Source: Macrocystis pyrifera
Taxonomy: Eukaryota; Sar; Phaeophyceae; Laminariales; Laminariaceae
DNA: 64,000 nucleotides
NCBI GenBank assembly: GCA_031763025.1
Contig: JASSKH010000001.1
Coordinates: 13,907,265-13,971,264 of the forward strand
Reading direction: 5' to 3'
The notes below the pieces were generated by a model. It saw only the letters and a program-made list of their open reading frames with translations, made no database searches and was not told where the DNA came from. Below are positions 1 through 64,000 of the stretch, in pieces (position 1 is the stretch's first letter; each line of letters opens with the position of its first letter). The position numbers and the translations under genes were made by a program.

Positions 1-2243
1 GTATTTCGCTTGTTGCTCACGCAGGCAAGGTGTTGCTGAAAATCGTTGCGTCCCGTCTAAGCAGCTACTGCGAGACCGAGCATATACTCCCTGAAGAACA
101 GTGCGGCTTCCGCCCCGCACGGTCAACAGTCGATATGCTGTTTGTCGTGCGCCGGTTGCAGCAGCTCGGGCGGCAGAAGAAAATCCCCCTGTACATGTGC
201 TTTATCGACTTGCAGAAAGCGTACGACTCTGTCGACCGAGAACTGTTGTGGGAGGTACTCACACGCCTTGGTGTACCAACCAAGATGCTCACAATCATTC
301 GCAATTTTCACGAAGGCATGCGGGCTCGCGTGCGTGCGGATGACGGTGAACACTCGGACTGGTTCAATGTAACCCAGGGACTGCGGCAAGGCTGCGTACT
401 ATCGCCGTTACTGTTCAACGTGTTCTTCGCCGCTGCGATACACATCGTGCTGGTACGCTTCAGCAAAGACGAATGCATCGTAAGGGATTTGGTTCATCTC
501 GAAGAGGACAGGGTTGTCGGAAAAGAGGAACCGTTGGCATGCGTGCAAAGGGCTGTGTGGGGCATGTTGTATGCAGACGATGCAGGAATAGTCTCGAAGT
601 CGGCGGAAGGCCTTGCGAGAATGATGACAGTCATCGTGACTGTCTTCGAAGCAGTAGGTCTCACGGTATCCGAGAAGAAGACAGAGACGATGCTGCTACG
701 AACACCGGATCAGACGTTTACCACCTCACCGCTCGCGATCGAAGCTGCAGGCCAAAAGTATAAACAGACGACCCAGTTTTTGTACCTAGGAGGCATTATC
801 CACGAGAACGCTGACCTCTCCTTCGAAATCGAGCGACGAATCCGTCTGATGCGGGCATGCCTCAAACGGTATGGTCCGGAACTGTACGATAGGACGAACG
901 CACCGCTTAGTCTGAAAGTCCGGATGCTGAAGGCCGAGGTGATTGAGACCTTGCTGTACGGTTGCGTGACGTGGACCCTCAATGCGGACCACTTCGCCAA
1001 GCTTCGATCAGCCCACCACGAAGTCCTTCTGCGAGTCATTGGTTTCCAGCGCCGACTACGCACCGACCACACCACCCTCTCGTATGCGAAGGCGCTCAGG
1101 ATAACACGATGCGAAAGTATCGAAACGACCATCCGTAAACGGCGACTCTTCTTTGCGGGGGCTGTGGTGCGGCAACACGAGGGGCGATTGCCCAGTCGGT
1201 TGATGTTCGGGACGATCGCTGGTGGGGGGAGCCCGAAACCAGGCGGGCAGCCCAAGACTTGGCCTAGGGCAATTGCTGAGGACCTTAGAGTGTTCAAAGC
1301 CTCAGAGGGATCAACGGAAGACTCCCCCTTAGTCTTTGGAGTTGGGACCGCACTGTGGCCCACTGCAGCAAAACAGACGGGAAAGTGGTACCGGGGAATC
1401 CTCGAAGCAGCTGAACAGTTCATGGGCAGGTGGCACGAGGCTGAGGCAAAGCTGAGTAGACAGCGCCGTGCATCCGCTGCAGGTAGTGTTAGAGGGAATG
1501 GGGGGAGGGGTAACAGCAGGAGGGGTAGAGGGAACACCGTACAAGTGTATAGGGGCAGGGGGGGGAACAGGAGGAGTAGAAGGGAAACCGCGGTAGAAGA
1601 GAGTAGCAGAGAGACCGCAGATAGGGTAGCAAGGTACCAGGCCGACTAATAGGTTGGACGTTTCTTTGCTACTCGTACCGTCAACTGCTGCGGCCGTTCG
1701 GTATGCATTTTGTTTTTTTCCCTTCTTATCCTTATGAAAGAAGTACTACATAGTGGGTGGGTGACGAGCGTATTTTGGCCCACTCACTATTGCTCTTTTT
1801 ACTTAGCTAAGTGTTCACCGGGATGCATAGTCCCCTTTTTCCTTCCCGTATCTTTCCCCTTGCACGTCCCTTTTGGCTCATGCTCGGGGTAAGTATGTAT
1901 GTGTCTGAGCTTTGGCTTCCCATTTTATTTATTTATTTGGGATTCTTCTCCTTTTCTTTTTCTTTTTCTTGTTCTTTTTGGGTTTGGTTTCTTCGTTGCT
2001 TCTCTTTCTTTATGGTGTATTTTTGTTGCTGGCGTATGTATGTATGTTGTGTCGGCCGCACCTAGTGCGGAGGCATGGTATTGCGTAGGCTATTAATGCA
2101 TTACGGTGTGTTATCTCTGTGTCGTAGTCTGTGACCACAGAGCTCGTATCTTTCTAGGGTGAAGAATCAGCACGGACACTGGGCTTGCTGGATGTCGACG
2201 AGTAGAAGAACGGTTTAATGTGAAGAACACACACACACACACA
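1..2243 (+). mobile_element. LINE-A copy 1: RT ORF plus 3' UTR ending in (AC)n
   Basis: After the ORF stop at 1649 comes a 590-bp 3' UTR found again at 2379, 6304 and 13756. It includes a T/C-rich stretch (1930-2010) and ends in gtgaagaac followed by an AC dinucleotide run at 2228-2242. No poly(A) is present, so the family appears to end in an AC microsatellite tail. The element is cut only by the window edge. Confidence 0.88.
3..1649 (+). CDS. LINE reverse transcriptase ORF (5' end outside window)
   Basis: Reverse transcriptase of a non-LTR retrotransposon, which would prime cDNA at a nicked target. The frame is already open at base 3, so the start lies upstream of the window; the GTG at 30 is not a real start. 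Counting from base 30, the finger region [12 protein letters not shown] is at residues 25-35, motif [14 protein letters not shown] at 58-70, motif [14 protein letters not shown] at 118-130 and the catalytic YADD at 181-184. A later RKRRLFFAG...RLPSRL block is the type seen after RT in many LINE ORF2 proteins. The last 60 residues are an Arg/Gly-rich tail with RGG-like repeats. The part seen has no stop or frameshift and all RT motifs, so it may be intact. No endonuclease is visible; an N-terminal APE-type domain would lie outside the window. The exact clade is not assigned. Confidence 0.93.
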
Positions 2244-2378
2244 TTGCAGGGGCCATTGTCTATTGTCCAGGGTGTGGCGTGTACGCAGCAGATACCTACG
2301 AACACAATGTTGTATACGTCAAAATTATTACCGAGGGGACCGGACACCGCATACGAAGAGAGAAGAGAGGAGACACAG

Positions 2379-2717
2379 TATGTGTCTGAGCTTTGGCTTC
2401 CCATTTTATTTATTTACTTGGGATTCTTCCCCTTTTTCTTTTTCTTTTTGGGTTTGGTTTCTTCGTTGCTTCTCTTTCTTCATGGTGTATTTTGGTTGCT
2501 GGCGTATGTATGTATGTTGTGTCGGCCGTACCTAGTGCGAAGGCATGGTATTGCGTAGGCTATCAATGCATTACGGTGTGTTATCTCTGTGTCGTAGTCT
2601 GTGACCACAGAGCTCGTCGTATCTTTCTAGGGTGAAGAATCAGCACGGACATTGGGCTTGCTGGATGTCGACGAGTAGAAGAACGGTTTAATGTGAAGAA
2701 CACACACACACACACGC
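2379..2717 (+). mobile_element. LINE-A copy 2, severely 5'-truncated 3' UTR
   Basis: It repeats the end of the LINE-A 3' UTR (compare 1896-2242), including gctttggcttcccattttat, the T-rich stretch and gtgaagaac plus an AC run. It has no coding part. It is separated from copy 1 by a 135-bp spacer. Such 5' truncation is usual for target-primed reverse transcription. Confidence 0.85.
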
Positions 2718-4624
2718 ATGGCCTCTGATTGGCTCAAAATTAGTAAAACCAGGTGAAAAAAAGTTGAAAGCTACCTGGTCACTTTCAAGCCAAAAACAAG
2801 TACCATGTGAGGCTGGCCAATCGCAGGACACCTGGAGTGTGTTTTTTACTTGTGTTTAGTGTGTACCTGGTTTTGGTACAAAATGGACCAGGTAAACCTG
2901 TTTTTGGCGTAACCCTTGTTTTTTCTCATAAAAATTGTGTGCGTGCGGTCCGCACTTCGGAATCGTGGTCCGCGTTCGGAACGTTCTCGCAATTTTGTCG
3001 TTATGGTGCAAAAGCGGCGCAGCCGCTTCTCTCACCCGTTTTCGGTCCGTTTTGGGTCTGGTTTGGGTTCAGGGCTATAAGGTTACATTAGGGGTTGGGC
3101 TGGGTCGACGCCCGCACCTTGATCCCGCCAGCGAGTGCTTCCTAGCCCGCAAAGCAATGCAAAACGTTCACAGCTCGCTCCTCTAAATAAACATGTTAAG
3201 TGTAATATTAATAGGAGCTGGCACTGCTGCTGTCTGTCCACCAGCGGAGAAATTGCACGTATCAAGGGTTTCGCATATATTTTCACCCAAGAATTGAAAG
3301 AAAACAAGCTTGCCGCTGGGATATAACCGCCGCCGTTGCATGCAGGCTCTTCGAAAGGCCCCCCAAACGAGCAAGAGAGACGCGAGTACGCGAAACGTGC
3401 ACACCGAACTGGTTTTGAAAACACCAAGCTGCTTAGAGCACGACACGCAAGACAAGACAACCCCTACCCGCTTGGTACAGCGGCGACATAAGTAGTAGAA
3501 GCGCAACGCTCCTGTTTCTGAGCAGTGGCGAACCCGGTAGCTTCTGTAATCGTCAGTGCTTGGTGCGAAGAGACCTCTCACAAGCAGCGTTTTTCTCGTG
3601 CTCCACAGCCCACAGCACACAGCAAAATTCGCACCGGGGAGTCGGGTCAGGAATTTGAAACCTCACCTGTTCCGGTCGGCTTGGGTCGGGTTGGGCTGGG
3701 TCGGGTCGGATCCGGTCAGGAGGTGTTTAAACTCTCACGGATCGGGTCGGGTCACCCTTGTACCCGACCCGACCTAACCGCGGGGAGGTTTGATCCGACG
3801 GGTGAACAGCCCTGGATTTGAAGCATCACACCACCGCCCCACCCCAGCTCTCGCCCCTCTCTGCCAGGCCGTGCAAGTTTCTTTTAAAAAACTGGCATGG
3901 TGTATATACATACCACGCGCCAGGTCTGAGGTATGCCATATCTAGACAAGTCCACCCCGAGGTCGGGGCCGAGGGTAAAACCCACCCCTATAGGTCGGAG
4001 CCGAGGGTAAACCAAAGCCTGCGTTGATTCCTGGTCGATTTATGACGTTTTTCACTCCGCACAAATACACGAGCTGAAGTCGGGAGTTTTGAACCAGCCT
4101 TGCTGAACAGCAGTATCGCATCGCAGCTCCCCGGGGAGTCGCTGCGCTCCTTTCCCAGACGACGCATATCAGTAACATACATACTACCGACTTGCCGCTG
4201 CTCATTCATGCATCGAATCGTGACTGTTTTGCGTGGTCTGTTTGTCTGTTTGCATGATGCGGCCGTGTACGACAGGCCAGGTGCTGACTTTTTTGTGTGC
4301 TGCTTGCTGCTGCTAGTTTGGGTCGGAGTAATCATATCAACGCGCTGCCCACACTCTCCTTCTTCTGCGTCTCTCACCTTCTGTCAACCAGCACGAGGCA
4401 GTGGGCCCCGCGGAACTATTCACGGAGGTGTAGCTTGCTGCTAGCTTACAGTAAAAAATGGTCTCGTACGTACCAGATACCTGGTACATACAGGTTACGG
4501 CACCAGCTGCCAGATACCAGGTACCTCTCTGGCACCTCTCTCTCCAGCGGGGCAAAACCTTTCTATTAATAGCACAAAACCTCTCAGGTACCTGGTACTG
4601 CTGTGTAGGACTCGTAGTGTTAGT
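2718..4624. other. No recognisable gene; GGGTCGG-rich and short tandem repeats
   Basis: Open frames here are short and show no family. Degenerate GGGTCGGGT words lie at about 3660-3780, with inverted ACCCGACCC words next to them. A tandem pair of about 33 bp built on gaggtcgg and ccgagggtaaa is at 3956-4012. Palindromic words such as gatacctggtac are at 4480-4600. Confidence 0.5.
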
Positions 4625-4672
4625 GGTGTGTGTGTGTGTTCTTCACATTCAACCGTTCTTCTACTCGTCGAC
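4625..4672 (-). mobile_element. LINE 3'-tail fragment, antisense
   Basis: A GT run followed by gttcttcacattcaaccg and ttcttctactcgtcgac is the reverse complement of the LINE-A tail. Only about 48 bp remain, just outside the TIR element that starts at 4708. Confidence 0.65.
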
Positions 4673-4707
4673 GTGGTGGGAAGGGGCGTACCATGGATGT
4701 TGTTGTT

Positions 4708-5964
4708 GGGTTTCCCCGTATTTTTTACAAAAACGCCGTGAAAGAACGTCGCGGAGAACGTCGTCTCAGTTTCTAAAATATCGTCGTGAAGTTCGCCGTG
4801 ACGTTTGAAGGACAGTTTGGCGAGTAGTCTGCGAAAGTTATGGAGATCTCGCCGCTCGTGCCTTTTCGTGAACAACGAAGGCCCGGTTTTTGCTAACAGC
4901 TGCTCAAAACTGGCGCTACTGCCATTTTATAAATTTTGAAATACGTCAGCTGTGAGTTCGACTGATCAATAAATAGTTGATACTTAACTTTGCAAGCTGC
5001 GCTGCCATTGTACACCCCTTCCGTTCGTGGGTCCAATCACGTGTGTGTTGTTTACTGGATGCCTGAAGATCGTACAGCAGCAGTTGCCGCACGTACGAGT
5101 ACATACAGCAAACAGCACTTCCTACCAGGTGTCATACCTGGTGTAAAACACTCGTGCCTGGTCATTACAGCACAGCAGTAGCACATCTTAAAAAACGCAA
5201 AATCACGTAGGCAGCGATGCAGCGATCCTCCGTGCATGTAGCTTCGTACATCATACGAAGGCCATATGCTCCGAATGACCCGCTACATACAACCCCAAGC
5301 ATATATATCCTGCTGCGGTACCGCCGCCTGCGTTATTCCCCCCCTGCTCATCCTCGTCCTTGTGTGATCTGCCTCCTCCACCCCGCTCGAACCTCCAACC
5401 ACTGCTGTGACAGCAGCAGCTCCCCCACCCCTCGTGCTCACAAATTACAAAACTCCGGTGAGAGTCCCAGCGAGCCAATTTGAAAACTATCACCCAGACG
5501 CACAGAAGAGCCGTTGCTCCCGGTCGCCCTCACTGGCCCAACGCCACCCCCCTCCACCCCCAGTCCGGCATGCTGCGGCTCTCCATACCCTTCGCGACGG
5601 CCTAGGCTCTGCGGGGTGCGAGTACGAAGGGAATGTCTTGCGCTCGTTGTTGGTGTGATTGCATGCCCCTTGCTGCGTGCACCCGAGGACATGTTACCGT
5701 CGACAAGAAACTCAACTGGCGATCAGCGCAGAGCTGTAGATGGGTCGCACCCAAACAGAAAGCAGTATCTCCTGCGGTGCCGGCCGGCCGGCCCCACGTT
5801 GAAGCGGTATTGTCGTCGTGGTTTACACTGCTGCTGTGGATTGCTTTCAGCGACCCAGATGAGGGATGCCAAGGTTGGGATATATAAAGCGGCGTAACCT
5901 CGAGACGTCTTTTTTTTCCCCAGACGACGATCTTCGCGACGTTTTTTTTTTCACGGGGAAACCC
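4708..5964 (+). mobile_element. Non-autonomous TIR element, copy 1
   Basis: It is bounded by gggtttccccgt at the left and acggggaaaccc at the right. Subterminal inverted blocks follow on both sides (cgtcgcggagaacgtcgtct at the left, agacgacgatcttcgcgacg at the right). Most of its sequence recurs almost unchanged, in reverse orientation, at 15495-16891. No transposase motif is seen in any frame; the 60-150-residue frames inside are Pro/Ser/Arg-rich and look non-coding. It lacks a segment of about 150 bp present near one end of copy 2. No clear target duplication is visible at this copy. Confidence 0.8.
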
Positions 5965-6303
5965 TATATTAAACCGTTCTTTCTACCCGTCGACATCCAG
6001 CACAACCAGTGTTCGTGCCGATTCTTCAATCCTAGAGAGATACCTGGTACAAGTTATGTGGTCACAAAGCTACGCCACAGAGATACTACGTTGCCACGTA
6101 TGCAATGCAATGCCATGTCATCATACTGCGTACGACAGGCACGGCATACCCATTCCATCACCTAGACAGAGAAGCAAAAACGAAACAAAGAGAAAAACAA
6201 AACAAAACACAGACAATTCGAAAGAGAAAAGAAACAAAAAAAAGAGACAAAAATATACCTGGTATATGTATATGTATATACTTCAGTATAGCAACAAACC
6301 ATC
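5965..6303 (-). mobile_element. LINE-B 3' part, antisense (first half of an interrupted copy)
   Basis: This is the reverse complement of a LINE 3' end related to, but diverged from, LINE-A (aaaccgttc, gtcgacatccagcac, cacaaagctacgccacagag). It matches 8985-9305 closely. It is continued by 7087-7372 after a LINE-A insertion. Its own tail is cut by the TIR element ending at 5964. Confidence 0.8.
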
Positions 6304-7086
6304 GTGCATCCGCTGCAGGTAGTGTTAGAGGGAATGGGGGGAGGGGTAACAGCAGGAGGGGTAGAAGGAACACCGTACAAGTGTATGGGGGCAGGGGGGG
6401 GAACAGGAGGAGTAGAAGGGAAACCGCGGTAGAAGAGAGTAGCAGAGAGACCGCAGATAGGGTAGCAAGGTACCAGGCCGACTAATAGGTTGGACTTTTC
6501 TTTGCTACTCGTACCGCCAACTGCTGCGGCCGTTCGGTATGCATTTTGATTTTTTTCCCTTCTTATCCTTATGAAAGAAGTACTACATAGTGGGTGGGTG
6601 ACGAGCGTATTTTGGCCCACTCACTATTGCTCTCTTTACTTAGTTAAGTGTTCATCGGGATGCATAGTCCCCTTTTTCCTTCTCGTATGTTTCCCCTTGC
6701 ACGTCCCTTTTGGCTCATGATCGGGGTAAGTATGTGTGTGTCTGAGCTTTGGCTTCCCATTTTATTTATTTCTTTGGGATTCTTCTCCTTTTCTTTTTCT
6801 TTTTCTTTTTCTTGTTCTTTTTCGGTTTGGTTTCTTCGTTGCTTCTCTTTCTTTATGGTGTATTTTGGTTGCTGGCGTATGTATGTTGTGTCGGCCGCAC
6901 CTAGTGCGAAGGCATGGTATTGCGTAGGCTATTAACATGCATTACGGTGTGTTATCTCTGTCGTAGTCTGTGACCACAGAGCTCGTATCTTTCTAGGGTG
7001 AAGAATCAGCACGGACACTGGGCTTGCTGGATGTCGACGAGTAGAAGAACGGTTTAGTGTGAAGAACACACACACGCACACACACC
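6304..7086 (+). mobile_element. LINE-A copy 3, 5'-truncated, inserted in LINE-B
   Basis: It starts within the last 60 codons of the RT ORF (the Arg/Gly-rich tail is readable at 6304-6485, stop included). It runs through the full 3' UTR to gtgaagaac and an AC-rich tail. The LINE-B sequence resumes immediately after it. Confidence 0.88.
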
Positions 7087-7372
7087 CGCAGGGGATCTGG
7101 TAGACACTTGAAAAGAAGGAGCTAGAAAAAAGAAAAAGAACAAGAAGAAAACACCACTACTAGTCGTCAACAGAGTAAGACTAAGAACCAAGGGAAAAAA
7201 TAACAGGCAAACCAAACAAAGCTCAAGGCATGCTCCAGGTGGCGGAAGCAGTTTATGGTACGAGTAGCACAGCCAGGGCCTGCCTGCTGGCCCGCCTGGT
7301 ACCTTGCTACCCTGTCTGCCACCATCGTCCAGCGTTCGTCAACTATGCCCGGCCCCTCGGCGTCAGACTATT
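7087..7372 (-). mobile_element. LINE-B 5' part, antisense (second half of interrupted copy)
   Basis: It is nearly identical to 9316-9592. On the minus strand it encodes the last residues of the LINE ORF (ADRVARYQA) and then the start of the 3' UTR. Both this copy and the copy at 9592 begin at the same point (gtctgacgccgagggg), so they may come from one already truncated source or share a break point. Confidence 0.78.
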
Positions 7373-7854
7373 GATAATTATCCTTGCATGTGGCAGGCAA
7401 GCACTTCAATCGATGTTAACCGACTGGTAAAGCATGAGCTTCGAGCTCGAAAGAGCTGATGATGAAAGAGATGGCACTCCAACCTTGTCGTTGATTGTTG
7501 CGGTCTCGCAGAGGACACAGGTGGCGAGAGAAGGAGAGTGGGCGAGTGTGCGTTGTGCACGTGTGTCGCATCTCGATCTATAACTCAAAACAAAAATACT
7601 ACAGAGGGACCCCGGACCCTCGAAATGCAGTGTAATAATCACAGATCAGCGGTGTCGCGTACCTCTAGGAACTGAGAAATTTGGATTTTGGGTGCTCTGC
7701 CTTCTGCTGCCCACCTGTCCACCACAGCAGTACATACACCTTCCACTCACACCATCGGCTAGCTGTACGTACGGCCTACGGTGCTCGTGTGGGAGATGGC
7801 CTCTCCATCACCTAGAAGCGATAGCAGCGGCAGCGTCAGCAGCAGTTACTAGCT

Positions 7855-7916
<62 letters not shown>

Positions 7917-8320
7917 GAGCAACAGCAGCGATGCCGATTCGACATGGCCGGCGATGATCCTCTAGTACTATTAATATGAAACCACGCTCGCGGCAGCCGC
8001 TGCAATCGCGGACCTCGATGACGACGAGTAGGACGACTTGCCCGCTATGAAGCGTTCGCGACGAGCGAAGCCGCGCCAAGACAACCGAGAAACAACTTGG
8101 ATGAAAAAGTCGCGGGCCACAGCCATGTAAAAAAAGAACAGCTCTCGGACGCCTCGTCACGAAACCAACCAATCAATACTACCTGGTACTGTATATAAAA
8201 CCAGTTTTGACGATCAGAAGCCATAATAGATGGTTCTCATTTTTCATCCACATATTTTTTGGAGCCTCAGAACTAGAAAAATAATCTCCAGAAATAACGT
8301 CTCAAAAATTTCCCATTTTG
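7373..8320. other. No recognisable gene; contains an AGC microsatellite
   Basis: An uninterrupted AGC run lies at about 7855-7912 (close to 20 units), flanked by imperfect cagcgg/cagcag units. The minus-strand 107-residue frame over it reads the run as poly-Ala and shows no domain. The rest has no recognisable feature. Confidence 0.55.
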
Positions 8321-8530
8321 AAATACGTCAGCTGTGAGTTCGACTGATTAAATAGTTGATACTCAACTTTGCAAGCTGCGTAATATTGACGTATTTCAAA
8401 AAAATACGTCAGCTGTGAGTTCGACTGATTAAATAGTTGATACTCAACTTCGCAAGCTGTATTTTTGAAATACGTCAGCTGTGAGTTCGACTGATTAAAT
8501 AGTTGATGATACTCAACTTTGCAAGCTGCG
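8321..8530 (+). repeat. Three tandem copies of a ~60-bp motif shared with the TIR element
   Basis: Units begin at 8321, 8402 and 8468. Each reads aaatacgtcagctgtgagtt, then cgactgattaaatagttgat and ends near gcaagctg. A single related unit lies inside each TIR element copy (about 4938-5000 and 16606-16665). The third unit has a small internal gat duplication. Confidence 0.85.
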
Positions 8531-8959
8531 TAATACGCCTCGTCTATATTCCATTTTTATTTTACAATTATTGTGATAAACCGAGCGCGCGTATTCTATA
8601 TGTGATTCCCTTTGTGTCAAAGATATATAGACCAGCGGCTCCCCTGGATGCTGGCCGGGTCAACAGGACAATTTTAACTAATCATTCTGCGCACTGATAC
8701 TATATAACCCGAACGGTTTTGTAATTTTCGATGTCGTAGATCTCGGGAACTCAGAGCATGGAAACATCGTAGAAATCATGAAAAGCCATACTGGACCACA
8801 CCACATGCACGCATCTGCAAGGACGGATTGAAGAGAGGGCTGGGTCTGTCTTGCGCCGTGGGATGACGACACACGCGGGATAACACTCATAAGTTCAAGG
8901 CACAAGGGGGCCACGAGCCACAGGCCACAAGCGGCCAGCCCCTACACATGTGTATGGTA
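8531..8959. other. No recognisable feature
   Basis: No open frame above background, no tRNA-like boxes and no inverted ends were found in this stretch. Confidence 0.4.
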
Positions 8960-9592
8960 ATTGTTGTTGTTGTTTTCTTCACATTAAACCGTTTTTTCTA
9001 CGCGTCGACATCCAGCACAACCAGTGTCCGTGCCGATTCTTCAAACCTAGAGAGATACAAGTTCTGTGGTCACAAAGCTACGCCACAGAGATACTACGTT
9101 GCCACGTATGTAATGCAATGCCATGTCATCATACTGCGTACGACAGGCACGACATACACATTCCATGACCTAGAGAAACAAAAACGAAACAAAGGGAAAA
9201 AAACAAAAACAAAAACAAAGACAATTCGAAAGAGAAAAGAAACAAAAAAAAGAAACTAAAATATACCTGGTATATGTATATACTTCAGTATAGCAACAAA
9301 CCATCGTACCCCCACGTAGGGGACGTGGCAGACACTTGAAAAGAACGAGCTGGAAAAAGAAAAAGAAAAAAGAAGAAAACACCACTAGTCGTCAACAGAG
9401 TAAGACTAAGAACCAAGGTAAAAATAACAGTCAAACCAAACAAAGCACCAGGCATGCTCCAGGTAGCGGCAGCAGTTTATGGTACGAGTAGCACAGCCAG
9501 GGTATCCCTGCTGGCCCGCCTGGTACCTTGCTACCCTGTCTGCCACCATCGTCCAGCGTTCGTCAACTATGCCCGGCCCCTCGGCGTCAGAC
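8960..9592 (-). mobile_element. LINE-B copy 2, antisense, uninterrupted
   Basis: On the minus strand it starts with the end of the LINE ORF (ADRVARYQA), continues into an A/T-homopolymer-rich 3' UTR and ends with gtgaagaaaac and a short AAC run (8960-8973). It carries, undisturbed, the site where LINE-A copy 3 is inserted in the other LINE-B copy. Confidence 0.8.
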
Positions 9593-9810
9593 AGTACGAA
9601 ACAAGCAGAGCAGGCTCGTCATCCACCCACGCCACACGACTCCTTCAATAAGGCTTATCAATCGGAGAAAGGAAGAGAAATGAAAATCACATAGGGTCAC
9701 CGCAAAGAAGACAATAAAATGAAATAAAAATAAACAAAAACAACAGGAAGACCACGTTCGAACCAGCTGCACCAGTTGGTGGTACGAGTAGTATAGGCAT
9801 ATTCTACTTC

Positions 9811-11905
9811 TTAGTCTGCCCGGTACCTGGCTACCCTATCTGCCATCTCCTTCCTACTTTCGTCCACTGCAGTTTCCCTGCTACTCCTCTTCCCCCCCCT
9901 CTCCGCATTCCCTTGGTCGGGTTTTCTGCTGCTCCTCTTGTTGCCCCTCCTCCCCCCATTCCCTTGGACACCACCCACGGTGGATGCGCGGCGCTGCCTG
10001 CTCAGCTCAGCCTCAGCCTCGTGCCACCTCACCATGAACCGTTCGGCTGCTTCCAGGATCCTCCGGTACCACTTCCACGCCTTTTTTGCAGCAGTGGGCC
10101 ACAGTGCGGTCTCAACTCCAAACACCAAGGGAGCAAGTTCCGTTGACCCTTCGGTGGCGCGGAACTCCCTAAGGTCTTCGGCTACGCATCTATGCCAAGT
10201 CTTAACCTGTCCGCCAGGTCTCGGGTTCTCCCCACCAGCAATCGTCCCGAACATCACCCGGCTGGGTAATCGATCCTTGCTTTGCCGTGCCACCCCCCCC
10301 CGCGAAGAAGAGACGCCGTTTGCGGATGGTCGTTTCGATGCTCTCGCAACGTGTCATCTTGAGGGGCTTCGCGTACGAGAGGGTGGCATGGTCAGTACGA
10401 AGTCGGCGTTGGAAGCCAATGACTCGCAACAGGACTTGGTGGTGAGCCGTTCGAAGCTTGGCAAAGTGTTCCGCTCTGAGGGTCCACGTCACACACCCGT
10501 AGAGCAGGGTCTCAATCACCTCGGCCTTCAGCATTCGGACTTTCAGGCTAAGGGGGGCGGTCGTCCTATCATACAGCTCCGGGCCGAACCGTTTGAGGCA
10601 TGCTCGCATGAGACGGATCCGTCGGTCGATTTCGAGCGAGAGGTCAGCATTTTCGTGGATAACGCCGCCTAGGTACATGAACTGGGCCGTCTGCTTATAC
10701 CTCTGGCCTGCTGCTTCGATAACGAGCGGTGGTGCGAGGGTTTTCTGGTCTGGCGTTTGTAGAAGCATAGTCTCTGTCTTCTTTTCCGACACCGTAAGGC
10801 CTGCTGCTTCGAAGACAGTCACGATGACTCTCATCATTTTCGCGAGCCCTTCAGCCGACTTCGAGACAATCCCTGCGTCATCGGCGTACAACATGCCCCA
10901 TACAGCCCTTCGCACGTACGTCAACGGCTCCTGCTCCTCCGTCCCGGCTACTCCAGCATCACTAAGTTGGACCAAATCCCTTACGATTGCTTCGTCATGG
11001 CTAAAGCGTACTAGTACGACGTGCAACGCAGCAGCGAAAAATACGTTGAACAGTAACGGTGACAGCACACAGCCTTGCCGCAGCCCCTGCGTGACATCAA
11101 ACCATTCCGAGTGCTCGCCGTCATCCGTACGCACGCGAGCCCGCATGCCATCGTGGAAATTACGGATAATTCTCAGCATCTTGGTTGGTACGCCAAAACG
11201 TGTGAGTACTTCCCATAACAGCTCTCGGTCGACAGAGTCGTACGCTTTCTGCAGATCGATGAAGCACAAGTACAGGGGGATTTTCCTCTGAACAGGATAT
11301 TTTCGGACTTCAGGATGAAAGATTACTTCAGGATGAAATGCGAAAAAAAATGAAAAATTGTGAAAAAATACCAAGAAAGCCAACTTTTTTTTTTTCGTTT
11401 CTGGGGTGGGTAGATATCACCACAAGGCACCACCTCACGATTTTTTGGGGTCCTAGGACCCAGCGTCGCCGCTCACTGTCGCAAACGGGTTTTCACCTAT
11501 TTCCGCCGTTCTCGGTGCGGGTAAGAATTCGATTTTTCGTTTTTGCGGTGGTGAGAGGCGATGCGAGATCGTATGACACCAAAAATTCGCGAGGTGGTGC
11601 TTTGTGGTGGCTTCTACCCATCCTAGAAAAAGGAAGACAAAAAAAATGTTTCCTTGGTATCTTTTCATCGATTTCTATATTTTTACGTTTCATCCTGAAG
11701 TAATCTTTCATCCTTAAGTCCGAAAATATCCTGTTTCTGTCTTCCAAGCTCTTGCAACCGGCGCACGGCGAACAACATATCAATCGTTGATCGTGCGGGG
11801 GGGAAGCCGCACTGTTCCTCCGGGAGTAATTCCTCGGTCTCGCAGTAGTTGCTGAGGCGCGACGCGACGATTTTCAATTGGTCGCATAGCGAGACCACCC
11901 TGTTT
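9811..11905 (-). pseudogene. LINE reverse transcriptase, interrupted (MITE plus frameshift)
   Basis: The same protein as at 3-1649, at clearly reduced identity. [14 protein letters not shown] lies before the MITE. After it come [26 protein letters not shown] and YADDAGIVS, so the catalytic core is readable. The host frame is broken by the MITE at 11291-11735 and by a one-base shift at the nine-C run 10293-10301. After the shift the frame continues to the RYRAD end and stop at 9811. The shift in a homopolymer could be a real mutation or a sequencing error. The Arg/Gly-rich tail is present but shorter than in copy 1. Confidence 0.88.
11291..11735. mobile_element. MITE with 48-bp TIRs in the LINE RT frame
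   Basis: Both ends read aacaggatattttcggactt inward and match over about 48 bp with one mismatch. The inverted similarity continues imperfectly deeper (ggtgggtaga...caccacaaggcaccacctc). The flanks are tctg at 11287-11290 and 11736-11739, a 4-bp target duplication; removing the element plus one duplicate restores the LINE sequence seen at 169-192. It has no ORF. The superfamily is not assigned. Confidence 0.9.
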
Positions 11906-12379
11906 CGTGTATGATCCGACATCTCCGACATCTACGGACCCAGGTACCAAAACTCCTATAATACCAGGCATATATTACGTGCGTGCTGTGAAGGACGCCC
12001 ACACTTACTTCCACTTGGACTGCTGCTGTGTACTTCCACTTGGACTGCCTGCTGCTGCTGTGTACTCGTGGCAGGGGCTGCATCACTACTACCGTGGTAC
12101 CTGCGGCACACCAATAAAGGTGAGAGAGAGAGTGAATGTTTGCGTTTGTCAAACGACTGCTTGCACACAAACGCGACTCGACGTGTACCAGGTAGCAAGC
12201 GGTATACTGCAGTTACTGCCCTTCCTTGCTGAATCTGTAGATGACATCATCAATATTGAGTGTACATACCAGGTACCAGGTGTATCGTTGGGGGGGGGGC
12301 TCTGATGCGACACCATACTGGGTCAACAAGAGGGGCTTCGACGTGGCGAGCGTCCATAATGGTCGAGGATATATCAATA
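11906..12379. other. No recognisable gene
   Basis: It contains a pair of tacttccacttggactgc repeats (12005-12050), a GA run at about 12120-12134 and several taccaggta words. No supported ORF. Confidence 0.4.
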
Positions 12380-13158
12380 GACATGTATAAAACTCAAGAG
12401 AGGGTGATATTTCGAATCTTTACGTCAAATTCAATATCGCGATTTCCGTATGGGCAAATCCCTCGATATAAAACTCAATATCGCCTTTTTTGCCAGAAGC
12501 ACCTGAGATATAAAACTCGGGTGTATTATGAAGAGTCTGATTAATTAGGTAACAGTCCCGTGACCCTCCAGCAAGTCAAGCACGTATGTACATCACATGG
12601 GCTTGAGGACGTGGCTGCTGCTGCTGCTGCTGTGGTAGGTAGAGCTCACACCAGAACCCATGTTATCGGCGATGGCGCCGATATGAAGTGGCTGCCAAGC
12701 GGCTCCTCCTCCTGTCCGGGCATCCGACGCGCCGACCGCTACCCGCTTGTTGCCGGATAGGGTGGGTGGCACGGCTTGTTGGGGGCATGGATTTGGGGCG
12801 ACTCCATCGTCGAGACGCCTAGCCGGAACACTGGATTCTGGACTGGTGTCGCTAAACCCGGGCACCCCGGGCATCCGTCCGTCCCCGACTACGGGAGAAC
12901 CTGTCTGCCCTATGCATTCAACCAAGTCGTCGCGTCCACCGCGGCTGTTGTTGCTCATGGCGGCGTCGTGATGATCGGATGACCGAGTACAGGAGACAGG
13001 CTGTTTCCAATTATGTCTGCTAAATTCGGCTCTACCAACAAAAAAGACCACGTATAGCGAAAATATCGCCTACACCCGACGTCCGTATAAAACTCGTCAG
13101 GTACATAATTTGGCTCTAAAGGTCAAATATCGCGATATTCTCGAGTTTTATATGTGTC
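12380..13158. mobile_element. Candidate TIR element with TA target duplication
   Basis: The left end gacatgtataaaactc and the right end gagttttatatgtgtc are inverted with two mismatches and flanked by TA on both sides. The ataaaactc and atatcgcgat motifs recur inside both halves. A minus-strand 152-residue frame (12593-13051) is Ser/Gly/Pro-rich with no transposase signature. The TA duplication is compatible with a Tc1/mariner-type non-autonomous element, but that is inference. Confidence 0.6.
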
Positions 13159-13755
13159 TAATGGCCAATTGAAGCCGTAAATGCGACAGACAGGAGGGGC
13201 GGAGAATTTCACGGACCTGCAAGGCTCTCCAGATTTGCACGTGAAACCACAGTATATCATATATGTATTATTTGTCAATTTTTCGTACTTTTGCCAACTT
13301 TTCTCTTCGCACGAGCACTTTTAGGCAAAACACTAAGTACACGGACACGGGAAGCCCTGTCGGACACATTGGTCTATAGGTCTCGGCGCGATCCGTGCAC
13401 TCTGAAGCGCGTGGCAGGTGCTTAATTTTTTTTTTCCGGCGGGAGTGGATAAGACGATTTCCCTGGTTTCGGTAAAGAGGCCTTATTTTGTACGTAAGTA
13501 CGTATATCGGTACGTTGTCATGCTCTCTGTTTTCTCCCCGCGGCTCTCATGAGAGCTGTGAGCACACAGCTCAGGCATATACCAGGAACACAACAGACAA
13601 CATGTACAGATCCCATCGTTCCAACGCTGCCGCCCACACGCCGTGCGTGTTCGACACGCCCATATGCGCAGTGTTGCTGTGGTTGTGGTTGTGTCTGTCG
13701 GAGCCTGTCGTCCGCATTCCATCGTCTGCCATATATTTTTTTATCAGTATGTACT
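13159..13755. other. No recognisable gene
   Basis: Short frames only; no family resemblance and no terminal repeats found. Confidence 0.4.
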
Positions 13756-15211
13756 CAGGAGGAGTAGAAGGGAAACCGCGGTAGAAGAGAGTAGCAGAGA
13801 GACCGCAGATAGGGTAGCAAGGTACCAGGCCGACTAATAGGTTGGACTTTTCTTTGCTACTCGTACCGCCAACTGCTGCGGCCGTTCGGTAAGCATTTTG
13901 ATTTTTTTCCCTTCTTATCCTTATGAAAGAAGTACTACATAGTGGGTGGGTGACGAGCGTATTTTGGCCCACTCACTATTGCTCTTTTTACTTAGTTAAG
14001 TGTTCACCGGGATGTTCGTTTATAAAGGATAAACCACTGAGCTACTGAGGAGTCAGCGCTGACTCAGTAGCTAGGTGGTTTATCCTTTATAAACGAACAA
14101 AAGAAGTACCTTTGGGCTCGATACGGCCTCCCGCCGATAGCATCTTCCGGGGTTGATCAAGCCCCTAGTCAGCGCCTGGTTTTTTTCCTTCCTATTGTCC
14201 CCCTCCCAAGTCGTGCGATCTTTTAACAAAGTGGTTCACTCCACTTGATTTCCCTTTTTCTACCCACGGCAGAAAAAGCGGAAATACGACGTCTGGCGGG
14301 ACTCGAACCCCGGACTTCTTTTGTTCGTTTATAAAGGATAAACCACTGAGCTACTGAGTCAGCTAAAGGATAAACCACTGAGCTACTGAGTCCTGTGACT
14401 CAGATAGCAGGACTCAGTAGCTCAAGCTCAGCTGAGTCACAGGACTCAGTAGCTCAGTGGTTTCACAGGACTCAGTAGCTCAGTGGTTTATCCGCTGACT
14501 CAGTAGCTCAGTGGTTTATCCTTTATAAACGAACAAAAGAAGTCCGGGGTTCGAGTCCCGCCAGACGTCGTATTTCCGCTTTTTCTGCCGTGGGTAGAAA
14601 AAGGGAAATCAAGTGGCGCTGATTAGGGGCTTGATCAACCCCGGAAGATGCTATCGGCGGGAGGCCGTATCGAGCCCAAAGGTACTTCTTTTGTTCGATT
14701 ATAAAGGATAAACCACTGAGCTACTTAGTCAGCGCTGACTGAGTATAGCTCAGTGGTTTATCCTTTATAAACGAACACGGGATGCATAGTCCCCTTTTTC
14801 CTTCTCGTATCTTTCCCCTTGCACATCCCTTTTGGCTCATGATCGGGGTAAGTATGTATGTGTCTGAGCTTTGGCTTCCCATTTTATTTATTTCTTTGGG
14901 ATTCTTCTCCTTTTCTTTTTCTTTTTCTTGTTCTTTTTCGGTTTGGTTTCTTCGTTGCTTCTCTTTCTTTCTTTATGGTGTATTTTGGTTGCTGGCGTAT
15001 GTATGTATGTTGTGTCGGCCGCACCTATAGTGCGAAGGCATGGTATTACGTAGGCTATTAATGCATTACGCGGTGTGTTATCTCTGTGTCGTAGTCTGTG
15101 ACCACAGAGCTCGTATCTTTCTAGGGTGAAGAATCAGCAAGGACACTGGGCTTGCTGGATGTCGACGAGTAGAAGAACGGTTTAATGTGAAGAACACACA
15201 CACACACACAC
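13756..15211 (+). mobile_element. LINE-A copy 4, 5'-truncated, split by a foldback element
   Basis: It begins in the last 25 codons of the RT ORF (stop near 13837). The 3' UTR runs to 14012, is interrupted by 14013-14777 and resumes to the gtgaagaac plus AC tail at about 15190-15211. Confidence 0.88.
14013..14777. mobile_element. Foldback/TIR element built from tRNA-like sequence
   Basis: The ends are perfect inverted repeats beginning tgttcgtttataaaggataa, flanked by cggga at 14008-14012 and 14778-14782 (5-bp duplication). The two arms match over roughly 250-300 bp; the left arm has about 70 bp extra. The repeated terminal module, read outward, is tagctcagtggtttatcc, a good match to the tRNA gene A box. 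Each arm also carries ggttcgagtcc, a perfect B box, within ggggttcgagtcccgcc (about 14290-14305 on minus, 14547-14563 on plus). The centre (14335-14515) is a cluster of A-box-like modules in both orientations. No acceptor stem pairs with the B-box side, so it is not a functional tRNA gene. No ORF. Confidence 0.88.
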
Positions 15212-15494
15212 TCAGGATGACGTATAAAAATATCCCATACATGCATTTTTTTTGGGTTGTTGCATGGAGCACGGACCACCGCCTAGAGAACAATACCCAC
15301 AGCAGCAGTGCACAGAGCGTGTTCTAGCGTATAGGCACTTGCTGGATAACATTTTCGTTTCCGAGGTTCGACTCGCACCATCCACGTTTTTTTTTTTATT
15401 TCACTTTTGACTATTTTTGTACCAGAACTACAACAGAGTACTACAGTAATATTAATACATTCGTCCACACCTTGCTTTTCTGAACGTATAATAT

Positions 15495-16891
15495 AGGGTT
15501 TCCCCGTGAAAAAAAAACGTCGCGAAGATCGTCGTCTGGGGAAAAAAAAGACGTCTCGAGGTTACGCCGCTTTATTATCCGTAAAAATACGAAAATCTGG
15601 GAATTTTACCACGACGAAAAAATCTCACGAGAGGTACTTTTACGGCCTGTTTTTTTTCGTCGTGAGGATGAACAGCTGCGAACAGACCGCACCCAGCCCA
15701 TCCGCCCCTGCTCCATATATATATCCCAACCTTGGCATCCCTCATCTGGGTCGCTGAAAGCAATCCACAGCAGCAGTGTAAACCACGACGACAATACCGC
15801 TTCAACGTGGGGCCGGCCGGCACCGCAGGAGATACTGCTTTCTGTTTGGGTGCGACCCATCTACAGCTCTGCGCTGATCGCCAGTTGAGTTTCTTGTCGA
15901 CGGTAACATGTCCTCGGGTGCACGCAGCAAGGGGCATGCAATCACACCAACAACGAGCGCAAGACATTCCCTTCGTACTTGCACCCCGCAGAACCTAGGC
16001 CGTCGCGAAGGGTATGGAGAGCCGCAGCATGCCGGACTGGGGGTGGAGGGGGGTGGCGTTGGGCCAGTGAGGGCGACCGGGAGCAACGGCTCTTCTGTGC
16101 GTCTGGGTGATAGTTTTCAAATTGGCTCGCTGGGACTCTCACCGGAGTTTGTAATTTGTGAGCACGAGGGGTGGGGGAGCTGCTGCTGTCACAGCAGTGG
16201 TTGGAGGTTCGAGCGGGGTGGAGGAGGCAGATCACACAAGGACGAGGATGAGCAGGGGGGGAATAACGCAGGCGGCGGTACCGCAGCAGGATATATATGC
16301 TTGGGGTTGTATGTAGCGGGTCATTCGGAGCATATGGCCTTCGTATGATGTACGAAGCTACATGCACGGAGGATCGCTGCATCGCTGCCTACGTGATTTT
16401 GCGTTTTTTAAGATGTGCTACTGCTGTGCTGTAATGACCAGGCACGAGTGTTTTACACCAGGTATGACACCTGGTAGGAAGTGCTGTTTGCTGTATGTAC
16501 TCGTACGTGCGGCAACTGCTGCTGTACGATCTTCAGGCATCCAGTAAACAACACACACGTGATTGGACCCACGAACGGAAGGGGTGTACAATGGCAGCGC
16601 AGCTTGCAAAGTTAAGTATCAACTATTTATGAATCAGTCGAACTCACAGCTGACGTATTTCAAAATTTATAAAATGGCAGTAGCGCCAGTTTTGAGCAGC
16701 TGTTAGCAAAAACCGGGCCTTCGTTGTTCACGAAAAGGCACGAGCGGCGAGATCTCCATAACTTTCGCAGACTACTCGCCAAACTGTCCTTCAAACGTCA
16801 CGGCGAACTTCACGACGATATTTTAGAAACTGAGACGACGTTCTCCGCGACGTTCTTTCACGGCGTTTTGTAAAAAATACGGGGAAACCCT
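15495..16891 (-). mobile_element. Non-autonomous TIR element, copy 2
   Basis: It is inverted relative to copy 1 at 4708-5964. Ends are agggtttccccgt and acggggaaaccct. Flanks are ataatat at 15488-15494 and 16892-16898, a clean 7-bp target duplication. It contains about 150 bp near 15570-15720 absent from copy 1. Long stretches are identical between the copies, so dispersal was recent. No transposase. Confidence 0.87.
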
Positions 16892-16898
16892 ATAATAT

Positions 16899-17156
16899 GA
16901 TAGAGTACATGTTACTTGTGTGTTTTAGCCCAAATTAAAGAGTTTGGGCGGCGCGCTTGCGTGTGGCGTGCGGTCATACCCTAGCATTTCACAGCTACTC
17001 CGAATACTTGGGAGTAAAGCAAAGTATGTTCGAGAAAATACTGCTGCTATTACCGTAGGTACTTCGTACACTCGCAGTATTTCGGGGGTTTTGTACTCGA
17101 GATACTGCGAGTACTCGCAGTATTTTGAGGTTCTGTAGATACTACTACTACTGCGT
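16899..17156. repeat. Degenerate ACTCGCAGTAT-rich DNA
   Basis: Dispersed imperfect copies of tactcgcagtattt and agatactgcgagtac lie here and again at 17600-18220. They look like a decayed short tandem repeat. Confidence 0.5.
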
Positions 17157-17168
17157 ATACTTTCTTCG

Positions 17169-17496
17169 TCCCCGGTGGCTTGGTAGGTGGTCCGCGAGCC
17201 TATCAAGATCAATTTCGTGAGTTCGAGTCTCACCGAGTGCATGCTCGTAGGGACTTTTTCTTGCATAAAATTGATTAGCGGAAAGCGCGAGAGCGTGAGT
17301 TAGCTATACATTCGATGAAAATCGACGAGCAGTGGGAATGCTGAACCCTATGCGCGATAAAAACTAAAGGCACGTACCGGGGGGGAGAAGGGACGACACC
17401 TGTGACCACGGCTTGTCCAGAAGATCGTCGAGGGTAAAACCTCCTACGAGTGGGCTGGAAAGTAAAAGTGATGATGAAAAAAAAAAAAAAAAAAAA
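17169..17496 (+). mobile_element. tRNA-derived SINE with poly(A) tail and 12-bp TSD
   Basis: The target duplication atactttcttcg is perfect at 17157-17168 and 17497-17508. The head has an A box tggcttggtagg (17176-17187) and a B box gagttcgagtc (17219-17229); the T-arm gtgag/ctcac pairs perfectly around ttcgagt. A body of about 240 bp follows, unrelated to the LINE-A or LINE-B tails, and then a poly(A) run of about 20 at 17477-17496. Transcription would be by RNA polymerase III. This is a complete SINE by structure. The parent tRNA is not identified because the acceptor stem does not pair. Confidence 0.9.
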
Positions 17497-17716
17497 ATAC
17501 TTTCTTCGGGCTCGCACTAATGCGGGGTTCGCTTCGGGCTCGCACAAATGCGGGGTTCGCTACTGCTGCTGACATGGATACCGCCTGTTGTGCTTCAAGT
17601 ATCTCGGGGTTCTGTACCGCGGGTACTCCAAATATACCAGTAAGTACTAGTCTACAGCAGTATTTCGTCCATTGGTAGTGTTCGTACTGCTGCTTCTTCT
17701 GCGAGACTCAGTACTC

Positions 17717-17898
17717 GCAGTAATGAAATACCCTCAATATGCCCAGTATACTTCGAGTATGAAGTATACTTCAACCGTTTGTGCGCCGTGTCGACAAGTC
17801 TCAGTCCCGCAGTAATGAAATACCCTCAATATGCCCAGTATACTTCGAGTATGAAGTATACTTCAACCGTTTGTGCGCCGTGTCGACAAGTCTCAGGC
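17717..17898 (+). repeat. Tandem duplication, period 91 bp
   Basis: Two nearly identical copies begin cgcagtaatgaaataccctc at 17717 and 17808. Each contains an imperfect palindrome agtatacttcgagtatgaag near its middle. Confidence 0.9.
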
Positions 17899-19270
17899 CC
17901 AGCGTTCGGCACAAAACACACCCAGATAGTTTCCACACGAGTGGGAGTTGGAGCAAACTACTTTCGCTGGAGACAACTTGAGCACTCAAAGCAGTCTGCC
18001 AGTATTTCGATATAATATTATGCATGACTGCGAATGCTCTCAGTATCTCGAGGTTCTGTATTTATGTCGTGTTTCGATACTACTGCGGGTACATACTTTA
18101 AGCAACCTGTATTCTTGGGGTTCGGTACTGCTCGCAGTGCACTCTCATTACTCTCAGTATTTGGGCCTTCTCAGTACTCGCAGTAGTTTTGCCGCCTGTA
18201 TTCCAACACTCTCAGTGCTCGGACTACGATTTGTTCTCGAGCATTTACCTGTGAAACCTTGATATTATACCCTGAGCACCAAGAAACATTTATTTTGGGG
18301 GAACATATATATTGTAGTACCTTATTTTGGGGGAACATATATATTGTAGTACCAGTATGTGTGTATGTGCTGCACCTTATTACTCAGCCGGTCACAAAGT
18401 ATTATGGCGCAACCTCGAGCTCGCGCAACTTTTATGCACTTACGAATTAATCGCCGCGAGTCAGCTGGATCAATATATCTCAACTTACCGATACCCTATT
18501 ATATATTATTGTAGTAATTAATGATCCCCCACTAATTCCGCGAACAGCAGTGTAATATAGTCTGTCCTCAAAAATATGCTGTTTGTGTTCTTCACGTTAA
18601 AATGATGGGTGGGTGCAGGTGCTACTTCTAAAAAAGTGTGCAGGGTTTCATACGAGTATTATTATTTCGCTCTTGCGCCACTCCCCTATTAATACGGCAC
18701 CTCCCGGAGGGGAACCTTGTATTAGGTATGGCGGTTGGCGTGTGTACCAGCTCGTACGACAGCTGGTGTGTACGCCTAGACTCGATTGCCGATGGCCGGT
18801 CAATACACAGTCAAAATAAATCTTCGAGGCAAACGTATAGCCACTGTTAGGTGACTTGTACGTGAAGCTTCAATAGAAGAGAAGAAGATGGTGTGGTGAC
18901 CCCAAGCCGCAGTGTTGATTAATTTGCTCAGCTGGAAGCTGATGGTGAACAAAAAAGTAGGGTGAGCTCAGAGGGGAGCGGTGCGCATGTGCACTCACGG
19001 CTCGAAACAAAGGACAACCCCTACAAATTCGTTCAAAAACAAAAATAGGGAAATACCCTTGCTGTAATGGGCCAGGTTCCCAACAGAACCAACATGACAA
19101 CTTATGTACGGAAATCACCCAACGACGTGTCCTCGAGGTCGGGGATGTCTCACGTCTTAGGGACTCTCGTCGTCGGTAACCCGCCGACCAAAGGTACCGT
19201 AGTCCTGGCGTCAAGCCAGCTCGTAGAGGCACCCGGGGGGTACCAAGAGGTGCCCTCGTCCCAGTAGGTT
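17899..19270. other. No recognisable gene; short repeats
   Basis: A 32-bp perfect tandem pair (ttattttgggggaacatata...) is at 18290-18353. CTCAGTATT-type words continue to about 18220. The minus-strand 120-residue frame at 18870-19232 shows no known domain. Confidence 0.45.
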
Positions 19271-19318
19271 TAGCAATCTGGGAGAAGGGATCTTTAAGTT
19301 GCTTCTCCCAGATTGCTA
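19271..19318. repeat. Perfect 17-bp hairpin
   Basis: tagcaatctgggagaag at 19271-19287 is exactly inverted at 19302-19318 with a 14-base loop (ggatctttaagttg). It lies 140 bp before the copia-type element and outside its LTR. Function unknown. Confidence 0.8.
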
Positions 19319-19457
19319 GGGGACCTCGAAAAATCCCAACGCGGACCCACTCGGAGGGGCTCGTTCAACGAGCAAAACAATAGTTCACCATCATGCCATG
19401 ATCACCGCGAGCAGCCGCGAGTGGCAGCCCGGGGAGTGATGGAGAGACTGAGAGGAT

Positions 19458-19971
19458 TGAAAAGTATACTCACAGCATTGTCAGATTATCTTGAGAGGAA
19501 ATATCCCGTGAGGTATTGCGGAGATTCGGGGGGGTTTCGTGTCTGAGTGGATCTACGATCGGGATACCATCTTTACCCCTGAATTGTGTTTTAGGCCGCA
19601 TGTGTCTGTGACGTACGCTGTGGCTTGCTACTTCTTCTTGTAATCTACTTCCTTTCCCGACTCCGTGTCGACGACTCCGTGTCGAGGACTCCGTGTCCAG
19701 GACTCCGCGTCCTTCAATCCAAACTACTAAACCGGGGTTAATCAGCCACCGTACAAAAGGGGGTCCGTCCACCCAGGGGCTAACACGCCACCGCCACCGC
19801 TGCTATCAAGTCCAGCTTCAATACATTTCATATCATCAACAGGGCTCCTCAGCCACGACAAGGGTACGGGTTGTTTATAGGGTTTATTTCGTCTTTCTTT
19901 TCCGCCGAGCATCGGGCTATCCCCCTCGGCAACAACAACAAGGGCGCCCGGAGCACAGGGGCTACTCAACA
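19458..19971 (+). repeat. 5' LTR of the copia-type element
   Basis: 514 bp, starting tgaaaagtatactcacagca and ending gggctactcaaca, so TG...CA. I see no difference from the 3' LTR. A tggtacgagtcg stretch about 10 bp after it could be a primer-binding site. Confidence 0.93.
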
Positions 19972-21933
19972 CGCTAGCGTTGGTACGAGTCGTCCACGCT
20001 TCTGTGCAAAAGGGCTGTGAGGATGAGGTTCTTCCCGTTTAGGATTCCTTATCTGGGGACTTGGATTACGCCGGTCATCGATGGAGACATGGCGATGGGA
20101 GGAGGAGGAGGAGCAGCAGCATCTCCTCAGGATTCTGGTCAGGATGAGGCTGATCAGCGAGGGGTGGCCTCAGAGGAAAGGAGGGAGGATGCACGACAGG
20201 ACCTGCCGAGTCCAGAGGACATCCGGCGGCTGACAATCCTGGCGGATCTGATACGTCAAGGGGTTGGGCAACAGAGCGGGCCCGCCCACCCTTCAGGCAT
20301 GTCTACAACTGTAGAAGTACGAACTAAACTTGAGATTAGAGAGTGGACTGGCATGGTAGGAAAAGGAGAAAGCCTTCACACTAAGTTTAGGGTGTTTGAG
20401 AGTTCATTTCGTGCATATCTGGCAGCTGAGAAATTGTCTGACGTTCTTGGGTACGAGGACATTCCCGTAGGGTTGCCTGACGTGGATTTGGAAATGCTCA
20501 AATTGAACAGAGGTGCAGAAAGAGTGGAGAAGTCTTTGAGAGTATGGAACTTGCTGCTGACAAAAATCACCGACGGTCCGACTCAAAACCGAATCGTCGC
20601 GTCTGGGAGCCCTCAGCAAGGATGGAGGATTTTTGTGTCACAGTACAGAGAAGGATATGACATGGAGGGAGAGCGTTTAGAGAGGGAATGGAACGAGTTG
20701 TGGCAGGGCGATGGTGAAGATGTCTTGGAATACCTTCGTCGTGGGGAGACTATCGTGATGAACATGAACTCCCGCTTGGGCCCTAGTGGCCACGGTAAAA
20801 AGCCTGAAGATGTTGTATGTCGTCATATCGCCCGACGTCTAAACACCTCTTTTACCCGCGCTCGGGAATCCCTTATTTTTTTTTTCCGAATCTCTCGAGG
20901 AAACACCTGGAGTTTACCTTGACACAGGCCCAGCACGAGCGTCGGCAGTCCGGGGGAGAGGGACACCGAAGTGAGGAGACGAGGCACGCGCTCTACACTG
21001 GCGGCATGGGTCGGAGTGGACCATCCTACGGCAGGGGCCAGGATGATGGTGGAGCACGCGCTGCAGGATGGAACGGTGGAGGAGCACGCGCTGCAGGATG
21101 GAACGGTGGAGGAGCAGGCGCTGCCGGATGGAACGGTGGCGGAGCAGGCGAGCGAGGCCCTCACCAACAGTCACCGATGTTCTGCAGACGACACGGCCCG
21201 AACGACTCCCACAACACCGCGGACTGCGTGGCCCTTCGACGGGAGTTCGAGGAATTCTTGGCCTTCCGCGAGCAGAGAGGAGCCCAGGGATTTGCGCATG
21301 AAGGCCGACAGACGGGGCGGGAAATTGACGGAATTCGCCGCCCGGACTTCGTGCAAGATCGACCCAGGGAGCAGCCACAACGTTCAGACGGGAATTGGGG
21401 TCGAGGCCTCCCGCCAAGGCAGGCACCTGGTCGTGGACGCGGGCCTGCAGGGTACACGGGTCGCCAACCGGGGGGGAGAGGTTTCGCGGACGGGCGTCCT
21501 TCCTCCTCCGGCGGCAGGGGGGCGAGCAGAGCACCGAATTTCCGCCCTAATTTTCCACCTCGCTCTGCCACCCACAACGGGCCCCCGCGTTACGCGAACT
21601 ACGCTGGGCACAACGACGGCTACGGGTACAACGCTACTGCGGACGAGCGCTGGGCTGCTTCGGAATGGCAATCCTACGAGGAGCAGCAGTACTCCCCCCC
21701 GAGACGCAAGAGTACGGCCTCGCAGCTCAAGCGAGCGGCTCTCGGGAAGGCTACGGAGACGTGAGCGGAGGATACGGCTCAGGCTATTTCTCCGGCGGCG
21801 GGGGAGTTTACCCGCCGCAGCCCGCCGTTCATGGCGATGGCACATACGGCTCTTACGCAGGATACTCTCCAGCTGGACCAGACGCCTTTCAGCCGATGCG
21901 GTATCTGGAAGCGAACGGCGCGTCACAGCAGCA

Positions 21934-21978
<45 letters not shown>

Positions 21979-24900
21979 ACAGCAATACGGAGTTCAGCAG
22001 CCCGCCAGCGCCGCCTCATTCTCTCTCACTTCGTCGTCTCCCTCTTCCGGATCGCCGTCGTCTCAAGGGCCTCTTCGTAGCTGTGTGGCATTGAATGTGT
22101 CTCGAGGCAAGTTTGATTTGGTGTCCGATTTGGTGTCTGATTCGGCGTCTGACTTGATTGATTTCGGTGTGGAATCTCCTGCTTCTGAGTGCAAGTCTGG
22201 TGTGACTAAGGAGAGTGAGACTGTGCTTGTGAGTGCGCATGTGACGGAATCTGCTGTGAGTGCTGCTTTGCTGTGCGAACCCCAATCCTCGCTCACTCCC
22301 TCCCCTCCCGGAAGTGAGAAATGGACGTCTGATTCTGGATCCATGTCGTACGTAACGAACGACAAGACTCTCATGTACGATTTGCGTGACGTTGAGCCAA
22401 ACCGCGAGTTCATCCAGATTGGAAACAAAGGCATGATTCCCGTGGTAGGGGTAGGAAGCATCAACTTGCGATTCCACATGTATGATGAAGACGGATTCGT
22501 GAAGGATTTTGACGTGCAATTGAAGGAAGTTTTGTATGCACCACAGATCGGCTTCAACCTTTTTTCCGCGTGGAAAGCTTCTCACCGCCAGGTCGTTACC
22601 CTCGATCCCACGGGTACCCACCTCATGGAAGGGCAACTCAACTTTGCACGTGGTAAATCGAGCGATTTCTTGTATGCCACACGTTTGCCCAACGACCCAA
22701 GCAGGCAGGTGATCAGTGTTCCCCGATTGTTTCCGACTCCGTCTTGCCCGCCTGCATCAGATGACGTACGTGATGTTGCGAATTCGTTTTTCGACTTGTC
22801 TTTGTGTGCAGAAACGCATCCCGACATGCACCTCGGTCGGGAAGTCGAGGGAGTTCTGAGTGACGTGAGGCCTGACGGTGGTTGTGATGAGAGTTCCAGT
22901 TGGTGTTTCTCGCCTGAAGTGATCCCAGAGAGTGAAGCAGAAATGGACGCGCGACAGTTTGACAGAATAGAGCATGAGCAGGCGAATGCTGTTTTGGGTC
23001 CCGGTTCGAATCCGTTCTTTGTGGGAAACCGCACGTCACACATCGACGTTAACGACTTCCACCGTGCGAATGGCCACCTTTCCGAATTTCTGTTGCGAGA
23101 GACCGCCCGCCAACAGGGTATCACTCTCACAGGTGTGATGCAGCCGTGTGGGGATTGCATGGCAGCGAAGGGGAGGAACACACCCGTGAGAAAAAGGGCG
23201 GGCTCGCGGGCGGAGGAGCCGAACGACCTCGTGCACCTCGACTTCTGCGGGCCGTACAGCGCTTCCCTCGGCGGCAATTGCTACATGCTGTACGCCGTGG
23301 ATAGCGCGACGCGTTTTTCCAAGTCGTACGCTTTGCGGCGGCGATCGGAGGGTCTCGTGGTGTTCAAGCGTCTCATCGTGGATCTCGCTCGCATCGCCAA
23401 GCGCCCCGTCCGCTGCATTCGCGTGGACAACGACGCCGTCTGGACCAGCGTCGCTTTCCGCGATTTCTGCGCGAGCGCGGGCATCGCCGTCGAGTTTTCT
23501 CCGCCCGGCGTCCAGCAGTACAACGGAGTGGCCGAAAGCGCGATCTGGCGGGCGAACAAGGCGGGGATGGCTGCGCGGCGCTGTGCCGCCCGTCTTCTCG
23601 GGCCTGGGGGTTTCTCGAACATCCCCGGCCTCGACGAGCGCGGCGACAAGCTGTGGGCCGAGTCTGCAAAATGGGCGACGGAGGCGTTCAACCAGTCGGG
23701 GACGACCGCAAACGAGGGCCGCCGGTCGCCGCAGGAGCTGTTCACCGGGAAGAAGGGGCCTTTCCGTGTCCTGCCGTTTTTCCAGCGAGGATACATGCGC
23801 GTCGAGCGGCGGAACAAGATGGAGGACCAGGCCGTCGTCTGCCACTACCTGAACGGAGGCGACAACCACGCGGACTGCTGCGTCAAGGTCGTGAAGGCGC
23901 GCACGGGGCATGTTTGCTACACGAGCAACGTATCGTGGGCGTCGCTGCCGTCGTCGGGGGGGGGGGGAATTCACGTGGAGTCGGTGTCCCTCTCTCCCCT
24001 TCCGCGCCTGCGCCGCCCCCGCACCCAGGTTTCCAGATCCAGTTCGTGCCGCCGCAAGGGCCTGCCGCTCCGCCGCCGTTCAGGGCCGCCGCGCCGTCGC
24101 CGTTGTCCGTGGAGCCGCCCAGGTTCGGAGCCATGCCGCTGCCCAGAGGAGCTTCGCCGTCTTCTGCGCCGGCCGCGTCATCGCCGGCGCCGTCGCCGCA
24201 GCAAGCATCGGGAGCGCCGTCGTCCGGCTCGCACCCGCTTCCGGCATGGTCTCCGTCCCCGATCCATGGAGCTTCTTCGCTTGGTGGTTCATCATCATCT
24301 GAGCCGACGCCGGCGGCGTCGTCGCGGCAACAGCGCCCGCCGCCGGCAGCTGCCGCGAGATTTCCGCCTCTCACTCCGCATGCTATGAGACAGGTCGGGG
24401 GTGAAGGGGATCGTCGGATTCAAGGGCGCACTCGGCTGCAAGCACGGGCGATCGCGGAGCAGAGGATGCTTTCCCCGATGGTGGATGGGGCCGTAAACTC
24501 GCCGCTGCCGGAGTCTTCGCCGGGAGATGGGCACCGTTTGGGTCTTGCTTCTCAGGTCGGGCCGAACGTGATGGCGGCGTGGGAGAGGACTGCCTGTGCG
24601 ACGAGGGAGCATATCGATGCGGTCATTCGTGACGAGGTTCCGCCTCTTCAGCGTCCCGAAATGCCCACTTGACACGCGAGTGACCTTCACGTGCCGAAAA
24701 GTTACAGGGATGCCGTGCAGGGTGATCATTCGGTGCAGTTTTCAGATGCCATGCAGAGAGAAATTCACGGGTTGGCTGAAGGACAGGTTTTCGAGCCTGT
24801 GCCGGAGCAACAGCAGATAGACAATTGTATCGGGTCGAAATGGGTGTTTGACTGGAAGGTTGATGCGTTCGGTTGGCCTGTGAAAGCGAAGGCGAGACTT

Positions 24901-26841
24901 GTTGCCAGAGGTGATATGCAGAGAGAATTCTTGGATTTTGGGGAACTGTATGCACCTACTGTAGATGTGTCGTGTGTTCGTTTGCTGGCAGCCTTGGCGT
25001 GTGAGCTTGACTTGGGGTTGTTTCACCTGGATGTTGATCAGGCTTTCGTCCGAGCGGAACTCGAGGAAGAGGTGTTCATGCGTTTACCGCAGGGATGTGG
25101 TGCGTTGTCGGGGAAGATCGTGAATTTGGGCAAGAGTCTTTACGGGTTGAGGCAGGCATCCAGGCAGTGGTTTGCGAAGTTGAAGAAATGTCTTTTGCGT
25201 CTGAGTTTCGAACAGTGCCTGGCAGATCCATGTGTGTTTCGTCTGATTGAGGAAGGAAAAGTCGTTTTGCTCTTGGTGGTTCACGTCGACGACATTTTTG
25301 CAGTGGGAGAACAGGCAAGGTGTGATCAGTTCAAGGAAGACCTGAACAAATTGGTTCCAGTGAAGAACTTGGGGGATTTGACGTGGTATTCCGGGTGCTA
25401 TTACGAGAGAGACAGGGAGGCAGGAAGATTGACGATTTCCCAGAAGACATACGTCGACAACCTGGCAGGAGAATACGGTGTTACGTGGGGGAAAAGTACG
25501 CCGTTGAGCACGACGTACAGACTTTGGGAGTTTGATGTAGATGAGCCGGAGGTGAACGAACCTTTTCGACAATTGGTCGGATCGCTTCTGTGGGTCGCTC
25601 GGTTGACCAGACCCGATCTTTTGAACGCAGTACGGGCAGTAGCGAGGTATTGCAGTTCGCCGAAACTGATTCACTGGAATGCGGCGCTCAATATCCTGGG
25701 GTATGCAGTGAGGACGAGCCATTTTGGTATTTCATTTCAGAGAGGTACTGTCGAGGGGCTGAACTTGGTTGCATTTGCAGACGCTGACTACGCAAGCAAG
25801 GCAGCAGACAGGAGGTCGGTGTCAGGAGGAGTGATTCTGTGTGCGGGGGGGCCGGTCAGCTGTATCTCGAAGACGCAGAATTGTGTGACAACATCTACGA
25901 CGCAGGCAGAGTATGTGAGCATGGCTATGGTTGCGCACGATATTTTGTTTCTGAGGCAGGTATGGCGGTTCATGTTGCCGAAGGCTGGTATGCCGTGCAT
26001 TCCTTTGTTTGAGGATAACGAGGGGGCGATTCAGATCGCGAAGCATCCGATTTCGAATTCGAACTCGAAGCACATTGACGTGCGGCACCACTTTCTGAGG
26101 GAGCTAGTGGAGAGGAAGGAATTGGAAATTATTCACGTAGCTTCGAGGTACCAGCACGCAGACTTTCTCACGAAGCCGTTGCCTGAGAGAGAGTTTGAGT
26201 TCCACCGGAATTTTGTGATGAATTTGAGGTGATTTTTCGGATGACAGTTTTTGTTTTCAGATGGAGGATTAAGTGTTCGTGATTTTATGGAGTTTGTCGG
26301 GTTCACCGTTTTCACTTGGTGACACCGCATGTTTTTTCTGGTTCTGTTGGAGCGCAGTTTGTGGAGGATAACATGAAATTACCGTTTTACAAGGGTGGTT
26401 TCCACTGCGCAATCTATATTTTTTAGTTTTGATACCTTGACGTGAAATTGGCGTTTTACCATGCGATTTCACGAAATTGGATATTTGAAGAAATGAAGAA
26501 TTGCCGTTTTACCCTGGCGATTTTGAAAAGGGACTACATTTTAGGATTGATGAAACCTCGCAGAATTGCCGTTTTACATTGACGATTTGGGTAGGTTTCG
26601 AAAACAATGTTTGAATCGTTGGAGTTATTTTCTCTGTTCGAAATATTTTTGAATTCCAGGATGCGAGGATGGTTTGATTTTCTTGGAATTTATTTTTGGT
26701 ATTGATTGAGGAATGATTTGAATGATAGTGAGAACGTTGTTTTCTGTATTGAATGAGTACAAGTATGATTTCCGGTATGACAATTTGACGAAGAGTTGAA
26801 GATTCGGGTCGAAATCATGACAATGTCGCGAGCAGGGGGGC

Positions 26842-27355
26842 TGAAAAGTATACTCACAGCATTGTCAGATTATCTTGAGAGGAAATATCCCGTGAGGTAT
26901 TGCGGAGATTCGGGGGGGTTTCGTGTCTGAGTGGATCTACGATCGGGATACCATCTTTACCCCTGAATTGTGTTTTAGGCCGCATGTGTCTGTGACGTAC
27001 GCTGTGGCTTGCTACTTCTTCTTGTAATCTACTTCCTTTCCCGACTCCGTGTCGACGACTCCGTGTCGAGGACTCCGTGTCCAGGACTCCGCGTCCTTCA
27101 ATCCAAACTACTAAACCGGGGTTAATCAGCCACCGTACAAAAGGGGGTCCGTCCACCCAGGGGCTAACACGCCACCGCCACCGCTGCTATCAAGTCCAGC
27201 TTCAATACATTTCATATCATCAACAGGGCTCCTCAGCCACGACAAGGGTACGGGTTGTTTATAGGGTTTATTTCGTCTTTCTTTTCCGCCGAGCATCGGG
27301 CTATCCCCCTCGGCAACAACAACAAGGGCGCCCGGAGCACAGGGGCTACTCAACA
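26842..27355 (+). repeat. 3' LTR of the copia-type element
   Basis: 514 bp with the same ends as the 5' LTR, followed directly by the aggat duplicate. Apparent identity of the two LTRs implies a very recent insertion. Confidence 0.93.
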
Positions 27356-27696
27356 AGGATGATGTCTAGCTATTAATCGTGATGTCCCTGGTATCACGCA
27401 CCGGCATCCAAACAATAAAAAGGCCCCTGGTACGTAGATCATAGAGAGACTAAACCTCGCGTGGATATTCAACATCCTACGCAAACGCGCGGCCGGGGGG
27501 GAGGCAGACAGCAGAGAGCACGTACAGCAGCAGCAGTCAGTATCGGAGTTGGCTGGGACGCCCACACCTGCCGTACACGTACTGGTAACACGCACACAAG
27601 ATGCATACCACCCTGGACGGTAATATAAGGATCGTTGAAACACTAATATGCATACCAAACCGTCCTTATATTTACGCCCAGAAGAGTGGTATTATT
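27356..27696. other. No recognisable gene
   Basis: Short stretch between the copia-type element and the palindrome-rich repeat. It contains a paired atgcatacca motif (27601 and 27648) around tccttatat words; no ORF. Confidence 0.4.
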
Positions 27697-28522
27697 CACA
27701 CCTTGGATAACGTAACACTTATCTTACTGCTTGATGTAACATCAACATGGTAAGGCGTCAGCGAAAAAACCCCGTAACATTACGTTACTTTCCGGGTTCT
27801 GTGATAACATAGTGTTAGTGTGTTATGTTATTGGCGGGCGATCGCGTAACATTATGTTAGAGTGTTACCCTGATCCCGTACTGACTGCAGTGTATGTGTT
27901 ACCGTGTACGGGTATGCAGCCCATAGCGAGTAACACTGTGTTAGCGTGTTAGCGGGATTCCTTGTGTCTGTGGTAACACACACGTTGAAGGGATAACGTA
28001 CATGGTCATTTAAACGTCAACATTATGATACCGTGTTGGCGACATCAGCCCGTAGCGAGTAACGTCATGTTGGTGTGTCAGCGGGATTCTTACTTGCTAC
28101 CGTAACACCCTTCAGACGGATAACGTACACGGTCAAGTAAACGCGTCCATAACACTATGTTCGTGTGTCATTAATACTGTAGTGAAATTCCTAGTCGCTA
28201 TCGTTACGCACGTTAGAGGGATGACGTTTATGGTCAATACAACGTTAACACTATGTTATCGTATCAGCCGCAGCAGCAGTCCGTATCGAGCGACGTTATG
28301 CGAGGGTGTTACGGAAGTCTTGCTACCATAACATACGTCAAACGGATAACGTATACCAGGTATGATCGATAAAACACTAGCATTATGCTAATGCAATGTA
28401 TGAATGTGTTAGCTCGTATGCAATGTATGTAGTGACACAAGTTAACAGACAACGTAAACCCCCAATCTAATATCAACAATATGTTTCTGCCGTGTTAACT
28501 CGTACGTGCGAGTGTGCAGATT
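27697..28522 (-). mobile_element. Partial copy of the palindrome-rich hAT-like element
   Basis: It starts with cacaccttggataacgtaac and runs through gtaacattatgttag-type palindromes to gagtgtgcagatta. It is the reverse complement of about 49270-50094, at moderate divergence. The other terminus is missing, so it is a truncated copy. No ORF. Confidence 0.82.
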
Positions 28523-29630
28523 ATATTGAAGATTTAGTGCAGCGATCATCGTCGCCTAGCACGATTTCTTAAATCCGATTTTCTTAAGCGTCTCTCCAAA
28601 AAGTCGAGAGCCTTGATGTTCCTACTAGGCTCTTTCTTGTAAGTCGTACTTTCCTGTATTTTTTCTACGTCAGTATTCGGAGGCTCCCCAAGTGAGGAAA
28701 GCCCCATAAAAATTAGGTCATATATACTACTACTCTGTATCATGCGTCTGTCTTATGTCAGGAACTCCGATGATATTCCTAATATCCAACTTTTCCCACC
28801 GATTTTCGTTTCGGTATTGTTGCAATCGGTTTTTAGCCACGTAGGATGGTCAAACTTCTTTCATCGTTACCAAGAAGGCGTTTTCTAAGCCAGGGGAGAG
28901 ATATTGACAATGGGGCGGGGAAAATGATATTCTCGTGCGTTTTTCAAGGGGAAAAGCTGAAAAACAGGCACACTTGGTCCATTTGAGCCAAAACCACGTA
29001 ATACTGAAACGTAGTAAAAAGCGCACGCCACGAGCGGTGTTTTCTTTTTTGTTCGCGCCTGAACGGTAGTAGTGTAAAGGTCGTCAGAGTACCAGTATCT
29101 CCGGGTACCAGTCACTTCGGCTTTGAGTACCCTAGGGACGCGCGAGGACTCAGTCATTTCGGCTTTGAGTACACACAGTAGAATTAATATTCTATGGTCA
29201 GGGTTATTCAAGGATGGTGTCACGAGAAGGTTATAAGCCTTGATCACATTAGTAGCGGTTTGTTGTTGTTGGCGGGCCCATACTGTAATCAAGTAGTTTA
29301 TAGGGCAGAGCTCTGGCTGACTCAGTCAGTAGCGATATATTACTGTCGTCAAAACCAATCAGTATGCTGGATTGCAGCGATATGCTGTATCTCCTCTCTC
29401 CTCGCTCCTCTCCGGAGAACTTTTTTTTCAATAATGGGTTTCCGTACTATAATATGGCATGTTTCTTAGACGTACGTCAGATAAAAACTACTCTGGCGAA
29501 TGTACCGGCCAGATCATTCAGTAGATTACTACTGCCGGTAGATTACTTCTGCCAGTGCCTAGCCCTGCTATCTGCGGTTCACCCCATCAAGAACCCCATG
29601 ACCTGCGACCAATATTGTGAAACACAACTA
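28523..29630. other. No recognisable gene
   Basis: A short imperfect direct repeat (cagtcattcggctttgagtac type) lies at about 29108-29172. The 135-residue minus frame (28885-29292) and the others have no recognisable domain. Confidence 0.4.
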
Positions 29631-29739
29631 TTACGGGGGGGCATAGTAAATAGGACCCACGGTACAAACAAAAGCCTACATATTTCCCTATTTTTACAAA
29701 CAGTATTTGGTCCTATATATACTATGGTCCCCCGCAGTA
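29631..29739. mobile_element. Small MITE (family 1), diverged copy
   Basis: About 109 bp, nearly all terminal inverted repeat: ttacggggggcatagtaaa at the left against tactatggtcccccgcagta at the right. Same family as 41479, 55830 and 56203 but more decayed. Confidence 0.75.
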
Positions 29740-29857
29740 CTAGTAGATGAGATGCCAACAAACAACAAAATAGGGATATACCAGGTACTTCCTCCACAGC
29801 AGTTGAGGAGCCGCCCCGCGTCCGTCCGACGGAAATATGTCTGGCCTAAAAAAAATG

Positions 29858-29938
29858 CCCTTTTAGGACTGCGGTCCCGTTTTGGGGACAAACTACTTGG
29901 AATTTGACTGGTTTGTCCCCACTGCAGTACTAAAAGGG
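29858..29938. mobile_element. Small palindromic MITE (family 2)
   Basis: 81 bp. cccttttaggactgcggtcc at the left is mirrored by actgcagtactaaaaggg at the right, with ggggacaaac and gtttgtcccc inside. Related copies are at 62543 and 63105, with a fragment near 35760. Confidence 0.8.
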
Positions 29939-30296
29939 TTGAGCACCCGTATCGTAGCGCGGCTCCATAGTTCGAGACATGTGTGCCAGGTTGGGTGTGG
30001 GAAGAACGTTGTGGAGTAATCGGGTTAATTTTTGGGACGCTAATAAAATCCACCGGAGCTTCCGGTGTGCGCAACCGCGTTTAGACTCGGTTTCCATTCA
30101 TTCCACTTTGCTGCTGCTGTTTTTCCAAACCTTTTTTTTTTCACCTTTTTTTCCCCCTGCTTTTTTCTTACTGTCCCGGTACCGCCTCCTTCTCTCTCTG
30201 CGTCTGACATCTACACCCCCACCCACGTCCGTTTTAATCAGATTCCGATAATCGTCCCTCACGGAGAAGAGCCATCCAGGCCTTAATCCAGCGACG
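29939..30296. other. Pyrimidine-rich leader upstream of candidate gene
   Basis: A long T/C-rich stretch (30110-30240) precedes the first candidate exon. It could be a promoter/leader or the 3' end of an upstream intron (ttttaatcag at 30232-30241 would be an acceptor). Confidence 0.35.
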
Positions 30297-33200
30297 ATGA
30301 GGATGCCCGCTGCTGCTACTCCTGTTGTTGTGCCGTCTGCCGGTCGGAGTACCGACAAAATTTTGCATCTCATGGTGAAGGAGAGCCTGTGGATATTTGC
30401 AGCCATCTTGGTCAGCTCCGCCTTTCAGGAAGTTTTTTTTAGATTTGCTGTGGAGGGGATTGACTACTATTTCTTGGTGAGCGTCGGTGAGGGCAGGGAA
30501 CCTTTGTTTTTTGTTTGCAAGAGTTACACTTCAAAGCGTATTTACTTCGTACACCGGTGGACTTCTGTGGTTTATACTACCCATCTATCTACAGTATATC
30601 TGTTCTTGTGTGCCCCGTGCATAGCTTATTTTTGCAGTGATGCCGTATTTTTTTTTTTTTCTCGAGGAAGGGGGGAAGCGGGGGGAGGCTCGTTGTACGT
30701 CCAACGCGCCGTTTTGGGTTTGGTTTCTGCAACCCGAACAAACGTTTTGCGCTAACGTACTGCAGTAGGTAAAGCTCAGCGGCGGACCGAACGATCGATG
30801 CTCCCTCCAACTGCCCCAGTATAGAATATCAATGTGTATGGAGCAAGGTTTGCATCGCTTTTTTGTTTGTGATGTATCGCTTTTTGTTCATAAGTTCCTT
30901 TCAAACAGCAGTGGACGCTTGTTGGGCTCTTGCGTCTTGCCTCTTACATGTATGCGATTAACCTATATATGGATGCTAGCAACCGCGACGGAAGCAGCAA
31001 GGCTGGGAGTGTTCACCATCGGCTCCCGGCAGCGCGTCGTACGTAAAGGAAGACGATGGCCAATTCACGACCTACCAACCGACCGACCGACGAACCCATC
31101 CATTTTGTCCAAGCTTTTTCTCACTTCTCAAGCATAATTAGCGTGACTGATTCCTGCCCCCCCCCCAGAGCATTGCCTGCCTAGTCGGTAAAACCCGATG
31201 TGCTCCGTCCCGGCATTGTGCGGATGCGAGGGTCTATGGTCATACGACTACGGCCATGCATGACATGAGTACCCCCCCCCCCTCTCCCCTTCACTCTCCT
31301 ATCCCCCCCCTCCCCCTTCCCTGGCCTCTCATGCGAAACGGTGTCGCCCGCGACGCGTTTTTTTTTGTGCTGCACGCATCAGCGACCGGCGTTACGCGAT
31401 TTGTTCTCCTGGTTGGCCGCAACGGTGTACTTTTGTGCATCGCGCACGCGTCAGCAAGGCGCCACGCGACAGCAGTGGTGCTTCTTGGTCGCCTCGAGCG
31501 TTGCCACCTGCCTCGGGCATATCGTCAGGAGATTCGGCCTCGCCCAGTTTTACTCACCTTCCGAGAAGGTGAGGGGTGGAGAAGCGACGGTGGGGGTGGT
31601 ACATTGCGGTGACGGCTATTCCCATATCACGTGCAGAGCAGAGCCTGAGCGTTTGGTGTCTTGAAATGACAGTTACGTACCGGTTGGTACCTTTGCCTTT
31701 TGTGGGTTTTGTGACTCTTGACTTCTGAGGTTCTAAGGGGTGACGCTGGAGGCTTGCTTCTTCTTCTCTGCCCCTACCTTGTGAGCGGTCAATACCACTT
31801 GACCTAAAACATCCATCCAGAGACTTCCATGCAGTCTAGGCTACCGGTCCCTGGGGCTACGAGCAGAGCCTACAGCAGCAGCAGGTGCCCGGTGTGCGGG
31901 TGCCTGTGGCTTATCGATATTCGTCGGCTGTAGTCGCAGCAGCGGCCGCCGCAGTTCTAATACCTGCGCGTACTACAAAAATAAGAGGGAACAGCAAACG
32001 ATTGAAGAGGGTGATGCACGTCGTGTATAGCGGACGTCGCAAGGTTTTTACACCTGTATAAAAAAACTAATGAGGGGGGATGAACGATTGCAGAATGGTG
32101 AAGCACGTCATCGTGGCATGGCACAAATAGAAGCGGACATGGCAGCAGCAGTGGACAGCGATAATCCGGGCGAGGAAAGCGCTGGCGGAAGCAGCGTCAG
32201 TGGCGACTGAAAATGTTGTAGTTTGACATATTTTCGGTCGCATTCCGCGTTCTCTGGAATTGTGTTTTAGAAGGGGGGGGGCGAACAGACATCACATATT
32301 TTTTTACCGTTTCGGTGATATTATTGTCCATATTTCCTGGATTGGAAAGCGCGCTCTGGGTTCTAACCACACCCCCCCCCCCTCCTACGTTCACTGACCT
32401 CGCTTGCTGCGCCCGCCTTGTGGTCGCTCGCACCATGAATAGGCGGTGGCATTACTTGCTCCCGCAATCGTGATGGCGATCGACTCACAATTTTTTGGCA
32501 AGACAGAGTCCAGGAAACGGAAGGTGGGACGCTATATACGACCACCGGCTACCTCCGAAGGCGGAAGGGTGGGGGTGTACTCATTGTCCTGCACGGCCGT
32601 AGTCTTAGGGCCATGGGTGCACTCGACATCATGCATGGCCGTAGTCGTATGACATAGACCCTCGCATCCCTACAATGCCGGGACGAACCACGTACGTCGA
32701 ATTTTCACCGGTCAGGCAGACATTGCTTGCACCAAGCGCGAGCGCGAAGAGCCGTGAGGTGTTTGGCGAGTCGCAATCCCTAGATTTGCGGGGGGGGGGG
32801 GGGGGGTGTACTCATTATCACGCATGGCCGTAGTCGTATGACCATAGACCCTCGCATCCCTTCCATGCCGGGACGGAGCACGTCGGGTTTTCACCGACCA
32901 GGCAGACATTGCTTGCACCAAGCGCGAAGCGCAGTGAGATGTTGGGCAAGTAGCATGAAGGGTGAGCTGCATCCTACTAAGAACCGCTTGTGAGGCGGAT
33001 ATTCTTGCATATGAATTTATTTAACTTCTGGTGTGGCCACTTCCAGAGACAGAAATGGGTGTACTATGTAACTGCCTCGTGGGTGCCTCACCATATACAC
33101 ACTGCGTGATACGATCATCCCCCTTGTGCGGAGGGAAGGTTCTCCCCGCAAAAAAAAATATCTAACTTGATCGCCAGCCGTGGTAACCGCCACGAAAAAA

Positions 33201-35492
33201 AAAAAAACGGTACCCTGGCTGTCTAGCTCACGCAGTGAGAGACGTGCTTCACAACGTCGCCGCCAGCCGACGCCAACCCAACCTATATACCAGGTATATA
33301 ATGGGGGGGGGTTAACGGAACAATCACGGTTGATTGCTAAAGAAAAAGGAAAGTTAATTGTGGGAGGAATGTAGCTGGTATGATGTTCCGTGGCAGATGG
33401 CATGCGGGGGTTGAAGTACGGAGACGTCATTTTACCATTTTACCGATCCGATTATTTTAGCTAACCCGTGTTGATCAGGGATCGTACAGCCGGAGACGCC
33501 CAACGAGCGGTGAGCGTCGTGTGAGCGCTTAAGACGCTGCGGTGTCAAACGCAGGTTGCTGGCGACAATTATAGTGTGGAATGAGTCAGTTCTACCAGAG
33601 AAGGGTGGAGCTATGTTGAAATTGCAGGAGGTGATGTCCGGGGCCACCGCGAAGGAAGAGCGGTGTGAATTCTGTCCGTTCTTCGGTGAAGCTCAGCGGC
33701 TTTATGCTTGCCCCCAAAATGAAACTGCAGGTGTCCGGAGTTTGGCTGCTCGCCCACAATGTTTCCCGGCCTGGTCCGCTCGAACGAAACCCATCCCTCC
33801 GTCCACTGGTGCAGGAGTTCCAACATGCCGACCGTCCCTCCCCCACCCCCCCACCCCTTTCTCCTCCCCCCAGCTGGCAGTAGCGCTCATCGTCATGGGC
33901 ATGGTGCTGGCACACCGTTACGAGGAAAAGCCGCCTGTAGTGGGACTTGCGTTGGCCGCACTCAACGTTTTCTTGACGTCGGCCCTGGCAGTGCTCAACG
34001 GCGAGATGCTTATCGGTCATATGGAGGTAGGGTCTGGTTGTGCGTGCGCACGGGGGGGTTCTTTTGGGATGCTTGCCCTGGCAACCACTCGCCTCTTGCG
34101 TATTATCAATGTTAACCGTAGATATGTAAACGCTTCGGTCTGCTAATTTGATGTTGCTACCCGCCCGGCGCGGTCATCGCGGGCGCTTGTTGTGCAAGAA
34201 GTACCCCCTGCGCAAAAGCACGGGAGTCGTTGGTTCAACGCGCCGCGGGTTGGTAGTGGAATGTGGTCCGAACAATCGACTCCCTGACTGACTCAAGAGT
34301 GCTATTGATGGTGACTGCCTCTCCCCGACCCACATGCGCTGCTTGTTGGCCGCGACCCTCGTGTGTCATAACCTCCGTACAGCAGATGTCGCCAGTGGAG
34401 CTGATGTGGAGACTGGCGCCGCTCGGTCTAGGCCAGACGGTGTTCTTGGCGTTCGCTTGTGGAGAAGTGACCGAACTGAAGAATAATTTGACCTTCCTCG
34501 GCCCGATTTTGTATGAGGCCGCGGTGATTGGACTATTTTTCTTCGCGCTGCGCCTGTGCCTCCTGCAAGCGACCAAGGTCACCTCGCCTTTGACGATCAC
34601 CATCACGTTTACCGTCCTTAGGGTGTGTGCTCGTGTTTGCATGGAACGGGATGAAGAGTGGATAGGGCGTTGGAGCGGGGGGGGGGGAGTGGGGGGGGGG
34701 GGGGGGGACTCGATGTCATGCATGACCGTAGTCGTATGACCGGGGCGGGGTAGGCGCAGGCAGTGTAAGCTCTCTCGCTTCGTAGCGACGACGCTTGCAG
34801 CGGCGGTGACTTTTTCCATGCCTTGCTCAAGAGGAGAGGGATGTGGTTTCCCGCCGCGCTAGTGTTGCTCCCGGTTGCTTATCGCCTTTTTTCCAAATAT
34901 TATCTAGGCAGGGCAAGGCGACTCGGGCAAGTCAGTGGTGCTATCGGAATGTTCCTAGGGACCAACTACTGCGTTGGCTGTGAATCGATCGTAACGACGC
35001 TTGGGCGCCGCTCGATTCTCCACCTCGCCGTCGACGCCCACTAACGCTTCGAGACGGTCCGTCGCTCGCATGTATCCCTCTTTTGTTTAGCGTGTGTTGT
35101 ACTGCCTAGTGAGACTCACGCCAAGAACCCGCGTTTCAGTCGCTACGCTACGCGTGCTGAAACGTTTTCCTCGTTTCCGATTGAACGCTTTCGATCGCCA
35201 TTGTCGCCCGTCAACACCGCGCCAACAACATCAAACGCCGCCCACCACAACGGCCATGTCACCTATAATATGGTATCGCACGACCGTCAACCCCAACCCT
35301 CAGGTTCTGGTTGCAGAGTTCACTGACTTCCTGTACATCTCTATTTCCGGCGTCCGTATGTTGGGCTTCATCGTAGTGGCCGCAGCCGTCATCCTCTACG
35401 CCGTGCTGACTGTCGCCGAGCGGTTACGCCCGTTGGCACAGGCACCCGACCTATCCCCCCCCCCCAACTCAGCAAAGGGGACACACGATTGA
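30297..35492 (+). CDS. Candidate spliced host gene: polytopic membrane protein (about 8 TM)
   Basis: I infer six exons, all phase 0: 30297-30476 (ends TTG|gtgagc), 31476-31568 (cag|...AAG|gtgagg), 33874-34026 (pyrimidine tract, cag|...GAG|gtaggg), 34386-34622 (cag|...AGG|gtgtgt), 34832-34930 (aag|...CAA|gtcagt) and 35304-35492 (cag|...TGA). Each codes for one or two hydrophobic segments, such as SLWIFAAILVSSAF, LAVALIVMGMVLA, GLALAALNVFLTSALAV, EAAVIGLFFFALRLCLL, FPAALVLLPVAYRLF and GFIVVAAAVILYAV. The tail is Pro-rich. Exon 1 (FQEVFFRFA) recalls TM3 of APH-1, a gamma-secretase subunit, but the other exons do not fit APH-1 order, so I do not name it. Missing exons are possible in the two long introns. 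An alternative last exon with an acidic/Ser tail ends at TGA near 32210. Introns carry C-tract repeats. Confidence 0.4.
31158..31281 (+). repeat. C-tract repeat, copy 1
   Basis: Carries ttgcctgcctagtcggtaaa, ggatgcgagggtctatggtc, actacggccatgcatgaca and ends in a poly(C) run. Partial at its left end. It lies in an intron of the candidate gene. Confidence 0.8.
32570..32780 (-). repeat. C-tract repeat, copy 2 (with internal duplication)
   Basis: Reverse orientation: a G-rich start, gtactcattgtcctgcacgg, then a second catgcatggccgtagtcgta, gaccctcgcatccctac and aggcagacattgcttgcacc. The end nearest the G tract appears duplicated. Confidence 0.75.
32791..32990 (-). repeat. C-tract repeat, copy 3, near full length
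   Basis: Begins with about 16 G, then tgtactcattatcacgcatg, and runs to gaagggtgagctgcatccta and ctaagaaccgc. It is the best full-length match to the plus-strand copy at 36003. Confidence 0.82.
34673..34740 (-). repeat. C-tract repeat, short copy
   Basis: Two long G runs followed by actcgatgtcatgcatgacc and gtagtcgtatgacc; the rest of the unit is absent. Confidence 0.72.
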
Positions 35493-36002
35493 GGGGAGTG
35501 CGGTCGAAGCGGGAGACGTGAATTTCCCGTTGATCGACGCAAAAGTGCAGAGCACAGCAAGCCGACGAGAAGAAAAAGACCCCGCAGCCTACACGGCGGA
35601 ACGCGGGTGGCAACAGCCATAGGCGGAGGAGAAATCGCCGACGAGACTGTAATAGGGATCGGATGTATGCTCTACGGTAATGGTGGCGCCTATTGTTTCT
35701 GAGGTGAACAAAATGAGATTAAGTGTTGGGTTAGGTAGTTCCTTAGTGTCCTTAGTCCTCAAGCCTTTCAGGACTGCAGTCCTTTCAGGACTGCAGTCCT
35801 TAAAAGGGGACCTCATCAGCCAGAACTATTTTGGGCCGTACAATGCGACCTCTGTTTATCGTAGCATGCGTCATCGCCGTTTTGTAGTATTACGTTTGTT
35901 TTGCGTCGCGCGCTCTGTCGGATGCCCCCCCCCCCCACTAGAAAATAAATCAATTCATTGACGCTGTCATCCATATGCAAGAAAATCTGCCTCAAAAGCT
36001 GT
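35493..36002. other. Intergenic; MITE family 2 fragment
   Basis: Contains caggactgcagtcctt twice in tandem at about 35767-35803, followed by aaaagggg, a remnant of MITE family 2. No ORF supported. Confidence 0.45.
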
Positions 36003-36198
36003 TCTTGGTAGGATGCAGCTCACCCTTCACGCGACTCGCCCAACACCTCACGGCGCTTCGCGCTTGGTGCAGGCAATGTCTGCCTGGTCGGTGAAAACCC
36101 GACGTGCTCCGTCCTGGCATTGTAGGGATGCGAGGGTATATGGTCATACGACTACGGCCATGCATGACAATGAGCAACCCCCCCCCCCCCCCCCCGGA
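36003..36198 (+). repeat. C-tract repeat, copy 5, near full length
   Basis: Starts tcttggtaggatgcagctca and ends catgcatgacaatgagcaa plus about 18 C. Same unit as 32791-32990 in the other orientation; about 195 bp including the tract. Confidence 0.82.
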
Positions 36199-37669
36199 AA
36201 AATACGCGAATGTGACATGGAGAAGTTTGGTACACTACAGTAGATGGTATGTTACGAGAAAATGATCGCTAACCTAGGAAACAGATGGTGGCCACAGGCG
36301 GCCAAATAGGAAGGGGATAAGATAAACAAAATGTTCCTATGTAATATATCGAAACGATGTAATGAGCGCCCAACTTTTGGAGGTGTCTCTACTAGGAGTA
36401 GGAACGGTGCTCCGTCTCGAAAGGATACGTGGTCAATGGTCAAATGACTAAGGTCAGCAAATGAATACCCCCCCCCCCCCCCCTCGTGGACTGCTGTAGA
36501 ACCCGTGAAACAGTTGGAAACCCTGCGTTTCCATGGTTGTTGCCGGCGGCACCGGGAAGTATTAGCTGATAGGGAAAGGAGGATACTTGCCGGAGGGAAG
36601 GAGGTAGGGATATTCCTAAAACGAAAGAATGGCTTGGCGTAGAACTAGTCCGGTTGCGATCTACGATGTTCGCGACTCATGACTTCGGTCAGGGGGGGAC
36701 GCAATTGTTTTTATAAACTGTACCAGATATTTGTTCTTGTTTGTGAGTGAAAGTATGCCGGTAATGATTTCCATCCGTTCCATTCCAAATCTCAGGGGAA
36801 AATCTCATGACACTGGGACTACAAGGGAGGAATTAAGGCACACTTATTCCCCTGACAGTCTCCTTTTTTGTGTTCGTGGTACGTAGCTTGTGTTGTGTTT
36901 CCTGTTTTCTCAACCTTTCCTTCTTCTGTGTGGAGTTTGTTTCTTAGTCTCTTTTTTCGCAAATATTATTACAGTATATACAGAAGCAGTGCGTGCTCCT
37001 AGCGCACTGTAATCGTTCCTGCTTCTTCCTTAATTCGTGTTCTTCTATTATCCCCACTACGTACTCTCCAGTGTCGACAGGGGTCTATGTTGGAAATTCG
37101 TTAGAAATTCGCTTTTTGGTCTGTCTGTGCCGTCTGTCTCTCTGATGGAAGTCGCACGCCACTGGGAAGGAGGAGGTGACTGGCGTACGCGTGTTTTTTC
37201 TCAAACTACCCGGAACGGTTGACACCCGTACACACATCATCAGCGGCCTGTGTGTCGAGACCAGTGTTGGAAAGGCTTAGTTGGGATAGGCGATGTTTCA
37301 GCCTTTTACGTATTAATACAAGCTCAACAGACACATACCTTAACAAATGGCGTCGTCGGCAGGGAATGGGTTTTGGGGTGCGAGTGGAAAATGCATCAAA
37401 TATGCCAGTACGACGCCGGATGTAAGGTCAAGGAGGGCAGGACATAGAGTATGCTCTGTCAGGTTTGCCTACGAGTTGGGCCGTTTTCGTTGTTGCTCAC
37501 GTGTGTTGATTTCTTAGAGAGATAAAAATAGCGGTGAGGTCCTTTCCACAAGATATGGAAGACTAAAAGCCACAGGCTTGTTTGCCTCTGTTTCAATTTC
37601 TGGGGACCAACGGAGAGTTTTTTCAGGTTCGACATGGTGAAGCCCACTGTGCTTTGGTAAAAATGCCTT
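36199..37669. other. No recognisable gene
   Basis: A further poly(C) tract after a degraded catgcatgac-like stretch is at about 36430-36483. An aacaaatggcgtcgtcggca motif at 37339, which also occurs in the tRNA-like repeats near 62.7 kb, is the only other notable word. Confidence 0.4.
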
Positions 37670-37766
37670 GTTATGGAGGGTGGTGAGATTCGAACTCGCG
37701 ACCCAAAAAACATGTCTTCCCGTCGACGCCATTTGTTGTGGTGTTAGCCTGTTGGGCTATACTGGT
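37670..37766 (-). repeat. tRNA-like (SINE-type) sequence
   Basis: On the minus strand, tagcccaacaggctaacacc resembles an A box and gagttcgaatctc (37685-37697) is a B box. Between them lies aaatggcgtcgacggg, also seen in the 62.7-kb copy. No paired acceptor stem, so a tRNA-derived repeat rather than a tRNA gene. Confidence 0.6.
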
Positions 37767-38089
37767 AAAAGGTCAACTAATCACCTAGAAGATCAACCAA
37801 TGTAGTACCCAAGCTAAGCCATATAACACCGACCCGAATGCCCTGATTTGGCCAACGCCCCGATTTTCAAGCCTTTTCGTGTACAGCCCGGGACAACTCT
37901 TTTATTCTTGTAAAACTGAGTCTCAGCTGCTGTAACTGCATGTCTGTCTGGCTGTCTGTATGGCTGTCTGTCCGCATGGGTTCTATTTCGAACACGTTCC
38001 AATGGTCGATATATAAGATCGTTACAGATGATATTCGTAAGACGTATTCGACCCTTACGGACCCTTATATACTGAAACATACCATACCA

Positions 38090-38320
38090 CCAGGCGAATT
38101 TAGCCATATATAACCATCCACGACACCGTACCATCATGCCATACCACATACCGTGTTTTTCCCATATACCATACCAACATACCATATCACGTACCGTGTT
38201 TTATTCCATATCGTATATCAAACCGTACCATCATACCATACGACCAACATATCTGCCATATCACATCCCGTGTTTTTTCCATATAGTATATCAAACCGTA
38301 GTACCATCATACCATGTATG
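38090..38320 (+). repeat. Degenerate ATACCATACC repeat
   Basis: Repeated accataccat, catatcacgtaccgtgtttt and catatagtatatcaaaccgt blocks. Likely a decayed minisatellite. Confidence 0.7.
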
Positions 38321-38569
38321 ACTTTGTACCAAATGGCCGTCTTTTCCGGAATAGTTCACTTTGCTCGTTTGGCCGCGGGTCTTTTCCCGTGCTTCCTGCA
38401 GCAGGGCCCGCAGGGGGGTGGCGTGGACAGTACGGTGCAAGCGTTGGCTCCGGCCGGGCTCCGTGGCACATGCTCTAGGTGGTCAAAGTCACGTGACCCA
38501 GCAAGCAACTCAGGGGATGGGATCCTACTTCCGAAAAGCCATCTAGGGGCTTGGAACCTACCCGGATCT

Positions 38570-39090
38570 TCGTATTTTTAGCTGCAAAGATTTTGTCCTT
38601 CTCGCTTCTTGCTGCAACTGCAGCAGCACGTGGCAGTGCTGCTGGAGCTCGTGCTGCTCGAGCTGCAGCAGTAAAACCACAGCAAAAACAGGCGTACGAG
38701 TGCTGCTCGAGTCGAGTGTTGCTCGATGTGTCGCTGGGTATTGCTGCTCTGCTGCTGAGTGCTCGTGTGCCCGTGGCTGCTTGGCCACGTCGTGCTCGTG
38801 TTCGTCTCGTGCTCGTTGCGCTTGAACAATCGAATGATCGTGGTCCCGAGTGTCTTTTTTTGCGGTGCAATAGGCTTGGAAACCTACTCATGCTCGTGCG
38901 CTCGAGTGCTGCTAGTGCGCTCGAGTGCTGCTCGAGCAATACGCAGCAGCACAAGAACAGCAACAACAGGCGTACGGGTGCTGCTCGAATCAAGTGTTGC
39001 TAGAGTGCTGCTGAGTGCTGCTGCTGCTGCTGCTGCTGAGTGCTCGTGTGCTCGTGACTGCTTGGCCACAAGACGTGAGAAATGGCTGCA
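38570..39090 (+). repeat. GCT/CTCGAG-rich duplicated low-complexity block
   Basis: A unit with caggcgtacgagtgctgctc, a gctgctgagtgctcgtgtg run and gctgcttggccac occurs at about 38690-38790 and again at about 38970-39070. Open frames across it are Ala/Ser- or Cys-rich and differ by frame, so they are not taken as genes. Confidence 0.75.
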
Positions 39091-39218
39091 TCGACCACGT
39101 ACGTACATACCAGGTGCATTTTTTTAGTATCTCGGTGCGATTCTCATCTTTTATCGGATCTTTTTACCACTTATTGCGCTGCGTGTACTAGCCGAGTGTT
39201 CACTACCCTTTGTACAAT

Positions 39219-39610
39219 ACGCCCGTGCCACACGGTTTGCTTATTATTCCGCTACTCCTGTTGTTGCTGCCGCTATTGCTACTCACAATCACGGTACAGC
39301 TGCTACTGTTGCTGGCACAGGTTGCTTTTCTTGCTGCTACCCTTATTTTATTTCTGCCCGTGCCACGCGGTTGCTTATCTTGCTGCTCCTGTTGTTGCTG
39401 CCGCTGCTGCTGCACACTGCTGCGCACAATCACGGTACATCTACTACTACTACTGTTGCTGCTGGTGCCTTTTCTTGCTGTGCTACCCAAAGTATAGTTT
39501 TGCCCGTGTCACACGGTGGCTTATCTTGGTGCTTCTGCTGATGACGCTCCTGCTGCACACGGTCACGGTATAGCTACTGCTGTTGTTGCTGGCGCAGGTT
39601 GCTTTCCATG
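39219..39610 (+). repeat. Three tandem ~140-bp units
   Basis: Units begin near cccgtgccacacggt (39223), cccgtgccacgcggt (39358) and cccgtgtcacacggt (39504). Each continues with gttgcttatcttgctgctcc-type and cacggtac-type blocks. Rich in CTG. Confidence 0.82.
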
Positions 39611-39784
39611 CTGCTATTTTAAAAGTTTTTTTTTTGTGTCCGTTCGACTGATGTTTTTATCACACCCTGGCCATTTCGTGTACCAGTATATTTTGTACCG
39701 GGTGTTGATTACGTTGAGCGTGTATAGGGTTGTCCATCAACTCATTGTCGAGCTTGATTTGTTTTGATTGATTCTTTGATCTTC

Positions 39785-41360
39785 CTCGGACGAAACATGT
39801 GCAGTTCATGCAGATCATACAGATCCCATCCGGTGAAGATGTACATATCAAACAGACCAGGATCCCACTCAGGTACACACGTGCCAAATATTACAGATCA
39901 TACAGATCATACAGATCCTGCACAAGTCATGTAAACCCACCGATAAACATGTGCAGATCATGCAGATCGCACAAACCCCATGTCGGTCATGATGGAACAT
40001 ATCATATAGATCACATATATTCCACACAGGTAGATCATACAGATCCTGCAGATCACTATCACACATATCAAGTTCCCACTCAGGTACACGCGTGTAAAAT
40101 ATCTATCTCATACAGATACCACCCGGAAAATATGTACAAATCACACACAACATCCTCCTCAGGTACACACAAGCCAAATATTACAAATCCTGCAGAGCAT
40201 ACAATTCCTGCAGGTCATGCAAACCCACCGATAAACATGTGCAGATCATGCAGATCACACAGACCCCTTCCCGGTCAAGATGAACAGATCACACAGATTC
40301 CACTCAGGTAGATCATACAGACCCTGCAGACCACACGTATGTCATGTGTACAGATCATACAGATCCTGCAGATTACACATAGGTAAATACCACACAGATC
40401 AAGTTCCCATTCAGGTACAAACGTGTGAAATATCTACCTCATACACACCCCATCTCGGCTAAACATGATGTAAACAAGTGTGAAGTATCCAGATTTTACA
40501 GATCATACAGACATACCGCAGATCATACAAATCATACAGATCTTGCAGATCATGCAGACCCACCGATAAAAACGTTCATATCATGCAGATCGTGCATACC
40601 CTATCCCGGTGTACAGATCATACAGATCACGCAGATTCTACTCGGGTAGATCATACGGATCCTGCAGATTATACAGATCCTACAGATCAATGACACCCAC
40701 CGATAAACATTTGCCGATCATGCAGATCGTACAGACCCTATCTCGCTCAAGATGTACAGATCAGGCAAATCGGACAGATCCCATCCCGGTCGAAACGCAT
40801 TGATTGTACAGATCACACAGATTCTACTCGAATACACATCCATGAAATTTTAACCACACAGACCCCTTCGGGCTAAGCATGTGCATGTCATTGACATCAA
40901 CCATATCTCACCTGGCACACAAGTGCAAATGATAAGGAACGTACATGTCTCCCCAGGCAAACTAGATGGAGTGTGCAGATAATAGATCCTTCAGATCATG
41001 CCGATAGATCCCCCACATCATGCACACATGTCATTCAGATCATCCCACTTGGCACGCAAGTGTAATCATAAAGACCAAACAGATATCACCGCCAAGAAAA
41101 GGGTGATACATCTACAATATACAAATTGTACAGATCCTTCAGATCATGCAGACCCACCCACGCAAAGCTATTCATCAGTTAATCACGGTAAATGTATGTT
41201 CGATTATCATGTGTAGTACATACAGATCGTGCAGACTCTACCCTGTAGAGGTGTTCAGATTATCAAGGATCACACATACTCCGAAGTATATATATATCGA
41301 TGATACAGATCCCACCCAGGCGATAAATACCTGGATGATACAAATCCCGCCAATTTCCTT
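39785..41360 (+). repeat. Long degenerate minisatellite of ACAGATCATG units
   Basis: Ten-base words (acagatcatg, cagatcctg) are nested in a higher-order unit marked by acccaccgataaacatgtgc at about 39930, 40223, 40557 and 40687. The His/Arg/Ser-rich frames across it simply translate the repeat. Confidence 0.88.
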
Positions 41361-41478
41361 CTGAGTTCTACTCTTTCCTTTGAGCAATAAAGTAGCCCAT
41401 GCCACCTATTCGCCAAGCCATGCGAGAGCATCGAAGACTAGACTACTCCTCTTCGCCTTTAGCTATATTACACTACTA

Positions 41479-41584
41479 TTACGGGGGACCATAGTAAACA
41501 GGACCAAATGTTGTTAGTAAAAATACCTAAATATATAGGTTTTTTATGTATGCCATAGGTCCTGTTAACTATGAACCCCCGTAA
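41479..41584. mobile_element. Small MITE (family 1)
   Basis: 106 bp. ttacgggggaccatagtaaa is inverted as taactatgaacccccgtaa, and TA flanks both sides (41477-41478 and 41585-41586). No coding capacity. Confidence 0.88.
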
Positions 41585-41739
41585 TACTGTAACCCATTCC
41601 TCATTTTTCTCCGAGATCATTTTTACTCAAACCAGAGGTGCAAAGGTTTTTCCTGCGTCTCCCTTTTCAACTTGCGACACCCTCCAGATTTCATGTTTCA
41701 TGCCACCCACATCCCGAAGGGGAGCTGTGTACTAACATG

Positions 41740-42290
41740 CGATATCACATCAAATACACAAGAAGAGCATACTTTGAAGGTGCAAGGTGATGAGGTGATA
41801 AGTAAGGTGAAGGTGCGAGGTGGTGAGGTGATACATGAGGAGGTGAAAGCGCAAAGGGATATCAATGGCACCAGGGAGCAGCAGCAGCCGCAACGGCAGC
41901 AGCAGCCCCAGCAGCCACGTCTGCAACAGCAGCAGCACGACCAAGCGGGTCCGCTAAGCGCTTGCAACGATCGCCCCGAAAAATAACAGCAGCAGCATCA
42001 AGTTCACAAAAGCATATGCCTTTAGGGCGACAGAGCAGGAACGGGGATAGATACTGCTGTACCAAAACGCTTGTTGCCGATCTCTTATATGACGAGATGA
42101 CGAGCGATGGCAGAGCGTCAAGTGCACGAGAGGATATTATATGCCTGCAGGGCGACAAAGCAGGAACGGGTATAGATACCATACTGCTGTTCCAACACGA
42201 GAAGTACACAAGAGCATGCTAGCGCGCGACGAGCAACACCACAAGTACACAACAAGAGCATTCCTTGAGGGCGACAGAGCAGGATGAGCT
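41740..42290 (+). repeat. Imperfect repeats (GGTGA words; ~135-bp units)
   Basis: Repeated aaggtgatgaggtgata words lie at 41778-41850. Three decayed units share agggcgacagagcaggaacg (about 42025, 42150 and 42268). A CAG/CAA-rich stretch is at 41878-41940. Confidence 0.65.
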
Positions 42291-42945
42291 TAAAAATTCA
42301 TAACTATACAGTCGATTACTTTTTACTTCGCCTTCATTTTGCGATCCTCGTCGTATGTTTCGGTGCTCTCGTGAATAACCCCGCTGTTGAATATACATGT
42401 CAATCTGTCGTTTGTGTAAACAACCGAGATGTTTTTCACTGGCCAACAGAGCGTCGTCAGCTCTCTGACCGCTTGTTGGGGATCTCTTATTATATTTCGT
42501 GATTGGGGGCCGCAGAGTTCACCGGGCGGATCGCCATCGTGTGAGCGCTTACTACCCGCCAATTGATATTTAGTTGGGTTGGGCGTTGGAATTACGGCCT
42601 GTGTGCCGGGTTGTGCTGCGCATGCAGTGTGTGGTGTTTGTTGTGCTGCGTGTGCTCGATATAGTCGGGGAAAGATTGTAGTCGATAATTTCCAATTACT
42701 ACGAGAGGCTATCGGTTGAGTCACGCGTGCTGGATCGGGGTGCTCCTCCACGCCGCCGACATTGCTGCTGCTGTTTGAGGGTGATAGCTGCGAGTTCATA
42801 CTACACCGAGAAGCGGGTTGTACTTGGGTTGGGGGTTTGGATCGTATGGCGGTGCTCTACGTGTGTTGTTGCTGCAGAGCTGCGGCTGCTCCTGCTGCAT
42901 GCTGCGGCAGAGCTGTGCGGTGTGTTGTACGATGTGCTACACTAT
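42291..42945. other. No recognisable gene
   Basis: The minus strand carries a 158-residue frame (42323-42799) with no known domain or low-complexity bias; it is left unassigned. The downstream part is GCTG-rich. Confidence 0.35.
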
Positions 42946-43221
42946 CGTTAAGATATTGTCTTGTATGAGATTGAAAGCCCGGTAACTACCTGGGTTCAGT
43001 CACTGAGAACGTATTTGTAGTACCTGGAAGGCGTATCTTAGACGGAAAACCAGGGTTTTCCAGAGGAGCACGAGCTTGGTCTCAGTCTCCGCGTGCACGA
43101 AAGGCATAAAACTGCTCTTCTTCTATAGCTAAGCAAACAACACATGTGAGTACAATGTTTACCGACTCAAAAGGCAGACCTGTCCAGGGATACAAAGTGT
43201 CCCGCAAGCTTGATCTCAACA
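42946..43221 (+). repeat. 5' LTR of the gypsy-type element
   Basis: 276 bp. Starts gttaagatattgtcttgtat (after one base) and ends gatctcaaca; the ends form a short inverted pair ttaagat/atctcaa. About 16 differences from the 3' LTR, mostly transitions. Confidence 0.9.
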
Positions 43222-45869
43222 AGTGGCGTCTTCGGCTTAGGGCTTTCCGCTTTTTTGTCCGTTTGCGTTGTTTGTCACTGTTTTTTTATTGTTTGCTTTC
43301 CTATTGTTGTTGAGTAAGTTTGTTCCGGCCACTGCACCATGGAGACTCACGAGGTGGAAGGGTCTGCTTCCCCTCACGGTGGCCGAGCCACTGAGGCCCA
43401 GGGCCCCATTTCTGTCTTGCCTTTCCCCTCGTCGATCGACCCTTGCGAGGCCGCACAGCAACTCATGCGTTCGGTCAAGGCCTCCGCCTCTGATATTCTC
43501 ATGATGTGCAACGATGGCAGCCATGAAGGCCTTAGTTCTACTAACTGGATCCCCGGTTGGGAGTACCCTCTCAAGAAATCCTTCGCGCGCGCCATCACGC
43601 CTGACAAGCCTACGACCGTCCCTCTCACTACCTTGATGGATGATTTTTTTGGACAGGTCAGCAGGATCGTCGGGACCGGAGGCGTTCACGCTCCTCCTGA
43701 GGTTGCTGAGCAACCACTTTGACCGCACCAACACGGGGGCCAGCTACACCAAGTTGCATAATTTTGGCGTGGCTAACGGGACCCCTTTTTGCGATTTTAG
43801 TCGTGCATTGCGAGGGGTGGTGTCCGCAGCGACGGGGACTGAGCGTGTTTTGGCACCGGGGGTGGAGGTCGTTTTGGAGGTAGTTCGGATGACAGTGAAC
43901 GAGCAGTACCCTAGCTTGATGCCGACGCTGTACCCGGGAGTTTTGGCTACGGTATCGAGGCCGTTCGGCACTTTGGACGCCATGTGGTTAGCTTTCGAGA
44001 CTCTTGCGAATAATAAGACACCTGCCGTCAACGGCGAAAATATTTTTATTTGCCTGCTTCTTCGACGGGTGAGCGGTCATCCGCCCCGTCGGGGCCCCGG
44101 CCCACCAATATTGGTCGCGGCCAGGGCCGGACGTTTCCCCAGTCGCCTTCTTGGCAGGCGGGATCGCTCAATAATCCGCTTGTGATGAATGTCCACAAAT
44201 CCATCCCTGACTGCCTCGACCCGTGGCTTGACACCTCTTCCAACTGCTGGCCCGTTGAGGAACACCACTATGCCGAATTCACGCCGTTTGCATGTCTATC
44301 CAGACCGAGGACCCTCCCCTCTGGAGCGGCCTACTTTCATCGTCCGCTCGCGCAGCCGCCCTCAGCGAAAACCGAGGACGCTGTTTAAACTGTCACGAAG
44401 ACACACACTCTCTTCGACAGTGTAGACACCCCTTTTTAAACCTTAGTGGTATCTTGAACCCCGACCTCGGAACGCTCGGCGACGACGGCGAGGCGTTCCG
44501 TCGTTGGCAAGAAGGCATGATCAGACACCGCCGCGAGAACAATTCACGACCGAAGAAATACAACCAGAAGAAACACAGGCGTCGTCCCGGCCCCTCGCGT
44601 GGGCAACATCACGGCCAGGGTCAGCAACACAGACAAGGTGATGGCTACAACACACACGCGACACGAGGACACCAGCAGTCTCACTCCGGCCATCATGGTG
44701 GTTCGACCGCCCCTACCTCTTCCGCCCCGGCTCCCGTCTCGGGGGTTCGCTACGGTGCCTCGCATACCTCGGGCGGAAACCCGAATGGACGCCAGCCAGG
44801 CACCTTCCGCGCCGGTAACTGACAGGTCGACGGCGGTTCGGCTTCTCCTGATCGCCCGCCGCCAGCATTGTCGGGAGAAAAACCTTGATTTCACAAGATG
44901 CACACGTCCCAGGCTCGCTCAGTACTCCGCTCCCGCCCCGCGCGTTACTCCGTACTTCGGACCGACGCAGCGACTCAGCTCCACTGCTTTTTCCGGGGAG
45001 CCCTCGGGCGCCTTCCCCGACGTCGGGAGCCCGCGCCTCAAACGCCGCTCCCCTCAACCTGGGCACGAGAGCAGGCACGATAAACGCCTCTCTCCCAAAC
45101 CACGCACCGCGCAACACGACGGGTGTCGCGCCGTCGCGTTGTTTTTTTCAGCGAGGGTATCCCCCTCCTACACCTCCCAGCCATGCGGTGGCGGTCGGTT
45201 TGAGGTGCGGGAAGGCAAATACCGAAACCCCGAGATCTCGGTTGAAGCTCGACTCGGCGTTTCCTCGCAATAACGGTGGCCGCTCCACCCTTTTTCCTAT
45301 TAAGGAGGAGTCGACAAGATTAGCTACCTCGTCCCCCTTCCCCACCAGGTCTACAGGACGGAAGCCCTCTCCGGTGGACCCTTTGTTGCCCCCCACCCGA
45401 GCACCGTTCTTGAAGACGTCTACAGGGTCTGCAGGCCCTCTTTCGTCTTCGCGCACGCCACTCCACGTGCGCAGCGCTCCTTCGGCTCCAGTGGAACAGG
45501 AAAAACCTGGCACTGTCCGTCGAGCCAGTGGTGCCTCCACGGCCTCCGGTCAGATCAACCGGACAGCATACCCGTTAAATTCGGAAGAATCGCAGCTCTC
45601 GTCAAGCAGAACGGGCTCAGAGCCCCCTGCCCCCTTTGGTCCAGGACAGAGATCATCGGGCGCAGCAAGAGAACCTTCTGGCGATTTTTTTGCCTACGGG
45701 CAATGGTGACACAGAGCCAATGTACGTGGAACCGGACTCGTCTCGTGCACCAGGGGCTCAGTGTTCTCAGAGAAGCACACTCCCCCACCCACACGCCGCA
45801 ACTGCGGCCACCGACGACTCGGCACCGTCGGGTTTTGACCGTACTCTCGAGTATACAACGGAGCGGGTG

Positions 45870-46330
45870 GTACTGTTCTGGCAGCCCCCCTCTTATTTTT
45901 CGCAGTGGTCCCCCTCGTCTTTTGTCGTCGACGATGTATCATATTCCTGCGCGGAGCAGTATATGATGGCTGAAAAGGCTCGCCTTTTCCAGGACTACGG
46001 CACAGCGGAGCGGATTAAGGCCTCGCCCGACCCACGCGAGCACAAACGCCTCGGTCGAGGCGTGCATAACTTCGACTGCGCTATCTGGGACCGTGTTCGG
46101 GAAGACGCCGTCCTTGCTGGTAATTTTGCCAAATTCTCGCAGAACCCGGTCATGAAGCAGCACCTATTGAGCACTGGCACCAAAATTTTGGCTGAAGCCA
46201 GCCCTTTTGATGCCGTGTGGGGCATCGGTCTGCGGGCAGACGACCCCCAAGCTCACGACCCCTCACGGTGGCATGGAAAAAAATTGCTCGGTAAAGTTCT
46301 TTCCGCCGTTCGCGACACCCTCCGATCAAG
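45870..46330 (+). other. NADAR (YbiA-like) domain inside the gypsy-type element
   Basis: About 150 residues with the full family signature: an aromatic start (FWQPPSYFSQW), CAEQYMMAEKARLF, LGRGV, AIWDRVREDAV, KFSQNP...LLSTGTKILAEASP, DAVWGIGL, then W.GKKLLGKVL..VR. NADAR proteins are linked to NAD/ADP-ribose metabolism; bacterial YbiA acts as an N-glycosidase on riboflavin intermediates, and some NADAR enzymes remove ADP-ribose from guanine. The conserved Glu (EQY), the Trp of AIW and the WGIGL motif are all present. It sits between the CCHC knuckle and the aspartic protease, so it would belong to the gag-pro part. Its role in the element is unknown. Confidence 0.9.
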
Positions 46331-47633
46331 TGAGGCCGGGTTGGCACACCCCGCCTCCTCTCCCCAATTCTGCACCCCAACCAGACCTGACAGAATTCAT
46401 GAGATTACACCAGCGCCGCCCCGCCCTTTGGCCGTGGCCCGCGCTTGCCCAGGTCTTCTCCTTTGGAGTTTTCGACCTATTTTTCTGACGCGCCGGCTGA
46501 TCACAGCCCCGAGATTTTGGCTGTCGCACCTAGTGTCGACCCCTCCCTCGCGCTGCCAGAACACGGCCCCTGCCTCGTCGGGGGCACCATTACCCTCGAT
46601 GACGCCTCTTTTACAACGAAAATCGCGATTCACAGCGGAGCTGGCGTTCTTGCACCTTTTGGTTGCGTGGCGCTTCTCGACACTGGCTCCCCGCAGACTT
46701 TCATCCGACGAGATGTTTTGGATCGCATGCACTCGGTTGGTGCGGCATCCCTCGCGTGCGAGCAGAAAGGCGTCCCTCGTTCTTGGGGGGGTTTTGGCGA
46801 TCGGCCCCTCTGAAGACTTCGACGAGTGTGCGCCTGAGCGTCCAATTTTTTCGAGAAAATGAGCCTACTTGCTCCCTCGCAGTTTGGGCCTGCGTGGTCC
46901 CCCCCTCGGTGATGCAGCATGCTGTACTATTGGGACGTGACAGCTGGATGCGCTTTAATAGCCGCTCCTACCGCTCTCTGCCACCTCGGCCGTCTGATCC
47001 AACGCGTTTTTGGCGATCTGGAGTTAGTTCACCACGCCCCGACAGGCATGTCCGTGTACGCCATCGACTCCGCCGCTTCGGGTGGAGGCTTCCATCTACG
47101 CTACGAGGGCGCAGCAGGCGTCACCCTGTCCGACGATCCCCAGCTGCTTGCTGTGAATTTGGTTCGAAGCGATGGCTCCCCGGCCCTCACTGGACACTAC
47201 TTGGTCGACATGATGCCCCAGCCCAACCTACCCTCGGTCGAGGAGCACTTCGTCTCCTCCGACGACAGGTTCTTCCCCTCGTTGGAGTGGCGGCTGTCGA
47301 GCCGGGGGATGTCCTCGGCGTCGCCCACGCCCCACTGCTGAGCGTTCCGCTGGACGTTTTGCAGCAGGACAACCGAGCCCCCAGTCCTCCCTCCGGACTA
47401 GGTGAGGTGTGTCCGGTTTCAGCAGTTACTGCCCCCCCCCTCGCAGCTCCAGCCTCGCCCTCGCCTGCACTGCTTGAGCGTTTGACCTCAGAACAGCGCG
47501 CTTCGTTCCTGCGCGTCTGGGCACGCTTGCCGACACATCTGCGGGAGGTGGCTTTTGATCTCCACGGCACCGGCTGGACCCCTGTGGTCATTGAACAGCT
47601 GGGGGACGTTCTCTGCGAATTTCCTGACGTTTT

Positions 47634-50094
47634 CACACCTCGGATAACACTTATCTACGTTATGGGGCCTAACACAGGAACGTGGTAACGTACTAACATA
47701 GTGTTAGCACTAGAGGGGCGATCACGGTAACGCAGTAACACAGTGTTAACTGGAAACCCACGAACGTGCACGAGCCTTACTGTTATGTTGCTGCTCGGTC
47801 TCGTCCAGCTCTGGTACAGTAACATTATGTTATGCCGTGATCAGTCCTTGAACTAACACCGTAACACAGTGTTAGCTTTGACGAAACACGTACTTTATCA
47901 CTCTCCCAGATCGATATCCGCATGTTTACTAACACGATAACATAATGTTACTGTCGACGCAGCGTTAGACGTAACACAATAACATTATGTTACCCTTAGG
48001 AGGAGTGTTATACATAACACCCTATCATAACGTTACCATGTTCGCCAGCACTACTAACACATAACATTGTGTTACAGATAACACACTAACGTAACATAAC
48101 GCAATGACCAGCGCTACTAACACTACGTTATCTGGACCCCCCATCTGATTGCCTTAGGGTCGGATAACGTAACCACACCTCGGATAACGTAACACTCGGA
48201 TAACACTTATCTACGTTATGGAGCCTAACACAGGAACGTGGTAACGTACTAACATAGTGTTAGCACTAGAGGGGCGATCACGGTAACGCAGTAACACAGT
48301 GTTAACTGGAAACCCACGAACGTGCACGAGCCGTAACGTAATGTTGCTGCTCGGTCTCGTCCAGCTCTGGTACAGTAACATTATGTTATGCCGTGATCAG
48401 TCCTTGAACTAACACCTTAACACAGTGTTAGGCTTTGACCAAACACGTACGTTATCACTCTAACATTCCCAGATCGATATCCGCATGTTTACTAACACGA
48501 CAACATAATGTTATTGTCGGCGCAGCGTTAGACGTAACACAATAACATTATGTTACCCTTAGGAGGAGTGTTATACATAACACCCTAACATAACGTTACC
48601 ATGTTCGCCAGCACTACTAACACATAACATTGTGTTACAGATAACACACTAACGTAACATAACGCAATGGCCAGCACTACTAACACTACGTTATCTGGAC
48701 CCCCCATCTGATTGCCTTAGGGTCGGATAACGTAACACTTAACGTACGTTAGATACGTTACAGTCTTAGCCGGCGCATGCGTAACATTATGTTAGGATGT
48801 TAGCCTAAATGCGGAAGTCCCTGCAACATTATGTTACGGTGTTACCGTCAGTAAAGATCTGATGGTAACATTCCGTTACCGTGTTACCATCAAAACCAAT
48901 CCGGGTCTAACTTTTTGTTACTGAGTTACCGTTGGGGCCGAAGTCGTTCTAACGTAATGTTACGACGTTACCCTTTGGATCTTCCCGAGATCTAACATGT
49001 GTTACCTGTGTTAGTGGTAAAGCGGGCGTGTGGGAGTAACATAGCGTAGCCGTGTTATCCAATTTCGCCGACATCCCAGTAGGGAATACCTACAAAAATA
49101 TCCCCGGGGGGGGAGGATAGCATGGCATCCCCGGTAAAAAAAAAACGCCTCCATATTTTAAAAAAAACCCCAAACAGGGGATATTTAGGATGGATCCCCG
49201 CAAAAAAAAAACGCCTCAGTTTTTTGTGGAAACCCCGCCAGTACGTTATCCATCTATAACACATTACGTTATCCATCCATAACGTAATCTGCACACTCGC
49301 ACGTACGAGTTAACACGGCAGTAACATATTGTTGAGTTTAGATTGGGGGTGTACGTTATCTACTAACTTGTGTCACTACATACATTGCATACGAGTTAAC
49401 GACATTAACATAATGCTATTAATAGTGTTTTATCGATCATATACGTTATTATCCGTTTGACGTTTGTTATGTTGTTATGGTAGCAAGACTTCCGTAATAC
49501 CCTCACATAACGTCGCTCGAAACGGACTGCTGCTGCGGCTGATACAGTAACATAATGTTAACGTTGTATTGACCATGCACGTCATCTCTGTAACGTGTGT
49601 TACGATGGCCCCTAGGAATTTCACTAACACACTAACATAGTGTTATATACGCGTTTATTTGGCCGTGTACGTGATCCGTCGAAAGGGTGTTACGGTAGCA
49701 CGAAGAATCCCGCGGACACACTAATATAACGTTACTCGCTACGGGCTGATGCCGCTGACACGGTAACATAATGTTAACGTTTAAGTGACCATGTACGTTA
49801 TCCCTTTAACGAGTGTTACGGTAGCCACCAGGAATTCCGCTAACACGCTAACATAGTGTTACTCGCTATGGGATGCATACCCTAACACCGTAACACATAT
49901 ACTGCGGTCAGTACGAGATCAAGGTAACACTCTAACATAATGTTACGCGATCGCCCGCCAATATCACAACACACTAACACTATGTTATCACAAAATCCAG
50001 AAAGTAGTTAACGTAGTAACGTAATGTTACGTGTTTTTTTCGCTGACGCCTAACATTAACATAAAACGTTAAGTGTTACGTTATCCGAGGTGTG
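47634..50094. mobile_element. hAT-like non-autonomous element packed with TAACA...TGTTA palindromes
   Basis: Ends are cacacctcggataac and gttatccgaggtgtg, perfect inverted repeats. The 8-bp duplication gacgtttt lies at 47626-47633 and 50095-50102. An 8-bp duplication with CA...TG ends is typical of hAT. It encodes no transposase. It is filled with short palindromes such as gtaacattatgttac and taacacagtgtta, roughly one per 50-60 bp, on both arms. A segment of about 550 bp (47640-48185) is tandemly repeated at 48195-48740. Near 49075-49245 there is a different block with runs of A and ccccggtaaaa. It is inserted in the gypsy-type element, so it arrived later. A partial second copy is at 27697-28522. 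Confidence 0.9.
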
Positions 50095-53000
50095 GACGTT
50101 TTCTCGAAGTCCAAGTCGGATTTTTTTCCTGCTCGTTGATGACTTTCGTGATCTCGGTCCCGGAAGGAAGCGCTCCTGACACGTCCAGGCCGCACCGCAT
50201 CAACCCCATCCTGGCCAAGGAAGTGGAGGCCACCTTGGATCAATACCTGGCGGCAGGTCTGATCCAGCACTCGACTTCTCCGTACTCGAGCCCGCTGGTG
50301 GTCATCCCGAAGAAGTCTGGAGGCGTTTGGATCACCGCGAACTACAAAAAAACTCAACCAGATCAGCAAACTCAGCCAGCTGCCTATCCCTCGCGTGGAC
50401 CAAGTCCTCGACTCCCTGGGGAAGGGACGGGTGTTTTCCCTCTTCGATTTGGTCTCCTCGTTCCACCAGATTACCGCGCACAAGGACACCGTCCCTCTTA
50501 CGGCGTTCTGCACTCCCACGGGCCTTTACGAGTGGCTCGTCATGCCCCAAGGCAGCAGTGCTTCGCCCGGCTGGTTCGTCAAGTGATTAACGAAGTCATT
50601 AAAGGCCTGGCACAAGTAGCGGCCTACCTTGATGATGTGATCATTTTCGACTCTGACCCGACGGCCCACGTCAAGACGATACGAGCCCTCTTCGAACGCC
50701 TGCGCAAACACAACCTCAAGCTCTCCCCCTCGAAGACTCGCCTCGGCGCCACGGACGCCAATTTTCTGGGCCACTCTATTTCGCCCGCGGGTATAAGCCC
50801 TAATGCGGAAAAAGTTTCGGCCTTGCTGAAAATGCCGATGCCCAAGAACCTCAAGCAGGTCCGCGCCCTGATGGGCGGCGTAGGATATTATCGCAAATTC
50901 CTGCCCGACCTGTCTAAACGGATACGTCCTCTCACCGCCCTTCTCCGGAAGGGGGTCAAGTATGTCTTCACGCCGGCTATGGAAGTTATCGTCCGCCAGA
51001 TCCTCGCCGAGCTCGCGGCCCCACCGATTTTGATCTTCCCTGACTGGGATGCCGTAGCCGACGGCTCCCGCCCCTTCCACGTGTACTGCGACGCCTGCAT
51101 CGACGGTTTCGGTGCCGCGCTCGAACAAGAACAACCGGGCGGCTCGGTACGGCCCAGTGCTTATATCAGCCGCGCTACCCTCGATTCCGAAAGGCACTGG
51201 ACACCGTTGGACGTGGAAGCTGGCAGCATTGTCTGGGCTATCAAACGACTCCGAGGTTACCTGTGGGGCACGAAGTTTCGAATATTTTCGGATCACAAAG
51301 CACTTGAGAGTATCGCCAAAGTAGGGGACCACAACGCGCGAGTCCAGCGGTGGCTCGAGTTCCTCACCGCGTTCGACTACACCCTCGAGTACCGCAAGGG
51401 CAGTGCCAACGGAAATGCTGGCTTTCTCTCCCGCTTGCCAGAGCCCGCCACAGAACACGACCGCAGTGAGTCTAGCTGCCTCAATCCCGTCGAGGACGGT
51501 GGTATCTTCCTCATCCGAGCCTGCGGGCTTCGCACTCGCTCTTCGCCGACCCCTGGTGTCGGTTTGGGTGGGCTGGTGTCCCGCAGTGAAAGTGCCGTCT
51601 TGGGTGGGCTACCTCTCGCCTCTTCGGATTTTCGCGATTTTCGCACACACGGGCCACGTATGAGGATTGACGACCTCTTTGCTCCTTCGGGGAGATTCGT
51701 CGCTCGTGTATCTTCCTCCGTCGCCACCGTCGACCGCCGTCCTGGCTTGGGGGATTTTTCACCCCCCGCCAACGCCGCTTTCGCTTCGGTTTTTGTCGTG
51801 CCCTCCGGGGGCAACCAGGGCTCTGCAAAAGCCCCCGCTGCAGCGATGATTGTCGCCCAGCGCGCTCCTCTCCCGACGAGCACTTTACAGGTCGAAGATT
51901 CCGTCGTGAGCACTGCTCCGGCCGCGTCTTCCTTTTCATGCCAGGGCTCTGCAGAAGCCCCCGCTGCAGCGACGATTGTCGCCCAGCATGCTCCTCCCCC
52001 GACGAGCACTTTACAGGGAAAATATTCCGCCGTGATCACTGACCCGGCCGCGTCTACCCCATCGCCGCTTGGCAACCCGGCGCCTCCGAACGTTTTGCCG
52101 TCTTCAGGCCGCATCTCATCGCGGACGCGCCGACGAACAGCCGCCGCCGCTGGCGCCGTGCCGCCTGCTGTTGATTATGGCTTCGGGCCCGGCGGGACCC
52201 CTAGACCATCAGCCCGGCGTGCTACCACCCCGCTGCGAGCCCCACGGCCGCGACCGCCCGCACTCGTCGTTTTGGCCCCGACTCCTGCCGCCTCGTCCGT
52301 CCCGACGGTACCCATCCCGTCCGGCCGCGACCGCACCGAGCCCGTGGGAACTCCTCTTTTACGACTTCCACCGCCACTCTGACGCACTTCCCGTCACCTC
52401 GACCGACTTGGACGCCATCGGCGCAGCTGCCGAGTTTCAGTTCGGTGATTCCGCAGCGCGCTATCCGCACGCCGACCGGGCTCGGGAACAACAGGCTGAG
52501 CCCGCGTGCAATGCCGCCATGCGCTACATAGCCCTTGGCCGACCGGAAGTTTTGCCAGACGACATTTCATCAGGTTTCCCTTCCCACCAGCGCCCTCCCT
52601 TTTCGGAAGTTCAAGAGCTGGCCACCAAAGGCCGCTTGCACACCACTGACGCGGGCATCGTTCTACTTGTCCGACAGCCGTCTCCCCCCCCTGCGTTGGA
52701 TACGCCACGCCCGGTGGGTCGTACGGCCTGCTTATTGAACGACGAGCCTATTCACATTTATTTACCGCTGCTCATGCGCCCCTGGGTCATGCAGGCTTGC
52801 CATTCTACGACTTCCTGCCACCTAGGAACCGCGCGCACCCTACGTATGCTCGAACGTTTCTACTGGTGGATCGGCATGAGCATCTGCACCCGGTGGTGGC
52901 TACGCAACTGCTTAAAGTGCCAGGCACGGAAAACGTCGCGGCATTCGGTCCGGTGGTCCTCCATCACGTTGCCCTTGCCAGAAGGGCCCGGCATCGCCGT

Positions 53001-55219
53001 CAGCATCGACTATTTCGGCCCCCTCCCGGTGACGCCTCGAGGTAATACCTACATCTTGCTTTTCACCGATCGTTTCAGCCGCCGAGCTGACATGTACGCC
53101 GTCACAGCGGCCGAGTTCACCGCTGAGGGCACGGCTAAAATTCTCATCAACCTGTGTATCCCTCTTTGGGGGTGCCCGCGCAGCATCCTCTCGGACAACG
53201 GCCTCCAGTTCTGCTCCAAGCTTTCGCAAGCCGTATATCAGCTTCTCGGGGTTCGAAAAATTGCCACCAGCTCCTACCACCCAAACGGCAACGGTGGGGT
53301 GGAACGTGTAAACCACACGATGGTCCGGATGTTGGCAATGGTCGTCAACGAGCTCCAAAACAACTGGGATGAACAGCTCCCTCACGTCGAATTTGCGTAC
53401 AACAATTCCGTCAGTGCCGCCACGGGTCTGGCTCCCAACGAGGTACATATGGGTCGGCTCCCACGCCTCCCACTCACGATTTTTCGAACGTGCTGGAGTC
53501 ACCGGCCACCAGAGCTTGGCCCGCGACCACCTCGCCTACTGCGACTTGGCGACGGACCGCCAGCAGCGCGCGTACGAAATCGTTTGAGAACACCACGCCC
53601 TCACTGTCGCTCGCGTGAACCGCCGCAACTCCCCCCTCTCCGACGCTCTGCGTCTGGTCCCCAAATTTGACGTTGGTGATTGGGTGTGGGTGTACAATAC
53701 GGCGGCCACCATCCGCCAGGGCGCGAACCCAGACACGGGCGCCAAGGTCCTCAAGGCCAAACTCTCACTCAACTGGACGGGTCCCTACAAAGTTCTCGCA
53801 GTTGGCCCCTGCTCCTCAGCGGACACCCCGGATGGATCTCTCGGAGCGAAGCTCCTGTATTTGGATCTTCCTTCCGATATGCCCGGCGCCGAGGCTCGCC
53901 GGCGCGTATCTGTTCAACGCTGCAAGCCCTGTGCCAACCCCCACGACCGTGGCGACATGCCGAAGTATTTGCCGGCGGGGTTGACCCAATACGTGCTCAA
54001 CAATTTCTCCAAGAAATCCCCTCCGTACCACGTCACCGAGGACGACGTTTCGACCCCTCTTGAACGACTCGAAGTGGAAAAGATTACTGGACATCAATCG
54101 GTTAGAGGTCGAGGTGGCGTCATCGCGGTGATGTACGAGACGCACTGGAAGGGACTTTCCCGGCCATCCTGGGAACGGGAAGTGAACCTTCAGCTTTCTC
54201 GCCACGCAATTTTGCGCTACTGGGCCGGCACCCCGAACCAACACCGCCAAACCAACCGCCTGTACCGCCGAATGAGAATTGGCGTGGCACAACGGGAGCT
54301 TTCTCGGAGTAACGGCGAGGGGTTTCTGGCACCCGGCTATGGTTGCGTATCGCACGCCGATTGGCTCCGCCGCTACAGCAACACTGTACTTCCCAACGGG
54401 GCCCACTTTTGGTACAAGGGCGACGACGATCTTTGGTGGCTCGGGAAAATCAGCGCAACTACACCGACGGATGAAGTATATTGGTTCGATTTTTGGACGA
54501 CCCGGGACCAATCAAGCTTCCTCTTTCTCCGGCGCGCTACACGACTTCGACGAGAGCTGTACGAGGTCCTTGGTGTCTGCAAATTCACTTGGCTAGCGCG
54601 TTTACACGGGGGGTCCAGCGTAACGTAGATGAATCTCGAGGTGCCGCCGTGGATAGCTGATTTTCGCTTCTTGACTGCACTCGTTATTTATTTATTTGTT
54701 GTCGTCTTCCTGGACTTTGGGGGATGGATGTTTGTCTGCCCGATATGTTCCTGGTGTGTTTTTTTTTTTTTGGACTGGGTTGGGTATGTGTTTTTGCGCA
54801 TTCTGTCCTGCCTACCCCCCCCGCCCAGCGTTGGGACTGGTCTGGGCACTCGGCCGCTCAATTGCGGCCTAGGACGCGCTTTCAGAGTTATGGACTGGGT
54901 TTAGATGGTTCTTGTCGTCTTCCGTGTTATTTTTCTTTTCGTTCCCGTACGCACTTTTCGCTTTTCTGTGCATCTTCCTCGCCCCCCCCCGTGCGGTCGG
55001 TATGGCGATGGCTTTCATCGACGATTTCTTCCTGCCACTTAAGGCTAGGTCTTCCCTTTACTTTTTTTACGTACTTTGCCGGCTTCGTTGCCTCGCCGTT
55101 CAGAGGTGTGGGAGTGGGTTTTGAGGAGCCGCATCTTCGACTCATGTTCTAGTTCGTGGAATCGGGGTTTCCGCGAATTTCTCATAGTTCTGCATATACG
55201 GCTCATCAGAGTGGGCTAG

Positions 55220-55493
55220 TGTTAAGATATTGTCTTGTATGAGATTGAAAGTCCGGTAACTACCTGAGTTCAGTCACTGGGAACGCATTTGTAGTACTTG
55301 GAAGGCGTATCTTAGATGGAAAACCAGGGGTTTTACAGAGCACGAGCTTGGTCTCAGTCTCCGCGTGCACGAAAGGAATAAAACTGCTCTTCTTCTATAG
55401 CTAAGTAAACAACACGTCTGAGTACAATGTTTACCGACTTAAAAGGCAGACCTGTCCAGGGATACAAAGTGTCCCGCAAGCTTGATCTTAACA
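55220..55493 (+). repeat. 3' LTR of the gypsy-type element
   Basis: 274 bp, tgttaagatattgtcttgta to gatcttaaca; followed by ctat. Ends TG...CA as expected. Confidence 0.9.
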
Positions 55494-55829
55494 CTATGGA
55501 AATAAAATTCCCAGAAAAACTTATACTACCAAATAATATCATAATGTACTTGGTCGGAAAAGTGCCCACGTACTTATTTTGGGAAAAAAACCTTATTTCA
55601 CGCTGGTCGTTCCTTATTTTGGCATCGCATCAAAGACTCGATAGGCGCTTTTTTCTTTAATCTTCCCTATATAAGTACATAATATTCGTAGTGTCTATTA
55701 TAGTACGACCACGAGTAGTGTCGATTACTTTGTAACCGTCGTGCGTACCAGCGCAATGTCAAGAAACTCCGCTGCAGACCACTGCTGTGCCGCCGTAGAT
55801 CTGTCACTTTCGTCATTCCCACTCTTCTA
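55494..55829. other. No recognisable gene
   Basis: AT-rich flank of the gypsy-type element; no ORF or repeat recognised. Confidence 0.4.
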
Positions 55830-55934
55830 TTACGGGGGTCCATAGTTAACGGGACCAAATTTTGTTAGTAAAAATAGGTAAATATATAGGTTTTTATGTA
55901 TACCGTAGGTCCTATTAACTATGGACCCCCGTAA
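55830..55934. mobile_element. Small MITE (family 1)
   Basis: 105 bp. ttacgggggtccatagttaa is inverted as ttaactatggacccccgtaa, with TA at both flanks. Same interior as the 41.5-kb copy. Confidence 0.9.
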
Positions 55935-56202
55935 TAGTAGTCATGGGCTGTGAAAGCGTCTGGTTCATCACTACTACTGACAACACGAAAAAGTCTAATT
56001 CATTTTCATTTTGCGATCCTCTGTGTGGTGCAGACATCTTCTAGAATCTGCCTATATTCGTTTCTCTGTCGATTAACTTTGTCACTGCTTCTTTGGGACA
56101 TTGTAGTTCGCTTTTATTTTGCGATCCTCTGTGTGGTACAGACATGTTCTCTGTCTATTTTGATTAGTTTGTGACACGTCGTATATTTCGGTACTCTTAC
56201 TA

Positions 56203-56307
56203 TTACGGGGGTCTATAGTTAACAGGACCTATGGCATACATAAAAAACTATATATTTAGGTATTTTTACTAACAATACTTGGTCCTGTTAACTATGGACC
56301 CCCGTAA
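56203..56307. mobile_element. Small MITE (family 1), opposite orientation
   Basis: 105 bp with the same terminal repeats and TA flanks; the interior is the reverse complement of the copies at 41.5 and 55.8 kb. Confidence 0.9.
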
Positions 56308-57332
56308 TATTAATAGTGATTGGTGGTAATGAGGCACGACCTTAGCGATACACCTGCAGTAGTCATATCTATCTGCGATGCATCATGTTGGGCGAATACG
56401 GATTATTCTGTATTGTGCGGATCCAACACGAACGAACATCTACGTACAGTATGTGGTTCTCACCTCGAAATTCGAATAATTTTGAAGACGAAAAATCTGC
56501 ACCTGACATGTTTTGTCCAGCAGGAAGAGCTTCTCGTACCAGGTGCCACCACTGCTACTGATGTACGATATCTACAGCAAGCAGAGCTTCTCCAGCAACA
56601 AAACAGCTGCAAACAGCAGCAGTAGCGGTAGGGACACACGAGGCCAGGGTCGGCGTCGCTACACGCTCGGCTTGTGTCGGTTTAACCCTTGAATCCTTTG
56701 TACACGTACGTACTCGATTTTGTTGTGTGTTTCTGGGTTCCGCACTCAAAATTTGAAGACGAAAAACCTACAACCTTACATGTGTCCAACAGAGCTTCTC
56801 GTAGCAGGTGCCACCACTACTACTGCTGTACAACATCTGCAGCAGGTCTTCTCCTGTTCCTCCGTTCTCTCATCAGTAGGAGGGTGGGCCTGACAACACC
56901 ACGTGCAGCCCGTCTTGGGGACATGGCCCGAACGTTGCTGTGGACAGACACAGTCTGCCTACGAGTACTCGTAGAGTTGGGTTTCGTTTGGTAGAACTCA
57001 AAACACAAAAACCGTTATGATGCGGTTGTTGGTTCTGTTTTTTTTCAACCATGACCCAGCCATGTGCCTACACACGTTGCCGCACCTAGCACGACCAACT
57101 GTGAACGACTTACCACCGCACCAGCAGCACGAGAAGGTTTCGTTTGTGTGTGTGCGTGCACATAGCCCGCCGGGACTGGAATAATTGGGGCCGTGTGCGT
57201 TGAGCGCGATGGTCCAACGTGGCCGAAGAAAAAATTGAATCATGATGACACACACCCACACACATACACACATACAAACAGAAAAACTTAACACAAGGCA
57301 CCCTACCCTCGTGTGCGAGCCGTTATGAAGAG

Positions 57333-57400
57333 GCTTTTTTTTCCTTGGAAAGCCAAGAAAAAAAAGGCTCGCGCTTCTCGCGCTTCGCGCGCCTCATTAT
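57333..57400. repeat. Hairpin-containing inverted repeat, left
   Basis: gctttttttt, ccttggaaagccaag, poly(A) and gcctcatt. It matches the reverse complement of 58575-58619, with a 20-bp Gly/Cys-codon-like gc-rich insertion (ctcgcgcttctcgcgcttcg). Each copy can also fold on itself. The pair may mark the ends of a 1.3-kb TIR element. Confidence 0.55.
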
Positions 57401-57887
57401 TATATTTCGCGGTACAGAGATCTCTTGTCAATCTGTCATTTGCTTTGTAGTAAAGCACGTCGCAGCTGCAGTATAAACTTCAAGACGAACAGTAACAGTA
57501 ATTCGTTTTTACTTTCCAATCTTCTGTGTGGTACAGACATGTATGTTCTGTCTACTAATCGTCTGTCGATCACTTTGTTGCCGTCGTATAATTCATCTCC
57601 CCGGCTTCAGAAAATAAATACCTGGTAAATATTGTTTCTTGCAAGCTGTACCTACTACTGATCCACCACCGCCTGGACTCTACATGACATTATGATAGCA
57701 TGCTTCATAAAGGAGTATGTCTTTCCGTACGTGGGGACGGGTAGGCTTCCGGCTTCCATCGTCGCTCGGAACCGGAGCCGTGAGCCGTGTGGGCTCTTCT
57801 ACTATTTCAGTATATATATAGGGTCGTTATTAACTGGATTTTTTTTTTCTCGTTTCGCGGAAAATTCACGGAAACGCGAAAAAAAAA

Positions 57888-58214
57888 ATGCGGTGGGTCC
57901 TATTATCGCCTGGTATCATGTTTCATGAGCTTGCAACGCTCGTCCATCTGATCGAATCGTCGAAACCAGCGGCGCGCGCGCAGGCCGCCCGCTCGATCGG
58001 GCCGCTAAGGGTGCCCCGATTCCTAGAGAGGCGAACGTGCCTCGCCGTACCACGCGAGCTCGACTTCTGGCGCGACAAAGCCCTCCACGATAAGAAAATA
58101 GCTGGCGATTTCGTGTTGATCTTGACTATGTCGGTGAGTCGGCTCTGTCGACTGGACGAACAGAGCTCTCGTTGTGCACGGCGCTTTGCGCGACCAGCCA
58201 CGGCCTGGGCATAA
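57888..58214 (+). pseudogene. Possible dehydroquinate-synthase-like C-terminal fragment
   Basis: A 108-residue frame. About residues 55-81 (VPRELDFWRDKA, then LHDKKIAGDFVLIL) resemble the DKK...G...FVL block near the C-terminus of 3-dehydroquinate synthase and related sugar phosphate cyclases. No other part of that enzyme is visible, including the NAD- and metal-binding regions. A GESALST stretch that would suit the family follows in another frame, suggesting a frameshift near 58131. It lies inside the 57.3-58.6-kb inverted pair and could be a captured fragment. The match is short and may be chance. Confidence 0.25.
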
Positions 58215-58261
58215 TCCTGGGGATGCCCCCGATCTATCCTGTACAGTGCCGGGTGGTGGCA

Positions 58262-58312
58262 CGGCGCACACGGCGCACACGGCTCACACGGCTCACACGG
58301 CTCACACGGTGC
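58262..58312 (+). repeat. Short tandem repeat, 9-bp unit
   Basis: ggctcacac/ggcgcacac units repeated about six times. Confidence 0.85.
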
Positions 58313-58574
58313 GCCTGCCTGATGTTCTGCGATGATGCAGGACTTTTCCGGCATACTCGTACAGGAGATTAGAATGGGCGAGGAGAGACATTCTGCGATA
58401 TACAGATATCGGCAGACAGACGTCGTTTCCCGTATACACTACCGCCGTATGGACCAGGCAAGCCACAACAAATTGGTGGCTGTTGGGGGGTGGGGCGTCC
58501 TGCTCCCGCCGTGCTATCGTACTGCTGTACTGGCATACCACTCTGTTCCGTAATGTAGTAACCGTTCGGATTTA

Positions 58575-58619
58575 ACAATGAGGCGGCCTTTTTTCTTGGT
58601 TTTCCAAGGAAAAAAAAGC
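58575..58619. repeat. Hairpin-containing inverted repeat, right
   Basis: caatgaggcggccttttttc, ttggttttccaagg and a poly(A) run; inverted partner of 57333-57400. No convincing target duplication. Confidence 0.55.
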
Positions 58620-59717
58620 AGACATTCAGTCTGAGCCAAACCCGCCTGCTGGGGTGCCGTCTGTGCCGGTGCCGACTGGTCTATCTCGACACTCGCACCA
58701 ACTCCAACTGCGACTTCACAAAAAAAAAGACAGGCAAACTAGCAGCACCAATAAAACAATAAAATCGCTTTTCTCGCGAAAACAACGGTCAGAGTCGGCC
58801 CGACGAGGTGGCCTGAACGACCCGAGAAAGTTGGGTGTAGTCGATGACGGCTTACGCTATTACTCGTAGTGGTATTCGTTTGGTGACGTTTGCTCCTCAT
58901 AGATTTCGACCTCCCTGGGCAGGACTCTACGCTTCACAATGCCCGTCGAAATCCTCGGAGTCACCAGGGATGTATGGGACGAGTATACAGAGTGATTAGG
59001 CAAACCAAAGAAGTATTGAGCGTTTTTCATTGCCATGCAGTGTGTTAACAGCAGTGACTTGCTATTCTCTAGTGAACCCCTTTTTGGAGTTCGTTGAATT
59101 GTTGTACGAGCAAAGGGGCATAACAGTCCGAGCGGTACATAATTTACTACGTGAAGCAATGGTAGTGTAGAATCATTCAAGAAGCACGCAGGAGAGCAGC
59201 AGCGGCACATAATCAGCAACCACGCCGGCGCGTCTGCCCTCACACTCGCTCTAGAGCTTCCGTTCCCTCGGAGGCTGTAGCGTTGTGTCTGTGCTGCACA
59301 AGACTTGCAGCGTCTCTGGTCTGCCGCGTAACTGCGTGTTATGCACCCAAACGTCGCTTTGCTTGCGAACTCCAACTCTTTTTGCGCACTCCTAGCACGT
59401 GCTCGCAGCACTTAATTGAGCGTCTTCCTCCAGGTGCAGCCCAGTCAGTGCGTCAACACACCACCATCGATACAGCCCCCTCACCGCCCGTTGCCTCGCG
59501 CCCTGACGCTCCTCCAAAAGCAAGGACACTCGTCCGCCGCCAGCCGCTTGTTGTGTGTACACGACGACAGACTCGAAGAGCTGTTATTTTGTGTGTTCGG
59601 TGTTGCTCTCATATCGTAAAATGTACCAGATGCAAGGGCTCCGTTTCGGGGCGGCATCGCCGCCCGCTACACTCGCTGAAGGAACAATACAACATGTGAA
59701 ACAGATGAAGCAGGTAC
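58620..59717. other. No recognisable gene
   Basis: The minus-strand 183-residue frame (58860-59411) and the plus-strand 138-residue frame (59283-59699) overlap and show no domain; neither is supported. Confidence 0.35.
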
Positions 59718-60130
59718 ATGATTATGATTTGGCGCAATGCGCGACTTGACAATGCCAAGGGCTCCATGGTGCAGAGGAGAAAAAGCCCCGAACTCTACAC
59801 GCATGTACCATGCTTGACACGTGATGGTGTTGAATATAATGTTTTTGTTATTGACAGAAATCAAGGCAAATTGTTGGTAGATTGCAAATGGCACCAAATT
59901 TATCACCATATTTTTTCGGTCGCATTCCCAAAGGAGTGAAACCCCTTAATTCTGCCCTTCCAGAGCATGAAGAAGGCCACACTCGTCGTAACTTGGACCG
60001 ATTTGCCGGGGACGACCGGTATATCGAGGACAACATGCTGCTACTCGTTGCTCCGAGCTTTGGCGTGTTGTGTGTTGTGCGGGTCGTAAGCCAGACCAAC
60101 TTCAACGAACCGGTGAAAAACGAGCAATAA
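59718..60130 (+). other. Unassigned open frames, possibly coding remnant
   Basis: Two overlapping plus frames (59718-59939, 59882-60130) have non-repetitive, mixed composition (PCLTRDGVEYNVFVIDRNQG; RNLDRFAGDDRYIEDNMLLL). No family recognised, no splice sites judged convincing. Could be exons or a decayed transposase. Confidence 0.25.
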
Positions 60131-62542
60131 GAGAGCCTGCCAAACTGCTGAAAAACAAAAAATCTCTTTCCGAGAAAAAAAGTGTGGCACGATAAGCAAG
60201 CACGCAAAGAAAACAAAGAACGAGAAGAAAGCAAGGACCGTTGAAGCGACGGTTATTACTCGTAGACTCTCTGAGAGCGAAGCAGGCCCTTGTAATGAAG
60301 TGAAAGAAAGACAAAGACAAATGTAAGCAAGTCTATGTATGTATACTGTAGTCTCACGTACAGTAGTAGATAAATTATGGTGTTTGTCACATACCGGAGG
60401 TAGGTATTGTTGCTGTAGGCACACACATGTACGGGGAAAAAAAATGGTTCGAGTGAAGTTGTCCACAGCAGTGGTAGTCAAATGGTGGTGTGGTTCAACA
60501 CACAAGTCACCTCAGATGGTTGAGTTTGGTCCAGGCCGAGCGTTTGCGAGCTGGCAGTCGGTAATCGCGGCAGTACGGAGGTCAAACCGTCCGGCCATCG
60601 TCAAGACTTGTATGTAGCAAAACGTGGCTCGCAAGTGTCCCAGAGGGGTAGAGCGTGCTTCTGGCGCTAGGGAGAAGGTCTCCCAGGTATGTATGTATGT
60701 AGACGGTAAACTGATTGCTCCGCGCCAGGTCGAGTGCGATGACCAAAGGAAACGAAGGTCTGCCGAAAATGATGGCAATCTACAAATTGGGGAGGGGCCG
60801 TAAATGACGCGGCCCCTGCTGATACGAAAACGTATGTCATCGTAACTCCTGAAACGGTCATGACCACAAGAGACTCGTCGAACTCGGAAATTTGATCGGG
60901 GTCGTGCTTGGTAGGTACGATTGAAATTGTGAAATTGTGAACAGACGGACTGAGGACATAATATAAAACCAGTACACTCAAGGTACACTGTAAAACTACG
61001 TATAAAGCTAATGTAAACACTGGGGAACAATAGTTACGAGCTCGAAACCGTCCTTTTTCTTCCTTGTTTTTGTTGGTGTTGCAGCTGATCAGATCTGATT
61101 CGACGACTTTTTGCGCGAGCGAGTGATGCAAAGCTTTCTCGTCGTCAGGGTCTCAGGGGTAATAGAACTACTTACAGATATCTCACTCTCTGAGCGTGCT
61201 CGGTTGGTACATCCCTGGCCTCTTAGAGCTCCCACTTGGAAATCGCCTCCCTTTATTACTTGCCGGACCTTCCCAGCGGTTCTTCGTTTTCTTCTCTTGG
61301 CACTTTCAGTCCTTCTTTCCTTTTTTCTTGTTTCATTTCGTGTGCGTGTGCGTACTCGGAGCACGGTTCCGCGGGCGAACCCGGCGCCGTCGCGGGTGTC
61401 GGCGGATGGTGGCCGGTAGAGAGGGGGTTGCAAGGAGCGCGGTCGCCGGTTTCGTGGCTAGGCGTCGCGTGTGCCTCGAGACACGAGGAAGCATGAATGG
61501 GCTCTGTCTGGCCTCCATTTATGCTTTCTGATAGAGTATTTACGAGTTTATAAGGGTCGTTCGGAATTGCAAGATAATATTAAAGCGGTGCTTATTTGTG
61601 CGACCGGGCTTGAAGCTCAAAGAGAGAGGTACGCAGTCTGAGCACAAACATTGTCGAGCTGGCGAACGACGGCCACGGTGAGCACCGGGCTTTACGCGAG
61701 GCGGGCGACGGGGCTCACTGTGGCAGATAGTGAGGGAAGCTTTGCCCGGACCGAATCGGTGGCGAGGTCGTCGCGAGACGGGCGGGCGGCGCACGAGGCT
61801 GAGAGAGAAGCTCTGCTGTTTGATTTGTTGCTTTTTTTTGCTTTTCGACCGGTGTAAGATGTTCCAATCAGGCAGGAAATTATCACACGAGAGGGGACGG
61901 GGATTTTTTTCTCTTTCCGAAATTTTCGGTTTCATTTTCATTGTTTTTGCGGTGCTGCTGTGCCGTGCTGTGCTGTGCTTCATCTTTCGTACGAGTACAG
62001 ACATAGCCTAGAGCATATCGAAATAATAAAATAAGTACCCTACCTGGGGTATGTACGTACATACGACATGTGAGCGAGCGTAGCGGAAAACCGCCCGCGA
62101 GGGGAAGCGCATATGGCGTCCGAGACGTTTTCTCCTGAAGCATGGCGGCGGGACTCTTGACATTATCAAGTCGCCAGTTTGTAACTACAGTTAATCATGA
62201 AAAAAACTATATTCAATCATGGACCTCTGTCCGCTTCGCATCATTTGATGTACTTTTCCTTCCTGAGCGAGCGTAGCGGGCGGCCCGCGGAGCGAAGCGC
62301 CTTGTATTGAATATTAAATAGTAGATCTACCAATACTACCCGCGTGTGAGACACGGCGGTAGCTTGTGGCCTATACCATAGGATGGATGCAAACAAGCCT
62401 GCGTAGGAGCGCGATCGCACCAAGATAATGAACGAATGACTACCTACCCCCGCTTTCCCCAGAGGGGAACCAAAAACGACATGGTACGTAGTATAGGCGG
62501 GAAAACCAACATGGCCGTGACAGAGGGGGGGCGGGCGGTGGG
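60131..62542. other. No supported gene; one tRNA-like sequence
   Basis: At 60636-60690, tgtcccagaggggtagagcg is a good A-box match and is followed by a tRNA-like ggtctcccaggt that breaks off into a TATG run before a B box. The remaining frames, including 154-residue ones near 61.5-62.0 kb, have no recognised family. Confidence 0.4.
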
Positions 62543-62625
62543 TTTTTAGTACTGCAGTCTCGTTTTGGGGATAAAGCACTTAGAACTTTAGTGGTCATTT
62601 GTCCCCAAAACGAGTACTAAAGGGG
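62543..62625. mobile_element. Small palindromic MITE (family 2)
   Basis: tttttagtactgcagtctcg is mirrored by cgagtactaaagggg around ttttggggataaa and tttgtccccaaaa. Same family as 29858. Confidence 0.78.
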
Positions 62626-62658
62626 TTAACATATACCAACAATCAGTACAAATGTTAC

Positions 62659-62830
62659 AAGGATTACCCTGGGCTTGGGCTGGGTAATCGACCTGTCTTT
62701 TTACCCCTATATGTAGCTCAGTAGGTAACACCTTCACATTTGGCGTCGTCGGCAGGAAACGGGTTCGAACCTCACTTCGAACGTTTCTCATATAGAAACG
62801 CTTGCTGCGCGTGCATCCCTAAAAAAACAC
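62659..62830 (+). repeat. tRNA-like SINE-type repeat, copy 1
   Basis: The A box tagctcagtagg is at 62714-62725 and the B box ggttcgaacct at 62762-62772. ttggcgtcgtcggcagg lies between them and a short A run is at about 62821. The D and T stems do not pair well, so it is not a functional tRNA. Confidence 0.65.
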
Positions 62831-62938
62831 ATCTCCCTAGTTCCCCAGGTGATGAAACGAAGCGGGTAGGTCAGCGTACAGACGTACACGGTTGCGACGC
62901 CCCAAAGATCCCGCCGTTCAGAGGGGGGGAGAGTGTTG

Positions 62939-63028
62939 TAAGGATTAATTACCCTGGGCTGGGTAATCGATCGGTCTGTTACCCCTCGTATAGCTCAGTA
63001 GGTAACACCTTTCACACAAACCAATAAA
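62939..63028 (+). repeat. tRNA-like repeat, copy 2 (A-box half only)
   Basis: A direct repeat of 62659-62734: aaggatt, gggctgggtaatcga, then tagctcagtaggtaacacc (A box 62991-63002). The B-box half is absent. Confidence 0.65.
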
Positions 63029-63104
63029 TATTGAGGCAGATCGAGTTTTTGATATATTTTTTATCCTCCGGCGGATTGGTAAAAACAAAGCTTAATAATT
63101 ATAA

Positions 63105-63209
63105 CCCTTTTAGAACCGCAGTCCCGTTGTGGGGACAAACCACTCAAATTCTAAGAAATTCGTCCACCAAACGGGAATTTGTCCCGAAAACGGACTGCGG
63201 TCCTAAAAG
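63105..63209. mobile_element. Small palindromic MITE (family 2), longer copy
   Basis: cccttttagaaccgcagtcc is mirrored by ggactgcggtcctaaaag, with ggggacaaac and tttgtcccga inside; about 25 bp longer in the middle than the 29.9-kb copy. Confidence 0.8.
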
Positions 63210-64000
63210 CACGCTTACTTCCACGTTCAGATTTCGTGTCGTGTGCCAACTTGACCCATAGCTCCCGTAGCAGCAGCAGAGCAATAAAAGAATAATAACT
63301 CTTCCCAGCTTTTCTCGGCGGCGAAAGCACTATCCCATACTTTTAACACCGCCCGTCACCACCACGATTTCCTTCGAGACAGCACGATTATCTCCTTCCT
63401 TCGCAGAAGACAGTTGTTCCAAAGTAGTAGGTTTTCCGTCTCTACGAAATCTCAAAACTGCTAGAAAAAAAAAGCTCCCTTTCCTTGAAGCCAACTCTTG
63501 ACGCGTTCTCTCAATTCAGCGGGTTCCTAAGAGCTTTTACTCGGGTTGTTCGTCCGTCTGCAAAACTAAATAGCACACCACTCGATAGAATTGACCCCTT
63601 TTTTTTCTCGGAGCCAATTAATTCTCCACACATCCTCTCAATACAGCGCCGACCAAGGATGTCCCACCATTTTTTTTTTGCAAGAATCGATGAATGTACG
63701 TGATGTATACATGTATATGCACCAGGCATCAATCATCGCCCGTCACCTTGGTTCGCGCGCACTTCTATGGCGGCCGCTGCTATCGTCTGCTGCTGGGTAG
63801 CTGTAGCGGCGAGGGGTACGCGGCAACCGAAGGTAGAAGACCAGGACCCCGCTGGAGCTCCCGAGAGAGCCGACAGCCTTAAAAAATACACACCATATAT
63901 ATCGTGGAACCAAATCATTAATGCCAATAATGTAAAACAAAATCAACACGTGTAATAATAGTACTGTAAGGTACTGCAGTATTTGTAGCACAGCACAAGC
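63210..64000. other. No recognisable gene
   Basis: Short frames only; several T and A homopolymers. No repeats or RNA genes supported. Confidence 0.4.

Follow-up and report, generated by a model that had tools for sequence, protein, structure and literature searches.

A NADAR domain is a regular part of Pol in Ty3/gypsy retroelements of the kelp Macrocystis pyrifera

Reversible ADP-ribosylation of nucleic acid bases has been characterized mainly in bacteria and phages. NADAR proteins, that of an oomycete included, are described in PMC11543638 and PMC11125620 as removing ADP-ribose from guanine in DNA, and the NADARs embedded in the polyproteins of eukaryotic RNA viruses are argued in PMC9503650 to act on host macromolecular ADP-ribosylation. 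In brown algae, Dinatale et al. 2025 (PMC12477816) reported a Gypsy lineage with NADAR in Ectocarpus, for example Gypsy-12_Ec32, and suggested for it a role in RNA processing and possible horizontal acquisition. The kind of element considered here is therefore already published for Ectocarpus; what we add is its occurrence in a kelp, its divergent families, tests of active site, fold, and selection, and one family, B, that has no reverse transcriptase (RT). Among the papers listed by our literature searches, none but PMC12477816 proved relevant to a link between transposons and NADAR (DUF1768). According to PMC7922944, Esi0017_0056, which is induced by stress in Ectocarpus and was tested in Arabidopsis, is a NADAR protein of 391 aa.

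The window, a stretch of 64,000 nucleotides from contig JASSKH010000001.1 of Macrocystis pyrifera, contains one such element on its forward strand. The NADAR signature that an earlier note had picked out in a retroelement here was confirmed by profile search: PF08719 matches 45876–46325 (+), residues 81–230 of the open frame 45636–46859, over profile positions 2–163 of 163 (E 4.1e-49; 167.4 bits, cut-off 35.1). Its location also proved to be as that note had it, between a CCHC zinc knuckle of Gag at 44382–44423 (pattern CX2CX4HX4C) and the aspartic protease active-site motif LLDTGS, found by pattern search at 46673–46690; the knuckle recurs in six of 15 further family-A loci that were available with 10 kb of sequence (family A being that of the window). 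When tested, the domain showed the YbiA fold, and its best NCBIfam match is TIGR02464, a riboflavin-intermediate N-glycosidase (153.5 bits, cut-off 73.7). The NCBIfam NADAR anti-phage model gives 21.8 bits against a cut-off of 240, and PADLOC matches the domain to the candidate defense family PDC-M42C at 147.6 bits; both are read as kinship and not as function.

The remaining parts of the element follow the expected plan, in a copy that has decayed. A repeat search gave a 5' LTR at 42942–43221, its boundaries as far as they were resolved, and a 3' LTR at 55216–55493, the pair being 92% identical over 118 nt and 96% over 156 nt. The 3' LTR is preceded by GTGGGCTA, as it is in two further loci of family A (L019, L026) and two of family B (L021, L023). 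NADAR and protease motif lie in different frames in the window; ten of those 15 further family-A loci have both in one frame, three have them in differing frames, and in two the motif was not found. The motif lies 346 nt 3' of NADAR in families A and C and 388 nt in family B. Some 2.2 kb of repeats then separate protease from RT (47639–49900, end approximate; direct repeats of 270, 237, and 117 nt), in which many TAACATTATGTTA-like units can be seen by eye. The RT offset is likewise enlarged in L014, a nearby locus on the same contig whose NADAR is 98% identical to that of the window. An open frame at 50073–52379 holds the end of RT (RVT_1, 40 bits), matching only profile positions 131–205 of 205, and then RNase H (RT_RNaseH, 99 bits). 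Integrase follows at 52069–53667, with an H2C2 zinc finger (PF17921, 49.2 bits) and a catalytic core (PF00665, 35.7 bits). Protease, RT, RNase H, and integrase stand in this order in the window, and 11 of the 15 further family-A loci show protease motif, RT, and integrase in the same succession. Family B has the TG...CA-ended LTRs and short target-site duplication of Ty3/gypsy elements, the window itself showing an LTR pair. Chromoviruses are marked by a chromodomain after integrase; the post-integrase region here (53615–54625) has a chromodomain-like stretch at 19.9 bits with PF00385, below the cut-off of 25.1.

Elsewhere in the window, frames resembling non-LTR reverse transcriptases (3–1649, +; 10202–11383, −) and a Copia-type element (20017–26232, +) were noted by eye. 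An Rfam search of the window found nothing.

The earlier note proposed that NADAR is a regular part of this lineage, and a survey of other elements bears this out. A Pfam NADAR search of the genome (537,376,219 bases in 223 contigs) gave at least 150 matches above cut-off, all 150 candidates scored out of 1264 at first look having passed. A second sample was drawn by searching with the window RT and RNase H (the best 127 of 3970 candidates scored) and fetching the stretch where NADAR was expected; NADAR is present in 34 of the 38 RT-picked loci obtained in this way. In family A, for which we took the 20 of the best 40 rows that had no row in the NADAR profile search, it is present in 18; in rows at 72–76% RT identity it is present in 5/5 and 10/11, and in those at 80–81% in one of two. 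The four loci without it (L046, L050, L063, L069) were inspected over ~1 kb each, and a NADAR that was shifted or displaced by an insertion could have been overlooked in them. Chance capture by one copy, under which this copy alone would carry the domain, was rejected on these counts. By NADAR sequence the elements fall into families A, B, and C and a smaller D of two partial domains (L064, L065), with mean identities between families of 48–56%. All 14 family-B copies fetched came from NADAR-search rows whose match begins with the first profile position. By hand count this holds for about 88 rows out of 150, and B may therefore be the commonest family among the top rows.

The frames themselves place the domain in Pol. 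In L027 (family A), a single open frame of 1696 codons spans NADAR, DTG motif, RT, and RNase H, and in L032 (family C) an open frame begins before NADAR, crosses the protease motif, and enters RT. NADAR is thus a regular part of Pol, directly before the protease. An upstream frame in L012, L015, and L016 ends at 2560 (~2304–2560 in oriented sequence) and overlaps the NADAR-Pol frame by ~256 nt in a different register; a Gag-Pol frame change immediately before NADAR is possible there. One further NADAR match, G000:C207:3553515-3554039, is surrounded by 2349 codons without a stop.

The same arrangement is encountered in Ectocarpus sp. CCAP 1310/34, in which, by Pfam, NADAR and RT are fused in five predicted proteins, with RNase H added in four and integrase in one, and NADAR is at the same place as in the kelp families. 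In pairwise comparison, kelp RT is 57–71% identical to these five proteins. In two proteins from ENA (P0013, P0227) the same DTG motif likewise comes after NADAR.

A near-identical host NADAR that might have served as donor, which the earlier note would have taken as a sign of chance capture, was not seen: the stand-alone brown-algal NADARs P0014, P0019, P0020, P0024, and P0133 are ~54–61% identical to the retroelement domain. These have Tyr at the Y84 place (numbering of the structure 8bau), and four of them have a cysteine-rich N-terminal stretch. When a stand-alone gene was sought in the kelp with Ectocarpus P0014 (best 150 of 1400 candidates), the top matches were NADAR profile loci already known. 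With 101 of 198 prepared rows in the tree, the test rejects neither a single retroelement clade (p-AU 0.458) nor one joined with the stand-alone brown-algal NADARs (p-AU 0.307); a group of A, D, some further sequences, and stand-alone proteins has a support of 89, below the starred level. The sequences are consistent with a bacterial or an algal origin, either being possible. F66/R75 was given up as a signature for such a retroelement clade, since a metagenome NADAR entered as bacterial (P0128) has both. Two proteins of the abalone Haliotis (P0001, P0005) have three and two NADAR matches, respectively, ~31–47% identical to the kelp domains.

The active-site residues are largely kept. Equivalents of E125, W89, K75, R79, R93, and D130 of 8bau are found in all 45 open copies of families A–C, and those of E43 and K50 nearly always, E43 being lost in two of the 14 open B copies. 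In the last strand, the residue corresponding to E125 is Glu, and neither Asp nor His, in both D copies as well (45/45 and 2/2), as in the YbiA family. The expected Glu and Trp to which the earlier note drew attention are thus conserved across families that are only ~50% identical. D86, a ribose contact in 8bau, is not kept, the window domain having Cys there.

The comparison of synonymous and nonsynonymous change that the same note called for gave a divided answer, purifying selection being evident between families and within family C but not in RT-picked copies of family A. Between families, with one copy each, NADAR has a pS of 0.69–0.84, which is saturated, and a dN of 0.37–0.50, compared with a dN of 0.26–0.41 for protease and, from A to C, a dN of 0.15 with a dS of 1.37 for the N-terminal part of RT; the corresponding A-to-C identities are 52–54% for NADAR and 76–81% for that part of RT. 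Saturated synonymous sites at such a dN indicate long-run purifying selection, roughly like that on protease and weaker than that on RT. Within families, where omega intervals are rough because pairwise counts reuse copies, 13 RT-picked copies of family C give 0.31 for NADAR (bootstrap 0.18–0.56). For family A, 21 copies picked by NADAR score give 0.47 (0.27–0.83), with 1.34 (0.84–2.39) for the stretch upstream. The 18 RT-picked A copies, mostly decayed and read with L027 as frame, give 0.89 (0.52–1.67), indistinguishable from neutral, with 0.46 (0.21–0.98) for 48 codons upstream and 0.44 (0.26–0.83) for the linker and protease start; NADAR is open over at least 93% of its length in two of these 18. 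Across 11 copies of family A, constraint is weaker on NADAR (0.61) than on RT-RNase H (0.45) or integrase (0.33). Amino-acid to synonymous variants shared by at least two copies number 10:8, 6:5, and 6:6 in families A, B, and C, and single ones 53:35, 20:9, and 15:11, so that shared variants have no clear deficit of amino-acid changes and no clear separation from singletons.

Family B departs from this plan. NADAR, the DTG motif, and integrase were detected in each of the five B loci with 10 kb (L020–L023, L028; L029–L031 are flanks), but none of the five is matched by RT-RNase H at E 1e-4; two matches at chance level (E 0.6–0.8) were all that L021 and the flank pieces gave. Family-A L027 is collinear with L021 up to 4427 (4511 in L021), and collinearity resumes at 5610 (4519 in L021). 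L022 shows the same step, from which it follows that one loss removed RT from B together with almost the whole of RNase H. The element, of ~13.1 kb with 503-nt LTRs, is young: LTRs are identical over 503 nt in L021 and 99.6% identical over 501 nt in L023, and these two loci have 4-bp target duplications (GAAG and GCAG). A Ginger-like DNA transposon was considered for B and rejected on its 503-nt LTRs and 4-bp target duplications. Being young and without RT, B presumably moves with RT from another element. Its NADAR is open in all 14 copies fetched, which were picked by NADAR score, and in five copies omega takes similar values for NADAR (0.49), the protease part (0.48), and integrase (0.51), so that NADAR is not singled out in B.

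What does the domain do? Our preferred reading, held tentatively, is that NADAR is a fixed and probably active Pol domain of brown-algal Ty3/gypsy elements, carried in the particle to remove ADP-ribose from guanine. As part of Pol it would be packaged in the particle and probably cut free by the element protease; as an N-glycosidase it might then take ADP-ribose off guanines of the template RNA or of single-stranded cDNA, where such lesions would block reverse transcription, whether the ADP-ribose came from a host defense enzyme or from another origin. Removal of ADP-ribose in the particle would make NADAR its nucleic-acid hygiene enzyme. Several observations tell against this reading: the near-neutral omega of NADAR in RT-picked family A and its weaker constraint than that of RT-RNase H or integrase in 11 A copies, shared variants with no clear deficit of amino-acid changes, the two open NADARs among 18 RT-picked A copies, the E43 equivalent lost in two of 14 open B copies and the D86 contact not kept, the riboflavin-pathway substrate in the name of TIGR02464, and a six-frame search that found no DarT. 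The main rival is that it keeps the small-molecule activity of YbiA, on riboflavin intermediates, free ADP-ribose, or its cyclic derivatives, for instance an alarm signal made from NAD. The TIGR02464 match above cut-off speaks for this, as does the argument in PMC9503650 that phage NADARs meet mainly soluble ADP-ribose derivatives. However, fusion to Pol puts the domain alongside the nucleic acid of the element, the same paper argues for macromolecular targets of NADARs embedded in the polyproteins of eukaryotic RNA viruses, and the assayed NADARs described in PMC11543638 and PMC11125620 hydrolyze ADP-ribosyl-guanine; we consider a small-molecule substrate a serious but doubtful candidate.

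Position at the front of Pol, retention in family B without RT, and the change of the E43 equivalent in two of 14 open B copies could instead reflect a module for folding, packaging, or nucleic-acid binding that has no need of catalysis. This we regard as unlikely, given that six of the pocket equivalents are kept in all 45 open A–C copies, and those of E43 and K50 in nearly all, across families ~50% identical. A captured gene that merely hitchhikes, functionless for the element, would fit the faster evolution of NADAR than of RT (52–54% against 76–81% identity, A to C) and the omega of 0.89 in RT-picked family A, but it is very improbable in view of its presence in 34 of 38 RT-picked loci, in four families, and in Ectocarpus proteins, and the between-family comparison, with synonymous sites saturated at a dN of 0.37–0.50, already disfavors it.

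A more speculative proposal, which we put forward with considerable doubt, is that a lineage older than the split of kelps and Ectocarpus, as its presence in both would suggest, carries a particle-borne ADP-ribose eraser that undoes RNA or cDNA ADP-ribosylation laid down by an undescribed brown-algal host defense. Action against a host ADP-ribosylation defense was also among the possibilities raised by the earlier note. On this proposal, family B, recently mobile with RT and RNase H lost and NADAR open, would show that NADAR matters apart from reverse transcription, and the B domain would act in cis or be supplied in trans to shared particles. Six-frame searches of the genome, which miss intron-split genes, found no DarT (the control was detected in one of 14) and one exon of PARP; that for ART gave no match, with a control equally silent, and is uninformative. 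If a eukaryotic retroelement lineage has long kept an ADP-ribose-removing enzyme, this would suggest that nucleic acid of brown-algal retroelements becomes ADP-ribosylated. The idea can be tested, since natural variants are many, the structure of a close fold is solved, and the RT-less family offers a contrast.

Among described systems, Gypsy-12_Ec32 of Ectocarpus shares the NADAR-Gypsy arrangement, being likened to the kelp families by description. The Tx1 LINEs of the Pacific oyster (PMC12477816) are also retrotransposons with NADAR, but they are non-LTR elements, with the domain in ORF1, and it is called divergent there. The YbiA-type NADAR of Phytophthora nicotianae, 8bau, has the fold and ADP-ribose pocket in common with the window domain, in which equivalents of E43, K50, E125, K75, R79, W89, R93, D130, and W133 are all found, although the two are only 31–33% identical, Y84 is replaced by Phe and D86 by Cys, and 8bau, as described, lies outside any retroelement Pol. 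DarT1-NADAR toxin-antitoxin pairs probably share the chemistry, hydrolysis of ADP-ribosyl-guanine, but the DarT1-associated (BC4488) antitoxins are linked to a DarT and carry Asp in the position of E125; the window domain, with Glu at that place, was found not to be of this type. In some retroviruses, dUTPase adjoins the protease. Like NADAR it is a nucleotide-hygiene enzyme in that position, with an unrelated fold and reaction, so the likeness is one of analogy only.
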